A DNA stretch of 64,000 nucleotides from Xestospongia bergquistia (Eukaryota > Porifera > Demospongiae > Haplosclerida > Petrosiidae), in assembly GCA_963965975.1 (NCBI GenBank), contig OZ014417.1:5995821-6059820 (forward strand), in the 5' to 3' direction. Under the pieces are notes generated by a model. The model was not told the origin of the DNA. It was given only the letters and a program-made list of their open reading frames with translations, and did not search any database. The position numbers and the translations under genes are program-made. The first letter of the stretch is position 1; every line of letters begins with the position of its first letter. This document shows positions 1 through 64,000 of this stretch, piece by piece.

Positions 1-664
1 ATTGTGTTTACTTACCCTCAAACACCACCTCTCTGATTCAAACAATGGATCAGGGTGTACTAGAAAACATCAAGCGTCGCTATAAACATGACTTACTCCT
101 TCATTTGCTCAATGAAGATGAGGTTGGCTCAATGAATATTGCTGAGTTTGCAAAGACATTGAACATAAAGGATGCTGTTTTGATGTCTGCAAAGAGCTGG
201 AATGAAGTCGAGACCTCAACTATTATCAAAAGTTGGAGCAAGTTACTAAATCATTTCGATACATCTGACATGGTTTCCAAAAGTGTAGGCAGTGATGTTG
301 ATGTTGACTCAATTTTGAATGATATGAATGTCCCTTCTGAAGAGAGGGAAGACTGGCTCAAAGCTGACGAAGATGACCCTGGCTATTGAGAATTCTCAGA
401 AGATGAAATTGTGTCAATTGTAAGAGAGGAGGATACAGAATGTACTGAAGAAGAATTAGAAGATGAAGAAGGAATCACTTAAGTAACTGTTTCTCATGCA
501 ACTGCCTGCAATGCACTACAGACATTGCTTACGTATCTCGAGCAGCAACCCACCACACCCTCATGGATACTGTAGTAATACTCAATGGACTATTGTTGGA
601 AACTGCACGAAAGAGATTAATAACTAAGAAACAAACACAAATCAAAGATTACTTTTCCAATTAA
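1..664 (+). pseudogene. 3' end of a Tigger/pogo-type DDE transposase, broken
   Basis: The frame opening at 45 encodes a helical stretch with the W-N-x-V...T-I-x-x-S-W motif (near KSWNEVETSTIIKSWSKLL) and an acidic tail, both typical of the C-terminal part of Tigger/jerky-like transposases. It stops at TGA 387-389, but the same frame continues as acidic coding-like sequence to TAA near 480-482 and again to a stop near 573. The conserved last residues (KKQTQIKDYF) are in another frame and end at TAA 662-664. This means at least two nonsense changes and one frameshift. The 5' part, with the catalytic core, lies outside the window or is lost. It is a dead copy. The family call is fairly secure; the subfamily is not. 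Confidence 0.7.
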
Positions 665-694
665 TATTGGTTCTCTTGTGTATAACGTGTATAT

Positions 695-2852
695 CAGTGA
701 TGCACCGATACTGGAATCGGAACTTGTATCTTTGCCGATACTTGCTGTATCAGCTCTTACCTGGTAATGATCTTCTGCTTTACCGATACATTAAATTATT
801 CATAACTAATAATTACATTATTCATTATTAATTTAATGTGAGCACGTGGCTGACTAAAATGGCGGTGGATAAGAGAAAGAGTGTAGTGTGGCTGTTTTTT
901 GAAATTTGTGCGGCTGATGAGACGAAAGCAGTTTGCAATACCTGTGGAGAAAAGATTTCAAGAGGTGGAAAGTGTTCAAAGAACTTTACTACAAGTAACT
1001 TAAAGAAGCACTTGAAATTGCGTCATACAGCCGAGTTTAATGAAATGGAAAAGAAAGAAAAGCAGCGAGAAGCAGAAGCGAGGATTCAACAAGGTCATGC
1101 TAGTGAAGGATCATCAAATTCAAAGCAAGTATCACTAGAAGTCATCCTTGAAAGGCAACAGAAAATGGCTTTTGATCACCCAAGAGCTAGACACATAACA
1201 AAGTTAGTCGGTGAAATGATTGCTGTCGATAATCAGCCATTCATTGTTGTCAGTGATGTTGGTTTTACTCACCTAATGAACGACATTGATCCAAGGTACT
1301 GTATTCCCAGTAAAACTTACTTTTCAGAGAGGATGATCCCACAGCTTTTTGAAAGATTACAAACAGTAGTACATGAGCTATTAGATGAGCAGGAATATGT
1401 GAGTTGTACAACAGATATTTGGTCGTTCCCTTCTCAAGACTCTACTTAGCCTTACTGCTCATTTTCTGACACCTACCTTAGAAAGAAAGCAAGTGATACT
1501 ACAAGCTGTCAAGATTAATGAATCTCATACAGGTGCCAACATAGCTAGCTTAATTAACTCTTGTATTCAATATTGGAAGATAGATGAAAAGCTGACTTAC
1601 CTGGTACGAGACAATGCTGCTAATTATATAGCAGGATTGAGAGATGCTGGCATTCCCAATTTTGGATGTTTAGCTCACACACTTCAACTAGTAATTCATG
1701 ATGGAGTCTTAGTCCAACAGTGCGTCCAAGATCTTTTAGCCGCTTCAAGGAAATTGGTAGGACACTATAAGCACTCAAATATTGCTTTACAAACCTTGAG
1801 AAGAATACAAAATCAGCTGAATATTCCACAACACTCACTCATCCAAGACCAGGCCACTCGCTGGAATAGCTCAAACTATATGCTGCTAAGATTAATAGAG
1901 CAAAAAACAGCTCTTCTGGCTGCTGGAGCTGAATCTGCTTGTTCACACGAGTTACATGTCGAGCAGTGAAACCTTGCTGACAAGCTAGTCCATCTCCTTC
2001 AACCGTTTGAAGAAGCCACAAGAGTGGCTTGTGGAGATTATTCTTCAGCTTCAGTGACAATTCCTATAGTTAATTCACTTAAGAGATCATTGATTGTGTC
2101 TACAGATTCTACTGGGCTTGGGGACCACGGAATCAAAGGTATGAAACGAGCTATGCTTCAGTCGTTGAATTTACGCTACAGTGATATAGAGAATGTGAAA
2201 GTCTTTGCTTTATCAACAGCCCTAGATCCACGGTTTAAACTAAGTGTTTTCACTTTGGCTTCGTCCTCAGCGTCAGTAAGACGGATGTTGATAGAAGAGT
2301 ATGAATTAGTAGAAGAACTTGAAGAAGTGAATGACACTAATCCACCAGAACCGAAGAGAGCAAGAAGAAATACCAGCAACAATGAGGGAACATCCCAGTT
2401 TATGCTTTGGACTGTTTTTGATAAAATTGTTGAAGAAAATAAAAGTGGAGAAGAAACTGTTTCAAGTAGGTCAGTAGAAGCAGCAGTGGATGACTACTTA
2501 CGTGACCCTGTGATTCCAAGAGAATGTGACCCTTTTCTATATTGGAAAGAGAAGTTGCCAATATGGCCTATTCTTGTGAAAATGGCTAGGAAATACTTGT
2601 CCATACCCCCGGCTTCTGTTCCATCTAAAAGGCTATTTAGCACAGCTGGTCAAATAGCTACTGACACAAGAAACAGGCTTGATGCTGACAAAATTGAAAT
2701 GTTAGTTTTTTTGAACAAGAACTTAAAATATTTTAATTTTAAGTATAAATTTTAACATGTGTTTAATGGGAACGGGGTATCGGAATTGGAATTGGTAACT
2801 GAAAATAAATAAAGCACAAGGTACTGGTATCTATAGTATCGGTAAAAATCAG
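695..2852 (+). mobile_element. hAT-type DNA transposon with degenerate terminal repeats
   Basis: A broken hAT transposase is flanked by related inverted ends. The left end begins CAGTGATGCACCGATACT at 695, and the reverse complement of the right end (to 2852) begins CTGATTTTTACCGATACT. The ACCGATACT core is shared (704-712 and 2835-2843). Further ACCGATA/TATCGG copies near both ends (about 734, 782 and 2777) look like subterminal transposase-binding repeats. No convincing 8-bp target duplication is visible (GTGTATAT left, TTTTAATT right), so the ends are eroded or the boundary is off by a few bases. The element starts 31 bp after the Tigger relic ends. Confidence 0.65.
859..2755 (+). pseudogene. 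hAT transposase (BED finger to dimerisation domain), two disablements
   Basis: The first ATG at 859 opens a frame with a BED zinc finger (C-x2-C with H-x4-H about 25 residues later, in the NTCGEK...LKKHLKLRH region). The RNase-H-like hAT core follows, and then the C-terminal hAT dimerisation domain (YWKEKLPIWPIL through PSKRLFSTAGQI). The protein is broken twice. A one-base-type frameshift lies just before 1443, where coding sense moves from frame 1 (stop TAG 1447-1449) to frame 2. There is also a nonsense TGA at 1967-1969, where hAT proteins usually carry Trp. The rest of the frame is open to TAA 2753-2755. Few disablements over about 630 codons suggest a fairly recent inactivation. In the cell such a protein binds the element ends and cuts and pastes them. 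Confidence 0.8.
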
Positions 2853-3776
2853 TTTTAATTTAGTTTTAAAGGGACAATAAAGGTGAAGGTCTTATAGTAT
2901 TTTGACTGAATGCTATCACAAAATAAGAATAATTTGAATATTTCCCGGTCAGCTTAAATAGACACAATGATTGATTAACTGCATACAACTGTTTGATGTT
3001 ACAAAATCATGTAGCATGGGGGTATAAATGTATGCAATAGTGTGTATGCTGACGTCAAAGAAAGTAAAAACGGAATTTCAGAATCTTAACTACCACAGTC
3101 TTCTTGCAGTTACCAAGTAAGTTAGAAGCATCTTTAGTAAGGATTGTAAAATTTCAGAATATCAGTCTTGCAGTAGTGTGTAGTCTCTAAATAAAGCTTA
3201 AAAAATACAGCAAAATCATTCCCTTAATTAAGGTGCTATGTATGATATAGATATATACTTAAGAAGCAGTGACATTGCTTATTTTCCTACACAATAAAAT
3301 TACTAATTAATGTTCTAACAAAGTATTTCTTGTTTATGAATTCATTTATCATTTTGTTTGTTACATAATTATTATGCATATTCAAATAACCCAATAAAAA
3401 TAATCAGTAGAATTAATGCCTTCCATTTGCCAATGCTGTAGTTATCGTTCTCTAATCAATTGTATCTCTTCAAATCTCAAACTGAGGCTTTTCTGCGACG
3501 TTGTAGTGCCAAAGCAAGAATTGTGTTTCTAGTTTATGCTTCTACAATATACTTTCTGCATCATCTGCAACCCCACAAAAATAGTGTGGGCTTATAGAAT
3601 GAAGACCTACAGTCCAGTTAGTTATAGACAAAACTAAGAGAGCACACATCTTGAATATTCCCACTCTACTAAAATTTAACCCAAACCGTTACATGTGAAT
3701 GAGCATGCTGATTATCTATATTAAAAAAATATGTGAAGGTGTGTAATCCATGTGACTTTCACACTTCAGATGTTCA
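2853..3776. other. Intergenic AT-rich stretch
   Basis: I see no supported gene here. The segment 3741-3776 is part of the tandem-repeat family seen intact at 4764-4942 and holds the 5' target-site copy of the retroelement insertion. Confidence 0.5.
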
Positions 3777-4667
3777 GTAATAGCATCGAAAAAGGATGTG
3801 AGAGACATGAATCGAACAAGACACGCTCAGCAAGCCTGTACTGTGAAAGATCAGCTACCTGAGAACCTAAAACGCCATGCTGAACTGGCAAGTGAAAAGG
3901 GAGCATCCTCGTGGTTATCAGTCCTGCCCATAGCTGAGCATGGTTTCTGTCTGCACAAAGGAGAATTCAGGGATGCACTACGTCTCAGGTACAACTGGCA
4001 ATTGAACAACATTCCTCGGACATGCAATTGTGGTCCTCAGTTCACTGTAAATCATGCGATGGTTTGTCACATGGGTGGATTTCCGACAATTCGACATAAT
4101 GAAGTTCGAGACATGACAGCCTCACTGCTCACCGAGGTGTGCCACAACGTGGCTACTGAGCCACCTCTACAACCACTGTCAGGAGAGTCATTCAATGCCC
4201 GATCAGCTAACACCGATGATAACGCCCGCCTCGATATTCGTTGTAGAGGCTTCTGGAATAACCACCAGGATGCATTTTTCGATGTAAGGGTTTTTTACCC
4301 TAACGCCCCTAGTAATCGTTCCGGAGATGCTTACAAGAGCCATTAGCAAGCAAAAAAGAGAGAGTATGGGCAGAGGGTACGCGACATTGAGCATGGTGTA
4401 TTTACCCCGCTAGTTCTTTCAACCAATGGAGGAATGGGCCAAGAAGCAAGCACATTTTACAAACGTCTGGCAGATATGATCGCTCAGAAGAGGAAGCACA
4501 TATACTCAGTGGTCATGCGATGGCTTAGGTGCCGACTATCCTTCGCATTGATCAGATCCTCTGTCATGTGCATACAGGGAAGTCGATCATCTCGATATCA
4601 ACCAGTATACATGGACAGTATCTCACTCGCAGCACAGGAGGGGCATGTCCCCCCACTAAACTTTTGA
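3777..4667 (+). pseudogene. C-terminal part of a non-LTR retrotransposon polyprotein
   Basis: One frame is open from the truncation point through 4667 except for a single TAG at 4344-4346. It carries a Cys/His cluster (CNCG...NHAMVC), followed by the GGFPTIRHNEVRD block, the DNARLDIR block and the IEHGVFTPLVLSTNGG block. I recognise this region from the part downstream of the reverse transcriptase in a widespread family of animal retroelements. The reverse-transcriptase and endonuclease domains are absent because the copy is truncated. The polypeptide ends GHVPPLNF just before the poly-A. I cannot assign a LINE clade. It would be non-functional. Confidence 0.65.
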
Positions 4668-4761
4668 ACAGTTTCCACTAACGTTACTACTTAATGTTAT
4701 TGTATATTGTGTATTGTTTTTGCATTCAAAGTCAACCATTAAAACTATAAAAAAAAAAAAA
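3777..4761 (+). mobile_element. 5'-truncated non-LTR retrotransposon with poly-A and 16-bp target duplication
   Basis: The 16-mer ACACTTCAGATGTTCA occurs at 3761-3776 and again at 4762-4777, exactly bracketing a segment that ends in an A-rich tail (about 4741-4761). That is the signature of target-primed reverse transcription. The body starts inside an open reading frame, so the insertion is 5'-truncated, as is usual for LINEs. The target lay in a local 91-bp tandem repeat that continues directly downstream. Confidence 0.8.
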
Positions 4762-4763
4762 AC

Positions 4764-4942
4764 ACTTCAGATGTTCAAAGTAAGTATCCGATTAATCAGG
4801 ATAAAATCCGATACTGTGGCTGCACTGTATATTGTACATCCATGTGACTTCCGCACTTCAGATGTTCAAAGTAAGAATCTGATTAATCCAGATAAAATCC
4901 GATACTGTGGTTGCACTGTATATTGTACAAGTGACTTTTGCT
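4764..4942 (+). repeat. 91-bp tandem repeat, two copies
   Basis: A unit beginning ACTTCAGATGTTCAAAGTAA starts at 4764 and again at 4855, with high identity through the AAAATCCGATACTGTGG block. A third partial copy lies at 3741-3776, on the other side of the retroelement, so the array predates that insertion. Confidence 0.85.
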
Positions 4943-5020
4943 ATCAGAGTGTTGCATTCAACGTTTGAGCACCACTCAAGTTTGAAGTATGGATCCTAAG
5001 CTGAAGCTATGAGAAATGCA

Positions 5021-5329
5021 TCACATTACTAGTACTGTTGACAATCTCTTATTCACTGACGCTTTAAAATGTTGAAACAAACTTTGATGAGAAGTTCTGC
5101 TTAGTGTATTCATTTTTGCCTTCAAAACTTGTATACAGGGCACAACCATGCTAAAAGTCACAACTTTACCCCCTTGAATGCATTGAGAAGATGTTTCAAA
5201 AGGTGTAAAAATCTCAATGAGGTCTTTCAAGAGCTTGTGATCGTAAGTGGTTAGTTGGTCCAGAGACTTCAGCTTCTCTTGTGGGATTATCAGTATATAG
5301 GTTGAATCTTGCTCAGTTGAGAATTCCAT
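5021..5329 (-). pseudogene. hAT transposase fragment (ZBED-like)
   Basis: The minus-strand frame shows the pattern LTTYDHKLLKDLIEIFTPFE, then a CIQG..VV.FSMVVPCI.VLK block and KASVNKRL. This matches the segment between the catalytic core and the dimerisation domain of ZBED4-like hAT proteins. No start, BED finger or C-terminal domain is present. The frame is bounded by stops, and the sequence on either side shows no continuation I can follow. It is a scrap of an old hAT copy, unrelated in orientation to the element at 695-2852. Confidence 0.6.
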
Positions 5330-5382
5330 CCAGTGACTGTAGCTGTTTTTAAACGCTTTTCTGACTTCAGCACTTTTGCTGC

Positions 5383-5424
5383 ATGTATAAATCTTTTTAC
5401 ATGTATAAATCTTTTTACATGTAT
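5383..5424. repeat. 18-bp tandem duplication
   Basis: ATGTATAAATCTTTTTAC is present at 5383-5400 and 5401-5418, followed by a partial third unit. Confidence 0.9.
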
Positions 5425-6231
5425 TATGCTCTGAAGTAACTCTATTACTGCAAAAATGATCTCAACTCAAATACATTATTGGGTCTACATGCATGTGTGA
5501 TTGCACTGACCTTTTTTTCTGTTGGTTTGATACCTTCTTTTGAGATTCGATTAGTATTATGAACTTGATATTGTACAATCTCCTCTTCGCTACTACTAAC
5601 ATAACTTCTCTCCCTACATTACCAATATATCAGTTCTTATGTGAACAAGTTGCTGTACCTTTTAGCTCTCTTTAAAACAGGTACTTTTTGAGGTGGTCTC
5701 TTACTCTCATATTTCGTACCAGGTGCTAACTGATCTGCCTCTGATTCAGTACTACTAACAGTACTTAGTGCAAAATTATTAGCTGCTACTGTCAGACCAT
5801 CTCTCTCTCTATATATATGACAATAACATAATTATGTCATCATATTGTTTAATTAAAAAGCTCTTTTTGACATTAACGATGATATCTCCTGTGTTGCATT
5901 GACAGATTTAGCCAAAAATGCTCTAACACTGGCAAAACGTCTTTGCATGACAGTTACTCATTTGTAAAAAATGCCCTTGTCTGTTGCCAAAGGGCAAATT
6001 CGAGATCTCAATCACTTCAGGTCTACCCAACCCCACATTTAATTCATTCCAGGGCAACATGGTTTTTGATTTGTCTTATTCCATTGAATTATCTTATTCC
6101 ATTGAAGTGGGAGGAGCTATGGTTCAGGTAAACATTCATCGTGGTTGACCTTCAAAAGACATGCAACCACACCCATTTGTAGGAGTCTAGTGCGTTATGT
6201 TAAATGAGGGACATAGACATAAGGGACATAA
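5425..6231. other. Non-coding stretch
   Basis: I find no supported gene. There is a CT/AT microsatellite near 5802-5818 and a short duplicated TTATTCCATTGAA at about 6077-6105. The short open frame at 5943-6131 lacks coding character. Confidence 0.4.
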
Positions 6232-6475
6232 TATGTCCCTCAAGGAAGAAATAATATTCATAGATGTTTATGGGTACCATGGTAACCATCAACCCAAACC
6301 CTACTTGAAAGCAACAAAACTCCCAACTCTCAGCTATTGTATACAAGACTTATACCCTAAAACATAAAATATCCCTCAAAAAATAATGATATTCATTGGT
6401 ACCAATGTGACCCTAAACCCAACCTGTACTAAATGCACTAAAATTCCCAACTCTCTGCTATTGTATACAAGAGTT
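6232..6475. repeat. Diverged tandem duplication, about 125 bp per copy
   Basis: Two neighbouring copies share the order TGTCCCTCAA/TATCCCTCAA, then ATATTCAT, GGTACCA, CCCAAC, ACTAAAATTCCCAACTCTC (or its variant) and CTATTGTATACAAGA. The copies are roughly 6232-6350 and 6368-6475. No coding potential is seen. Confidence 0.75.
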
Positions 6476-6489
6476 AGCCATTTGTCACT

Positions 6490-6660
6490 GAAGAATTAAT
6501 GATGTTGATGCAGTAGTGCTCTATTAATGCAGTATTGTTGCAGTGTTGATGCAGTATTGTTGCGGTATTGATGCAGTATTGCTGCTGTATTGCCATATTA
6601 ATACAGTATCGATGCAGTAATGCAGTATCGATGCAGTATTGATGCAGTATCGATGCTAAA
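6490..6660. repeat. Minisatellite of GATGCAGTATTG-type units
   Basis: Short units of about 9-18 bp (GATGCAGTAT, TGTTGCAGTAT, CGATGCAGTAT) repeat with variation. Translations in several frames are simple repeats, so the overlapping open frame at 6474-6797 is not a gene. Confidence 0.8.
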
Positions 6661-6785
6661 TATAGTGCAACCCATCCACAGCTTGCAAAGTTGTACTCCA
6701 ATCTTGTCTGTTTTGATGGGGGGTCCAGGCCCCCAAAGAAGTAAAGCAAATTGTTGCAGATATATCTAAAGTATAGACTTTCGCC

Positions 6786-6813
6786 AGCAGGGACCACTCC
6801 GGTGGTCCCTGCT
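6786..6813. other. Perfect 12-bp stem hairpin
   Basis: AGCAGGGACCAC (6786-6797) pairs perfectly with GTGGTCCCTGCT (6802-6813) around the loop TCCG. It stands in a locally GC-richer patch (about 6700-6960) of otherwise AT-rich DNA. Its function is unknown. Confidence 0.8.
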
Positions 6814-7057
6814 TACTGACATCGACCATATCAAGGTGTATGTAGACTCTGCTTACCAATGACATCGGGCCCGACGAAGTGTCTACTGAAATTGTGACCG
6901 TATTGTCATGGGCCTCAACTATCTCTCTCAACTAAAGTATATAACGCACCCTCAAAGTACCATCTCTCGGTTGAAGGAGTGGCAGACCTCCTTCAAACGT
7001 GCCAAGTTCATAAAGGACCATGCCAAGGCACTCAAAACACCGGCCCCTGACACATTG

Positions 7058-7388
7058 TAAAAGGGCCATATATGGCCCTTTCAGTAATGTACCTCAAACC
7101 ACTAAAAGTGGTGCCAAACATTAACAAATACCTCCTATCAACTAAATATGGGACTGTAACCTCAAATTGAGGTTTGGTTGAAAAAAGGGCTGTATATATG
7201 GCCCTTTCTGTGCAGTGACCTCGCACCACCTACATTCCAATGCCAAACATCAATCAACACATCATGTAAGTCACATAAACTACTGAAACCTCAACTTGAG
7301 GTTTCATTCACAAAAGGGCCATATCGCCCTATATGGCCTTTTTACGAGTAATGATCAACTACCACTCCCCATTCCAAATCATTTATGA
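7058..7388. repeat. About 125-bp tandem repeat with two dyads per unit
   Basis: Three units (about 7058-7180, 7181-7309, and 7310-7388 truncated) each start with the palindrome AAGGGCCATATATGGCCCTT or a variant. The first two also hold a second dyad (AACCTCAAATTGAGGTT / AACCTCAACTTGAGGTT). The sequence between the dyads is less conserved than the dyads themselves. It is non-coding. Confidence 0.8.
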
Positions 7389-8199
7389 AATATTTCTGAA
7401 AATTCTGAAAATGTTTTTTATTTTTACTATATAAAACACTGTACATTGCAGCATTGATGGTTAAATAATAATTCATGACCGTTCCTGACTGCCATTTTAC
7501 TCAGGTAGCCATTTTCAGCTGTTGTAGCTCCTTGTTTCTTGCCTTTCAAGCATTTTCCAAGGTTCCTTGCTCAGAAATTTCCACCTCTAGCTTTACAACC
7601 TACAGTTCTTGCTGTAAGTCGAACACAGTATACAGTAATGTTCACAGTAATATTTGATACACAATTATGTGAGTTCTATGTGGGCAGCCACTTTTTTCTG
7701 TAACCATGTGCTTATTTCCTACGCTACCGTACTATAAAAAATACAATGATTGCTCTCTAGGCTCTCCAAACATCTTCACTGTTATTTTTCTCAACATACA
7801 TCATTGCAAGCACCTACACTAAGATGTGAAATGAAACATGATTCTAATTAATGCACAGCACTTTCTTTATACCAAGCCATAGCTTATTTCTTGTATAATT
7901 TGGACTCATAACTAACATTTTCAGTCCCAGTATGATCTCTCTGGAAGGGTGGAGGGTGAGGATTGGGAGGTGTGCATACAGGGGGAGAAAAAGGAGGGTA
8001 ATAGACATGCGACATAGCAGCCATCTTGTGATTTTCCTAATTTTGCTGGCAATCATTACTACCAGTTCTATCTATCCAGCACCAGCACCAATGGGCACTT
8101 CTTGTAAGAAGATCCAAACCAACATAAAGCTACTTCCCCGCTTATCTCCCACTAGATGCCAACACCCAAACCTGGCAAACTGTATTGCCAACACCCACC
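7389..8199. other. Mostly non-coding; possible upstream ORF 8007-8207
   Basis: No gene is supported. An ATG at 8007 opens a short frame to 8207 with a hydrophobic, signal-like start (about 20 aliphatic residues), overlapping the ATG at 8200 in another frame. I cannot tell an upstream ORF from chance. Confidence 0.3.
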
Positions 8200-8908
8200 A
8201 TGGCTGACAGCAGCCCCATCATGTACAGGAGAGGAGATACAATATTTCTACTCAGGTGTGGTGATATCGAGTCCAACCCAGGACCAGGTAAGGCTGATGT
8301 TTAGACCAATAATTTTTAATCCATAATTTTCATTTATATACAAACATTATAGGATATCTCACCAAACAATTTCTCATAACCAAGCACTCCAAACAAGGTA
8401 AACAAGAAAATTAACTACATGGTCAGAATTAGAAAATTATGCTTTGACATCCACCAACTTAGCTGATAGTTCATCAACGGAGAAGTTCCTCCATGAGGAC
8501 ATTGACATGTGGGAAGGTATGGCTGTGATGGAATAAGAGAGAGTAGGTAAGACCCACCATTATGCACGGTTTTGTACAGTTGGCAACAAACTATTAGCAG
8601 ACTTCCGTGAATATCTAACAACACCTGATGGGGGGACGAAGAATGTTGGGGAGGCCAAACAGATAGCAGAGGATGTTTCAAAATATCTTTACTATGCTGA
8701 CAACACCAAGGTTAATGAGAGAATGACTGTAGATATTAAGCTACTAAATGATTACACAAGCAAGCTACGTGATGAGGGGGTGGGCATTGAAGGAATCATG
8801 ACAAAACTTTAGAGGATGACCTTATTCATCAACTTCTTCACACTAGACGAAACCCTTGACATTGCAACAGCAAAACATACACGAATGCGTTTGAAAAAGT
8901 GGCAATAA
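8200..8908 (+). pseudogene. 2A-like leader exon followed by a broken recombinase-type ORF
   Basis: The ATG at 8200 sits in an almost ideal Kozak context (CCCACCATGGC). It encodes MADSSPIMYRRG..., then a hydrophobic run and CGDIESNPGP, which matches the 2A ribosome-skipping consensus D-(V/I)-E-x-N-P-G-P (the PGP codons end at 8286). A canonical donor CAG|GTAAGG follows at 8288, with a possible acceptor TTATAG at 8352. The frame from 8402 to TAA 8906-8908 is coding-like over about 168 codons except for TAA 8534-8536 and TAG 8810-8812. Its segments (LLADFREYLTTPDGGTK..., IAEDVSKYLYY...) look like the helical N-terminal, core-binding-like region of animal tyrosine-recombinase element proteins. 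My exon junction does not keep phase, so the link between leader and body is inferred. Seen: the motif and the stops. Known: 2A leaders occur in some animal retroelement and NLR proteins. Inferred: the recombinase affinity. Confidence 0.6.
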
Positions 8909-9029
8909 AGTCTTTGAAAATCGAGACAAGGATTGCAAGCTTGACAACTTCATTGCAGTGGCCCGGTAGGTCACGTTTTGGGCCTATATTAAGATCGTTC
9001 TCTAGCCATGTGGTCTATTCGTCCTATTG

Positions 9030-9099
9030 CCATGTGGTATATTGCACAATTGTCCTATGCAATACCATGTGGTATATTGCACAATTGTCCTATGCAATA
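9030..9099. repeat. Exact 35-bp tandem duplication within a degenerate minisatellite
   Basis: The unit beginning CCATGTGGTATATTGCACAA is identical at 9030-9064 and 9065-9099. Diverged units extend the array to about 9003-9140. Confidence 0.9.
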
Positions 9100-9512
9100 T
9101 CGTCCTATAGCCACGTGTTCTATTGCACAGTCGTACTATAGTCTGTCTTGCATAATCAGCAACTGGATGTGTGGTGTAATTGTTTTGTGACAGGTTGATT
9201 TTCTGTCAAAGATGCATAGCGTATTTGTCCAAATGCTGATGAAAAAACAAAATGTTTCAGCAGTCTAAACAGTCTTCACAATAAGTGTTGGTCTGAAAGG
9301 CTGTGGTATGAGATGGCAAGGGTCTATTAAAAATAATTTTGGCAGATAAGTCTTATTTTCCACAGACGTTTTTTTATATATTTCAGATTTTTATTAGTCT
9401 TCCTTGATTATCTTAATAGTATTATATATGAGGTGTTATATCCTAAGGCACACTTATACACGTGACTTCATTTAAACAGATCAAGTAAAGGTATATTTGT
9501 GCCAGTATGTAA

Positions 9513-11456
9513 AGTAGTGACGAATTCACTGACCAAGAGGAGAATACCTTTCGAGATAAAGTTTTACATTCTTTAAAAAAGAGAAAATTGGAACGTGAAC
9601 AATGAAAGGAGAAGGAGTTAATTGACAAATACAGAAGACAAGTGAGCAAAGATCGAGACTATAGTTGTCATAAGAAATTGGAAAAGTCTCCTTTAGTGTC
9701 ATCCACATCATCTTTCTTTAGTGTAAGCTTTAATACAGTGTATATGGCCTTGTATATATACTTAATATATGTACTAGTTGAGTGTCTGTAAGATGTCAAG
9801 GACAAAAACCTCTTACAAGAGAATTAGTGAAAACATTTGAGTTTCTGGCTTTTCTACTATGGACACATATGAGGAATTTGTGTGTAATGCTGGAAGGGGC
9901 CTCTTTCCAAAGAAAAGTGAAAGGCAGCTGAAAAAAGCAGCTATTATATTATCTAATGCTCGGGTCCTTAATGTGCCTGTTCATGGAGAGCCAGTTTGGA
10001 CACTTGGTGGCTATTTATATGACAGTGGGGGCTCTTCCCGTAAAAACAAAATGGTTTTTGCAATTTACCTTCAGACTCAGAATCTTAAGAGGTTTGTGAG
10101 AGCTCACATTTAATATTTATAACTTAATTGTTTACAGGACAATGAAGACTACAACAATATGAAGTCTAAATCTGGTGGTAAGTTTGTTACGAAAAAATTA
10201 AGTAATGATACTACTGACATTGGTCTATTTTAAAGTAGTATCTACATACATAATGTGTACATCCTTTAGAACCATCACCCACTAGCTCAATTGAGATAGT
10301 GAGCTTTAGTACTTGTGATAAATTGTTGAAAGAGCCTCCACCTTTGATTCCAGGTAAATGATAATAAAAATAGAAATTACATTGATTTGGTGTAAATATA
10401 GTTTTTTCTACTACAAGTGAAGATCAAGCTGGTGATGACATTACAGATGGTTAATAGCATTTAATAATTATTTCTAAAGAAAATTAATATATATATATAT
10501 TTAGATGATTTCCATATACCAGTCTCAGATATATCTATGATAAAGCAGATAGCTTCTAGTACATTTAGTAATGTATACAGAGGTATGTGGCGGTATACTG
10601 AAGTAGCTGTAAAAGTGATAAAATTGATTGAAGCTGAAAGAGATGAAATAATAACTAATGCCAAGAAAGAAATCAAGTGTATTGATGTAAGGGTTATTAA
10701 TCTTACTGAGATGTTTACGTCGCTAATAGTAAACTTCGACACCCAAACATGATAACTTTAATGGGTGCATCATGGGATAAAGATAAAATTTACATTATAA
10801 CCAAGTTTGTGGATGGAAAAAATCTTGATACTATTCTTTTTGCTTCAAAAACTGAGGTTTATTAATGTCATGTTATTTTCATGTTCATAACTTTGATTAT
10901 GTTAGTTATCTAAAGGTATACTCACTGGTATAGCTATGAAAATATGTTGAGCGCTTGTGTACATGCATTTAAAAAGACCTCCTATAGTTCATCATGACAT
11001 CAAACCTCAAAATATACTTGTGAGTTAAGTCTTGAATTAGTTATTGATTCATTCAATCTCATCAGGTAATGTCTGATTTTGTTGGTGTCTTTGTTTGTGA
11101 CTTAGGAATAGCAAAGAATGTTAACGTCAATACAAACAATTGCAACTTCAATGGGAAGTGGTACTCCCAGTTATATGGTACCAGAAATGTATCATACCAC
11201 ATTTAGGGGGACACCAGTAGATACTTATTCTTTTGGATGTCTATTGATTGAACTATTTTCACGTCAGTGTGTTTGGAAAGGTCTTTCTTCAATGCAGATG
11301 ATGCAAAAGGTATGTGGCTAACATAATGATCCTCCCTGTGGTCCATCAACTGACCATTTCTTTGGAAGTTATAAAGAAATATGTGAACAGTGTGTTACTT
11401 TGGATCCTATGAAAAGACCAACTGCTGAAAGTGTTTTGGAATCACTTCAAACATGA
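9513..11456 (+). pseudogene. Multi-exon protein-kinase-like gene (TKL/RIPK-like), disabled
   Basis: Splice-bounded exons at about 9513-9720, 9793-10095, 10138-10177, 10270-10353, 10505-10676, 10730-10856, 10909-11012 and 11066-11456 encode an unrecognised N-terminal region followed by a kinase fold. I see a degraded glycine loop (IASSTFSNVYRG), VAVK with the ATP-binding Lys, LRHPNMITLMGA, a catalytic loop reading HHDIKPQN instead of HRD, DLG instead of DFG, VPE for the APE motif, DTYSFG, and a C-lobe ending DPMKRPT before TGA 11454-11456. In-frame stops occur at 9603-9605, 9838-9840 and 10948-10950, and a frameshift lies after the DLG segment near 11120. It is therefore a pseudogene with already altered catalytic motifs. 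Introns are 42-92 nt. A second function as a pseudokinase in an intact paralogue is possible but not shown. Confidence 0.65.
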
Positions 11457-11532
11457 AATTTAATGAATATAAATTAGAACTTAAGAATGTACATTTTGAT
11501 TATTTTGAAATCCACATCATGTTTTTTAACTC

Positions 11533-11880
11533 TTAAAGGAGAGATTGAATATGAGTAACAAGGTAATAGTAACAGAGTGCGGCATTGTCTATGTTGATGT
11601 CTGTTTGTGTCATTTGTATATTTTTTGTCAGAAGTGTATTCGCTAAGTCTTCATATTCAGAAGAATAAAATGGAGACCACTGTTGAGCATTACTTTCTAT
11701 GCAGTATGCCAATAACTCTGGAGATAATGCCTTCAAAAAATCTAAATACATATACAACATACACAATCAATCATACATGCAAGATAGAGATTGAAGCTTC
11801 TTACTATTTTCATGGAGATAGAAAATGTCATCTGGTACTCCTGTTGGACATATTGCAGCTTTCTTTTTTCTTATTCGATG
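11533..11880 (-). pseudogene. Unrecognised coding-like relic
   Basis: The minus strand reads as coding-like sequence (GVPDDIFYLHENSKK, then a stop, then YLDFLKALSPELLAYCIE) with biased composition, ending near 11533. At least two stops interrupt it. I do not recognise the family. It lies tail-to-tail with the kinase pseudogene and directly before repeat copy A. Confidence 0.35.
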
Positions 11881-11916
11881 GGTATTCCAAGATTTTTTAA
11901 ATTGTTGTAATTCAGT

Positions 11917-12466
11917 ATTCACTCTATATCATTGTACTTCCAGTGTGGTTAACCACCCTGCATAGGCAGGGGTGCCGAGAGACAGCACGCGATAACAGTG
12001 TGAGTACATTAACAAAAGTTAACTGACGTCGTTATCATTTTTTGTAAATGTACATGCAGTTTTGTAGGTTTTGTTGGCCCTTAATAAAAGTTAGTCAAAT
12101 GAAACTATCAATCAAACTATGTCGTATACACACAGGGAAGCAGTACAGAACAATGAATATCACCAATGGGTAAGTCCACAACACAATTCGCTACACTTTA
12201 TCCTATGTCAAGTCAAAGTGTCCAGTTGAAAAATGGAAAATGAAAACTAAACGTACTCTTTGTCCAAAACATTATCGTGCCTTTTTTAAAGTAAGCATAT
12301 TATGACATGTTGTTATTATGATTAATGAACTGATAGAAAGAAACAAACAAAAAGTATAGGAAAAGGAGGAAGGAAAAGAAGAGGGAAGGAACTTACATTA
12401 AAGGAGAAGAAGGTAGTGGGAAAAACAACCTCCAAAATTTTCGAAAAAAATAGATACATTTTTAAA
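11917..12466 (+). repeat. Two-copy repeat, copy A (other copy 18887-19343)
   Basis: The order ATTCACTCTATATCAT, TGTACTTCCAGTGTGG, GTGCCGAGAGACAGCAC, GTTGGCCCTTAATAAAAGTT, CATTATCG and GAGGGAAGGAACTTACATTA is shared with 18887-19343 at high identity. Copy A contains two extra internal segments (after 12002 and at about 12174-12211) that have GT..AG character. Confidence 0.85.
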
Positions 12467-12759
12467 ATCACTCAAGCTAATGGATGGCTTTTTCACTAAA
12501 GAAGAACTTTCAGCTGGTAATTGCACTGAAGCAGAAGGGAGGGAACTTCTTAGACAAGATGTTTTTGATCGTATTCGTTGTAAGTCACTCTCTTTAACAA
12601 AATATATCCATTAGTAATTTTTCTACAGTGCATATTGATTACAAGTACCCCATGATGACAAGAGAAGTAGAGCTGAAGAGGTGGGAAACAATCTTGCACA
12701 AAAACATGAACTCTAAATGCCAAAACATTACAGCTATGGAAAAGAAAATTTGCAATTAA
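12134..12759 (+). CDS. Hypothetical small multi-exon gene with Cys/His segment
   Basis: Exons fit as: from about 12136 (after CACACAG) to 12169; 12213 to about 12289, ending at a GTAAGC donor; a lysine/arginine-rich exon from about 12341; a coding block about 12473-12580 (reads MDGFFTKEELSAG... to RQDVFDRIR) ending at GTAAGT; and about 12629-12759 (HIDYKYPMMTREVELKRW...) to TAA 12757-12759. The second exon has CP...LCPKHYRAF; in copy B the same exon keeps a full C-x4-C-x8-C-x2-H pattern, whereas here the second Cys is lost. The 43-nt intron 12170-12212 joins in phase. The join into the MDGFF block is uncertain. I do not recognise the protein. It may be a host gene or part of a repeat-borne gene. 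Confidence 0.4.
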
Positions 12760-13236
12760 AAACTGATGATTGTTTTGTTAAGAGTTTTAGAATCAATAAT
12801 GATAATTGTTGGTTTTATGGTTTGTTTATTACTTACCAAAAATGTTTGTTACATATAATTCATAGTGAATGATACATCAGCTTTTAGTATTCAAGTCAGA
12901 TTAGCGACTTTGTCTTTATTCAATCATTTTTAATCCAGTATAAAGAAACAAATACATTTAGTCAAAACAATTTTCTCTCTTCACTGATGTAGGTCTTATA
13001 TTTTAAGACAACCACCATCATCTATGATCTAGTTAGAATATCTCCAGTAAACATGCATTTTTGTCTGTTTTCTTGAGATATCGATGATTAGTGATTGTAG
13101 ACAATGAAATGCGGGTATTTAAGTTTTCTTTATGCTGAAACGCGATTTTGGGCAACTGATTTCTTCGCCTTTAGATGCGTGTAAGCATGCTTCGACGGAT
13201 ACTTTTTCTGCACAGGACAATAGGTTTGTTGCAAAT
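12760..13236. other. AT-rich non-coding stretch
   Basis: I see no supported gene or repeat here. Confidence 0.4.
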
Positions 13237-13612
13237 TCAGTGACTACAATGTTTGTGAAATCTTCTCTAATTTCTTTTACTATTTGAACGATGTTTAAAC
13301 ATATTGATATTTGCTCATAAGGCAAAAGGTATATTGCATTTTGCACATGAGGGAAAAGTTTTATCGCTTTTTGCATGTAACGCAAAGGGTTTATTGCACT
13401 TTGGACATAAGGTGAAGGGTTTATTGCGTTTTGCACATAAGGCAAAAGTTTTATTGCATTTGGAGCATAAGGCAAAAGGTTTCTTGCATTTGGTGCAAAA
13501 TGTAAACGGTTTATTGCATTTTTGTAATAAGGCAAAAGGTTTACTGCAGTTTGCAAAATAAGGCGAAAGGTTTATTGCCAATTCAGTGACTGAAACATTT
13601 GTGAAGTCTTCT
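13237..13612. repeat. 30-bp minisatellite with a conserved flanking unit
   Basis: About nine units of roughly 30 bp (GGCAAAAGGTTTATTGCATT plus TTGCACATAA, with variants) lie at 13318-13590. They are preceded, and partly followed, by a conserved block (AAATTCAGTGACT..., TTTGTGAAATCTTCTCTAA). The same block and the same units recur at 19843-20210. Because the unit is 30 bp, several frames read as decapeptide repeats on both strands. That alone is not evidence of coding. Confidence 0.85.
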
Positions 13613-16020
13613 TTAACCCTTTAATAACCAATCTGCGCATGCGCGGTTTCACCATGTGACTGTTAAAATGAAATTTTTGGTGCCATTTTCTCTTACATTT
13701 TTCTCGTGATTTGTGTGTGGAAACTCTTCATACAGGTAAACCTTACTTAATTATACCTTGTTCTTCATATTTTGTTGTTATTTTGGCGAAGAAAATGTAC
13801 GGTTGTTGTGTTTTCAAGGAATGTTGTGGTGTAAGTTTGCTGAGTTTATAGGTAAGTAATCGATGTTATTTATCCTTTTTACTTTTGGTTATACATAAAA
13901 TATTATGATATAAATGAACAGAAAAGACTTAAGTAAGTACTTAGTGTGGTACTGTTCAAAGCATGACCTGTCATCATCAGTAGATCTTGATTGTACACAT
14001 AGGTGTATGTTACACTGATGACAAACTATAATTGTTTCATGTCTTTGGTTTAGATTGTACCAACAATGATAACATCTTCCTTTTTTTGCCCCTTTTATAG
14101 GAAAGTGATGAACAGTTCCAAAACTTCTTCGTTTTGTTGGTGTTGTTGATAAATCAAGTGCCGTAGAGAAAATATTGGTCGGTAAGCTATATCTTTTCCT
14201 GTTGTTGTAAGTAGAAATTAAATTTTCAGCCAACTGCAGACGGAAGTGTTTATATTGCTGCCAACTTCTAAAATCAGATCTCAGTGCGAAGTTCTTCAAT
14301 AAGACAAATGAGTTAGAGATGGAACATTCAAGAAGAAAATAGAATATGTACCTGAGGTGAGGTAGTTATAATCAAAAATAACAATTGATTGATAGTCCTT
14401 ACCTATAGTACTTTCTTGATTTTAGTTTTCTTTGATAATAGGATCGCATCTGATCTGCTCGATCCACCCCACCCATAAATTTATTATAAACTGTTGTGTG
14501 AGTTGGTGTTTTCACAGTTATTATTGTTCCATCTTTTTCTTTCCGTTGACAGGTTGTTGTGGATGGATTGCAGTTGGTGGAAATAACGTACACAAGTCTT
14601 TTATCTTTCCACACAGAGGCGACAATGTTTCCGCTTTGAACAAATACACAATCACCTCTTTGAAGATCACCTAAATGTTTATCAATAGGTTATCACACAC
14701 GCAATATTATTTATTACACCATTATCATAATTGTTATATTTTATTTACCTTGTTTGATTTCTTTTAGCTGAGTGGGTACAAATTTTATTTATTCGAAATG
14801 AACCACAGGCATATATTTCATCTTTGAGAAGTTTCTCGGGAACAGTTGTGAAATAGTTATCAAAGAATAGATGGTAGTTCCCTCCTACTAATTCTCTTGA
14901 TAGCTTTACAACAACTGATTCTCCTAGGTTATTTGTGATATTTTCCCCATCCTTACCACTATATATATCGAACTGGCAAATGTATCCATTTGAGCTATCT
15001 GCCCTTACCCATGCCTTGATGCCTCTTCTAATTGGTTTCTTAGGGACATATTGCTTCAAACTAGACCTACCCTTGAACCTAATCATTGCCTCGTCTATTG
15101 AGTTTTCTTTATGAGGCATGTAGCTATCAATCATTTTTGCATTTACAATATCAATAATTGGTCTTATTTTCCCAAGTTTATCATAACCATCTTCTCCCCT
15201 TTTAGGTAGTGTAGCGTTATCAACAAAATGTAAATACCATCTAATTTCAATAAATCTATTTCGGCTTATTCTGCTAGCCACAGGAAAATAATGTAGCATT
15301 GGACTAGTAGACCAGTAATCATAAAGGTGCGGTAACTTCACTATCCCCATAAGCACAATAAATCCAATAAACGCCCTTATTTCATTCACATTGGTTTCCC
15401 AGGTGGTATCATGTTTCTTCAAACAGTCTTTAGCATACCTGTTTGTCTCTCTTACAATTACACTTATGAGCTCATCGGAGAAGAAAGTATCGAATATCTC
15501 TATAGAATTAGCTATAGGTATTGTTGGGCCTACTTGTTTTGTAAATGGTTTTACAATCACATCTGACAATGTAGTAGACCATATTCTTGTATCCTCACTA
15601 CTGTTACTAGGTCCACCACTATCACTACCACGTTGACAACTACCACCAGCTCCACCTCTTACACTACCACATCCACCTCTTCCTCTACCACGTCCACATT
15701 CACTAATAATATGTCGACCCCTACTACCAGCTCCACCTCTTCCATTACCACTTCCACTGCTACCATGCCTGCTACTAACTCTTCCCCTACCTCGTCCTCT
15801 TTGCATACCACCTCTTGTGCTACTTTGTCCACCTGTCAAAGGACCTTGTCCTCCTCCACCATTGTTTTCCAATTGTTCACAAATTTCTTCATCATCATCA
15901 TCATCACTATTATGATCTTCATTTTGAGCAAACTGTAATTGTAACTATGTTTTCTTCAATTTCTTCATAACTACAGCTGGAATCAGTAATACAAAAGTCA
16001 TCATCATTTAAACAATACTG
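13613..16020 (-). mobile_element. piggyBac-type transposon, left end plus transposase
   Basis: TTAA at 13613-13616 is followed by CCCTTTAATAACCAATCTGC and GCATGCGC. This is the expected piggyBac arrangement of a TTAA target and a CCCTTT-like terminus. The transposase gene runs on the minus strand from about 15935 down to 13889. The matching right end is not next to it: antisense-oriented gypsy sequence begins near 16000. The best match to the missing end is at 26388-26420. Confidence 0.7.
13889..15935 (-). CDS. piggyBac transposase (DDE_Tnp_1_7), mostly uninterrupted
   Basis: Minus-strand exons fit at about 15935-14749, 14670-14403 (start ambiguous by 12 nt) and 14351-13889, with introns of about 51 and 78-90 nt. 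The order is an acidic N-terminus (poly-Asp near 15890-15910), a Gly/Arg-rich GRGRG region of about 70 residues, and the catalytic core. The expected aspartates are visible: SIDEAMIRFKGR, FFDNYFTT, and GGVDRADQ in exon 2. The C-terminus is a Cys-rich zinc-binding region (CYHC...CHQC...C). No stop interrupts the three exons. Upstream of 15935 the frame shifts near 15950, so the true start is not certain. The enzyme would excise and insert the element at TTAA. Introns inside a piggyBac gene are unusual but the junction 14403/14351 is exactly in phase. Confidence 0.8.
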
Positions 16021-16331
16021 ACAAGAAGACAGGGAGTCAACAAGGTAAACGTACGGCGACTCCACATAGTACAAACACTGTTGCTGAACCAGATGAAGTG
16101 GAATATCCCTTGCATGCTCTCACTACAGGCAAAAACCACCCACTTACAGTGAAAGTGAAGATAAACAACGCCGACTTACAGATGGAAGTTGACACAGGAG
16201 CCACTCTATCTATTATCAGAAAAAAGACATACGAGAGGCTATAGCCCACAAAAAAGCTGGCTCTGTTGTTAAAGTTCTCTCACGCTACGTTAAAAACGTA
16301 TACTGGTGATGACTATATCCTGATCATGTAG
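16000..16331 (+). pseudogene. Ty3/gypsy-type retropepsin fragment
   Basis: The plus strand reads LTVKVKINNADLQMEVDTGA followed by TLSIIRKKTYERL. The retropepsin active-site D-T-G and the flanking hydrophobic strands are visible. A TAG (near 16242) replaces the Trp usually found after YERL. The same frame continues as LKTYTGDDY and stops at 16329-16331. Reverse transcriptase and integrase are absent. It abuts the piggyBac element and marks where that element is interrupted or truncated. Confidence 0.65.
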
Positions 16332-17530
16332 AGTGCTCTACAATAACACCTTCCATTGATGCATCTCCAATAAGACTGTCCACCATTTCCACATTTCTTT
16401 AGTGTGTACTTGTGCCTATGAACCAAACCTGGCTCAATACTGGATTGTAACAAATTCATTCTTAAGGAACTAAACTACCAACATTATCATTTCCCTTTTT
16501 ATGCTTCAAGTTCTTATGCTGTAAGTTTTGATTTAAGGTATTATAAGTGAAAACAGTGCCAACATATGATATCTGTATAACTGCTAACTGATCCAAAGTG
16601 ACATATCTATTTAATTGATATTAACTTAGTTAATTATTAGAGCAATTGGTGATTGCATTCATGTTAATAGACCAAACAAGAGTACACGAAAGTAGACTAC
16701 TGGTTACCGACGGAAAAATCGTCAAACCTCTTAGGGGGTGAGAATCTATAACCAGCAAAGTATATGTATCTAAAGCAAACAGTGATAATATAGCGACAAC
16801 TGGTGTCACAGGTAACCCAGATGAATATGTGTAGGTTATTTAACATTTATATATGATTTAGCAACAATTTATGCCGTCATCATGCTCTGTGAACAACGTA
16901 CTGCAAAATTGGCAATTCTGATACAGTGTATATATAAACTGCATATTTGTCTCGACATATGTATATTATATTCTAGCAAATTCTTGTGTTATCTCTCAAG
17001 CAGTCGCCATGTGCTTCGTTGTTGTAATATAACGAATATTCTAAATACGAGGAGTCAGCCTAACTTGACTCACACAAGTCAGGGTCACTGCAAATATAGT
17101 ATAATAGAATTTAGACTACAAATATTGCCATCTGTTTGGTTAAATGCACGCAGAAAACTTATTTTCTTAGTTACTTGTTGGGTTTAACAGTTACTTAGAC
17201 TTTCACAAATTACTTTTAACATGCATTGCTTTCCCATGGAATTATTGCTATACTTTTACTTTGGAATGATTAAGCAAATGAAACTACGTAACTTAAAAGA
17301 CTGTATGCCTGATAAGTATTCTCAGATTTATATGCTATGCGTATAAAATATCATTATGGGTATTATATTATAGTATGATATTATAACAATAAAACGTCTA
17401 TTGTGTTCTATAGTATATATTATCAGTACACATTATACATGTTTATAGTAGGAAGAAAGAATGCCTTAACGAAGCATGAGGTGTGTAAGTTGAGACACCT
17501 CTGCTGACTTAGCAGTCAAAAATTGGAATC
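16332..17530. other. AT-rich stretch with a dispersed-repeat fragment
   Basis: No gene is supported; the frame 16882-17187 lacks coding character. The segment about 16985-17060 (CATGTGCTTCGTTGTTGTAA...) is homologous to 26705-26760. Confidence 0.4.
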
Positions 17531-17554
17531 TACTAATTGAGACGATACAAATAA

Positions 17555-18425
17555 AAGTAATGAGCACTAAGGTAAGTTTTTAAATCCATAAAGCTATTCA
17601 TATTATATATAATATAACACGTAGACATAGATACATTATAAGTAATAGACACAATATTATGCATATATTACCTTCACTACATAGTTTTATGGCAGTGGGG
17701 GATTGGGTAAATGCTCAGGTATATCAAAAGAGGAATCGTTAAAAAATAAAAAGATCCAGTAGGATATAGTGAACTCCGAGGAAGTAGAGAAGCTATACCA
17801 AATATATCATCATGTCCATTAAAGTAATATTTTTTTAATAGGATGATGTACAAGAGTCAGAGAAAGTAAATGATAAAGTAATATTCCTATTATTGCTAAT
17901 TCTACTCTGCACTCAAATTAAATTTTTAATGTGACTCTATTCTTGTAAATAGGAAATAGAATTTGATGAAGATAGTAGTGAAGATGAATTGGAAACAGAA
18001 ATGGATGAAGTAAGTTAAGATGATTAGAATATTATATATCATTTGTCCCTTTTTAATTTTCTAACTATGAGGTTCATAGTTATGTTCCAAAGGTAAGATA
18101 AACAAACTGATACATTTCAAAATTTGCTGCATGACAAAACCTTTATTTTCCTTCTTTACTTTGCTCAATAATGGACAGAAGAGGGATCCTACTAATATTA
18201 AAACCACTGAAAAAAGGAAGGTAAGTTATTTCCATATTTTTAGTGTGGACTATATGTTGATTGCTATGTAAAAAGAGTGATGAAGTGATCCAGGGAGAAA
18301 CCAAAACAAGTAAGTTATTGGTTTACTTTTGTCAAAAACTTCCATCAAAATACACAGGATGAAATTAATGTAAGTCCGTACGAGCGACTCAGACTAAAAA
18401 ACATGAAAAGAAACTTCAATCTGGT
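17555..18425 (+). CDS. Hypothetical acidic gene of micro-exons
   Basis: A series of tiny GT..AG-bounded exons is visible: MSTK ending at 17572 (start near 17561), 17842-17877 (DDVQESEKVNDK), 17953-18009 (EIEFDEDSSEDELETEMDE), 18179-18220 (KRDPTNIKTTEKRK), 18276-18309 and 18358-18423 (DEINVSPYERLRLKNMKRN). Several junctions are in phase; the last two are not in my reading. The acidic exons and the YERLRLKNMKRN segment (a pattern seen near the start of several chromatin and WD-type proteins) suggest a nuclear protein, but I cannot name it. It may continue into repeat copy B at 18887 or be an element-borne gene. Confidence 0.4.
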
Positions 18426-18886
18426 AAATTCAGTTGTTACTAAATGCTTGTTTTTAGTTTTATTTATTGTTAAGCTCACTTTAATCTTAAATTCACAAAA
18501 AAGGCACAAAAACTATATAGTAGATCTAATTATTTTTTATACTCAGTATTCAGTTTAATTTACTTATCTATCTAATAATAAAAGTAAAAATAAAAAAAAA
18601 TTCTACAAAAATTAAAAACATGTAGGGATGCTGCTATAAAAACTAAAGAAACCTCCTGTCAGTGATCATGTGAGATTAACAATAAAAGGGAGATGATAAT
18701 TGTATTCATAACAGGAAATTCCCTCCAAACTTCACACCTATCAAATTTTTGATTGTAATGGAAGAAAAAGTGAGTTAAAGCATAGTCCTTGGTAAGAAAT
18801 GCAGTTACCTTTAACACTGTTAATCTATACCTAGAGAGGAGGTAAGACAGCAATTTTTATAATGATCCATCTTATTACTGGGGATT
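18426..18886. other. AT-rich non-coding stretch
   Basis: I see no supported gene in this segment. Confidence 0.35.
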
Positions 18887-19343
18887 AATTCACTCTATAT
18901 CATAGTACTTCCAGTGTGGTCAACCACCCTACGTAGGCGGGGGGTGCCGAGAGACAGCACACGATAACAGTGTGAGTTTTGTTGGCCCTTAATAAAAGTT
19001 AGTCAAATGAAACTATCAATCAAACTATGTCGTATACACAAAGGAAGCGGTACAGAAAAATAAGTATAACCAATGGGTAAGTCCAAGTGTCCTGTGAAAA
19101 CGTGCAAAGCATGGACTAAACGCACTCTTTGTCCGAAACATTATCGGGCATTTTTTAAAGTAAGCATATTATGACATGTTGTTATTACAATTAATGAACT
19201 GATAGAAAGAAACAAACAAAAAGTTATAGGGAAAGGAGGAAGGAAAAGAAGAGGGAAGGAACTTACATTAAAGGAGAAGGAGGTAGTGGGAAAAAAAGAC
19301 CTCCTCAATTTTAGAAAAAAAGAAACTAGATACATTTTTAAAG
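18887..19343 (+). repeat. Two-copy repeat, copy B, with zinc-finger-like exon
   Basis: This is homologous to 11917-12466. From ATG 19073 it reads MGKSKCPVKTC, then KAWTKRTLCPKHYRAFFK up to a GTAAGC donor at 19160, giving C-x4-C-x8-C-x2-H, a plausible small zinc-binding unit. The two internal segments present in copy A are largely missing here. A lysine/arginine-rich coding-like block follows at about 19207-19310. Confidence 0.8.
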
Positions 19344-19439
19344 TTGTACATAATACAGTTACACATGGACCAGCATGGGGATGATGCAACCTTATTTTAA
19401 ATGTATTTAATAAAGTCTGAGTGAACATTTCAACAAACA

Positions 19440-20382
19440 GCAGCACTCAAATTGCATTTGTAACTAGCCATGGGTCGCCATTAACCAACTACTGTGACCT
19501 GGTGCACTCCCTTACAAACCAACTGGGAATACCGTTCTTTCCTAACATAACAACAGTTAGGAAGGCTGGAGCAACAGCTGCTGTGTCCAATCTTCCTGAC
19601 GACGTCATGGAACAAGTGAGTGAACACATGTCACATTCAACATCTGAACAGTACTATCGCATAACAGGTCAAACAACCTCGGCCGTGACTGCAATTTCCA
19701 ACATCAAAGAAATCACAAGTAAGAAGTTGATAGTCTAACTGTAAATATTCGAATTCATGTGTAGGTAGTTCTGATTCTGTGCCAGAAACTGAGAGCCTAG
19801 CATCATGCAGGTAGTTTCTTTGCAAGAGTGTCCAACATCATAAAATATGTTTGTGAAATCTTCTCTAACTTCTCTTATTATTCGAACAATGTTTACACAT
19901 ATTTCAGTCTCCCATAAGGCAAACATTTATTGCATTTTGCATATAAGGTGAAACGTTCATTGCATTTTGCACATAAGGCAAAAGCTTTATTTCAAATTCA
20001 GTGACTGAAGTGATTGCAAAATATTCTTTAACTTCTCTTGTTATTTGAATGACATTTAAATATACTGAAGTTTGCAAATAAGGTAAATGTTCATTGCATT
20101 GTGCACACAAAGCAAAAGATTTGTTGCAAATTCAATAACTGAAATGTTTGTGAAAACCTCTCTAACTTCTCTTATTATTTGAACAACATTTACAATTTGC
20201 CCATAAAGTAGAGAGTGATGAGGAAAGTGGTATGCCAGTCCATGACCCTGACCTTGCTCGTAAGTCACATCCATGAACAACTACAACATTTTATAATGGT
20301 TTCTCTTGTGCTGTAATTTACTATTGCTATTACAGTTAGTGATGATGAACATAGTAGATCTCCAATTTTAGTTGGAGGTAAG
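19440..20382 (+). CDS. C-terminal exons of a tyrosine-recombinase-like protein
   Basis: The exon from about 19441 to a GTAAGA donor after 19720 carries TTVRKAGATAAVSNL, then QVSEHMSHSTSEQYYR. This has the order R..., H and terminal Tyr expected of the C-terminal half of tyrosine recombinases (R-H-R-Y family), as in Crypton-like animal elements. Further exons follow in matching phase: about 19766-19808 (SSDSVPETES), about 20212-20260 (ESDEESGMPVHDPD) and about 20336-20377 (LSDDEHSRSPILVGG). A minisatellite fills the intron between the second and third of these. No stop is seen inside the exons. The catalytic N-terminal part of the domain is not found directly upstream, so this is partial. A broken N-terminal-like relative lies at 8402-8908. 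Confidence 0.5.
19843..20210. repeat. Second block of the 30-bp minisatellite family
   Basis: Three copies of the conserved block (TTTGTGAAATCTTCTCTAAC or variants, then TATTCGAACAATG-like) alternate with GGCAAA..TTTATTGCATTTTGCA units. It is the same family as 13237-13612. Confidence 0.8.
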
Positions 20383-20394
20383 CAGAAAACTAAC

Positions 20395-20826
20395 TATATG
20401 TGACCGGATATGCAAAAAGGGACCACTTTAGTCATTTCTGTCATTTTCACTTTTTCATACCATTTTAAAGTGTAGATAATGCTGAATTGTTTGATACCTT
20501 GGATAAATGCATACGTTGCTCAAGAAACGAAATATAAACGGAAATAGAGTGGCTACTACCAAAAATTAATTTTGAGAAAAGTGGAATTTAATTTTCCACC
20601 CCCGCATCCCGTACAGTAATATTTGATAACGCGAACGCTTCTACTTGCAAAGCTAGAAAGAACTTTAGCTTTTTAGACGCTTCAAAATGACTGTCAGGAA
20701 CTATTCTCTTCGTTTTTTGGTTTAACTCAAATTCTCCAAAAGATTGAAACCATCACTTTTTCTGTCCATACTGAAATTTTTGTTTTTGACAGAAGTGGTC
20801 CCTTTTCGCAAATCCGGTCACATATA
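20395..20826. mobile_element. MITE with 34-bp terminal inverted repeats
   Basis: The left end TATATGTGACCGGATATGCA (20395 on) and the right end (reverse complement from 20826) TATATGTGACCGGATTTGCG pair over about 34 bp, through AAAAGGGACCACTT. The TATA on each side may be a target duplication. No ORF is present, so this is non-autonomous. A truncated second copy is at 25188-25398. Confidence 0.8.
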
Positions 20827-22189
20827 AATACTGAAAATAATACTTACTAAATACTAAATGAAAAATTGACTACACTAACCCTCCAACCATAGTCCATTGC
20901 ATGCATTTCTGCAACGAGTAATGCCTACAACGTGAGCAAACACACGTGGACGCACAAACATGTACATTATTAAGTTATTGTGTTCGTTTAAAATCTGCAT
21001 ACTTTGTACTGGTACTAGGCTATTGTACAGTGCACATTAATATATGCTAGTGCCAATTCTCAGCAACAGTTCAATAAATCGCTCAATAAAAAAAAACATG
21101 GCTTTAAGAGTATCTCAAAACTAATAGAAGCCATTAAAGCTGGAACTCCACAATCATAAGATTGTGAACTTCTTACATCAGAAGACATAGCCAAGTCACT
21201 TGTTCTTGTGGGATGGAATAATTTTTTCCTTTTTAATTCTTTTTTTAATTTATAGAATCATTTTTTTCCTTTTTTAGCATCATCATCATCATCTTACTTT
21301 ATACTTTTTTACATTTCTTTTAAATTCAACAAGTCATTAAAAATTTTGTGTGGGTAATACTGCCAAAGCAGGCAAATATGCCCAGCTGAAGCAGCTATTA
21401 TTCCAATAAAGAGTCACTTATCTTGTTAGAGTGAGTTATAGTATGACAATATCTCAGTAGAGTACAAATAACTGCAGTAATAATGGTTGAATTGTTACTG
21501 ATGAATATTGAATTTACATGCATTGGATGAATTTGAGAGAAATAGCATTGTAGATTTTTAATAAAGCAATAAGGAAAAATGTGCCAAAATTATTTATTTA
21601 CAATAGTATTTGTGATCAAAAATTTTAATCACAGTAATTGTGGTCTCAATCTAATATATATTCATGACCTCCCACCCACTCAAATTAAATAGAACAGGAG
21701 GGGCTGGTTACTAATAGTCTTGTCAAGATTCTTTGCTGTGTTCTGAATGCAAGGTCAATACATGTATATATAACATGACCTATTATTGCAACATATACCT
21801 GAATCTTCTGATCTTAATTAACAGATATATCCAGATCTTGACTGCCTCCTGAGGGCTTATTACCACTCCATATCATATGATTGCTAGTCATCATAGATTA
21901 AACTTATGTCATCCTCCTCCTTCACACCTGCCCTTGCATTTTATGTCTTTCACACCTGGCATGGTTGATTCTGAATGTATGGAGTTTTCTAGTTTGGTAC
22001 TTTCTCGTAGTGCTAGAGAGCCAAATTTCATATATAAAATGAGCATTTGCAAGCTGAATTGATAGTGCAAGTTTCATGTTGATGTACATTATTATTGTGT
22101 TTAATTCTGCAGAAAACCAGCATCTATATGATTAAAGAATGTGGAAATAGTGGTGAATCACGGAGGGGATGCGGAAAAATGTAAGTTCA
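20827..22189. other. Dispersed-repeat-rich non-coding stretch
   Basis: The segment about 21028-21205 belongs to a family whose other pieces are at 23136-23180, 23318-23370, 24950-25100 and 26866-26950 (shared CAGTGCACATT, TCTCAGCAACAGTTCAATA, ACTAATAGAAGCCATTAAAG). There is a CAT/ATC microsatellite at about 21278-21294. The ORF at 21877-22062 is not convincing. Confidence 0.5.
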
Positions 22190-22500
22190 ACTAGCATTAT
22201 CTATGTTTTATTTCTTCTTCAACACAGATAATTTTATGTTATGACCATTTCTACGAGCTGTCTGTAAGCACAACTATAGCTATTTGTCATTTTTGTATAT
22301 ATATTTCCTTTTTCAAAGAGTTCAGAAGGAGGAATGAATTGGAGACAGAGAAACCGGCAGACTAGCTGCCCTTTCAAATTATGCAGAAACATGAAAGGGA
22401 TAGGGCAGTTAATCTGCCGGTATCATGCTGCTGCTCTAGGTGTAAATGTGTATAATATAGCGTGCAATAAGTGTGATAATATTTGTATTCTAGTTAATAA
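22190..22500. repeat. Repeat pair, copy 1 (copy 2 at 23450-23780)
   Basis: Both copies share TTTCTTCTTCAACACAGAT, GTAAGCACAA, the hairpin, and then AATATAGCGTGCAATAAGTG (or its variant) followed by TGATAATAT. They differ more in the stem than in the flanks, yet both fold. Confidence 0.75.
22353..22421 (+). ncRNA. Precursor-like hairpin 1 (candidate, unproven)
   Basis: The 69-nt segment folds back: ACCGGCAGACTAGCTGCCC pairs with the reverse complement ACCGGCAGATTAACTGCCC with two mismatches. A further TTTCA/TGAAA pairing extends the stem, and a short A-rich loop closes it. The size matches a microRNA precursor, but a foldback repeat is equally possible. The surrounding 300 bp is homologous to 23450-23780. 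Confidence 0.35.
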
Positions 22501-22789
22501 AATGGACCAGTGATCTGTATTTGTACCATTTAGACCATTTTCATTTATGAATCTGAAAACTGAAGTTTAAACACTTGGTCTTTGAGAAAGGATCCCAATC
22601 AAGGATTGACCATTGGCAATTTTATCCCCAGGGGGAGCAAAAAACAATTTTAAAGCAGTCACTTATACATAGTATTACAAATGGGATTACGTGGAGGTGA
22701 TGGTAGATTGTGAAGCAAATAACAGTCTTTTTGCAGTTGGGATGGTTGAAACATTGGTTTGTTATTAATCCATGAAATCCTGCATTTAG

Positions 22790-22910
22790 CGGGTGACACC
22801 CGCTTTTGCTGTCGTTCACCCGCTCACCCACCACTTTTCCTAACTTCACCCGTGCTGCGCACGCGCACGTATGGGATAGGCGGGGCCTTAGTTTATGCAA
22901 GCGTGGGAGA
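22790..22910. promoter_or_regulatory. CpG-containing promoter-like patch
   Basis: In a strongly AT-rich background this stretch has many CpGs. It includes the palindrome GCGGGTGACACCCGC (7-bp arms, one-base centre) near 22790, repeated CACCCGC motifs, and GCGCACGCGCACGT. It directly precedes the ATG at 22911. Its role as a promoter is inferred from composition and position only. Confidence 0.4.
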
Positions 22911-23081
22911 ATGAAGCTCGGAGAAAGCATCGGTACTGGCAGTGTTTGTGGCCGCAGTGAATCATCGGGCAGTGAAGCTGACACGGATACAGACGATGTA
23001 ACCAAAACACCCTCCGCGAAAAGAAGGAAGTATTGTGGCTCTGCTACATATTCTACATCCTACCAATCCCATTGGTTGTAA
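22911..23081 (+). CDS. First exon of an unrecognised gene or ZNF862-like hAT-derived gene
   Basis: ATG 22911 opens MKLGESIGTGSVCGRSESSG, an acidic Ser/Asp run, SAKRRK, and then YCGSATYSTSYQSHW before TAA. The last block resembles the short Y-x-T-x-F/Y-x-x-x-W segment at the start of ZNF862-like hAT-derived proteins; a clearer example in this window is at 28880-29090. The exon may end at a splice site before the stop. No continuation was identified. Confidence 0.4.
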   Translation: MKLGESIGTGSVCGRSESSGSEADTDTDDVTKTPSAKRRKYCGSATYSTSYQSHWL

Positions 23082-23449
23082 GGTTTGTTGTAAAGATGTA
23101 TTAATAAAGCATCAGGGAGCACTGGATATGTGCGCACTAATAGAAGCCATTAAAGCTAGAACTCCACAATCATTAAGAATGTGAACTTCTGATATCAGAA
23201 TTATTTTATGCATACTTTTAGAGGTAAAGTTATAATAGACAAGAGGTTAAAAATTAAACTTCTTTGGTGTGTATTTTAGTGCTTAAAACATAGAAAATCT
23301 AAGGAAAGTTATGTAATACAGTGCACATTTCTATATTCTAGTGACAATTCTCAGCAAGAGTTCAATAACAATTTAATTCTTAAGTGATGTATGGGGGAGA
23401 CTGCCCCATAATGGTAGGAGGAGGTGGATGAAAAGGACTGTATCTTATG

Positions 23450-23780
23450 TAACCAATTGTGTCATGATTGTTTCATTTCTTCTTCAACACAGATTCTTTT
23501 ATCCTGACAACATTTCGAGGAATTATCAGTAAGCACAATTACAAATATTTGTCACTGTTGCATATGTATTTCCATTTTTCATAAACTTCTGACAGTGGGA
23601 AGAGGTAGAGGATTAGGCAGACCAAATCCCCTTTTGCTTTGTGCATAAGCACAAAAAACATAAGGGAGTTGGTCTGCTGTCAAGATGGTGCTGCTCTTCA
23701 CGTGAGCATATATAATATAGCATGCAATAAGTGTGATAATATCTACGTTCATCTAGATTCTCCATAGGAAAAAGCCCAAG
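23450..23780. repeat. Repeat pair, copy 2
   Basis: Homologous to 22190-22500; it contains hairpin 2. A separate short hairpin (TGGGG...CCCCA) lies just upstream at about 23392-23414. Confidence 0.75.
23615..23679 (+). ncRNA. Precursor-like hairpin 2 (candidate, unproven)
   Basis: AGGCAGACC...CCCCTTTTGCTTTGTGC pairs with GCACAAAAAACATAAGGGAG...GGTCTGCT over about 28 bp with a few bulges and a 4-nt loop. It is in the same relative position as hairpin 1 within copy 2 of the repeat pair. Stem bases differ between the copies while pairing is kept. Confidence 0.35.
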
Positions 23781-24139
23781 ATCAGCAGTTAAAATGCCTG
23801 TAAACATTACCATAAAAAAGTTATGAAAATAGTTCCAAAGAGAACAAGAGAAGCAGAATCAATGACATGTTCAAAGTTGTGTTGCTGCACATTGGCAAGC
23901 CCCACCCAAGTTTCAACATTAATTAAATTAATTAATTAATTCAAGGTGTGAAGGTGAATTTTATTTCTGTTATTCTCAACTCAAGTTTAGTGAATTATGG
24001 CTGACATTAAAGAAATTGTCAAGTCTTTGATTGACGGAAAGCGTTTCATTGTATTATACATAAGTGTACTAACTAACAATCAGTTGTATATACATGTGTG
24101 ATATTTACAATTAAACTTTAGTAGTGTTGAAATGAATAG

Positions 24140-24445
24140 TGCAAATATTCAAATAATTGATTGTTACACTAATTATTTCAATAATTCTGAGGTATTCGAA
24201 TAATCGGTTCGAAGCCACGCCCTTAACGTGATAACACATGCTCAACAGACAAAGCAATGACTAAACGTTTTCAAAGAGCAGTTTGGGAGTTTTTTGAATT
24301 AGTTGGTGAAGAGAGTGTTAAATGTAAGCTGTGTAATCCTCCTGTAACAGTTCTAAGATACCTTCAGAGATTGTTTTTGGGAATATCTGTTTCTTCAAGA
24401 AACAATTATTCCAATATTGACTTTGTCTATCCATTTCAACACTAA
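24140..24445 (+). pseudogene. 5' end of a hAT element with BED-type finger
   Basis: A terminal-like AT stretch with TATTCGAATAAT is followed by ATG 24257 and a frame reading AVWEFFELVGEESVKCKLCN. This is the start of a BED finger, with C-x2-C present. The distal His pair is missing and the frame drifts into non-coding sequence, so only the N-terminus survives. Confidence 0.55.
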
Positions 24446-25187
24446 ATTTTAGTCCTAGTTACTTTTATTTAAAGTTTTGCTGCTAATAGTTTATGATTTA
24501 CTCTCCACTATAGCTTTAGCTAGTTACAGTTAATTGGACATAGTTATCATTACTTTTGCTCTATTGGAAGATAGTTTGTTAATTTTTAGGAAATGATGTA
24601 ATTGAAAAGTTAAAGATAACTAAGGTTCAATGCCCAATTGACAGGGAAAACAAGTCTGGAATATGATATAGCATAAACAAAATGTTTGCTGCATTCCAAG
24701 TAGAGTAGAGAGTTAGTTTAAAACATTGTGAACTGGAACTTCACTTCAATACAAGCTCTACCTCAACAGAATTGAGCACTCAGTATTTGTTGAGTTATGG
24801 ACACTTGTATACATTATTCCAAGAGGTTAAAAAATTGTTTCCATTGGGCATATTTTTGATGCTTAAATTTTAAAAACTTTAAGCAAATTTATGCAATACA
24901 AGGAGTTAAAAATTAGTAATCTTTCAACAGTTACTAGGCTGTAGTGTAGTACAGTGCACATTAAAATATGTTGTTGCCACATCTCAGCAACAGTTCAATA
25001 GAAAGTTTATTTAATAAAAACAAAGAACATTGTTTTAAGGGTATACCACAATCTTAATATAAACTTACATCAGAAGACTCAAGCCAAGTCACTTTTTTTG
25101 GCTTGATGGGAAAACGTTTCAATGTTAATTAGTATTACTGCAGTAAATAGTACTTACATGATAATAGTTGGATTAAACTATACTATT
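24446..25187. other. Non-coding stretch with dispersed repeat
   Basis: No gene is seen. Segment 24950-25100 is a copy of the 21028-21205 repeat family. Confidence 0.4.
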
Positions 25188-25398
25188 TGTGACCAGATAA
25201 GCAAAAAGGGACCATTTGAGTCATTTCTGTCATTTTCACATTTTCCTACTTTTTTAAAGTATAGATAATGTTGAATTGTTTGATACCTTGGATAAATGTA
25301 AGTGTTGCTAAAGAAACAAGATATAAACAGAAATGCAGTGGCTACTGCCAAAAACTAATTTTGAGAATAGCGGAATTTAATTTTCCACCCACACATAC
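25188..25398. mobile_element. Truncated second MITE copy
   Basis: The sequence TGTGACCAGATAAGCAAAAA and the following 200 bp match the left half of the MITE at 20395-20826, through TTTTCCACCC. The right half and right terminus are missing. Confidence 0.75.
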
Positions 25399-26387
25399 AG
25401 CAAAACAACTAGATTGTAATGTAGAAGGACTGAAGTAGTTGCTACTTCTCTTTGCTATTGCTTGAAGACAATATGTCCTCAATAATTTATCTTACATCAT
25501 CTCAAACATCCAAAAAACAGGAATGAAACAGAAAGCAAAACAAAAGCATGCTTGATACCTCAAGGCAAAAGAATTTAGTAATTACCAAATACGCCCACGC
25601 AAAAAAAATTAGCATGTAAAGGGTTAAGACAAAAGGAGAGATAAAAGAATATTTCCATGTTCTTTTAAGACTACTGTCTTTAAGAAATTACGATGTGTTT
25701 CAGTATTTTATAAATATTTAGTAGATGTTGTTATTGTAAATGGGTACATTATGTCATAATATGTACCTTAAGAAAGAAATGCAAAGTCTTTCCTAAGACA
25801 CAGTGTCATAACTTGTTGGTAAGTAAAATAGCTGTCAGTCTCATGGCCATCCTTTTCAGTCCCTTACGTTTGTTACCAAGTAATGCCAGACTATCAGATG
25901 AAGGAAGAAAGATAGAGTAAATGTAACATGTGTTACAACAAAAGAACACAGTTCACATACAACTACTGGATATGTTTGGAATACAAAAGTATTTATACCA
26001 CACAATGAAGCTAGAAATGGATTACTTCCTACTTTATAAAAAGACAAAAAAATAGAGTAAATTTGCTTTATCTTCAAACAAGCTCTAATATAGCAAATAT
26101 AAACAACATCTACTAACATATATTTGTTATATATAAGTATACAACAATGAAAGTATATTAACATACTAACGCTTGTACACTAAAGGTGTCACAATTCCAC
26201 AACACATTCAAAAACTTACTCATTTATCTTGAAACTGTTCAAAAACATAGCAGAGACACTTCCAAACCATTGTTGAGTAGTTTCATTAGACATTTGTAAT
26301 GTTAGAAAAGCTAACCAACTACTAACACAACACACGTTTCTTTCTCTTGAGGTGTTACTAAATTAATGACGTCATACTAAAATATAA
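25399..26387. other. Unassigned stretch; possible minus-strand short exon
   Basis: TTAACCCTTTACATGC (reverse strand, near 25625) resembles a piggyBac terminus. On the minus strand ATG 26293 opens MSNETTQQWFGSVSAMF and runs to a GTAAGT donor near 26220. It may be an untethered first exon, but no continuation is recognised. The minus frame 25856-26164 is not convincing. Confidence 0.25.
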
Positions 26388-26420
26388 TGCGCATGCGCAA
26401 TTCTGTTAATAAAGGATTAA
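26388..26420. mobile_element. piggyBac-type right terminus
   Basis: Read on the minus strand from the TTAA at 26417-26420: TCCTTTATTAACAGAATTGC and then GCATGCGC. Position by position this closely matches the left terminus at 13617 (CCCTTTAATAACCAATCTGC, GCATGCGC), in inverted orientation. Confidence 0.65.
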
Positions 26421-26762
26421 TTAAAAGTATTAACTTTTGAACAATCTAATATAAAATTAAACTGTGTCTTTGATATTGAATTTTAAATCTCTAGCTTGTT
26501 CTGTCTGTAATGTCATTGAAGATGTCTATAAAAAGTGAGATTTTCAAGTACTATAATAACTTTGTCACTACTCGAGGCAGAGAAGAGCATGCTTCCTTAC
26601 CTACTAGATGTTATGTTTCTATTTTGGATCATTGTTCTTCTGCAAACTTGAGAACTAGTCTTATGTTTCATTTTGGACCAGATTTCGAATGTGAACGTCA
26701 TAAGTTTCCATGCACTTCATTGTTGTAATGTAACAAATATTCCAAATACACTGAGTATTCAT

Positions 26763-27175
26763 CAAAGCCTGAATCCAATAAGTCAGGTTACTACAAAGTC
26801 ATAAAAGGTAAGGCTTAAAAATTCACTTATTTTATGCATATTTTTGGAAGCTAAAAACTTAGAAAATATGCTGTTCCCAAATCTCATCAATAATCAGTTC
26901 AATGAAAAACAACATGGTTTGATGATATCTCAAAACTAATAGATGCCATTTAAGTTACATAGTATATATCTATGTTTAATAACTGTTCTTAATAAAGAAG
27001 AAAAAATGCCAAACCTTATAACAAACATCATTGGCTTGGTACACATGATCCTAGCACTATATGACTTAGAAAATATGCTGTTCTAAGTTTTCAAAAATAT
27101 ACATAAAATAAGTGAATTTTTAAGCCTTACCTTTTATGACTTTGTTGCAACCTGACTTATTGGATTCAGGCTTTG
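26763..27175. repeat. Long inverted repeat, 83-bp arms
   Basis: 26763-26845 and 27093-27175 are reverse complements with only a few mismatches, separated by 247 bp. Just inside both arms the 20-mer ACTTAGAAAATATGCTGTTC occurs in direct, not inverted, orientation. The left arm follows a repeat shared with 16985-17060. Confidence 0.85.
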
Positions 27176-28879
27176 GTGAATCCAATAAGTCAGTGAATAG
27201 TGACGTCAATAGATTCGAAGAAACACAACTTTAACATATCACTGTAAAAAGTGAAGTTTGTTATACCCATATTTATGACCATTGGTATGCACAAGATTTA
27301 GAGTGTTATACACACCATTTCACACCAAATATTGTGTATCATTTTCACAATGTGCATTAAACTTAAACTGTTCAATAAGGTAATATTTTTGTGCTATAAA
27401 ATAAGAACAAAACTGTTTATATAACCTAAGAACACTGTGATCAACAAGATATGATGGTACACATATAATAAATGATGGTGTATCTTTGTATATGACTTGA
27501 TATTCATAAAGTTAAGAATTAAAATGTATAGTTATCAGTTTTTCACATACTAAAAAGTACCAACATCAAAAACAAGAATGTTGCGTATTTTCCAAACACA
27601 GGACTGAGTTCCATTTCAAGCACCACAAAACCACCAGCTTTATAAATTATTACATTGACTTAAATCCATGATAATCTAAAATTTACAAGGAATAATTAGC
27701 ATAACTTAGGTGATAAATGAAAACCTAGTAATGATGGCTTAGGCTGTCAAATCCTCTCTTAACACATTCACTTCAGCAGAATAAGGTACATCATTAACTG
27801 AAACCTTCTGTTGTATTGCATAGTGTATAAGGAGTATTATGGTATTAAAGTTATTTACCTGGTCCTGCCTGGTATTGCCTGCTTCTTTAGGCTCATTCCA
27901 CCCTCACCATTTAAGTACAGATACATTAGTCTTTGGTGATGATTAGCAAGGCTTTTGGGTATATTTCTGAAGCATTATTTTCTGAGCTAAACTTTTAAAG
28001 TAAGTATGCTTCGCACCAAAACACCAAAACCGCACAAGAGGACCACATTTAGATGTATAAATATAATTATTATGTCAATACTTAATGATTACATTTACCT
28101 GTCAAGGGTAATGAACCATGAAATGAAATTTTGGTATAATGGAACTTCAAGGATACAATCCGAGAATTCAGAGTGGTGATCTTCATTTAACACTTTGAGG
28201 TAACAAGTGACATCATGTGAAACAACAGGAGCTAGTAGGTAGTCTATAATATTTAACAAAACCAAGAAATTCAGCCAATTTTTAATGATTATAATGTAAG
28301 TAATGGGATGTGGTGCTTTGGTAGTACTAGCTGCCTACTTTGTTTACAATATTGAGTATCGAAGAGATTGTACAAATTTGTACATATTTCTTGAGATCTT
28401 TCTCAAAGCTATAACTGACAAAATGTCTCCTTCAGTTAAACATTTTCTTTCTAGTCTTTCTTGAATTATCTGAGACTTACTAAATTGTGGTTTTCATTTA
28501 TTCAATCAGTTAATAATTATTGTATAATCAAAATTATTGTAGGCAGTTACTACTGTTAGGCATCTTCTCAGCAACCTTGCAATAATCAAATATATTTAGC
28601 ATCTGAAATGTGCTGTCTGAGTTGTTACTTGCCATTGCTCATTGGTGATTTAGCTCCTAAAGATGATGACGATTGTCTGACTCATACCTTCCAAGTGTCA
28701 CTCCTCAGGCGTGAGTATCATGCCTTAATCATTATTCTCACAGTCATACAACCACTTTGTTTTGGCTCTCGCCCAAAACAGCACATGTGTTCTTTTTTCC
28801 ATATGGTGAGAGATGGATTCTGATGATTCAGAGAATGAATGAGACAGCCCTGGACCTTTAAAAGGAGCAAAAATTGGCG
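27176..28879. other. AT-rich intergenic stretch
   Basis: I see no supported gene. The open frame at 28608-28823 and its antisense partner lack recognisable features. Confidence 0.4.
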
Positions 28880-29090
28880 CTGAAAAACAATCTATAAGAC
28901 GAAATTTAACCATGCTTGGAAAATGATTAATCCTTTCACTCAGGAAGTTAAAGGTGACCCATACAAGTTCTTTTTTACAACTTGTGGTCTAAGTGTATCA
29001 TGTGAGATTCAAGGAAAACGTGATGTAGACAAGCGCTTAAAAAGGCAAAGTCAGCAACATGGGAATACAATCAAGCCAATTCACAGAAGC
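28880..29090 (+). pseudogene. Zinc-finger start of a ZNF862-like hAT element
   Basis: The frame through 28923 reads YKTKFNHAWKMINPFTQEVK, then GDPYKFFFTTCGLSVSCE and IQGKRDVDKRLK. This resembles the N-terminal TTF/BED-like finger of hAT-derived ZNF862-type proteins (C-x6-C, then GK-x-D-V). The expected terminal His is replaced and coding sense stops soon after. No core domain follows. Confidence 0.5.
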
Positions 29091-29248
29091 ATTGAGTTCA
29101 TGTACGTAACTAAATTCAGTAAATTTTGTTATATATTTGTCAGTGTAATTGTTTTTTTGACCTGCTTCTCAGTTCAACATTTTCCATTTTACTGATTTTT
29201 TTAAAAATTTGAATTTTTTAACACTAACACTCCTCACTCCTGAAGTAC

Positions 29249-30566
29249 CTATGACAAGGTTGTGTTGGAGAGGCTATTGCTGCTGTTGAACAAGGTGAAT
29301 CTTATAGACGAGCTGCCGATATCTATGGAGTGCTACGTTCAACTTTGCATGATCACTCTGTAGACAAATCTTAACATGATTTCAAGTGTGTCCCTAAGCC
29401 TTACTTAACTGTTGGAGAGCAGGAGGAGATAGTGAGGCTCCTTGATGTTTATTGTAGAATAGGTTACGCATATACTCAAAAGCATGTGCTGAGTATTGTT
29501 CAAGAAGTTGTTGATTCAAAGGGTAAGTTTCCAACGGGTGGCAGAAAGCCTTTCTTAGAGGACACACTTCACTGACATTAAGAATAGCTGTACCATTGTC
29601 AGTAGCAAAAACCATTGCCACTGATGAACATATGATAGAGTGCTACTTTGATAAGCTTGAAGAGACACTTGCAGCTAATAACATCTTTGATATGGCTAGC
29701 AACATCTTCAACTGTGACAAGACTGGCTTTGTTCCTGGCTCCTAAAACTCCTAAAGTTGTTTGCACTGTAGGAACAAAAGCTGTTTCTCATTTTACAAAT
29801 GACACCAAATCCCAGATTACTGTGCTAGTTTGCACTAGTGCCTCAGGCTATGCTTTTCCACCTTTTGTTATTTCAATAGAAAGACATTCAATCCAAAATT
29901 GAAAGTTTGTGAAGTCTCAGACACACTATATGGTTTGTCAGCAAACTGATGGATTGACAGAGATCTGTTTTTAGATTGGTTCTTCAACCATTTTTTTGTT
30001 TATGCTCTGTTACATCCATTATTAGTTATTTTAGATGACCACTCCAGTCATTACTACCCAGATTTTATTCAAGCAGCATCAGAGCAACAGATTACGATAT
30101 TTGCTGCTGGATAAGGGAGCCTTTTCACCACTTAATTTACCTTGGAGAGATGTGTGTCACAATTTTACTGTTAAGAATCCAGGAAAATGTGTATCTAGGT
30201 ATGAATTTTCCAAGCTCTTTTCTGAGGCATGGTCTCGGGCCATGACATTTAGAAATATCATTGATGGGTTTGAATATGTGATTTTAGTGCTAGAGGGTAC
30301 TTAGTTTCAGCCTATAGATGTTGTAAAGAAGTCTAATTTAGCTTATCATCCTTTGTATAGCCCTAAAGTCTCAAGTAAAATGCTCATAGAGTCACACTGT
30401 TTTAATTCTAGTGGTAGTGATGAAGATCAATCTATTGTACCATTTCCAAATGCACCAAGTATAGTAAAAATCCTCAGCAAATTCACAATTCCAACACATC
30501 CAAGCCAACTGTCCACCAAACCTAATGGCTCTGGTTTAGTGTTAACTAATGCTGAGAATTGACAAA
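29249..30566 (+). pseudogene. Tigger/pogo-type DDE transposase, heavily broken
   Basis: Successive blocks in changing frames show a psq-type helix-turn-helix (AAVEQGESYRRAADIYGV), a second DNA-binding region (EEIVRLLDVYCRIGYAYTQK), the first catalytic Asp (IFNCDKTGF), the middle strand block (KAVSHFTNDTKSQITVLVC), the second Asp region (LLVILDDHSSHYYPDF) and the C-terminal SRYEFSKLFSEAW region. Stops (for example near 29371, 29743 and 29900) and several frameshifts interrupt it. Same superfamily as 1-664 but a different copy. Confidence 0.7.
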
Positions 30567-30754
30567 TGCTTGAAGAAGAGGAAGAAAAGGGATGAATTAT
30601 TGAAGAAAGAAGAGCAGAAGAGGAAGATAAACAAAAAAGGCTTCTTTGAGTAGTAAAATGACAAAAGCAAATGTTTTTACAAATGGAGGTAAGTGTGTTT
30701 TATAGTTAGTACTACAGTTATACATACAAATGTCTATAATTAGACATGATTTCT

Positions 30755-31210
30755 GGTGCAAGCCCTCATGACAATCCAGTCACTCTTACTCCAGTCCCTC
30801 CTGCTACAGGAAGACCCAAACAGAAGACTGGTAAGCAGTTTAATGTATAACTATTATACTTAGTAGCTGAGGCACTAGAATTAAGTAACGTAAAGCCAAT
30901 ACTATATGTTGTTCCTACTAGATGAAGACCCAAGAACAAAAAACAAGACTGGTAAGTACTTTAATGTATAGCCATTATATTCTATTATTTAGTACCTGAA
31001 CAACTGGAGTTAAGTGACGTAGAACCAGTAATAGCTGTTCCTCCTGTTAGAGGAAGACCTAAGAAGAAGACTGGTAAGAACTTTAATGTATAACTATTAT
31101 ATTCTATTACTTTGATAATCGTTTCTGAAGAACGTATTACTGTAATTATGTACGTGGTCCATTTAACTTAAACAATACTGCTTACCATGTCCATATAGGT
31201 GTTTATAGGA
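30755..31210 (+). CDS. Tandemly duplicated AT-hook-like exons
   Basis: Three GT..AG-bounded segments end in related peptides: about 30752-30831 (PVPPATGRPKQKTG), about 30866-30951 (copy with a stop, RPKNKK) and about 30993-31072 (AVPPVRGRPKKKTG). The last two are copies of a roughly 120-bp exon-plus-intron unit. GRPKKK is the core of an AT-hook, which binds the minor groove of AT-rich DNA. A short last exon reads GVYRKKI and a stop. They may be the tail of the Tigger-derived protein upstream or a separate gene. The middle copy has TGA in place of the Gly of the hook core. Confidence 0.4.
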
Positions 31211-31270
31211 AGAAGATTTAAGTGGTGGATAGACTTTGGACTTATCATCACTTCCATTTACTTATTACAG

Positions 31271-31791
31271 CAGTGTGATTGACTCAAATATAGAACATAT
31301 TGTACCATCCTGGACAGAGAGAGATAAAAGGTAAGCTAGCAACGTCTTAATGAGCACATGTATTTATATTTCTTCAGTATATTTGATTAGGAGAGTGTTA
31401 TAATGTTTACAAGACACATGTACTTCATTAGGCATGAGTATTATAAAAAGACGTCTGATGACAAAACACAATTACTAACAGAATTAGGACAGACACAAGC
31501 ACAGAAAACTGGACAGATACTGACACAAGAGTTAAAGAAGATCAATATTTACTGACTAGAGCAAAACAGACTACTGAAATTTTGATGATGAACATGAGGG
31601 AACATGACCCAGTACTTACTTGCAATCACATGTTTCAAGAAGTTGACTTCAAAAGCTGCCCATACATCCCAAACAATTTTCATCAGTTCACTGTAAGTGT
31701 ACTCATTTATTTTGGCAATTAATAAATATAATATTGTTTTATTACTGTCAGAATGAGGAATATTACAAGAGAGCAGTTGATGTATTAAAAG
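31271..31791 (+). pseudogene. PGAM5-like phosphatase fragment, frameshifted
   Basis: Exons at 31271-31330, 31432-31692 and 31752-31791 are bounded by good splice sites. The order SWTERDKR, then R-H at the exon junction (RHE, where the phosphoglycerate-mutase family has the catalytic RH[G/S]), DDKTQLLTELGQTQAQKTGQ, LTRAKQTTEIL and CPYIP follows PGAM5, a mitochondrial Ser/Thr phosphatase. A stop and frameshift between INIY and LTRAK (near 31551) breaks the second exon, and the distal catalytic His region is absent. It looks like a partial duplicate that kept introns, so it is not a retrocopy. Confidence 0.55.
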
Positions 31792-31846
31792 GTATACTTA
31801 TATATAGTATGAAAATGAAGCAATACATTGTAATAATGCAGTATTA

Positions 31847-32215
31847 TTAATTTTTTATAACCAGATGAAAATTATTCATTATTGATGAAACAAGAACTCG
31901 AGTGTCTGTGGCTTTTAGAATTTTGATTAACCTATCAGTGTACAAGTCATATTGCTTGTTTTTCAGGTAGTAACAGAGTGTTAGAACTACTTTGCATGTA
32001 CGAGATAAGTCTGGTCTCTCAATAAGACAAGTATCTTTACCATAATATATAAGTAGGTTGTGCATATATCCAGACTTACTGTCAGACAATGCATAAGCTT
32101 TTATACCCCATGGGTTAGGTTTTCCTTTAAAGTATTCCCTGACCTCTAAAGGTGATTACTGCTTCATCATCAGCTACTTGTTTGTCTGGTGTGTAATTAG
32201 CAAATTTATGAACTA
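31847..32215 (-). pseudogene. Second piggyBac-type transposase relic
   Basis: Minus-strand blocks read ADDEAVITFRGQ, then after a frameshift YFKGKPNPWGIKAYALSDSK, then SGYMHNLLIYYGKDT and DRPDLSR-like residues (ERPDLSRTCKVVLTL). They cover the first catalytic Asp region and the following core of PGBD4-like transposases. It differs from the copy at 13889-15935, so two piggyBac families are represented. Confidence 0.6.
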
Positions 32216-32264
32216 AATGACTAGAAATATAACAGAAACATTCAATTCCTGAGTGATGTTTGAT

Positions 32265-32400
32265 GTTATTATAGTATTATCATTTGATATATTACACATC
32301 ACTATGTAACCATCAAAACTTCCATATTGCAAGTGGAGGATTCCATGTTATTATGCAGTGTGTGCTGGTATATTGTGAAAAGGTCATGTCTTGAATAACT
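32265..32400 (-). pseudogene. Inverted scrap of the receptor's first FN3 exon
   Basis: The minus strand matches the first half of the FN3 exon at 49396-49680 (MTFSQ..., THCIITWNPP, then IWKF). It is cut off at both ends. The second half of a matching exon lies in plus orientation at 33640-33768. Confidence 0.6.
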
Positions 32401-32639
32401 ATGCAGAAAAATAGAATAATTAATAGAATACCTTTTAATGTGTGCTATGTTGAAAAACATAATTTACTTTAGTCATTTTCAAAACATGATTTTGTACTGT
32501 GTACAGCCATCCCCTATATTTCAAGAAATTTAAATTTTTATTGACATCATTTGTGTTTTGCTTTTCATTTAGAGAAATAAAAACACCTGTTTTTTAAAGT
32601 AACTAGATAAAGTTTCAATTTTTAGAGTAAGTAATCATA

Positions 32640-33775
32640 CTCTAGAATGATTACAGTTTTGATGGATAGGTAAGATATTAATTGTTTTGTTTTGCAATGC
32701 AGTTTTAATGGGTAGGTAAGTTCTATTATGACACTATATTATTGCAATCTGTCTTATCATATACAGTTGTCATGCTGTAGCATCTTGCTCACACTATGTA
32801 TCTGTGGGTGCAAAACATCATATCTTGTTCCTTATGGGTTAGTATAACTACTTCTATTAAATATTTCTTATGTAATTAATTAGATTATTCTTAACATTGG
32901 TTAGAAACTTTTAAATAATTATATTTAACACCAAAATTAGTTAAAAACAAAAAAATGTATATACTTATTTTCTTAGATAATATATACCAATAATACAACA
33001 ATAACAAATACATGTTTAGATAATAATATAGAAGTTATATGATACAATATAAATTGACTTATAGTCTTCAACTGCAATGTTGTTCAGATTATGGTCCTAA
33101 ACCAAACTGTCTACATAACTTATACTTGTTATTGATGTACACAGAACATGATGACACAAATTAGCAATTTGCAGTTCCCATTGTGACACTAACATGGAAT
33201 GCTCAGCCCATAACAATTGTACATCTATCAGTGGATGGACAGGCAGTCAGATATTGTTTATATAATGTTAATAATAGTTAATGAGACAATAACATCAAAT
33301 ATACTGCTAATTTTTTATTGATAATAGATATCAATGAATGTTCACAAAAACTCATGTCAAGTTCCGTGTGCTAATACTAATGGATCATACTTCTGATCCT
33401 GTGATACACAAAGTGTCCTTGCTACTGATGGAATTCATTGCCTAGGTAGATATCATGTACAAAGGGTCTATGTTACTGTCAATAATTTAAATTGTGATAA
33501 GCACATTAGTCTTCCAATAATTTTTTTACATATCCATAAAAGGTTTTATAATGATCACATTTATATAAGGCATGTAAATTATGCTTCAAAATAGAGTGCA
33601 TAATTAAACAAATATTGTATTAATAATTAACATCACTCAGAAATTGAAAGTTTCTGTAATATTGCTAAAACCATTTTTTCAAACATTTCCTGTGTCACAC
33701 CTCAATGGACAATTAATGAATGAGGAAAAACACAGTGTATTAATTTTACTACATAGCAAGATGGTAAGTGACAGA
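32640..33775 (+). pseudogene. Partial receptor paralogue (5' exons, one EGF, EGF-CA, half FN3)
   Basis: Segments are collinear with the intact gene at 43115: the first-exon region, the second exon (CHAVASCSHYVSVG near 32780), the short YGPKPNCL exon near 33090, one EGF-like exon about 33164-33255, the calcium-binding EGF exon about 33329-33447 (DINECSQ-like start broken, TGA in the Y-x-C-S-C position), and the end of an FN3 exon to 33768. Stops and a missing FN3 half make it a pseudogene. Only one EGF repeat is present, against 36 in the intact gene. Confidence 0.6.
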
Positions 33776-33800
33776 CTATAACTTTTATTAATTAGGTTAT

Positions 33801-34040
33801 ATATACATTATTAATACGACTATCATTTATACAATGCATATATTACAATTCCTTTTACAACAGTTGTAACTTTGCTGTAGTATATACGTTATTAATACCA
33901 CTACTGTAGTTTATACAATGTATATATTACAATTCCTTTTACAACAATAGTAACATTGTTGTAATATATACATTATTAATACCATTGTTGTTTTTACAAT
34001 GCATTAATTACAATTCCTTTTGTCATGATTGTAAAATTAT
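33801..34040. repeat. About 85-bp tandem repeat, three copies
   Basis: Units run TATATACATTATTAATAC, ..., ATTACAATTCCTTTTACAAC and start near 33801, 33887 and 33965. Copies are slightly diverged. It is AT-rich and non-coding. Confidence 0.8.
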
Positions 34041-35479
34041 CTTAAATATTTCATCCATAATATCACTGCTTTTATTATCATTGTATTAACATTGTAAATT
34101 TTCACATTGTTTATTTGCAATTGACAGTTTATATACATGGATAATATAACTGTAATATTGTAAAAAAATTTGCAAATGATAACAATTTATGTAATATAAT
34201 TTTATTACAAAATATAATAATTGTACTTTTACTAGGGTTAATTTAGGGTGTGGTCAATGAGTGAAAAAATAGTGATCTCTAAGGGAAAAAACGAAATTGG
34301 TGAAACAGTTGAATATATAAGTCATGCTTTGCAGTAATACTCATTGTATGTATTCTGTATGGGTAACAATTTTAATTCTCACTCAGAAAAATTCTATATA
34401 AGTAGAATAAAATAGAATAAAAGGGTCTTCCATTGTTTTGATCTCATCTGATTGGTTGCTATGACTTAAAGAGAGAGACTACAGTCAAGTTAAAAGAGCT
34501 TTATAACAAGTGTGTTACAACAGTGGAGAGTTATAACAGTGGAGAGAGTCCAGAGGGAAGTCAATCTCTATAAGAGTGTTCTCTGATGCAAACATCTCTT
34601 GACATAGGTCACTCACTGATTCTCCTTCACACATTAACTCTAGATTGGAGCATGTGAAACGGAAGATGTAGTATTCAGAGTTGCTACATACAACAACTAT
34701 TACTTAGTCTATTCGTGCACTCATGTAATGGTTAAGTATGTTAGATATCTAAACTTTTTTCAGCTAACTAATTCAACTCTATGACCCAGTGTGTTCATTA
34801 AACCTACCATGAGAGAAAGGAGAGAGATATTATATATTCAAGTTTTGTCACAAATGTGTATTATAACAATGAAGAGAATCCAGAAGGAAGTCAATCTCTG
34901 TAAGAGTGTTCTCTGATGCAAACATGCCTTAACATAGATCACTCACTGTTTGCCATTCACACATTAACTCTAGAATGGAAAAAGTGTGTTATATGAGATA
35001 ATGCTCTGAGAATGAGAGTTCAATTCTATCTTCAATATAACCAACACTGGCCATTGTAACAAATTTTCATCGCCAAATGATGTGTACTTAGCCGAGATTA
35101 ATAAGGATAACACAACAACAAAATACACACTCAGGACAACAGAACATAAAAACAACATGTGTTGGGACATGTCCTTAATTATCGCCCCCATACAATAATA
35201 ATAATTAACATGAAAAATAATGTTAATGAATCAATATACTACACTTTGCTATGAGCATCATTTGCTTGATTGTCACATCCTTTCTCTATCTCGCTCACTC
35301 TCTTCATATTTTTTTTGCTTTTCTTTTAAAAATTCTTGTAACACATGCTTTAGAATATTGTTGATTCATGCATATATAGATTAAACGTTTAAATGATTGT
35401 CAATGTCAATATTATGCATGCTGGTAAGTGGATATCCTCACTGTGGGCACTTTGCTAAATTCCAATCCAGTCTATATCT
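34041..35479. other. AT-rich stretch without supported genes
   Basis: Apart from the duplication at 34524-34985 I see nothing supported. The open frame 34970-35191 (minus) is hydrophobic but has no recognisable features. Confidence 0.4.
34524..34985. repeat. Duplicated 130-150 bp segment
   Basis: 34524-34672 and 34860-34985 share GGAAGTCAATCTCT, AAGAGTGTTCTCTGATGCAA, TCACTCACTG and CACACATTAACTCTAGA. No coding potential is seen. Confidence 0.8.
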
Positions 35480-36000
35480 ATACATATACATTCCACATAG
35501 TTACATTACAGGACAAATAAAAACCAAAAAAGACTCCAAAATGTTAGACTTCTTGCAAAATTAGAATTATTAGAATTATAGAACTATTCTACTATAATCT
35601 ACTGTTAGCTAAGTTGTTTTTGTAGTAAATACAACTTTATAATAAGTCAGTAACAACTGGCAAAACTGAACAGATTCAAACAGCTAGCTATTCAAATACA
35701 TATGATGTTATATAGGTTCATACAACAAATAGAAATTAATTATCTCTAAAGTTCATCACATTTCTCCCCCCATTAAGATGATATTAAGGGAAGCATATCA
35801 ATCAACAGGTTTAGGGTTCTGATCTGAGTGATGTAAAGGTTGAATGTTCTGCTGTGCCACAGATGGTGGCTATGTTAATGGTAACATGTGCTGACTAGCC
35901 ACTAAGTCAGCTGAATAATTAGAGAATGGCCAGTCATTATATTCATTAGGTGCAACAATGTCTGTTTGAGAACACTCTAAACAATTAAAAGTTTATTGTC
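35480..36000 (-). mobile_element. LTR-retrotransposon 3' end relic
   Basis: On the minus strand a coding-like tail (VAPNEYNDWPFSNYSADLVA... then TGA/TAG-type breaks) runs about 36000-35790. It is followed by a polypurine tract (ATGGGGGGAGAAA near 35772-35760) and then TGTGATGAAC, a plausible LTR start. The LTR's far end is not defined. The family is probably gypsy- or BEL-like, but too little is left to say. Confidence 0.4.
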
Positions 36001-36445
36001 TCGATCTACTTTTGCTTATGCGAACTTGCTTGATTATCGTATCTTTTTAAGAAAGATTGTTACTTTTTACTAATAATTATTAAATTAATGTTTTATTAAC
36101 TAAAGTTACGCACGCGCAGAACGTCACTGGCGTCGTAATAAAAGTTGTGACTATATGTGTTAACACAACCTGGTAGTTTTCAGCGCGTACTTCTTTGTTG
36201 TTAAATTGAAGACTTAAAACTATCTGCTATCCAGTCGTACCAACTGTGGGTTGTGAGTGCACTATTCTCTGTAACAGTTGTAGGTTAGTCAGCAACTATA
36301 TTTAAATTCAACCATTAATTATAATAGTAATAACAAATATTAAAAATTTAATTTGAAATCTTTGAAATACAAAGATATAGTAATGTCTGCATTACTTTAA
36401 GTTTACTTTAAATTTTGTAACACCACTGTTATCTGGCGCGTCCAT

Positions 36446-37360
36446 AGTCTCGCAAGGCCAGACCTTTGCTTAGAAAGGAAGGGTCTGGTCTATCACGCAC
36501 AGTTGCTTCCTTCCCAAAGCATTCCTGGGGAAACTATAGTTTGGTCAACAGCTACTTGAGCAAACCATTATATGTTTACTAAGGAAATAACGTAAAGTGT
36601 TAATTACTGCTAACAAAGTTTATTCTGGATTTGAAATTCAGGAAGTTGCAGTTGTCCTATTCGTTGTTTTTATTTTTTTATAGCTTAGCGCTTAATTCTC
36701 TATTTATTTTATGTGAAAATAATCTCCCAAGACAGTAACTAGTTTTCTTGCTTCCTGCTATCATCATAGATTGTAGTCTTGGCCCTCGTATTCATACCTG
36801 TATTAAAAAAAAGAAGAGAAATAGGAGGATCTTAAAGGAGAATTATCAACTTGTATTCTACTTTTATGAAGCGATATTATCTCCAAAATGTAGATAAGCA
36901 GTTTCTTGAAATATCATCTATTCTATCCAGAAACCACTGCTTTTGTCAAAAGTGCAGCAATTCCCCGTCAATTTCAGAAGTTACGTCAGTTTCTTGTTGG
37001 CAATGTTTAATTGGCATTTTTATAATCAAAAATATCTTCTCTTTGCTCGGAACATATAAGATCTACATTCCATACAGCAAGTAAAGCTTATATAACCTTT
37101 ATCTGCTCTAGATCTGGAGTAAGTCTGTCGTATCCCAACTTAGCTAACACTTCTTGGACAACCTAGTGGTTATCTTTTCAATATACTGATTAACGTGGTT
37201 CACTATGTTTATATTAACCAACACAATTTTTACATGTACAAACAACCACCGTTATATGATGTTACATAGTTAATAAAAATATTTTTCAACACCTGTACTA
37301 TGCGTGTTGCTAGACCAGACCCTTCTTCTCTAAGCAAAGTGTCTGGCCTTGCAAGACTAG
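36446..37360. mobile_element. Non-autonomous transposon with about 57-bp inverted ends
   Basis: AGTCTCGCAAGGCCAGACC (36446 on) pairs with the reverse complement of the right end, AGTCTTGCAAGGCCAGACA. Similarity continues through TTTGCTTAGA, GAAGGGTCTGGTCTA and CAC. The flanks GCGTCCAT (36438-36445) and GTGTCCAT (37362-37369) resemble an 8-bp target duplication, hinting at hAT ancestry. The 800-bp interior has no convincing gene. Confidence 0.7.
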
Positions 37361-37369
37361 TGTGTCCAT

Positions 37370-39980
37370 ACAATTGCTACGTTTCCCAACACTGTTCACT
37401 GATTTTGTCTTTTCATATCATGATCAATATGTTTATCATTTGAATACTACCACAGACTACATGACCATCAGTAGTTTATTTTAACTCATATCATATTATG
37501 TAAAATAGTAATAATGATATAGATGGAAATCTGGATATAAGAACAAACATATTGATAACACAATAAGACAAAGGACAAAAAACAAGCACTGGGGCATGGT
37601 AACTTTATATGCAAATATATCAGTTGCTATATATGAACTTGTAAGTATTCTGTATTTTCTGAATTTCGAGCATTAAAATATACACAATTAGTGTCAATTG
37701 AATCATTATTTTTGCAATAGTATCTACTTTGCTCTGCTTACGTACTGAGTGCCGCCCTTTTTGCTAAACTCTAAATCAAAACTGTTGATCAATAACATTA
37801 TTATATAAACAGATCATAACACAATCACATTAACAAAATACAAACATAATGGCTCAAATATAATTATAGGGTTAAATATTAAAAAAATAATAATTTATAC
37901 ACTTTTCCATTTTGCATATTGTCCCTCTATAACTTCCTGAACAAAATAAAAAAAAGTTACAATGTTTATAGTAATAACTAAATGAACATAGAATATCACA
38001 AATATGTTAGCTGACAAAACATTAGCTGTCTTTGTTTATATTTTATCAGCCAAACGTTTCAGTCTTAAAATATTAAATTCCATGTTAAAATTAAATTACT
38101 TGATGATAGTGTAACTTAAAAGAGTATAGGTAGTTGATGCTATATGTCTATAAATTACTATGTCAACAGGATGTTAAAACAAGTGACAGGACCCTATGTT
38201 TGGCTAGAACAATTGTGTTAAAATAGATTAGTTGTTAATCTGATTCATTGCCACTTGCAATTTGGTTGCAATTCATGCCTATAAAATACATTAAAGTGAT
38301 AAACAATTTGAATATCCCTGTTCTAAATGAATGTTTAAATAATTTAATGGCTTAGATATAGCTTTCATTGGCTTAATGTTCTTAGGTGTTTGCTTTTGTG
38401 TAAAGTAAATATATCTTTAACTTGTTAGGCTTATTTTGTTAATGGTGTAGCATTAGTTTAGTTAAGGCTTATTTTGTTAATGGTGTAGCATTAGTTTAGT
38501 TAATTGAACATAGTATGAATTCACACAATTTGAAGGTTGTTTTTGATAACGGAGTAAATTAAGGAATACAGATAGTGGCCTTTATATTTTTGATTCTATA
38601 CTACCATGACAATTGACATGTGAACAAGCTTAAAAACAAGTGACATACCCTACACAGTCTGTTTTTGACCATATCATTATTAATTTACATTTCCTGTTTA
38701 ACTGATTAATGTCACTTAAAATTTCATTGTGCACATGCCATAAAATAATTATATTAACAATTGAAGTGAATTCAACATGTAAGTAAAATTATTTTTTTAA
38801 AAATGAAGTGAATGCTAACAAGGCATTTGTATCATCCTGCACAAGCAATAATAAACTGAACAATAATTACATTATAACTATTTAGAACTATTAGATCTGT
38901 TGAGAAACAATTTGATTCTGTCTTTTCTAAATGGAGTGTTTAAATAAATTAGTGGCTAAGACATCAAACTAGATGTTTACAATGGCTTCATCTTTTTAAG
39001 ATATTTTTTGTTTAAAGTGAATATATTTTTAATCTGTTAATAGCTAGTGGTGTACAGTTTATTTAGTTGATTAAACATAAATGTAGTCTTGCAGTTTATA
39101 GTATGGATTACACATTTGACAACAAATGAAGATTGGCAATTCATTGTATCTCACCAGTCTTCTACATTTGGTATCAAGTATAGACTATTTCCTGCTATAA
39201 TTATTCAGCTTAAAAGAAGATCCAGGATCAATATTGTATGAGTGATAACCTAGTAACTTTATGCTCAGCTACTAAGCATAGAATTTCTTTGTTGCATTCC
39301 GAGAACTGTTAACACATGTTCTGAGCTACTTCCCGTTATTGATCATTTAATTAGTTATTAATAACTACATCTATATCATAATATGTTTTTGTGTGAGTTG
39401 GTTAAACATGGAACCTTAATGCCTTCTAGCATGGTACAGCTCTTCCTATTAAGTATGAAATACTTGCATCTAACAAAATTAAGCAAACAGCTAAAAAATT
39501 TCTAAAGATAATTCCAATAAAAAGAATGAAAGTAAGAGAGTAGGGATGGCAATTGCATCATTATCACTATGAAAAAGGTGTTGTCAATAACTCTACATAT
39601 TTATGTGATTAGGTAGTTGTGTAATAAGTTAATCTGTATGTGTTGATTACTGTATATGTAATTAAACTAGGTGTTAAAATGTATTAATTACAGTATTAAG
39701 TTTTAAGCTCACCTTATTTTGGCCTTCCTTTAAGCTATATTTATGCCTGTTGTTCTTTATGTTGTGATCCTTTGTACTTCCAACTGGTTCAAGTAAAACT
39801 TTCAGAAAAACCTTATGAGCCCAGTCTCCAAGTAGATCGGTCAAATTAAGAACAGAAACTCTACTACCCCTGCCAGAAGCGAACACTCACATGACTGTGC
39901 TATTGCAGAAGTGGCCAAAACCTCTCTGGATTCACTGATTCGCACCGTAGCTAGAGAATAATTGAAATAGTGAATGAAAA
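37370..39980. other. AT-rich intergenic DNA
   Basis: No gene is supported outside the duplication at 38170-39130. Small open frames on the minus strand near 39674-40032 lie partly antisense to the copia relic. Confidence 0.4.
38170..39130. repeat. Diverged tandem duplication with nested exact 38-bp duplication
   Basis: The block about 38176-38540 is matched by about 38635-39110 (AACAAGTGACA..., TTCTAAATG..GTTTAAATAA, CTAATGGTGTA-like). Inside copy 1 the 38-bp unit starting GGCTTATTTTGTTAATGGTG is exactly repeated at 38428-38465 and 38466-38503. Confidence 0.75.
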
Positions 39981-39989
39981 GTGGCCAAT

Positions 39990-41385
39990 CAACAAGCTGG
40001 ACAGTTTCAACTCGAACACGTGGAGGTTCCAAATGCGTCGCTAGTTAATGGCGAAAAGACTCTAAAGATTTGTAGAAGTACAGAGATACTCACCGAAGTA
40101 GCGAATCCTCAAGCACAAGTAGAATTTTACAAGAGGGCACAAAAGCATTTTCCTTAATTAAAATGGCAATCAGTACCCCGCACTGTACTTCGTGACCTCG
40201 TGCAAGCAACCGAAAGGTAGCCTGGGACACTTTACGTTACCACTTCGTTGGCAAACAAGCTCTTGTTGAAGAAGCAGTATTTTCAAGTGGAGGACATGTC
40301 GATGGTGTTGCACCTCTGAAGCACATGAAATGAGATTATTGATAAGTCTGCAAGCAATTGGAGACCTTATCTCAGAGGAGGACCAGGTGGTGAGTCTGGT
40401 GACTTTATTGGGTATCTTGCCACGGAGTTACTCCACCTTGTTAATAGCTCTGGAAGCTCGTGTTGTTAACATAAGACTCATTTTTGTCCAGCAAGCTCTC
40501 ATACTTAAGGAGCAGAAGCTAAAATGGCAGTTCGTGCATTTGAGATATACGTTATCTGGTAGTCGAATGGCCTCGGTGTTGATAGAGACACAAGAGAGAG
40601 TCAGACCAGGAAACTTAAATGTTTTGATAGTGGTGAGGAAGGTCATTTTTGCTGTAACTGTCCCAAACTAAAGTAATAAGAATGTTCAAGACTAGGACAT
40701 AGAGCCAAATCTGCTGAAGAGAAGCACTCAGACTCAGACAATGTCTTAGGATTTGCAGCACCTGTCAGCTAAAAGGATTCCCTCAGTTGGGTAAATGGCT
40801 AGTAAACTCAGAAGTGTCGAGTCATATTACACTGGAGAAGGAACTGTTGACATATTACAAGGAGTTTGATAAGCTATGGAAGCTTAGGCCAGGTGATGGT
40901 AGGAAGGTCGATGTAGTTAGTGTCAAAAATGTCCATGTGAACATGTTCTTTAGTATAAGTAAGTCCAAGAGGTGTATTATACACAAAGTGCTTTATGTAC
41001 CAAACTTGTGTGTAACTTGTTTTCAGTAAGAGCAGGAGGTAATAGAAGTAACTTCATAAAAATTTAGTCATTCACGATGTTGGATCTGAGATAAAAATAG
41101 AAAGTTGTGTGGTATGGAGTCACACGTACACAAGTTATATCAACTGGACTGTGAAACAGTCATCACCGAATATGTATCAATACCGTTAGAACAAGAAAAT
41201 GACAAATCTGTGGCATCAGTGGTTAGGACATTTTAATGTACAGCAACTCAAAGAAATCACTCAGAAGGAACATGCAACTAGTGTGAAATTTCAAAAGAAG
41301 CTAACGTGACGTTTCGCGATGGATGTGTTGAAAGCAAGATGCACGAGAAACCATTTAAGCCAGCATCAGAGTCAATAAGCAGAGT
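39990..41385 (+). pseudogene. Ty1/copia gag-protease-preintegrase relic
   Basis: Blocks in several frames follow copia order. A gag UBN2-type block (LISEEDQVV...LLGILPRSYSTLL followed by ALEARVVNIRL.FVQQAL) lies at 40330-40530. Then comes a degraded CCHC knuckle (CFDSGEEGHFCCNCPK, second Cys lost) and a protease-like block at 40787-41029 where the D-S-G active site reads NSE, with VLYVPNL at its end. A GAG-pre-integrase block (LWHQWLGHFNVQQLKEITQK...) lies near 41205-41380. Stops and frameshifts are many. Integrase and reverse transcriptase are absent, and no LTRs were identified. Confidence 0.65.
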
Positions 41386-43114
41386 TTTTTCTTAGCTGTT
41401 TTTTATTAAATGTGTTTGTGTTAAAATACGTTTATAATTACTTTATTGTGCAACAATTACAATTAGTAATACTTCATGATTCATTACTGACACCGATGCA
41501 CTACTACTTTCAAATGTACCCGATTATCATATCATTCTGCCAAAAAGTCTCTTGTTAATTGCACAACTGATCACTCAATTACTAACATTAAAGCAACCTA
41601 TCTGCTAGTAATGTCACTATGTCAATTCTATGAAGTAAAGTGTATGGACAGCATCTCACTCAGCTGTTACTTGTAACACTTTAAAATTCAGTGAACTTAA
41701 TGACTACCCATAGTACCAAGTAGAGCTTCATTATAATTTTAAGTAATTGTATTTGATTACTTCAATTGATAAAGACTTATATACCATTACCATTACTTCA
41801 AGACTTGCAATTAATTATATTTCAATTATCATTTCAACATCCTTGTAAGATACATCTGATAGAAAAATTAGATATTTCCTACTTTGTAATGAAAAAAAGG
41901 ATTCAAAACTATTAGCGATCAATCTTTGCAGACTGTGGATTGTGACGAGTTATTGGTCAATGTTTTCTAAACAGCTGTAAGTTGATTGGCAGTTTCATAT
42001 AATTAATCAAAATACAAGGAAATATAATACAAATTTACAACATATAGAAATATTACTGATTGCATCAATTATAAGTTTGCTTTTTACAAGCAGCCCGCTA
42101 TGGCAAAACCATTTTCTACTATAATCTATAACATCTAAGAAAAAAATAAAGAATCATGAGATAATACTAAGATAGTTAAATTATTAAATGAATGGAAGCC
42201 AAAAGCAGATGACCATTTTTATTTTGTAATCTCCTGCTCTTCTTTTTATTTATATTATCTTACCAATCAATTTTTTAATCACTTGGTTTATTAACATACT
42301 AAGTGGAATAACAAATATTATAAAAGTATTAGCACAATTTAACAGGTAATTGTTAGACTGTAGTATGTCTTGAGACATATACTGTATTGTACTATTCATA
42401 TAATATTATGTTAAGGTACAATATTATTATTGTCAAAGGACTTATTTTAATGGCAATCAATAAATTGTGTTTACTCATTGTTTAGCATAATGTATCAACT
42501 GAAGACCTTTTTCTAAAGGTCTTAAACTTTTTTTAAAGTTTAAATATCAACTGTTTAACAAAATGTCAACAACAATGAGTAAGATGTATAACAATAAAAT
42601 TAACCCAGAACAGTTTTACGTCAACAGAACAGCATGAAAATGAACAAAAACTCGAATAGTATCTCTTAGCTTGATTCATACAGCAAGATAACAAAAACCA
42701 TTTATTGTTTTGAAAATTTAAAGTATGGCATATAAGCAATATTAACATAGCAATAACGGACTATCCTGTCGTATTTAGGTAAGTGTAATATAATGTGCAA
42801 TAAAAACGTATCAAACATTTGGCAATTTGTTTCTTCAAAAATAATTAATTTTCTAACTTAAAATGCAAAAATGCAACTGAGCATATACACAATAAAGTTA
42901 AACATAAACATGTGCGTTCAGAGTTTAAGTTTAAGGCTGTACATTATGTCTACAATGTAGGCATCTTATATTCTCTGCAGCTATCCTCTACTTTTGGAGG
43001 TCTTTTTAAATATCTAATGACATTGTTTACATTTCTTTTTTAATTTTGAAAAAAAATATTTTTACAAAATTGTTTAAAAGTTTTAATTTTTACAACAGGT
43101 GATCATGTTATAAA
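41386..43114. other. AT-rich intergenic DNA upstream of the receptor gene
   Basis: I see no gene. Two adjacent hairpins lie at 42502-42523 (AAGACCTTT-ttct-AAAGGTCTT) and about 42524-42541 (AAACTTT...AAAGTTT). Promoter elements of the downstream gene cannot be identified by eye. Confidence 0.4.
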
Positions 43115-46100
43115 ATGATGAAGCTCTTGATTGTTGTATTTTGTTATACAGTTTTGATGGATAAGTAAGTTATATTATAACACTGTATTATTGTAATCTG
43201 TCTTATCATGTACAGTTGTCAAGCTTTATCATCTTGCTTACACAATGTATCTGTATCTTTAATAACATCATATGTTGGATATTGTGGTTTGTTGAAAGAA
43301 AAACATTATCCAAATGGGTTAGTATAATATCCTCTATTAAATATTTTTTTATGTGTTTATGATTAAATTTTGATTATAATAAAGCATGACATCATGCAAT
43401 CCAAAATAAGCTAACAATATTTTCTATCACTTAGATTATTATTGACATGGGTTATAAACTTTTAATATATTTAACAACAAAATGTAGTTAAAACAAAAAT
43501 ATATATATATACTTATTTTCTAGATAGTACATGCACTAACAACAAGAAATACACGTTTATATTGTAATATAGAACTCACACTATCACAAAATATAAAGTA
43601 ATTTACATTCTTCAACTTCAATGTTGTTCAGGTTATGGTCCTAAGCCAAACTGTCTACGTAAGTTATATTTGTAATTTATTGGTATACACAGAACATTAT
43701 AATATGATAATTTAGCAATTTGCAGTTCCCAATGTAGCACTAACATGGCATGCACAGCTCCTGACACTTGTACATGTATCAATGGTTGGAAAGGCAGTGA
43801 CTGCTTAACACGTATGGTTACATTTTCTTGTGGACATTAAATTATTGTCTCCTCTTAACACAGCAAATTGCGGTTCAACATGTGGCACTAATAAAGAATG
43901 TACAGCTCCTGATACTTGTACATGTCAAAGTGGATGGAAAGGCAATGACTGCTTAACATGTATGGTTACCTTTTATTATGGAGACATAATTTTTCTTCCC
44001 TCTCAACACAGCAATTTGCAGTTCACCATGTGGCACTAACAAAAACTGTACAGCTCCTGACACTTGTACATGTATCAGTGGTTGGAAAGGCAGCGACTGC
44101 TTAACACGTATAGTTACATATATTTGTGCAAACATAGGTATTATTCTCTTTCAACACAGCAATTTGCAGTTCAATATGTGGCACCAACAAACAATGTACA
44201 GCTCCAGACAATTGTACATGTGTCAGTGGATGGAAAGGCATTGACTGCTTAACACGTGAAGTTACATTTTCTGGTGGACATATAATTATTATTTCCTCTC
44301 AAAACAGCAATTTGCAGTTCAACATGTGGCACTAACAAAAACTGTACAGCTCCTGACACTTGCACATGTATCAGTGGGTGGAAAGGCAGTGACTGCTTAA
44401 CACGTATGGTTAGATTTTTTTGTGGACATATAATTACTCTTAACATAGCAATTTGCAGTTCAACATGTGGCACTAACAAACAATGTACAGCTCCTGACAC
44501 TTGTAAATGTCTTAGAGGATGGAAAGGCAGTAACTGCTTAACACGTATGGTTACATTTTCTTGTGGACATATAATTATTGATTCCTCTTAACACAGCAAT
44601 TTGCATCTCAACATGTGGCACTAACAAAAACTGTACAGCTCCTAACACTTGCACGTGTATCAGTGGGTGGAAAGGCAATGACTGCTTAACGCGTATGGTT
44701 ACATTGTTTGTGGAGATATAATTACTCTCAACATAGCAATTTGCAGTTTAACATGTGGCACTAACAAAAACTGTACAGCACCTGACACTTGTACATGTGT
44801 CAGTGGCTGGAAAGGCAGTGACTGCTTAACACGTATGGTTATATTTTCTTGTGGACATATAATTATTGTTTCCTCTTGACACAGCAATTTGCAGTTCACC
44901 ATGTGGCACTAACAAACAATGTACAGCTCCTGACAATTGTACATGTCTTAGTGGATGGAAAGGCAGTAACTGCTTAACACGTATGGTTACATTTATTTGT
45001 GGACATATAATTATTATTTCCTCTTAACACAGCAACTTGCAATTCAACATGTGGCACTAACAAAAACTGTACAGCTCCTGACACTTGCACATGTATCAGT
45101 GGATGGAAAGGCAGTGACTGCTTAACACGTATGGTTACATTTTCTTGTGGACATATAATTACTCTTAACATAGCAATTTGCAGTTCAACATGTGGCACTA
45201 ACAAAAACTGTACAGCTCCTGATACTTGTACATGTGTCAGTGGATGGAAAGGCAGTGACTGCTTAACACGTATGGTTACATTTTCTTGTGCACATATAAT
45301 TATTGTTTCCTCTTGACACAGCAATTTGCAGTTCAACATGTGGCACTAACAAAAACTGTACAGCTCCTGACACTTGTACATGTCTTATTGGATGGAAAGG
45401 CAGTAACTGCTTAACACGTATGGTTACATTTTCTTGTGGACATATAATTACTCTTAACATAGCAATTTGCAGTTCAACATGTGGCACTAACAAAAACTGT
45501 ACAGCTCCTGATACTTGTACATGTGTCAGTGGATGGAAAGGCAGTGACTGCTTAACACGTATGGTTACATTTTCTTGTGCACATATAATTATTGTTTCCT
45601 TTTGACACAGCAATTTGCAGTTCAACATGTGGCACTAACAAAAACTGTACAGCTCCTGACACTTGTACATGTCTTATTGGATGGAAAGGCAGTAACTGCT
45701 TAACACGTATGGTTACATTTTCTTGTGGACATATAATTATTGTTTTCTCTTGACACAGCAATTTGTAGTTCAACATGTGGCACTAACAAACAATGTACAG
45801 CTCCTGACAATTGTACATGTCTTAGTGGATGGAAAGGCAGTAACTGCTTAACACGTATGGTTACATTTTCTTGTGGACATATAATTATTGTTTCCTCTTG
45901 ACACAGCAATTTGCAGTTCACCATGTGGCACTAACAAACAATGTACAGCTCCTGACACTTGTACGTGTATCAGTGGATGGAAAGGCAGTAACTGCTTAAC
46001 ACGTATGGTTACATATTTTTGTGGACATATAATTATTATTTCCTCTCAACATAGCAATTTGTAGTTCAACATGTGACACTAACAAGCAATGTACAGCTCC

Positions 46101-49100
46101 TGACACTTGTACGTGTATCAGTGGATGGAAAGGCAGTAACTGCTTAACACGTATGGTTACATATTTTTGTGGACATATAATTACTCTCAACATAGCAATT
46201 TGTAGTTCAACATGTGGCACTAACAAACAATGTACAGCTCCTGACACTTGTACGTGTATCAGTGGATGGAAAGGCAGTAACTGCTTAACACGTATGGTTA
46301 CATATTTTTGTGGACATATAATTATTATTTCCTCTCAACATAGCAATTTGTAGTTCAACATGTGGCACTAACAAGCAATGTACAGCTCCTGACACTTGTA
46401 CGTGTATCAGTGGATGGAAAGGCAGTAACTGCTTAACACGTATGGTTACATATTTTTGTGGACATATAATTACTCTTAACATAGCAATTTGCAGTTCAAC
46501 ATGTGGCACTAACAAACAATGTACAGCTCCTGACACTTGTACGTGTATCAGTGGATGGAAAGGCAGTAACTGCTTAACACGTATGGTTACATATTTTTGT
46601 GGACATATAATTACTCTCAACATAGCAATTTGTAGTTCAACATGTGGCACTAACAAACAATGTACAGCTCCTGACACTTGTACGTGTATCAGTGGATGGA
46701 AAGGCAGTAACTGCTTAACACGTATGGTTACATATTTTTGTGGACATATAATTATTATTTCCTCTCAACATAGCAATTTGTAGTTCAACATGTGGCACTA
46801 ACAAGCAATGTACAGCTCCTGACACTTGCACGTGTATCGATGGATGGAAAGGCAGTGACTGCTTAACACGTATGGTTACATTTTCTTGTGGACATATAAT
46901 TACTCTTAACATAGCAATTTGCAGTTCAACATGTGGCACTAACAAACAATGTACAGCTCCTGACACTTGTACGTGTATCAGTGGATGGAAAGGCAGTAAC
47001 TGCTTAACACGTATGGTTACATATTTTTGTGGACATATAATTACTCTCAACATAGCAATTTGTAGTTCAACATGTGGCACTAACAAGCAATGTACAGCTC
47101 CTGACACCTGCACGTGTATCAGTGGATGGAAAGGCAGTGACTGCTTAACACGTATGGTTACATTTTCTTGTAGACATATAATTACTCTTAACATAGCAAT
47201 TTGCAGTTCAACATGTGGCACTAACAAACAATGTACAGCTCCTGACACTTGTACATGTGTCAGCGGATGGAAAGGCAGTGACTGCTTAACACGTATAGTT
47301 ACATTTTCTTGTGGACATATAATTACTCTTAACATAGCAATTTGCATTTCAACATGTGGCACTAACAAACAATGTACAGCTCCTGACACTTGTACATGTG
47401 TCAGTGGATGGAATGGCAATGACTGCTTAACACGTATGGTTACATTTCCTTGTGGACATATAATTATTGTTTCCTCTTGACACAGCAATTTGCAATTCAA
47501 CATGTGGCACTAACAAAAACTGTACAGCTTCTGAAAATTGTACATGTCAAAGTGGATGGATAGGCAATGACTGCTTAACACGTAAGGTTATCTTTTTCTT
47601 ATGGAGATGTAATTATTGTTTCCTCTCAACACAGCAATTTGCAATTCAACATGTGGCATTAACAAAAACTGTACTGCTCCTGACACTTGCACGTGTATCA
47701 ATGGGTGGAAAGGCAGTAACTGCTCAACACGTATGTTAACATTTTCTTGTTGACATATAGTTATTGTTTCCTCTTAACACAGCAATTTGCAATTCAGCGT
47801 GTGGCACTAACAAACAATGTACAGCTCCTGACACTTGCACATGTATCAGTGGATGGAAAGGCAGTGACTGCTTAACACGTATGGTTACATATTTTTGTGG
47901 ACATATAATTACTCTCAACATAGCAATTTGCAGTTCAACATGTGGCACTAACAAACAATGTACAGCTCCTGACACTTGCACATGTATCAGTGGATGGAAA
48001 GGCAGTGACTGCTTAACACGTATGGTTACATATTTTTGTGGACATATAATTACTCTCAACATAGCAATTTGCAGTTCAACATGTGGCACTAACAAACAAT
48101 GTACAGCTCCTGACACTTGCACATGTATCAGTGGATGGAAAGGCAGTGACTGCTTAACACGTATGGTTACATATTTTTGTGGACATATAATTACTCTCAA
48201 CATAGCAATTTGCAGTTCAACATGTGGCACTAACAAACAATGTACAGCTCCTGACACTTGCACATGTATCAGTGGATGGAAAGGCAGTGACTGCTTAACA
48301 CGTATGGTTACATATTTTTGTGGACATATAATTACTCTCAACATAGCAATTTGTAGTTCAACATGTGGCACTAACAAGCAATGTACAGCTCCTGACACTT
48401 GCACGTGTATCAGTGGATGGAAAGGCAGTGACTGCTTAACACGTATGGTTACTTATTTTTGTGAACATATAATTACTCTCAACATAGCAATTTGTAGTTC
48501 AACATGTGGCACTAACAAACAATGTACAGCTCCTGACACTTGTACATGCCTTAGTGGCTGGAAAGGCAGTAACTGCTTAACACGTATGGTTACATTTTTT
48601 TGTGGACATATAATTACTCTAAACATAGCAATTTGCATTTCAACATGTGGCACTAACAAACAATGTACAGCTCCTGACACTTGTACATGTGTCAGTGGAT
48701 GGAAAGGCAGTAACTGCTTAACACGTATGGTTACATTTTATTGTGGATACATTATAATTATTAATTACACTCAACACAGCAATTTGCAATTCAACATGTG
48801 GCACTAATAAACAATGTACAGCTCTTGACACATGTACATGTGTCAGTGGATGGACTGGCAGTAACTGCTTAACAGGTATTGTTGATGTTGATATGAAATG
48901 ACTGTTTAACAGGTATGGTTATATATCCAATGGAACTCATTATATAGTTTAATAACAACACATAATTTGTAATGTTTATATTGAGATAATATGATTAATT
49001 GAAGAATTAGTAATTTGCGATAATCAACAAGACTATAACATTAAATATACTGTTATTGTATTATTGACAATAGATATCAATGAATGTTCATTAAACTCAT

Positions 49101-52100
49101 GTCAAGTTCATTGTATTAATACTAATGGATCATACTACTGCTCCTGTGATGCATCAACAATCCTTGCTTCTGATGGAATTCATTGCCTAGGTAGATAACA
49201 AAGTGTCTATGATAGAGATTATTCTCAATAACTTGGATTGTATTAAGCACATTAGTCTTCTAATAACATTTTTACATATCTATAAAAGGTTTTGTAATGA
49301 CCACATTTATTTAAGGGATGTAAAGAATGTTCTACAATAAAGTACATACCGGGTAATTAAATATATTGTAGTAATAACTCCTTTTTTCTGCATAGGAGGA
49401 ATTCAAGTCATGACCATTTCACAACTTACCAGTACACACTGCATATTAACATGGAATCCTCCATTTCAGTACATACAATATGGAAGTTTTCATGGTTACA
49501 TAGTGATGTGTAATATATCAATTACTAACTCTGTAATAGAATCAGATACCACTCAGAAATTGAATGTCTCTGTAATATTTCTAAAACCGTTTACTTCATA
49601 CATTTGCTGTGTCACACCTCAATGGACAACTAATGGAAAAGGAAAAACTCAATGTATTAATTTTACTACATTACAAGATGGTAAGTAACAGACTAGCATC
49701 TATTAATTTGGTTGGAAACTTCCAATTTAGCTCCTAATGACTCTCCAGTTAATGTTACAGTTAGTGTTGTTAATTCTTCATCTCTTCAAATTCAATGGGA
49801 GCCTCCATTGATACCTAATGGTATCATTACTCACTATACTATGTACATCAACTATACTAATGGTAGCGAGATATCTATTAGAACTGTAGATAGTCAGTTG
49901 ATACTATATCATCTGGAGGGACTGACACCCTATCAACTAGTAGGAGTAAGTCTCTCAGCTGCAACTAGTGGAGGAGAAGGACCTCAGTCAGACTATGTGT
50001 ATAATACAACTGAACAGACAGGTTAGATTGATTATTGAATAACTATACATACAAAAGGAATAGATAGATAAAAAGGGTTTGTAAATATTGTAATATCTTT
50101 TCATATGGTAAACTATAGAGCCAGGAACAATACATCACTTGACTTTCAATGTGCTATCTAACTCATCTGTCAACATTTCATGGGAGCCACCATTGATATC
50201 AAATGGAATTATTTTGTACTACTACATCAGTTTTAGGAGTTTGACAGAAAATCAATCTGTTGTACTTAGTCTTGAAGAAAACATATACATAATAAACAAC
50301 CTGAGTTGGTTACATATTTAATGATATTTTTTTATAATTTATATACTATTTATAGCTCCTTACACTCCATATGAAGTTAATGTCTCTGCAGTTACTATTG
50401 CTGGTATAGGAGAACCTTTGCTTAAAATATTTTTTACTAAGGAAACAGGTAAATCTTAAAGACACAAGTATATATATTAAATGTAATTTAAAATGAATAT
50501 CTATATCTTCCAATGTTTGTACTTCTCTGTAGTCCCCAGAGTGGCTCCAAAAATTAAAGTAGCACAGAGAGTTTCTTTAACTGAAATAATCATTAAAATA
50601 AAGGCTCTAACACTTGAAGAGGGGAGAGGAATTGTGACAGGATATTCGTTTAATCTGACCAAGTCAATAGACCATTGTATTGTGGTTGACATGAACAAAT
50701 TATTAATACATACTCTTAATACTTCAATTAAAGTAGGAAATCTGGATCCACTCTCAAAATATTGTTTGTCAGTGTCAGCACAAACTAAAGAAGGACATGG
50801 TTTGGTATCTCAAAATATATTAATTCCTGGTTAGTTTAATTATAAGTATAACTAAAACTTTTACACTATAGCTTTAAAGTATATGACAGCAAACAGATTG
50901 TTATGTATATCAATGGATTGGATAACTGTTATCTGTGGATAGTAAGTCATATAACAATGACAAATTTTATAATACAATTTCCTGTTATGATAGCTAAATA
51001 ACACTGAAAGTAAATTCAATGAGATTACTCAAGTCATAGTTACAGTGTTGAATAAAGTCTGTTTTTGTTCAATAACTTCAGACTATATATCAGATAACAC
51101 TTTACAATGTGACAATGAGCATACAATACAAATGAGAGCAAGATTATCTGCTATATCTAATTACACAACATCACAACTATTGACTATATTACAAAATTGG
51201 ACAAGAGATACTTCAGAAATAATAGTTGATGGACAAGTGTTAACAGTGACATCAGTTTATTTTCTTTCAAATGATATGACTCCAATACTTCCAACATCAA
51301 ATAATGATACAAAAAACAAAGTGGTTCTATTCAGTGCAATTGGTTTTGTTGGTGGCGTGTCATTTTTTTATTGTGTTTGTTGCATAATAATATCAGTTTG
51401 TATTTTAAAAAAGTTTAAATCAAAAAGAAATTACAAATTAAAAACAAGGTTTGTCTTTTAATGCAATTATAAGAAATTTTGTCATTACAATATATACAGA
51501 ACACAAAAAATAAAAGGAAGAAATGATGACAACAAAGATTTAGAAGCAGAAACAAAGTTTCATGATGAGCAGTACTTTGTATGTGATAACGATGATATTT
51601 CTCCGAATAGGTAATCAGATATTTATTACAAAATGATGTTTAATATGGAGTTTTCAATAGTTTTGTAGATTCTAAAGACTATTATGATGACATTATAATG
51701 GCTGAAAATTCCAAAAAAAAGTATGTATGATATTATATGTAATCTTGATGTGAGTAGTTGCAGTGTTTTCAATATCTTGAGTAATATTACTAACAATTGC
51801 ATTGCATATTGTCATTTGTTAGGCCAATGATCCCTACAAAATTAAGTGAAGGAAAAATAAAGGAAAGCAAATGTACAAGTACAGCTATTAGTACAAAAAC
51901 AAGGCAAGTAAATAAACTCTCATTTTGTCCATAGAAATGTTAAATGTCATGATATAACTATAGTGTATTTCGAAGTACCCCAAAAAAATCAACTCCTCCT
52001 GTTCTCCCTCCTAAAAAACTGAGGTAAACAAATTATATTGAAAGATGATATCACTCTACATATATACTATAGTAACCATGGAGCCTCAGACGTAGAACAT

Positions 52101-53823
52101 TTTGAAATGGCAAACAATTATAGTTATGGCAAAGTAATGCCAGCACAAAAGAAACCAACTCCTCCTGCTCCCTCTCCTAAGAAATCGAGGTAAACAAATT
52201 ATATCCAAAGATGATATCACTCTACAAATATACTATAGTAACCATGGAGCCTCAGATGTAGAACATTTTGAAATGGCAAACAATTATAGTTATGGCAAAG
52301 GAATACCTGAACAAAAGAAACCAACTCCTCCTGTTCCCCCTCCTAAGAAACCGATGTAAACCAATTATATTAAAAGATAATATCACTCTACATATATACT
52401 ATAGTAACCATGGAGTCTCAAACCAAGAACATTTTGAAATGGCAGACAATAAAAGTTATGGCAAGGTAATGCCAGCACAAAAGAAACCAACTCCTCCTGC
52501 TCCCCCTCCTAAGAAACCAAGGTGAACAAATTATATTCAAAGATGATATCACTCTACATATATACTATAGTAACCATGGAGCCTCAGACGTAGAACATTT
52601 TGAAATGGCAGACAATTATAGTTATGGCAAAGTAATGCCAGCACAAAAGAAACCAACTCCTCCTGCTCCCCCTTCTAAGAAACCGAGGTAAACCAATTAT
52701 ATTAAAAGATGATATCACTCTACGTATATACTATAGTAACCATGGAGCCTCAGATGTAGAACATTTTGAAATGGCAAACAATTATAGTTATGGCAAAGTA
52801 ATGCCAGCACAAAAGAAACCAACACCTTCTGTTCCCCCTCCTAAGAAACTGAGGTGAACAAATTATATTCAAAGATGATATCACTCTACATATATACTAT
52901 AGTAACCATGGAGCCTCAGATGTAGAACATTTTGAAATGGCAGACAATTATAGTTATAGCAAAGTAATGCCAACACAAAAGAAACCAACTCCTCCTGTTC
53001 CCCCTCCTAAGAAACCAAAGTAAAGAAATTATATTCAAAGATGACATCACTCTATAAATATACTATAGTAACCATGGAGCCTCAGATGTAGAACATTTTG
53101 AAATGGCAGACAATTATAGTTATGGCAAAGTAATGCCAGCACAAAAGAAACCAACTCCTCCTGCTCCCCCTTCTAAGAAACCGAGGTAAACCAATTATAT
53201 TAAAAGATGATATCACTCTACGTATATACTATAGTAACCATGGAGCCTCAGATGTAGAACATTTTGAAATGGCAAACAATTATAGTTATGGCAAAGTAAT
53301 ACCAGCACAAAAGAAACCAACACCTCCTGTTCCCCCTCTTAAGAAACCGAGGTAGACCAATTATATTCAATGATGACATTACTCTACAAACATACTATAG
53401 TAACCATGGAGCCTCAGATGTAGAACATTTTGAAATGGCAAACAATTATAGTTATGGTAAAAAAATACCTGAAGAAAAGAACTCAACTCCTTCTGTTCTC
53501 CCTCCTAAGAAAGCAAGGTAAACCAGTTATGTTCAGTGATGACTTCATTGTACATATAGTAAACATGGAGCCTCGGATGTAGAAAATTTTGAAAAGGCAT
53601 ACAATTATGGTTATGGCAACGAAATGCCTTCACAAAAGAACCCAACCCCTCCTGCTCCTCCTCCTAAGAAAGCAGGGTAAACTAATCTTATATAATGATT
53701 ACATACACTGTGCATATATTCTATAGTAAAAATGGAACCTCAGATGTAGCACAGCTTGAAACGCCATATTATTATTATAGTTATGGCAAAGAAGTATCTG
53801 CACAAAAGCAAGGAATGCTTTAG
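43115..53823 (+). CDS. Giant EGF/FN3 type I transmembrane receptor with repeated proline-rich tail
   Basis: ATG 43115 starts a signal-like peptide (MMKLLIVVFCYTVLM). Exon 2 is 43216-43317 and a 27-nt exon is 43632-43658; the phase between these two does not match, so an extra exon or another site is likely. Then come 36 EGF exons (43716-48875), a calcium-binding EGF (49074-49190, DINEC), FN3 exons 49396-49680, 49731-50021, 50119-50304 plus 50356-50448, and 50533-50829, a short exon 50880-50941, and a membrane-proximal domain with the transmembrane helix (50994-51448, helix near VVLFSAIGFVGG...). Cytoplasmic exons are 51500-51610, 51661-51720, 51823-51903, 51964-52023, ten 117-nt repeats and a last exon 53727 to TAG 53821-53823. 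From 43632 on every junction is in phase and open, so the gene looks intact (about 2,330 residues). No kinase or phosphatase domain is present. Adhesion or recognition with SH3-adaptor signalling is inferred from the domains. Confidence 0.85.
43716..48875 (+). repeat. Array of 36 tandem EGF-like exons
   Basis: Each unit is one 96-nt exon (phase 1 to 1) encoding 32 residues with spacing C-x3-C-x5-C-x5-C-x1-C-x8-C, for example CSSTCGTNKQC then TAPDTCTC and GWKGSDC. Units start at 43716, 43864, 44012, 44160, 44308, 44449 and so on to 48780. The period is 141 bp (45-nt intron) or 148 bp (52-nt intron): 16 introns of 45 nt, 16 of 52, and one each of 44, 53 and 55. The first and last units are the most diverged. 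The block 47783-48442 is almost identical from unit to unit, which points to recent expansion or gene conversion. The last unit ends in G, giving the Asp of the next EGF-CA exon. Confidence 0.9.
52073..53823 (+). repeat. Array of 11 proline-rich cytoplasmic exons
   Basis: Ten 117-nt exons (phase 2 to 2; starts 52073, 52239, 52405, 52571, 52737, 52903, 53069, 53235, 53401 and 53560) and a shorter last one (53727) are separated by mostly 49-nt introns. The consensus is NHGASDVEHFEMA, then NNYSYGKVMPAQKK, then PTPPAPPPKKPR. The PxxPxK core fits class II SH3 ligands, and the Tyr residues could be phosphorylated. All copies are open. Copies 2 and 6 change the last codon at the splice site (ending AT and AA instead of AG) without losing the donor GT. 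Confidence 0.85.
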
Positions 53824-53866
53824 GTTCCCTCCTTCCCCCCTCCCCCCCCCCCCCCAAAAAAGTTAG
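53824..53866. repeat. Poly-C tract just after the stop codon
   Basis: A C-rich run ending in about 15 uninterrupted C residues follows TAG 53821-53823 and then AAAAAA. It sits where the proline-rich part of the repeated exon would be, so it may be a slipped remnant of a longer last exon. Confidence 0.7.
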
Positions 53867-55319
53867 TTGAATAAAATTGACTTCTCAATTTATTATAGCT
53901 TCTAGAATTCTTAAATGCTGCAAATTCCATGGCTAAATAGCAGTTTTGGCAAAAGACAATAATGCTGGACTTTAATATTAAATGTCAAAGTAGTGCTAGT
54001 AAACTATAGTAGTAGCAATATAATCCAGTAGAATTACAGAATATGTAATATGAAGATGGTTTTATTCTTAATATTGATAGATATAATAGTCTTCTCTCTT
54101 GCTCATGAAATGTGTCTGAAATTTCCAGATGTCTTAAGAATCTTTGGATATTCTGGTACTAGCATGAGATAACCACATAATATATCTTAGGCATTCTTAT
54201 GTTATATAACCACACTATAGATACATGAGCCCAATTGTGTCTTAGTTTTCCATGTCTCCTAAGTTTCTTGAGACATCCTGGCACTCTCCTGGAATGACCA
54301 TACCATGGACACACAAGCCAATTGTATTTGAGTAGCTCTTGTGTCATAAGTACCGCTCAGGATATCACTGTTCTACCATGGATGACCATATTCATATCTA
54401 ATGCGTCCGTTATTTTCCTGGGATAACAACACTATTAAATGAAATGCACTAAAGTGCTTAACCTCTTATCCAGAGACCTCCTCAAGTGACGTAATCTACG
54501 TGATGCACAAGATGATTATTGATGACACCAGCATTTCTCTTCAATCAAAGGAACAAACACTTTGTTTTTAGTGTGTCTACTTGGTACTTTGCACTTCAAT
54601 TGACAAAAGGTCCAATACTTTCCAACTTATTAGTAAAGTTTGTGATTCTGCAACGACAGTTATGGTGCCAGTATTTTTAGTTTGTGCTCAATGGATCTAC
54701 AAAGATAACTGCCAAAAGTTAGTAAAACTGTCATAACTTTCCAGAGAAGTATTTTGGCAAAAATTCTCACTTTGAAAAGTTAGAAAATGTCCTAAGCTGT
54801 ATGCAAGAGGTTTTTATTGAATTTTCGAGTCTTCACTGAAAGCTGTGCTTTTTTCAAATGTTTTTCAGACTTTTAAAGCTTTTTGTTCGTTTCACTCTCC
54901 TTTTGGCAGTGTTTATAAGAATTACAGAAGTTTTGCTACCGTCCACTATAGTTTGGTGGCTACCAGTGCCTTGTTTGCAGAGTTAAAGCAGTTCAAAGCC
55001 CGGGTAACAGACACACATGCACACGCACTGACAGACTACAGTAACCCTCGCTATGCGCCCACGCACAGCGAGGTTATTGTGACTTTGATGAGGCAATTCT
55101 AAATACTAAAAGAATATTAGACAAATTTCTATTACTACACCATATTTGGAAGTGATGATATTTTGGTATTTTTATAAGACCTGATTTGTTTTGTGATTGT
55201 TTACATGATTAATATAAGTGATATAAAATTGTTGTTAAATATCGAGTCTCAAAATACAAAGTCTAAGTGGTATAATATAATGACATATTATATCTAGTAT
55301 AAAGACAGGATATCATCAA
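53867..55319. other. Intergenic, repeat-like
   Basis: No gene is seen. Loosely repeated sentences of sequence lie at 54100-54360. A GC-richer hairpin, AACCCTCGCT...AGCGAGGTT, lies at about 55041-55077 in a CpG-containing patch that looks like a transposon end. Confidence 0.4.
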
Positions 55320-55321
55320 CA

Positions 55322-55745
55322 TTATGTTCTAGAAGTGAAGACACTTTCATGGTGACTTCCTAATGGGCATTTTAATTTCTTAAAAATACAAACTGATATT
55401 ATTATATGACAAACACAAAGAAACAATGACAAGCCACCAGCAGAACCAATTGTACTGAATAAAATCACTTTGTTTTTTGTGTTAGTTTTATTATTTAAAG
55501 TTTGATTTAAATTATAACTACCAGATACTGGAGTTATATCATTTGACAGAAAATAAATTGATATCACTGTTAGCATCTGTCCATCAACTATTATTTCTGA
55601 AGTATCTCTTGTCCAATTTTGCAATATAGTCAATAGTTGTGATGTTGTGAAATAATAATAGAAGATAATCTTTGTATTGTATCCTCACTATCACATTGTA
55701 AATTGTTATCTGATATATAAATACCGCCAAAACAAATAGACAGAT
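55322..55745 (-). pseudogene. Solo transmembrane-exon fragment of the receptor family
   Basis: The minus strand encodes the membrane-proximal region and helix of the family (LLTILQNWTRDTSEIIVDGQ, then KVILFSTIGSAGG... and IIISVCIFKKLK), followed by non-homologous residues to a stop at 55322. The upstream half (SDNNLQCD near 55700) is frameshifted. No neighbouring receptor exons were found. Confidence 0.65.
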
Positions 55746-57059
55746 AATTTTATTTAGCTCGTAATCTGTAACATGATAGCAGACAAAAACATTAGATAAT
55801 TTGATTTGTCACTTTCTCTGACTGCCAAATTCTATCTGGATATAAGAGTTATAGGTACCAGTTGCAAACTCAGACACAAAAGTGACTCTGTTAATTTTAA
55901 AACGGGGAAAAGGAGAGGGCAGATAATCTAATTTGATATTAATGGTCCCAAGAATGACAACACTCATACAGTAGCCTACATAACTACATCATAGCATGTT
56001 TATATAACACCATTATTTAGAAATTATAAGTGAAATAACTTATTTGCTGAAACATTACAAAGCCAGTTATTAAACTTACAATGTATAAAAAATGCAGTTA
56101 TATGTAGTACTAACTTTATAGAATTATTTAACTATAATATCTCTTTATCTTAGTCCGTTAAACTAACATGTTAGGTCATGAAATTAGATTGTTAAGCTGT
56201 ATGTACAATAGCCTCTGGTACTAGTACTGTTTAATAATTTCCCAGTATTGTAAATTGGTAATGTCATAGTAAAAATAGTATAGCATTGTAATCATGAATT
56301 GGTAACATGCAATATCTGTGAAATGACTCAAGAACTTGTGTGCTATTATAATTATTATTATATGTATGGAGAACTGGTTGTTACAACTTTAATTGCTTTT
56401 CCATGCTATCATCATTTCACTTATAGAAATTATAACTGTAAATCTACTGAAATATTAGCATATGCATAGTTTATTTGTTGATCATTTTTAACAGAAATAT
56501 ATGACTAGCTCTATAAAGAAAGAGAATACAACAATATTATGTAAGAAACTGTTTACTTTCTTACCTGCCTGCATACATTGATAATGATACATAAAGATAT
56601 AATGTATAAATTAACCCACAATCTATATGTAGTATTTTACACCAGCAGATATGCTAATGTGAGATATATTAAATAGAAGGAAATGTTCATGAGTAGTGTC
56701 ATGAACAAAGACAAATAAACCTAGGAGTATGATTAAAGATGATTGACCTATTATCACTAGTCTACAGAAGATTATAACCTGAGATATTGATGGAATGTTG
56801 TACGTCATTTTTAATTTACAGACTAGACTCTTACAAATATTCCATAGACCAGTGCAAATATATATACCCCAGTCTGTTCCTACTGGCATAGAAGAAGTAA
56901 AGTTTTGGTTAAGTAATTGTACAAAACTCAGTATAGATTGTGATACACAGAGAGAATACACAACATTAATTATAGTACAGTCTTTTCGAAGTGTTAGCAC
57001 ACAAACCTGACTATGTAGTCTACTCCATTAACTCCCGTGAACTTGAAACATAACAGTCT
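55746..57059. other. AT-rich intergenic DNA
   Basis: No supported gene. The minus frame 56623-57000 and its plus partner 56795-57010 overlap each other and have no recognisable features. Confidence 0.35.
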
Positions 57060-57243
57060 TGTAAGGTCGTCCGAGAGACCTTCAATCCTTCTTTGATTTT
57101 TGCAGAAGCAATGTCAATATAATATTGACATTGCTACTGTAAATATTATTTAATGGCGAACTGCACATGTTCGTGTTTGTTGTAGTATACTGACTCAGTA
57201 TACTACAGGTTATAGTTGTAATATACTGACTCAGTATACTTCA
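57060..57243. promoter_or_regulatory. Cluster of near-perfect palindromes, two centred on TGACTCA
   Basis: The dyads are: AAGGTC...GACCTT near 57063-57082; a 29-bp palindrome 57107-57135 (14-bp arms, AGCAATGTCAATAT); and a 27-bp palindrome 57181-57207 (13-bp arms, TGTAGTATACTGA-C-TCAGTATACTACA) with a second, slightly imperfect copy at 57217-57243. TGACTCA at 57191-57197 and 57228-57234 equals the AP-1 consensus. No gene start is evident nearby, so regulatory function is speculative. Confidence 0.5.
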
Positions 57244-58399
57244 GGTCAGAGTTGAGTCCAATTCACGTGAGCATGCACTTTTTGTTGCCATAAGATTGAA
57301 GTACAGGCGCAAGAAGTGAAGAAAGATTTAAAGTCTCTCGATGTTCCTTACAACATTGATATATTTCTAGTTCACTTAGTGTAATTAGAGTGGAACATAT
57401 TGTCAGGTTTACGTACTAACTCTTTGATAACGAAGAATATGCAAGACTATGTATATTTAATCTTGTATTCTCTCACTGTGTATCAATGGTTTGTACTAAG
57501 TTTGTAAAACTGGTTAGCTAACTGTTTATGTCAGTGGAAACAGCCTGGAGTTTAAATATGTTTGTAAGAATCCATTCTATTTAATGTTCTTCAATTTATT
57601 GTCAATGTATTCTCTGACTATAGCAACACTATAGATAAGACGTTAGTCAAAATAGCAAGAATATGCTCATAGTTTATTGCAGTACTTTATTGCATAACAA
57701 TATCTTCCATTACCTTAGTATGTGGTACATATTATAAATTATATATTAATTTGTATAGTAATCAAACAATATTTAAGTGCTACTGATAGTAAGAACAGCT
57801 TTGGTAAAACAAGAAGGATTTATAAGTCAGCTCACTATTTTTGTGTGATCTCTTTCTTTGTAAGATTATATGCTAGTCCTTTCTCTTGGAAAATACTGAA
57901 AGGCTACCAAATATTGATTAGTTATATGCAGGTTTACAATATAGTAGATACAAGATCACTTCCAGAGTATTTGGTGTTATGTGTGCCACTAGCAGATATA
58001 AAATGGTAAAATAATGAAGCAACACATCTCAATAAAAGTCAGTAATGATATGATTTCTAATTCTGCAAGCAGTTTGCTTTGTACCTATATTATATTATAT
58101 TGGTGAAACTTTTTTGATATTTTGTTATCTTAGTAAAATCATAATAACAATGTAAAATATAAAATTGCATTTTTTTATCTTTTGAGTCAAACACCCACAT
58201 ACAGGTTAAACTCGTCAAAATTTGTAACTTTCTATATGTTAATAAGACTGTCGAAAAGTACCTTAGTAATGTTATGTTGTGATACTGTCAAATGTATGAC
58301 TGTTGAATGTACCACTCTCAAATGATATATTATCAATGTATTGTAATGTAATGTTAGGCTATATTACCTAACTACTCTTCACTTTTGTTTTATCTTTAT
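57244..58399. other. AT-rich intergenic DNA
   Basis: No supported gene. The frame 57722-58009 has no recognisable features. Confidence 0.35.
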
Positions 58400-59100
58400 A
58401 TGTAGTTTCATTGGACTACAAGATGTCAAGGTAGTCATTCAACTCTACATCTCAGAGTGTAAGTTTATAACATACATTATGTTAACTTATGACTTGATGA
58501 CACGTTATTAATTCTTATTTTATTGTATTTATATAGCGTCATTGGAGTTCAGGATCTTGGTATGGTTGTAAGTTTGAGGTAACATTAATGTATGGTTTTG
58601 TTTCATAATTTTATTATATACTATGTCATATTTATTTGTTTTCTCTCAATTTTTTTTCTACAGATCTTTCGGTTGCTCTCTCAAGACAACTTGTTCATCT
58701 CTATATCTGAGTATGTGAGTTAGTAATGTATATTATTATGTTGTGAGTTTATGGCACATTATAATTTCTTACTTTTATTTCTTTTTATAGCTTCTTTGGA
58801 CTATGGGATCTCAAGTTACTTGTTAGAGTGTAAGTTGGTAATGTACATGATCTTGACTTATCATTTATGCCACATCATTACACTTGTTTATTTATATAGC
58901 ATCATTGTAGTCCAGGATGTATGTGTGTTTGTACATTTGAGGTAACAATATTATATGTTTTATTTTATATATTTTTTGTTAAATAGAATTGATATTCTTT
59001 TTCTTCTTTTCTCAACTTTTATTATATAGATCTTTACATCAGGGGTTGCTACTTCAAAACATTCAACTATCTCTACACAAAAGATTGTAAGTTCTTAGTA
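58400..59100. repeat. About 370-bp segmental tandem repeat with exon-like blocks
   Basis: Blocks such as TATAG(C/T)..CATTGGA.T.CA.GAT and TATAGATCTTT recur about 355-380 bp apart (58405 and 58785; 58535 and 58890; 58660 and 59025). Several are preceded by AG and followed by GTAAGT-like donors, so they could be duplicated micro-exons. No protein family is recognised. Confidence 0.5.
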
Positions 59101-60175
59101 CTTTACATAAGGTCATAAAGTGTAATCATTGACAGTATAACATTTGAGAGTGATACATTTGACAGTCCTAAATTTGGCAGTGTGTATTTGTAATTAAAGT
59201 ACTTTATGATTATATCCTCTAGAATAAGGGACAGAGGTGAGTATATCATCCAGGGAGAAGGCTAATGTAATTCACAAGTAGTCTCATTTCTAGCCTCATA
59301 CAACCCAAGGATATTCTGGACTGATGTAGAGCAATAATAAAATATAAAGTGTGGCGAATAAAATACATTCAAATTAATTAGTAAGTTTGGTTGCTGAAGT
59401 TTGATAAATATGTGTGGTGCTTGTAGTTAGGCTTATATTCTGGGCTAACTTATGGCATTATTTAAATCACAAGTTGACTTAAATAGTTAAAATATATTGT
59501 TGTAATTTAGTATTGTTTGTGCAGGATGATATAACTGACATATTAGCTATTCCTAAATTTACTTCATAAAATAGTATCTTTACATTTCTAATTCACTATA
59601 ACAATGGGTTGGTTGACCTAACAAAACCTTACATGGTCACTTAAAATGATTTTGTCATCTTCCTTTTATTGCTACAAAGAACTTGTAAAAACTTATAATA
59701 ACTGTTTGTAATAATAATAGTCATTATAAAATATATTATGTGAAACCTACTGCACTTAAGACTCACTAGTTTCATTACCTAGCTTTGCTCAATGAACACC
59801 TGGTGCAATTAATATAAGTGAGGATGCTGGAACATCTTGTGCAACAGATAGTCTGTAATGTAGGTAAAATTGCTGGAACATTATATGCAGTTGATGTAAA
59901 TGAGAAATATAGCTTGATAATAATATTAATAAACTAGTTAGTACGTATCTATAATTTAAAAGAAAAAAACATCTACACATTTTACTTTTTATTTAATAAA
60001 AGTATTACTAGTTTTTTGCTCTCATATCCACTCTAATACTATATATTATGATAACAACAAAAACAATTTATTTTCTTTATGTCCAAACTATTATTTGGCC
60101 ATAGAATTTTCAGTTTTCCTTTTCACAATTCCTATAGTTTATAATAAAATCAGGAGTTACTTTTAGGACATTAAC
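59101..60175. other. AT-rich intergenic DNA
   Basis: No supported gene. Confidence 0.4.
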
Positions 60176-63100
60176 CTTGTTTTGAAGGAACTGAAGGAAG
60201 GCCTTGCTTTTGTGAAGTCATTCTTCTGCTACAGTTATGAATGTCTGTCAATTCAAAATGTGTTACATTTGAGGTTACATGTTTACTATAGTAAGTATGT
60301 ATAGTTTATATCATTGTATATGAATGGCTTACCTTGTTTTTTAGGGGAGGGAACAGGAGGAAATGGTTTCTTATTGACATTTGTAAGTGTGCTATAATTA
60401 CATAATAAAATTTTCAGGAACAACATGATCTTTACTTGCCTTGTTGTTATAACAGTAACAGTAGGAGAGTCATAAACACCAGTATCCACCAGTATCTGCA
60501 CTTATGCAACTGCTTTCCTTCTCTTCCTTTGACCTAATTTTGTAGATGTTGGTGCCCTAGCATTAAAATGACAATATAAAGCTACTTGTAATAATTTTTT
60601 TACTGATAGCATTGAGGAAAATCCATCATGTCATAGTTCAAATCATCCATTGTTTCATAGATCATATCAGGCAAATCATGTGTATTTCTTTGAAATTAGC
60701 ACTAAACAATTACTGATTACATGATAATTTTACAAACTTTAATCCACTGGTAGTTTTTTTAGTAACTGTAATGTCACTTGGGTATTCATAAGTAGTCTTC
60801 AGAATATACACTAAAGTTTATATTAAACAAGTATAGTTAATGAATCATATGTGATTACCTATTAGGGGAAATTTCAATCTTATCACATACAAGGTCTAGC
60901 TTATTATTAAGTGTTGTTTCATTTTGTGAATAGTAACAATATTCATCATCACCTTTTCTTTCTGGCATTTCATATTCTCTGTATATACATAGTAATGTCA
61001 TCATAATTATTTACTTAAGTACTTTAAATTATGTATATAACAAACCTTGGTTTTAAATTGTCATTTCCTTTTGATTTGAATTTCTTGAAAACACAAACTG
61101 ATATTATTATACAACAAACATAAAGAAAAAAGGACAAGTCACCAGCAGAGCCGATTGCACTGAATAGAACCATTTTGTTTTTTCCTTGAGTTTTATTGCT
61201 TGATGTTTGATTTTGACTACCACTAGCATGTACTGGAGTTGTGTCATTTGAAAGAAAATAAACTGATGTCACTGTTAACATTTGTTCATTGACAAATATT
61301 TCTGGATTATCTGCAGTTAAATTTTGTAATATAGTCAACAGTTGTGATGTTGTATAATTAGATAGAGCAGATAATCTTGCTCTTATTTGTATTGTATGCT
61401 CATTGTTACATTGTAAAGTGTTATCTGATATATAGTCTGAAGTTATTGAACAATAACAGACTTTATTCAACACTGTAACTATGACTTGAGTAATCTCAGT
61501 GAGTTTACTTTCAGTGTCATTTAGCTATCATAACAAGAAATTGTCTTATAATATTTGTCATTGTTATATAACTTACTATCCACAGGTAAGAGTTATCCAA
61601 TCTATTGATATGCATATAGCAATCAGTTTTTTGTCATATACTTTAAAGAAATAACTTAAAATTTGTTATCCTACCTAAAACTGAACTAACCAGGAATAAG
61701 TATATTTTGAGATTCCAAACCATGCCCTTCTTTAGTTTGTGCTGATACTGACAAACAATATTTTGAGAGTGGATCCAGATTTCCTACTTTAATTGAAGTA
61801 TTAAGAGTATGTATTAATAATTTGTTATGTCAACCACAACACAATGATCTATTGATTTGGTAAGATTAAAGGAATATCCTGTCACAATTCCTCTCCACTC
61901 TTCTAGTGTTAATGGCTTTATTTTCACAACAACTTCAGTTGTAGAGATTCTCATTACTAGGTCAATGTTAGAAGCCACTCTAGGAACTGTATAGAAAAGC
62001 ATAATTGCTTATTATGTTTATGACTTAAAGTTATACCTGTCTCCTTAGTATTATGTGAAGATTCTCCCATACCAGCAATAGTAACTGCAGAGACATTAAC
62101 TTCATATGAAGTGTAAGGATCTATAAATAGTATATAATTTAAGAAAAATTCAATTTAAGATGTAACTAACTCTGGTTATGTATTAGGTGATGTAAGTTTT
62201 CTTCAGCCTCAAGTATAACTGATTGATTTTCTATCAATCTCCTAATACTGATGTAGTAGTATAAAATAACTCCATTTGACAACAATGGTGGTTCCCATGA
62301 AATGTTGACAGATGAATTAGATACAAAATTGATAGTCAAATGATGTATAATGTCAGGCTCTATAATTCACATATGAAAGACCATGACATCATTTCTTATT
62401 AAAATATCTATCTGTTTTGTATTTATATTCACACATCTATAAATCTAACCTGTCTGTTCAGTTGTATTGTATACATAGTTTGACTGAGGTCCTTCTCCTC
62501 CACCAGTTGTAGCTGAGATACTTATTCCTACTAGTTGATGAGGTGTCAGTCCCTCCAGGAGGTAAACTGTCAACTGACTATCTACATTTCTAGTAGATAT
62601 CTCACTGCTATTAGTATAGTAGATATACATACACTGTATAAATAAATAAGTGATTTCCAACCAAACTTTTAGGTAAAATCTACTGCAACTCAGGCAACCC
62701 ATTCAATGGATTATATTCACAGACATAAATACTAGTAATTGTAATCCATATATTTCTATGTAATTTTCAACTATTAAATTGTTTTTTTTCTTTTAGGATG
62801 TTAACTTCACCTCCAGTCATCTAAGTAGTTTTCAACAATGGACTAAATAAATTTATATATACTACATGGTAAAATCACCTCCAATTGATTTTATAATCTT
62901 TAGCTATAAATGAGTGAAAACTGACTATCGTGATTGTGTAATAATTACTATGTGTCATAATGAATATATGTTGTTAACTGTCATAATTATTAACACAACA
63001 AATTGTTTTTAACAAAATGGGGCACAATTAATTTTATAGAACATTTTTAGTTCACTTCAGTTTGGTAATGTCTGATGTAATAGCTAGATACCTAATGGTA

Positions 63101-64000
63101 TCATTAGTCACTATACTATAGTATAGTGACTAATGATACCATTAGGTATCATGGAGGCTCCCAATGAATTAGAAGAGTTGAAGAATTAACAACACTAACT
63201 GTAACATTAACTGGAGAGTCATTAGGAGCTAAATTGGAAGGCTTTAACCTAATTAAATAATAGTGGTCTTGTCACTTACCATCTTGTAATGTAGTAAAAT
63301 TAATACATTTTGTTTTTCCTGTTCCATTAGTTGTCCACTGAGGTGTGACACAGGATATATAAGAAGTATATGGTTTTAAGAATAGTACAATGATATTCAA
63401 TGTCTGTGTGGTGTCACATGTAATTATAATGTTAGTGTTTTATATATTACACATCACTATGTAACCATCAAAACTTCCATATTGCATGTATTGAAATGGA
63501 GGATTCCATGTTATAATGCACATTGTGCTAGAAAGTTGTGAAAAGATCATGTCTTGGATAGCTCCTGTGTAGAAAGTAGCAATTTCAATAGAATAACCTT
63601 TGTAGAACATAATATATATGCTTCATTTGATGTGATCAGTGAAGATCCAATAACATAAGCCTATAAATGAATGCTTCTATATAAGTGAATTGGTGGTTAA
63701 TTTTTTAAATAGCATATTGAGTTATTGACAACAAGTATGCTTTGTGCATGATTTTATACATTATATATATAGACAATGAATTCTGTCAGTAACAAGGACT
63801 GTAGATGCATCACAGGAGCAGTAGTATGATCCATTAGTATTAGTACAATGAAATTGACATGAGTTTTGTGAGCATTCATTGATATCTATTGTCAATAAAA
63901 CAATAGCAGTATATTTATTGTTATTATCATAATTATTGATAATTTCAAGCTGCTAATATGTTATATCAATATAAACAATACCTGTTAAGTAGTCATTGCC
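60176..64000 (-). pseudogene. Convergent receptor paralogue, disabled, continues beyond the window
   Basis: Reading the minus strand from 64000: the end of an EGF exon (64000-63982), an EGF-CA exon (63885 to about 63775), FN3-1 (about 63570-63290), FN3-2 split into two pieces (63235-63120 and 62640-62453), FN3-3 (about 62360-62200 and 62120-62035), FN3-4 (about 61990-61690), the membrane exon (about 61530-61050) and cytoplasmic exons (60980-60860, about 60680-60600, 60500-60440, 60390-60350, 60285-60176). Disablements: TAA within FN3-1 (near 63436), a one-base loss in FN3-4 where the frame ends at 61814-61816, and a 450-bp interruption of FN3-2. The membrane exon is open. The cytoplasmic side keeps one proline-rich exon (FPPVPSPKK) and one copy of the unit that is repeated 11 times in the intact gene. 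Confidence 0.75.
62641..63150. mobile_element. Insertion splitting FN3-2, with perfect palindrome at its edge
   Basis: About 450 bp of unrelated AT-rich sequence separates the two halves of FN3-2. At the 5' half's edge 63087-63118 is repeated as a perfect inverted copy at 63119-63150 (32-bp arms, no spacer), including FN3 coding sequence. No terminal repeats or ORF identify the insert. Confidence 0.6.

Follow-up and report, generated by a model that had tools for sequence, protein, structure and literature searches.

The window, the 64,000-nucleotide stretch of Xestospongia bergquistia DNA that was analyzed, carries at positions 43115-53823, on the forward strand, a gene of 62 exons that reads as a single open frame of 2,352 amino acids. 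All of its introns are GT-AG except for one GC-AG intron, and by its sequence it is apparently an intact copy of a cell-surface receptor gene. Exon 1 (43115-43164), which is conserved among paralogs, encodes a signal-type N-terminus. Exon 2 (43216-43317), placed by the exon model and the paralogs, and exon 3 (43573-43658), placed by paralog alignment, encode the two halves of an EMI-like head, the second of which contains QCCSGYG with a CCxGY motif. The head is followed by 36 EGF exons (43716-48875; Pfam EGF_PEAR1L, 1.6e-15, for three concatenated units), a calcium-binding-type EGF exon (49074-49190; Pfam EGF_CA, 4e-7) and four FN3 domains. FN3 domain 2 (49731-50021; Pfam fn3, 2.9e-12) and domain 3 (50119-50448, in exons 50119-50304 and 50356-50448; 6.9e-15) matched clearly, while domain 1 (49396-49680; 4.3e-5) was just under the cut-off and domain 4 (50533-50829; 9e-4) was also under it. 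A 62-nt exon (50880-50941), conserved in all 11 aligned loci, precedes the exon for the membrane-proximal domain and the transmembrane helix (50994-51448; 36 near-full matches). A single hydropathy region exceeded 1.6 in 21-residue windows, and the gene thus has one transmembrane helix. The membrane-proximal domain belongs to an unnamed family, with no Pfam family above the cut-off and no PDB profile at E<=1.

The cytoplasmic tail, placed by the exon model, consists of T1 (51500-51610), T2 (51661-51720), in which the motif scan detected a YDDI tyrosine motif, T3 (51823-51903), which is followed by the GC-AG intron, the short, proline-rich T4 (51964-52023), ten repeat exons of 117 nt in phase 2-2 (52073-53676), each encoding 39 amino acids with a proline-rich end, and a terminal exon with the stop codon and without the proline motif (53727-53823). 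A kinase domain is absent from this modelled tail (T1-T4, the ten repeats and the terminal exon), and there was no kinase match to the window range among the matches listed. The exons at 43573-43658 and 50880-50941, absent from the earlier sequence-only reading, were added through paralog comparison and included because the continuous frame requires both. A 27-nt version of exon 3 broke the frame and gave way to 43573-43658 in the paralog alignment, and a first-guess start of the membrane-proximal region, which also broke the frame, was replaced in the same manner. The open 62-exon model bears out the proposal of one gene with two arrays of symmetric exons flanking a single transmembrane helix.

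The EGF array had been described as 36 phase-1 exons of 96 nt, and this count held, an initial pattern search having caught 35 of them. All 36 are 96 nt long and phase 1-1, are flanked by AG/GT, are free of stops and have six cysteines in register; units passing all four checks numbered 36/36 in the window and 153/158 across eleven loci. The 35 introns between the EGF exons vary from 44 to 55 nt, whereas the exons are constant at 96 nt, a pattern expected of coding sequence. Among the exon sequences, 25 occur once, four occur twice and one occurs three times. The EGF units of the window matched both Pfam EGF_PEAR1L and EGF_Teneurin above the cut-off. A relaxed NIM spacing was found in 147 of the 158 units and the strict NIM consensus CxPxCxxxCxNGxCxxPxxCxCxxGY, tested from its PxC on, in none (0/158), because the loop from Cys 2 to Cys 3 has one extra residue and W replaces Y. 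The dN/dS ratio was 0.36 among the EGF units of the window and 0.31-0.56 for the FN3 exons (0.84 for the EGF units of locus L039). The EGF units and the FN3 stalk are under purifying rather than diversifying selection.

The membrane-proximal exon has 36 near-full copies, all on the same chromosome and 32 of them within 0.88 Mb. Seven copies, that of the window among them, were assembled from the signal exon to T2, and all seven were open with consensus splice sites. Their EGF exons number 36, 29, 19, 16, 15, 11 and 7, and each copy also has several tail units (about 4 to 10): both arrays together characterize the family. Of the 36 near-full copies, 13 were inspected for array length, with tblastn as the sole basis of the EGF counts for L054 and L055; paralog tails were assembled as far as T2, and one tail unit each of L041 and L043 has a frame break. 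The copies L045 and L046 are decayed. The window itself holds a decayed relative (32672-33676, forward strand) with a signal-like piece, a CCSDY exon, one EGF exon (33167-33256), a calcium-type EGF exon with a stop and an FN3 piece; a fragment of the membrane-proximal/transmembrane exon of another copy (55370-55737, reverse strand); and a convergent paralog (60186-63886, reverse strand) that is damaged by a stop in FN3-1, has its EGF part past the window end and gave two weak tail-type matches in the window. The relatives in the window had been said to keep far fewer units, which agrees with the single EGF at 33167-33256 and the two weak tail-type matches of the convergent copy. Many relatives outside the window have long arrays of both kinds, and the picture of a solitary gene among decayed relatives is not supported, given the seven open copies with both arrays. 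Among the matches listed from open-licence full texts, there was no description of this family or of a sponge EGF/FN3 receptor cluster.

The CCxGY motif is strict in six of the seven heads, including that of the window gene, and reads CCPGF in the seventh. One head matched EMI at E 0.031, below the cut-off, and EMI was absent at E<=10 from the other six. Aligned heads gave six matches against PDB profiles at E<=1, the best being a Delta-like protein (0.0058) over its EGF part, and the EMI-like part alone matched no PDB profile. An EMI scan of the genome itself found no match; the exons were not joinable there and the controls were likewise silent. Judged by the CCxGY motif, the EGF_PEAR1L match and the weak EMI match, the head appears to resemble those of PEAR1/Draper/Nimrod receptors. 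Its dN/dS of 1.00 is compatible with relaxed as well as diversifying selection.

Two receptor tyrosine kinase genes within the cluster (L051 and L052), as read from open frames, share this head, with an EMI-like CCSGYG exon and same-family EGF exons. Their two EGF exons are followed by a Ser/Thr/Pro stalk and a kinase domain, whereas the window gene has FN3 domains and the repeat tail there. A kinase head of the cluster matched EMI at E 0.051, below the cut-off, and EMI was not listed for it when it was queried within a longer piece. Among the C10 members of the kinase subfamily, the one copy checked for the shared head was L053, whose ectodomain is Fz-like (E 0.0011, below the cut-off) and which gave no EGF match at E<=0.001.

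In the tail, the phase-2 array is real; its 117-nt exons number ten, and the proposed total of 11 hinges on the inclusion of T4 or the terminal exon. The proposed SH3-ligand motifs were supported by scoring the class I/II consensus against residue shuffles of the tail rows, with the consensus in 54 of 62 rows versus a shuffled mean of 12.2 and maximum of 22. These 62 rows include T4-type, terminal and stray rows, which were dropped by eye from the per-gene tail counts. Reading the tail as PxxxPR was abandoned, the motif having 0 occurrences once the exons were spliced. The T2 tyrosine is conserved in 9/9 copies, as YDDI, a putative Src-SH2 docking site, in seven and as YDDM and YDEN in the rest. 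Seven of the ten window tail units contain YGKV or YSKV, matching YxxPhi. ITAM, NPxY and ITIM, the signals described for Draper/MEGF10/CED-1, were absent from the window tail (541 aa), as were PPxY and FPPPP. With dN/dS values of 0.77 among the window repeat units, 0.68 for T1 and 0.87 for T2, constraint on the tail is weak.

The suggestion that array length is free to change without loss of frame agrees with the strong differences in repeat number between close paralogs. The closest sister differs from the window gene by a backbone dS of 0.047, with 15 versus 36 EGF exons, and a second close pair (dS 0.060) has 11 versus 16. Repeat-exon number can thus differ more than two-fold at ~5% backbone synonymous divergence. 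The nearest neighbour of an EGF exon lay within the same gene at a fraction of 0.627, versus 0.134 after shuffling. Introns of the window EGF array differ by 0.110 on average and exon synonymous sites by 0.163, indicating that complete exon-intron units are copied. When the EGF arrays of the two closest sisters were compared by eye, no order-preserving correspondence of units appeared except at the last one.

The pairing of an EGF array with cytoplasmic proline-rich ligands had been thought to be without a described counterpart, but it has a precedent in PEAR1, which in the excerpted text of PMC6550786 has an EMI domain, 15 EGF-like repeats, several tyrosines and five proline-rich domains. PEAR1/JEDI (MEGF12), as portrayed in that excerpt, resembles the window gene in its EGF_PEAR1L-type repeats behind an EMI-like head, one transmembrane helix, tail tyrosines and proline-rich stretches. 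The window gene differs in its FN3 stalk, calcium-type EGF and arrays of up to 36 exons, in tail motifs that lie on equal-size repeat exons, in lacking NPxY and in its dozens of clustered copies. Draper/MEGF10/CED-1, in the portion of PMC8092387 consulted, likewise have an EMI-like head, NIM/EGF repeats, a single transmembrane helix and a tail tyrosine; the window gene has an FN3 stalk and repeated SH3-type units, and its tail is without ITAM or NPxY. The Nimrod family (Eater, NimB2 and others) shares the CCxGY ahead of a NIM EGF array, according to part of PMC4073527, and the window family departs from it in the longer Cys 2-3 loop, W for Y, the FN3 stalk and the repeat tail.

We consider it an evenly balanced proposition that the gene belongs to a large family of clustered single-pass receptors with a PEAR1/Draper/Nimrod-like head, which would act in engulfment, adhesion or recognition and dock SH3 and SH2 proteins. 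This reading is supported by the open 62-exon model and the 7/7 copies open to T2; by EGF_PEAR1L/EGF_Teneurin, CCxGY in 6/7 heads, relaxed NIM spacing in 147/158 units and the weak EMI match; and by the low dN/dS of EGF and FN3 exons, the SH3 enrichment, the kept T2 tyrosine, the shared kinase heads and the turnover. Counted against it are the missing ITAM/NPxY/ITIM, the strict NIM result (0/158), EMI below the cut-off, the weak tail constraint, the head dN/dS of 1.00 and that of 0.84 for L039 EGF units. The head and EGF array may bind ligands on other cells, on particles or on copies of the same family, and the proline-rich units may dock SH3 proteins with a valency determined by exon number. 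Clustering would lead to phosphorylation of YDDI, which would hold an SH2 protein, e.g. a Src-family kinase, and thereby promote engulfment, adhesion or recognition. The same-head kinase receptors are possible co-receptors, and unequal exchange between repeat exons would change array lengths.

An assembly artefact or a pseudogene is very improbable: some window units are identical, so the exact repeat number could be off, and L045 and L046 are decayed, but most units differ, the 62 exons share one frame, six further copies are open to T2 and dN/dS is <1. It is rather unlikely that the family consists of general adhesion receptors in which repeat number drifts neutrally and length is meaningless in itself. 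The copying of entire exon-intron units (0.110 versus 0.163) and the lack of order-preserving matches between the closest sisters, except for the last unit, fit such drift; the units are nevertheless intact (36/36 in the window, 153/158 over eleven loci), which implies that the units are important, though their number may not be. That the tail is instead a ligand of a non-SH3 partner, such as an endocytic adaptor recruited via YxxPhi signals, appears unlikely. YGKV/YSKV in 7/10 window units fits YxxPhi, but class I/II SH3 motifs occur far more often than in shuffles, and PPxY and FPPPP are absent from the window tail.

An allorecognition or immune receptor complex, in which array length and sequence vary by individual and serve as input to self/non-self decisions, together with kinase- and scaffold-bearing partners, is doubtful. 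The 36 near-full copies on one chromosome, the rapid array turnover between close copies, the head dN/dS of 1.00 and the heads shared by kinase and non-kinase receptors all speak for it. Clustered receptor families may, however, equally serve engulfment, microbe binding or adhesion, and in this single assembly the EGF units and FN3 stalk are under purifying, not diversifying, selection. In a speculative and unlikely reading, the cluster, just under a megabase long, might form an undescribed recognition complex of a sponge-like animal, with PEAR1/Draper-like heads on kinase-bearing receptors or on kinase-free ones whose reach and docking valency both depend on the number of exchangeable repeat exons, and with individual-specific lengths used for self/non-self or microbe recognition. 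If it is a recognition family, it would provide concrete genes for self/non-self discrimination or the choice of particles for engulfment in early-branching animals, and a natural series of receptors that differ in reach and docking valency on a similar backbone, with between 7 and 36 EGF exons and roughly 4-10 tail units among the seven assembled copies.

The sequence-only reading had placed a receptor gene at window positions 43115..53823, and these coordinates were correct. The window itself corresponds to G000:C7:5995821-6059820 of a 146.5-Mb assembly with 21 contigs, C7 being OZ014417.1. The gene model (43115-53823) comprises 62 exons in one frame, with a CDS of 7,059 nt including the stop and a product of 2,352 aa, and its introns are GT-AG throughout, with a single GC-AG exception after exon 51823-51903. 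Two exons absent from the earlier account were added through paralog alignment: 43573-43658, which encodes the second half of the head, and the 62-nt exon 50880-50941, which precedes the membrane-proximal exon. Each of the 36 EGF exons measures 96 nt and is AG/GT-flanked and stop-free, with six cysteines in register; the introns that separate them range from 44 to 55 nt. Across eleven loci, 153 of the 158 EGF exons passed the same four checks.

Pfam searches of the window gene showed that three joined EGF units matched EGF_PEAR1L (1.6e-15) and EGF_Teneurin (3e-12), and an EGF_CA match (4e-7) was also found. Four fn3 stretches were detected, two above the cut-off (2.9e-12 and 6.9e-15) and two under it (4.3e-5 and 9e-4). 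For the membrane-proximal domain, no Pfam family passed the cut-off and PDB searches gave no match at E<=1; searching its own genome revealed more distant relatives on contigs C12 and C5 and at 5.32 Mb on C7. A single hydropathy region marked the transmembrane helix. The head of the window gene ends in QCCSGYG, and a strict CCxGY was present in six of seven heads, the seventh having CCPGF. EMI, which precedes such EGF-type repeats in Draper (PMC8092387) and PEAR1 (PMC6550786) according to excerpts of these papers, matched one of the seven heads (E 0.031) and the head of one cluster kinase (E 0.051, absent when a longer piece was queried). Since all EMI matches were below the cut-off, the EMI identity of the head stays a lead.

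The receptor belongs to a family and is not a lone gene; the gene anatomy, the size of the family, the open frames and the turnover were all observed in one assembly. The membrane-proximal exon gave 66 matches in its own genome, 36 of them spanning at least 127/133 residues. These near-full copies were all on C7 (32 at 5.67-6.55 Mb and four at 3.47-4.01 Mb), and the exon was stop-free in 34. All 113 tail unit matches at E<=0.01 were also on C7, as were all 150 EGF matches scored among 464 candidates. Seven copies (window, L039-L044) were assembled across the span between the signal exon and T2, the second early tail exon, and every one was open, with consensus splice sites throughout. The decayed relatives described earlier in the window are real, yet not typical of the family.

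Array length was examined in 13 of the 36 near-full copies. The window gene contains 36 EGF exons, and its paralogs contain 29 (L041), 19 (L043), 16 (L044), 15 (L039), 12 (L047), 12 (L046, eight intact), 11 (L042), seven (L040, one lacking a cysteine), one (L048) or none (L045); tblastn alone gave 15 for L054 and four for L055. Repeat units in the tail, counted by eye with T4, terminal and stray rows excluded, numbered ten in the window gene, nine in L040, eight in L039, six each in L041 and L044, five in L043 and four in L042, with a frame break in one unit each of L041 and L043. L054 had a single full unit plus a terminal-type match, and L047 had no tail units within the retrieved stretch.

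In a tree built from 30 membrane-proximal exons, the window gene sits beside L010 (5.746 Mb), which is the gene of L039, with support 99/94, and L030, the window's convergent copy, sits beside L026 (5.760 Mb) with support 100/98, suggesting that a convergent gene pair was probably duplicated as one block. The window gene and L039 differ at dS 0.047 and dN 0.032 (631 backbone codons), with 36 versus 15 EGF exons, and no order-preserving match between their EGF units was found by eye, the last unit excepted. L042 and L044 (dS 0.060) have 11 and 16 EGF exons. EGF exons had their nearest neighbour in the same gene at a frequency of 0.627, versus 0.134 after shuffling (maximum 0.221; n=158). Mean divergence between introns of the window gene was 0.110 for EGF introns and 0.133 for tail introns. 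The array data fit repeated rounds of unequal exchange between exon-intron units of the same gene.

We estimated selection by pooled Nei-Gojobori dN/dS; because the sequence pairs are not independent, the values are indications only. Among the EGF units of the window gene dN/dS was 0.36, and the EGF units of eight other loci ranged from 0.26 to 0.84; values were 0.54 for the calcium-type EGF and 0.31 to 0.56 for FN3 exons. The other values were those of the membrane-proximal exon (0.72) and T1 (0.68; eight copies each), the ten tail units of the window gene (0.77), and T2 (0.87) and the head (1.00; seven copies each). By this measure, the tail and head are under weak constraint or none.

An SH3 consensus of class I or II was present in 54 of 62 tail rows, versus a mean of 12.2 and a maximum of 22 when residues were shuffled within each row. 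The window tail (541 aa past the helix core) contained no ITAM, NPxY, ITIM, PPxY or FPPPP; it carries YDDI once and YGKV or YSKV in seven of ten units. The T2 tyrosine was conserved in all nine copies in which T2 was located, as YDDI in seven, YDDM in L045 and YDEN in L043. The YDDI of T2 resembles a ligand of Src-family SH2 domains.

We infer that the gene product is most likely a recognition or engulfment receptor. The head and EGF array would touch a ligand or partner, the tail would collect SH3 proteins with a valency fixed by the number of exons, and the YDDI site would turn into an SH2 dock upon activation. Kinases that share the receptor's head may work alongside it.

Such kinases lie in the same cluster. 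A kinase family scan placed C7 members, among the matches listed, at 4.54, 6.34, 6.46, 6.49 (two), 6.50 and 6.94 Mb. The kinase loci L051 and L052 each have a CCSGYG exon and two EGF exons that are 73-81% identical to the window-type unit; after these come a Ser/Thr/Pro stalk, a TM-like stretch and the kinase exons. When 150 of the 211 candidates for the L052 kinase exon were scored, at least 22 proved near-full with >=75% identity, and those scored were distributed as six on C7 (five inside 5.67-6.55 Mb), nine on C10, four on C2, two on C6 and one on C4. The single C10 copy read has a different ectodomain, Fz-like at E 0.0011, below the cut-off. Given the same head on L051 and L052 and another ectodomain on the C10 copy, head and kinase were joined within the cluster, or the head was derived from such kinases. 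Among the matches scored, nine near-full copies of this kinase subfamily and a partial one stand in tandem at G000:C10:547683-581390.

We compared the family with known receptors through excerpts of the cited papers. Nimrod has CCxGY ahead of NIM repeats, CxPxCxxxCxNGxCxxPxxCxCxxGY (PMC4073527); the EGF units here matched the relaxed NIM spacing in 147/158 cases and strict NIM in 0/158. Draper and MEGF10 carry ITAM and NPxY, and CED-1 carries YxxL and NPxY (PMC8092387), and ITAM and NPxY are missing from the window tail. For PEAR1, the excerpt lists EMI, 15 EGF-like repeats, several tyrosines and five proline-rich domains (PMC6550786). Relative to Nimrod, Draper/MEGF10/CED-1 and PEAR1 as presented in these excerpts, the FN3 stalk and repeat-exon tail are particular to this family, as are its copy number, clustering, change in array length between close copies and same-head kinases. 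The literature searched, mainly titles and abstract openings, yielded no description of a receptor family of this kind.

The window also contains mobile elements. A DDE_1 endonuclease piece lies at 45-389 (+; 2.3e-9), hAT-type transposon pieces at 838-2755 (+; zf-BED 1e-11, hAT dimerisation domain 3.8e-18), and a DDE_Tnp_1_7 transposase, which we take to be piggyBac-like, at 14745-15872 (-; 3e-58). Copia-type retrotransposon pieces lie at 40330-41029 (+; Retrotran_gag_2 9.4e-6, just under cut-off, and Pol_BBD 3.8e-10), and the receptor gene follows ~2 kb downstream. A nested 30/60/90-nt tandem repeat at 13302-13578 has open frames on both strands. Elsewhere in the genome, the C12 gene with the distant membrane-proximal domain (L049, 1951-2424 and 2501-3118; 27-30% identity) has a long proline- and tyrosine-rich frame after the domain and upstream frames that look Ig-like by eye; the one upstream frame examined matched no Pfam family at E<=10. 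At G000:C10:6548416-6562416, an open frame of 4,819 codons has an EGF match each 114 nt and is intron-free, in contrast to the exon-wise array of the window gene.
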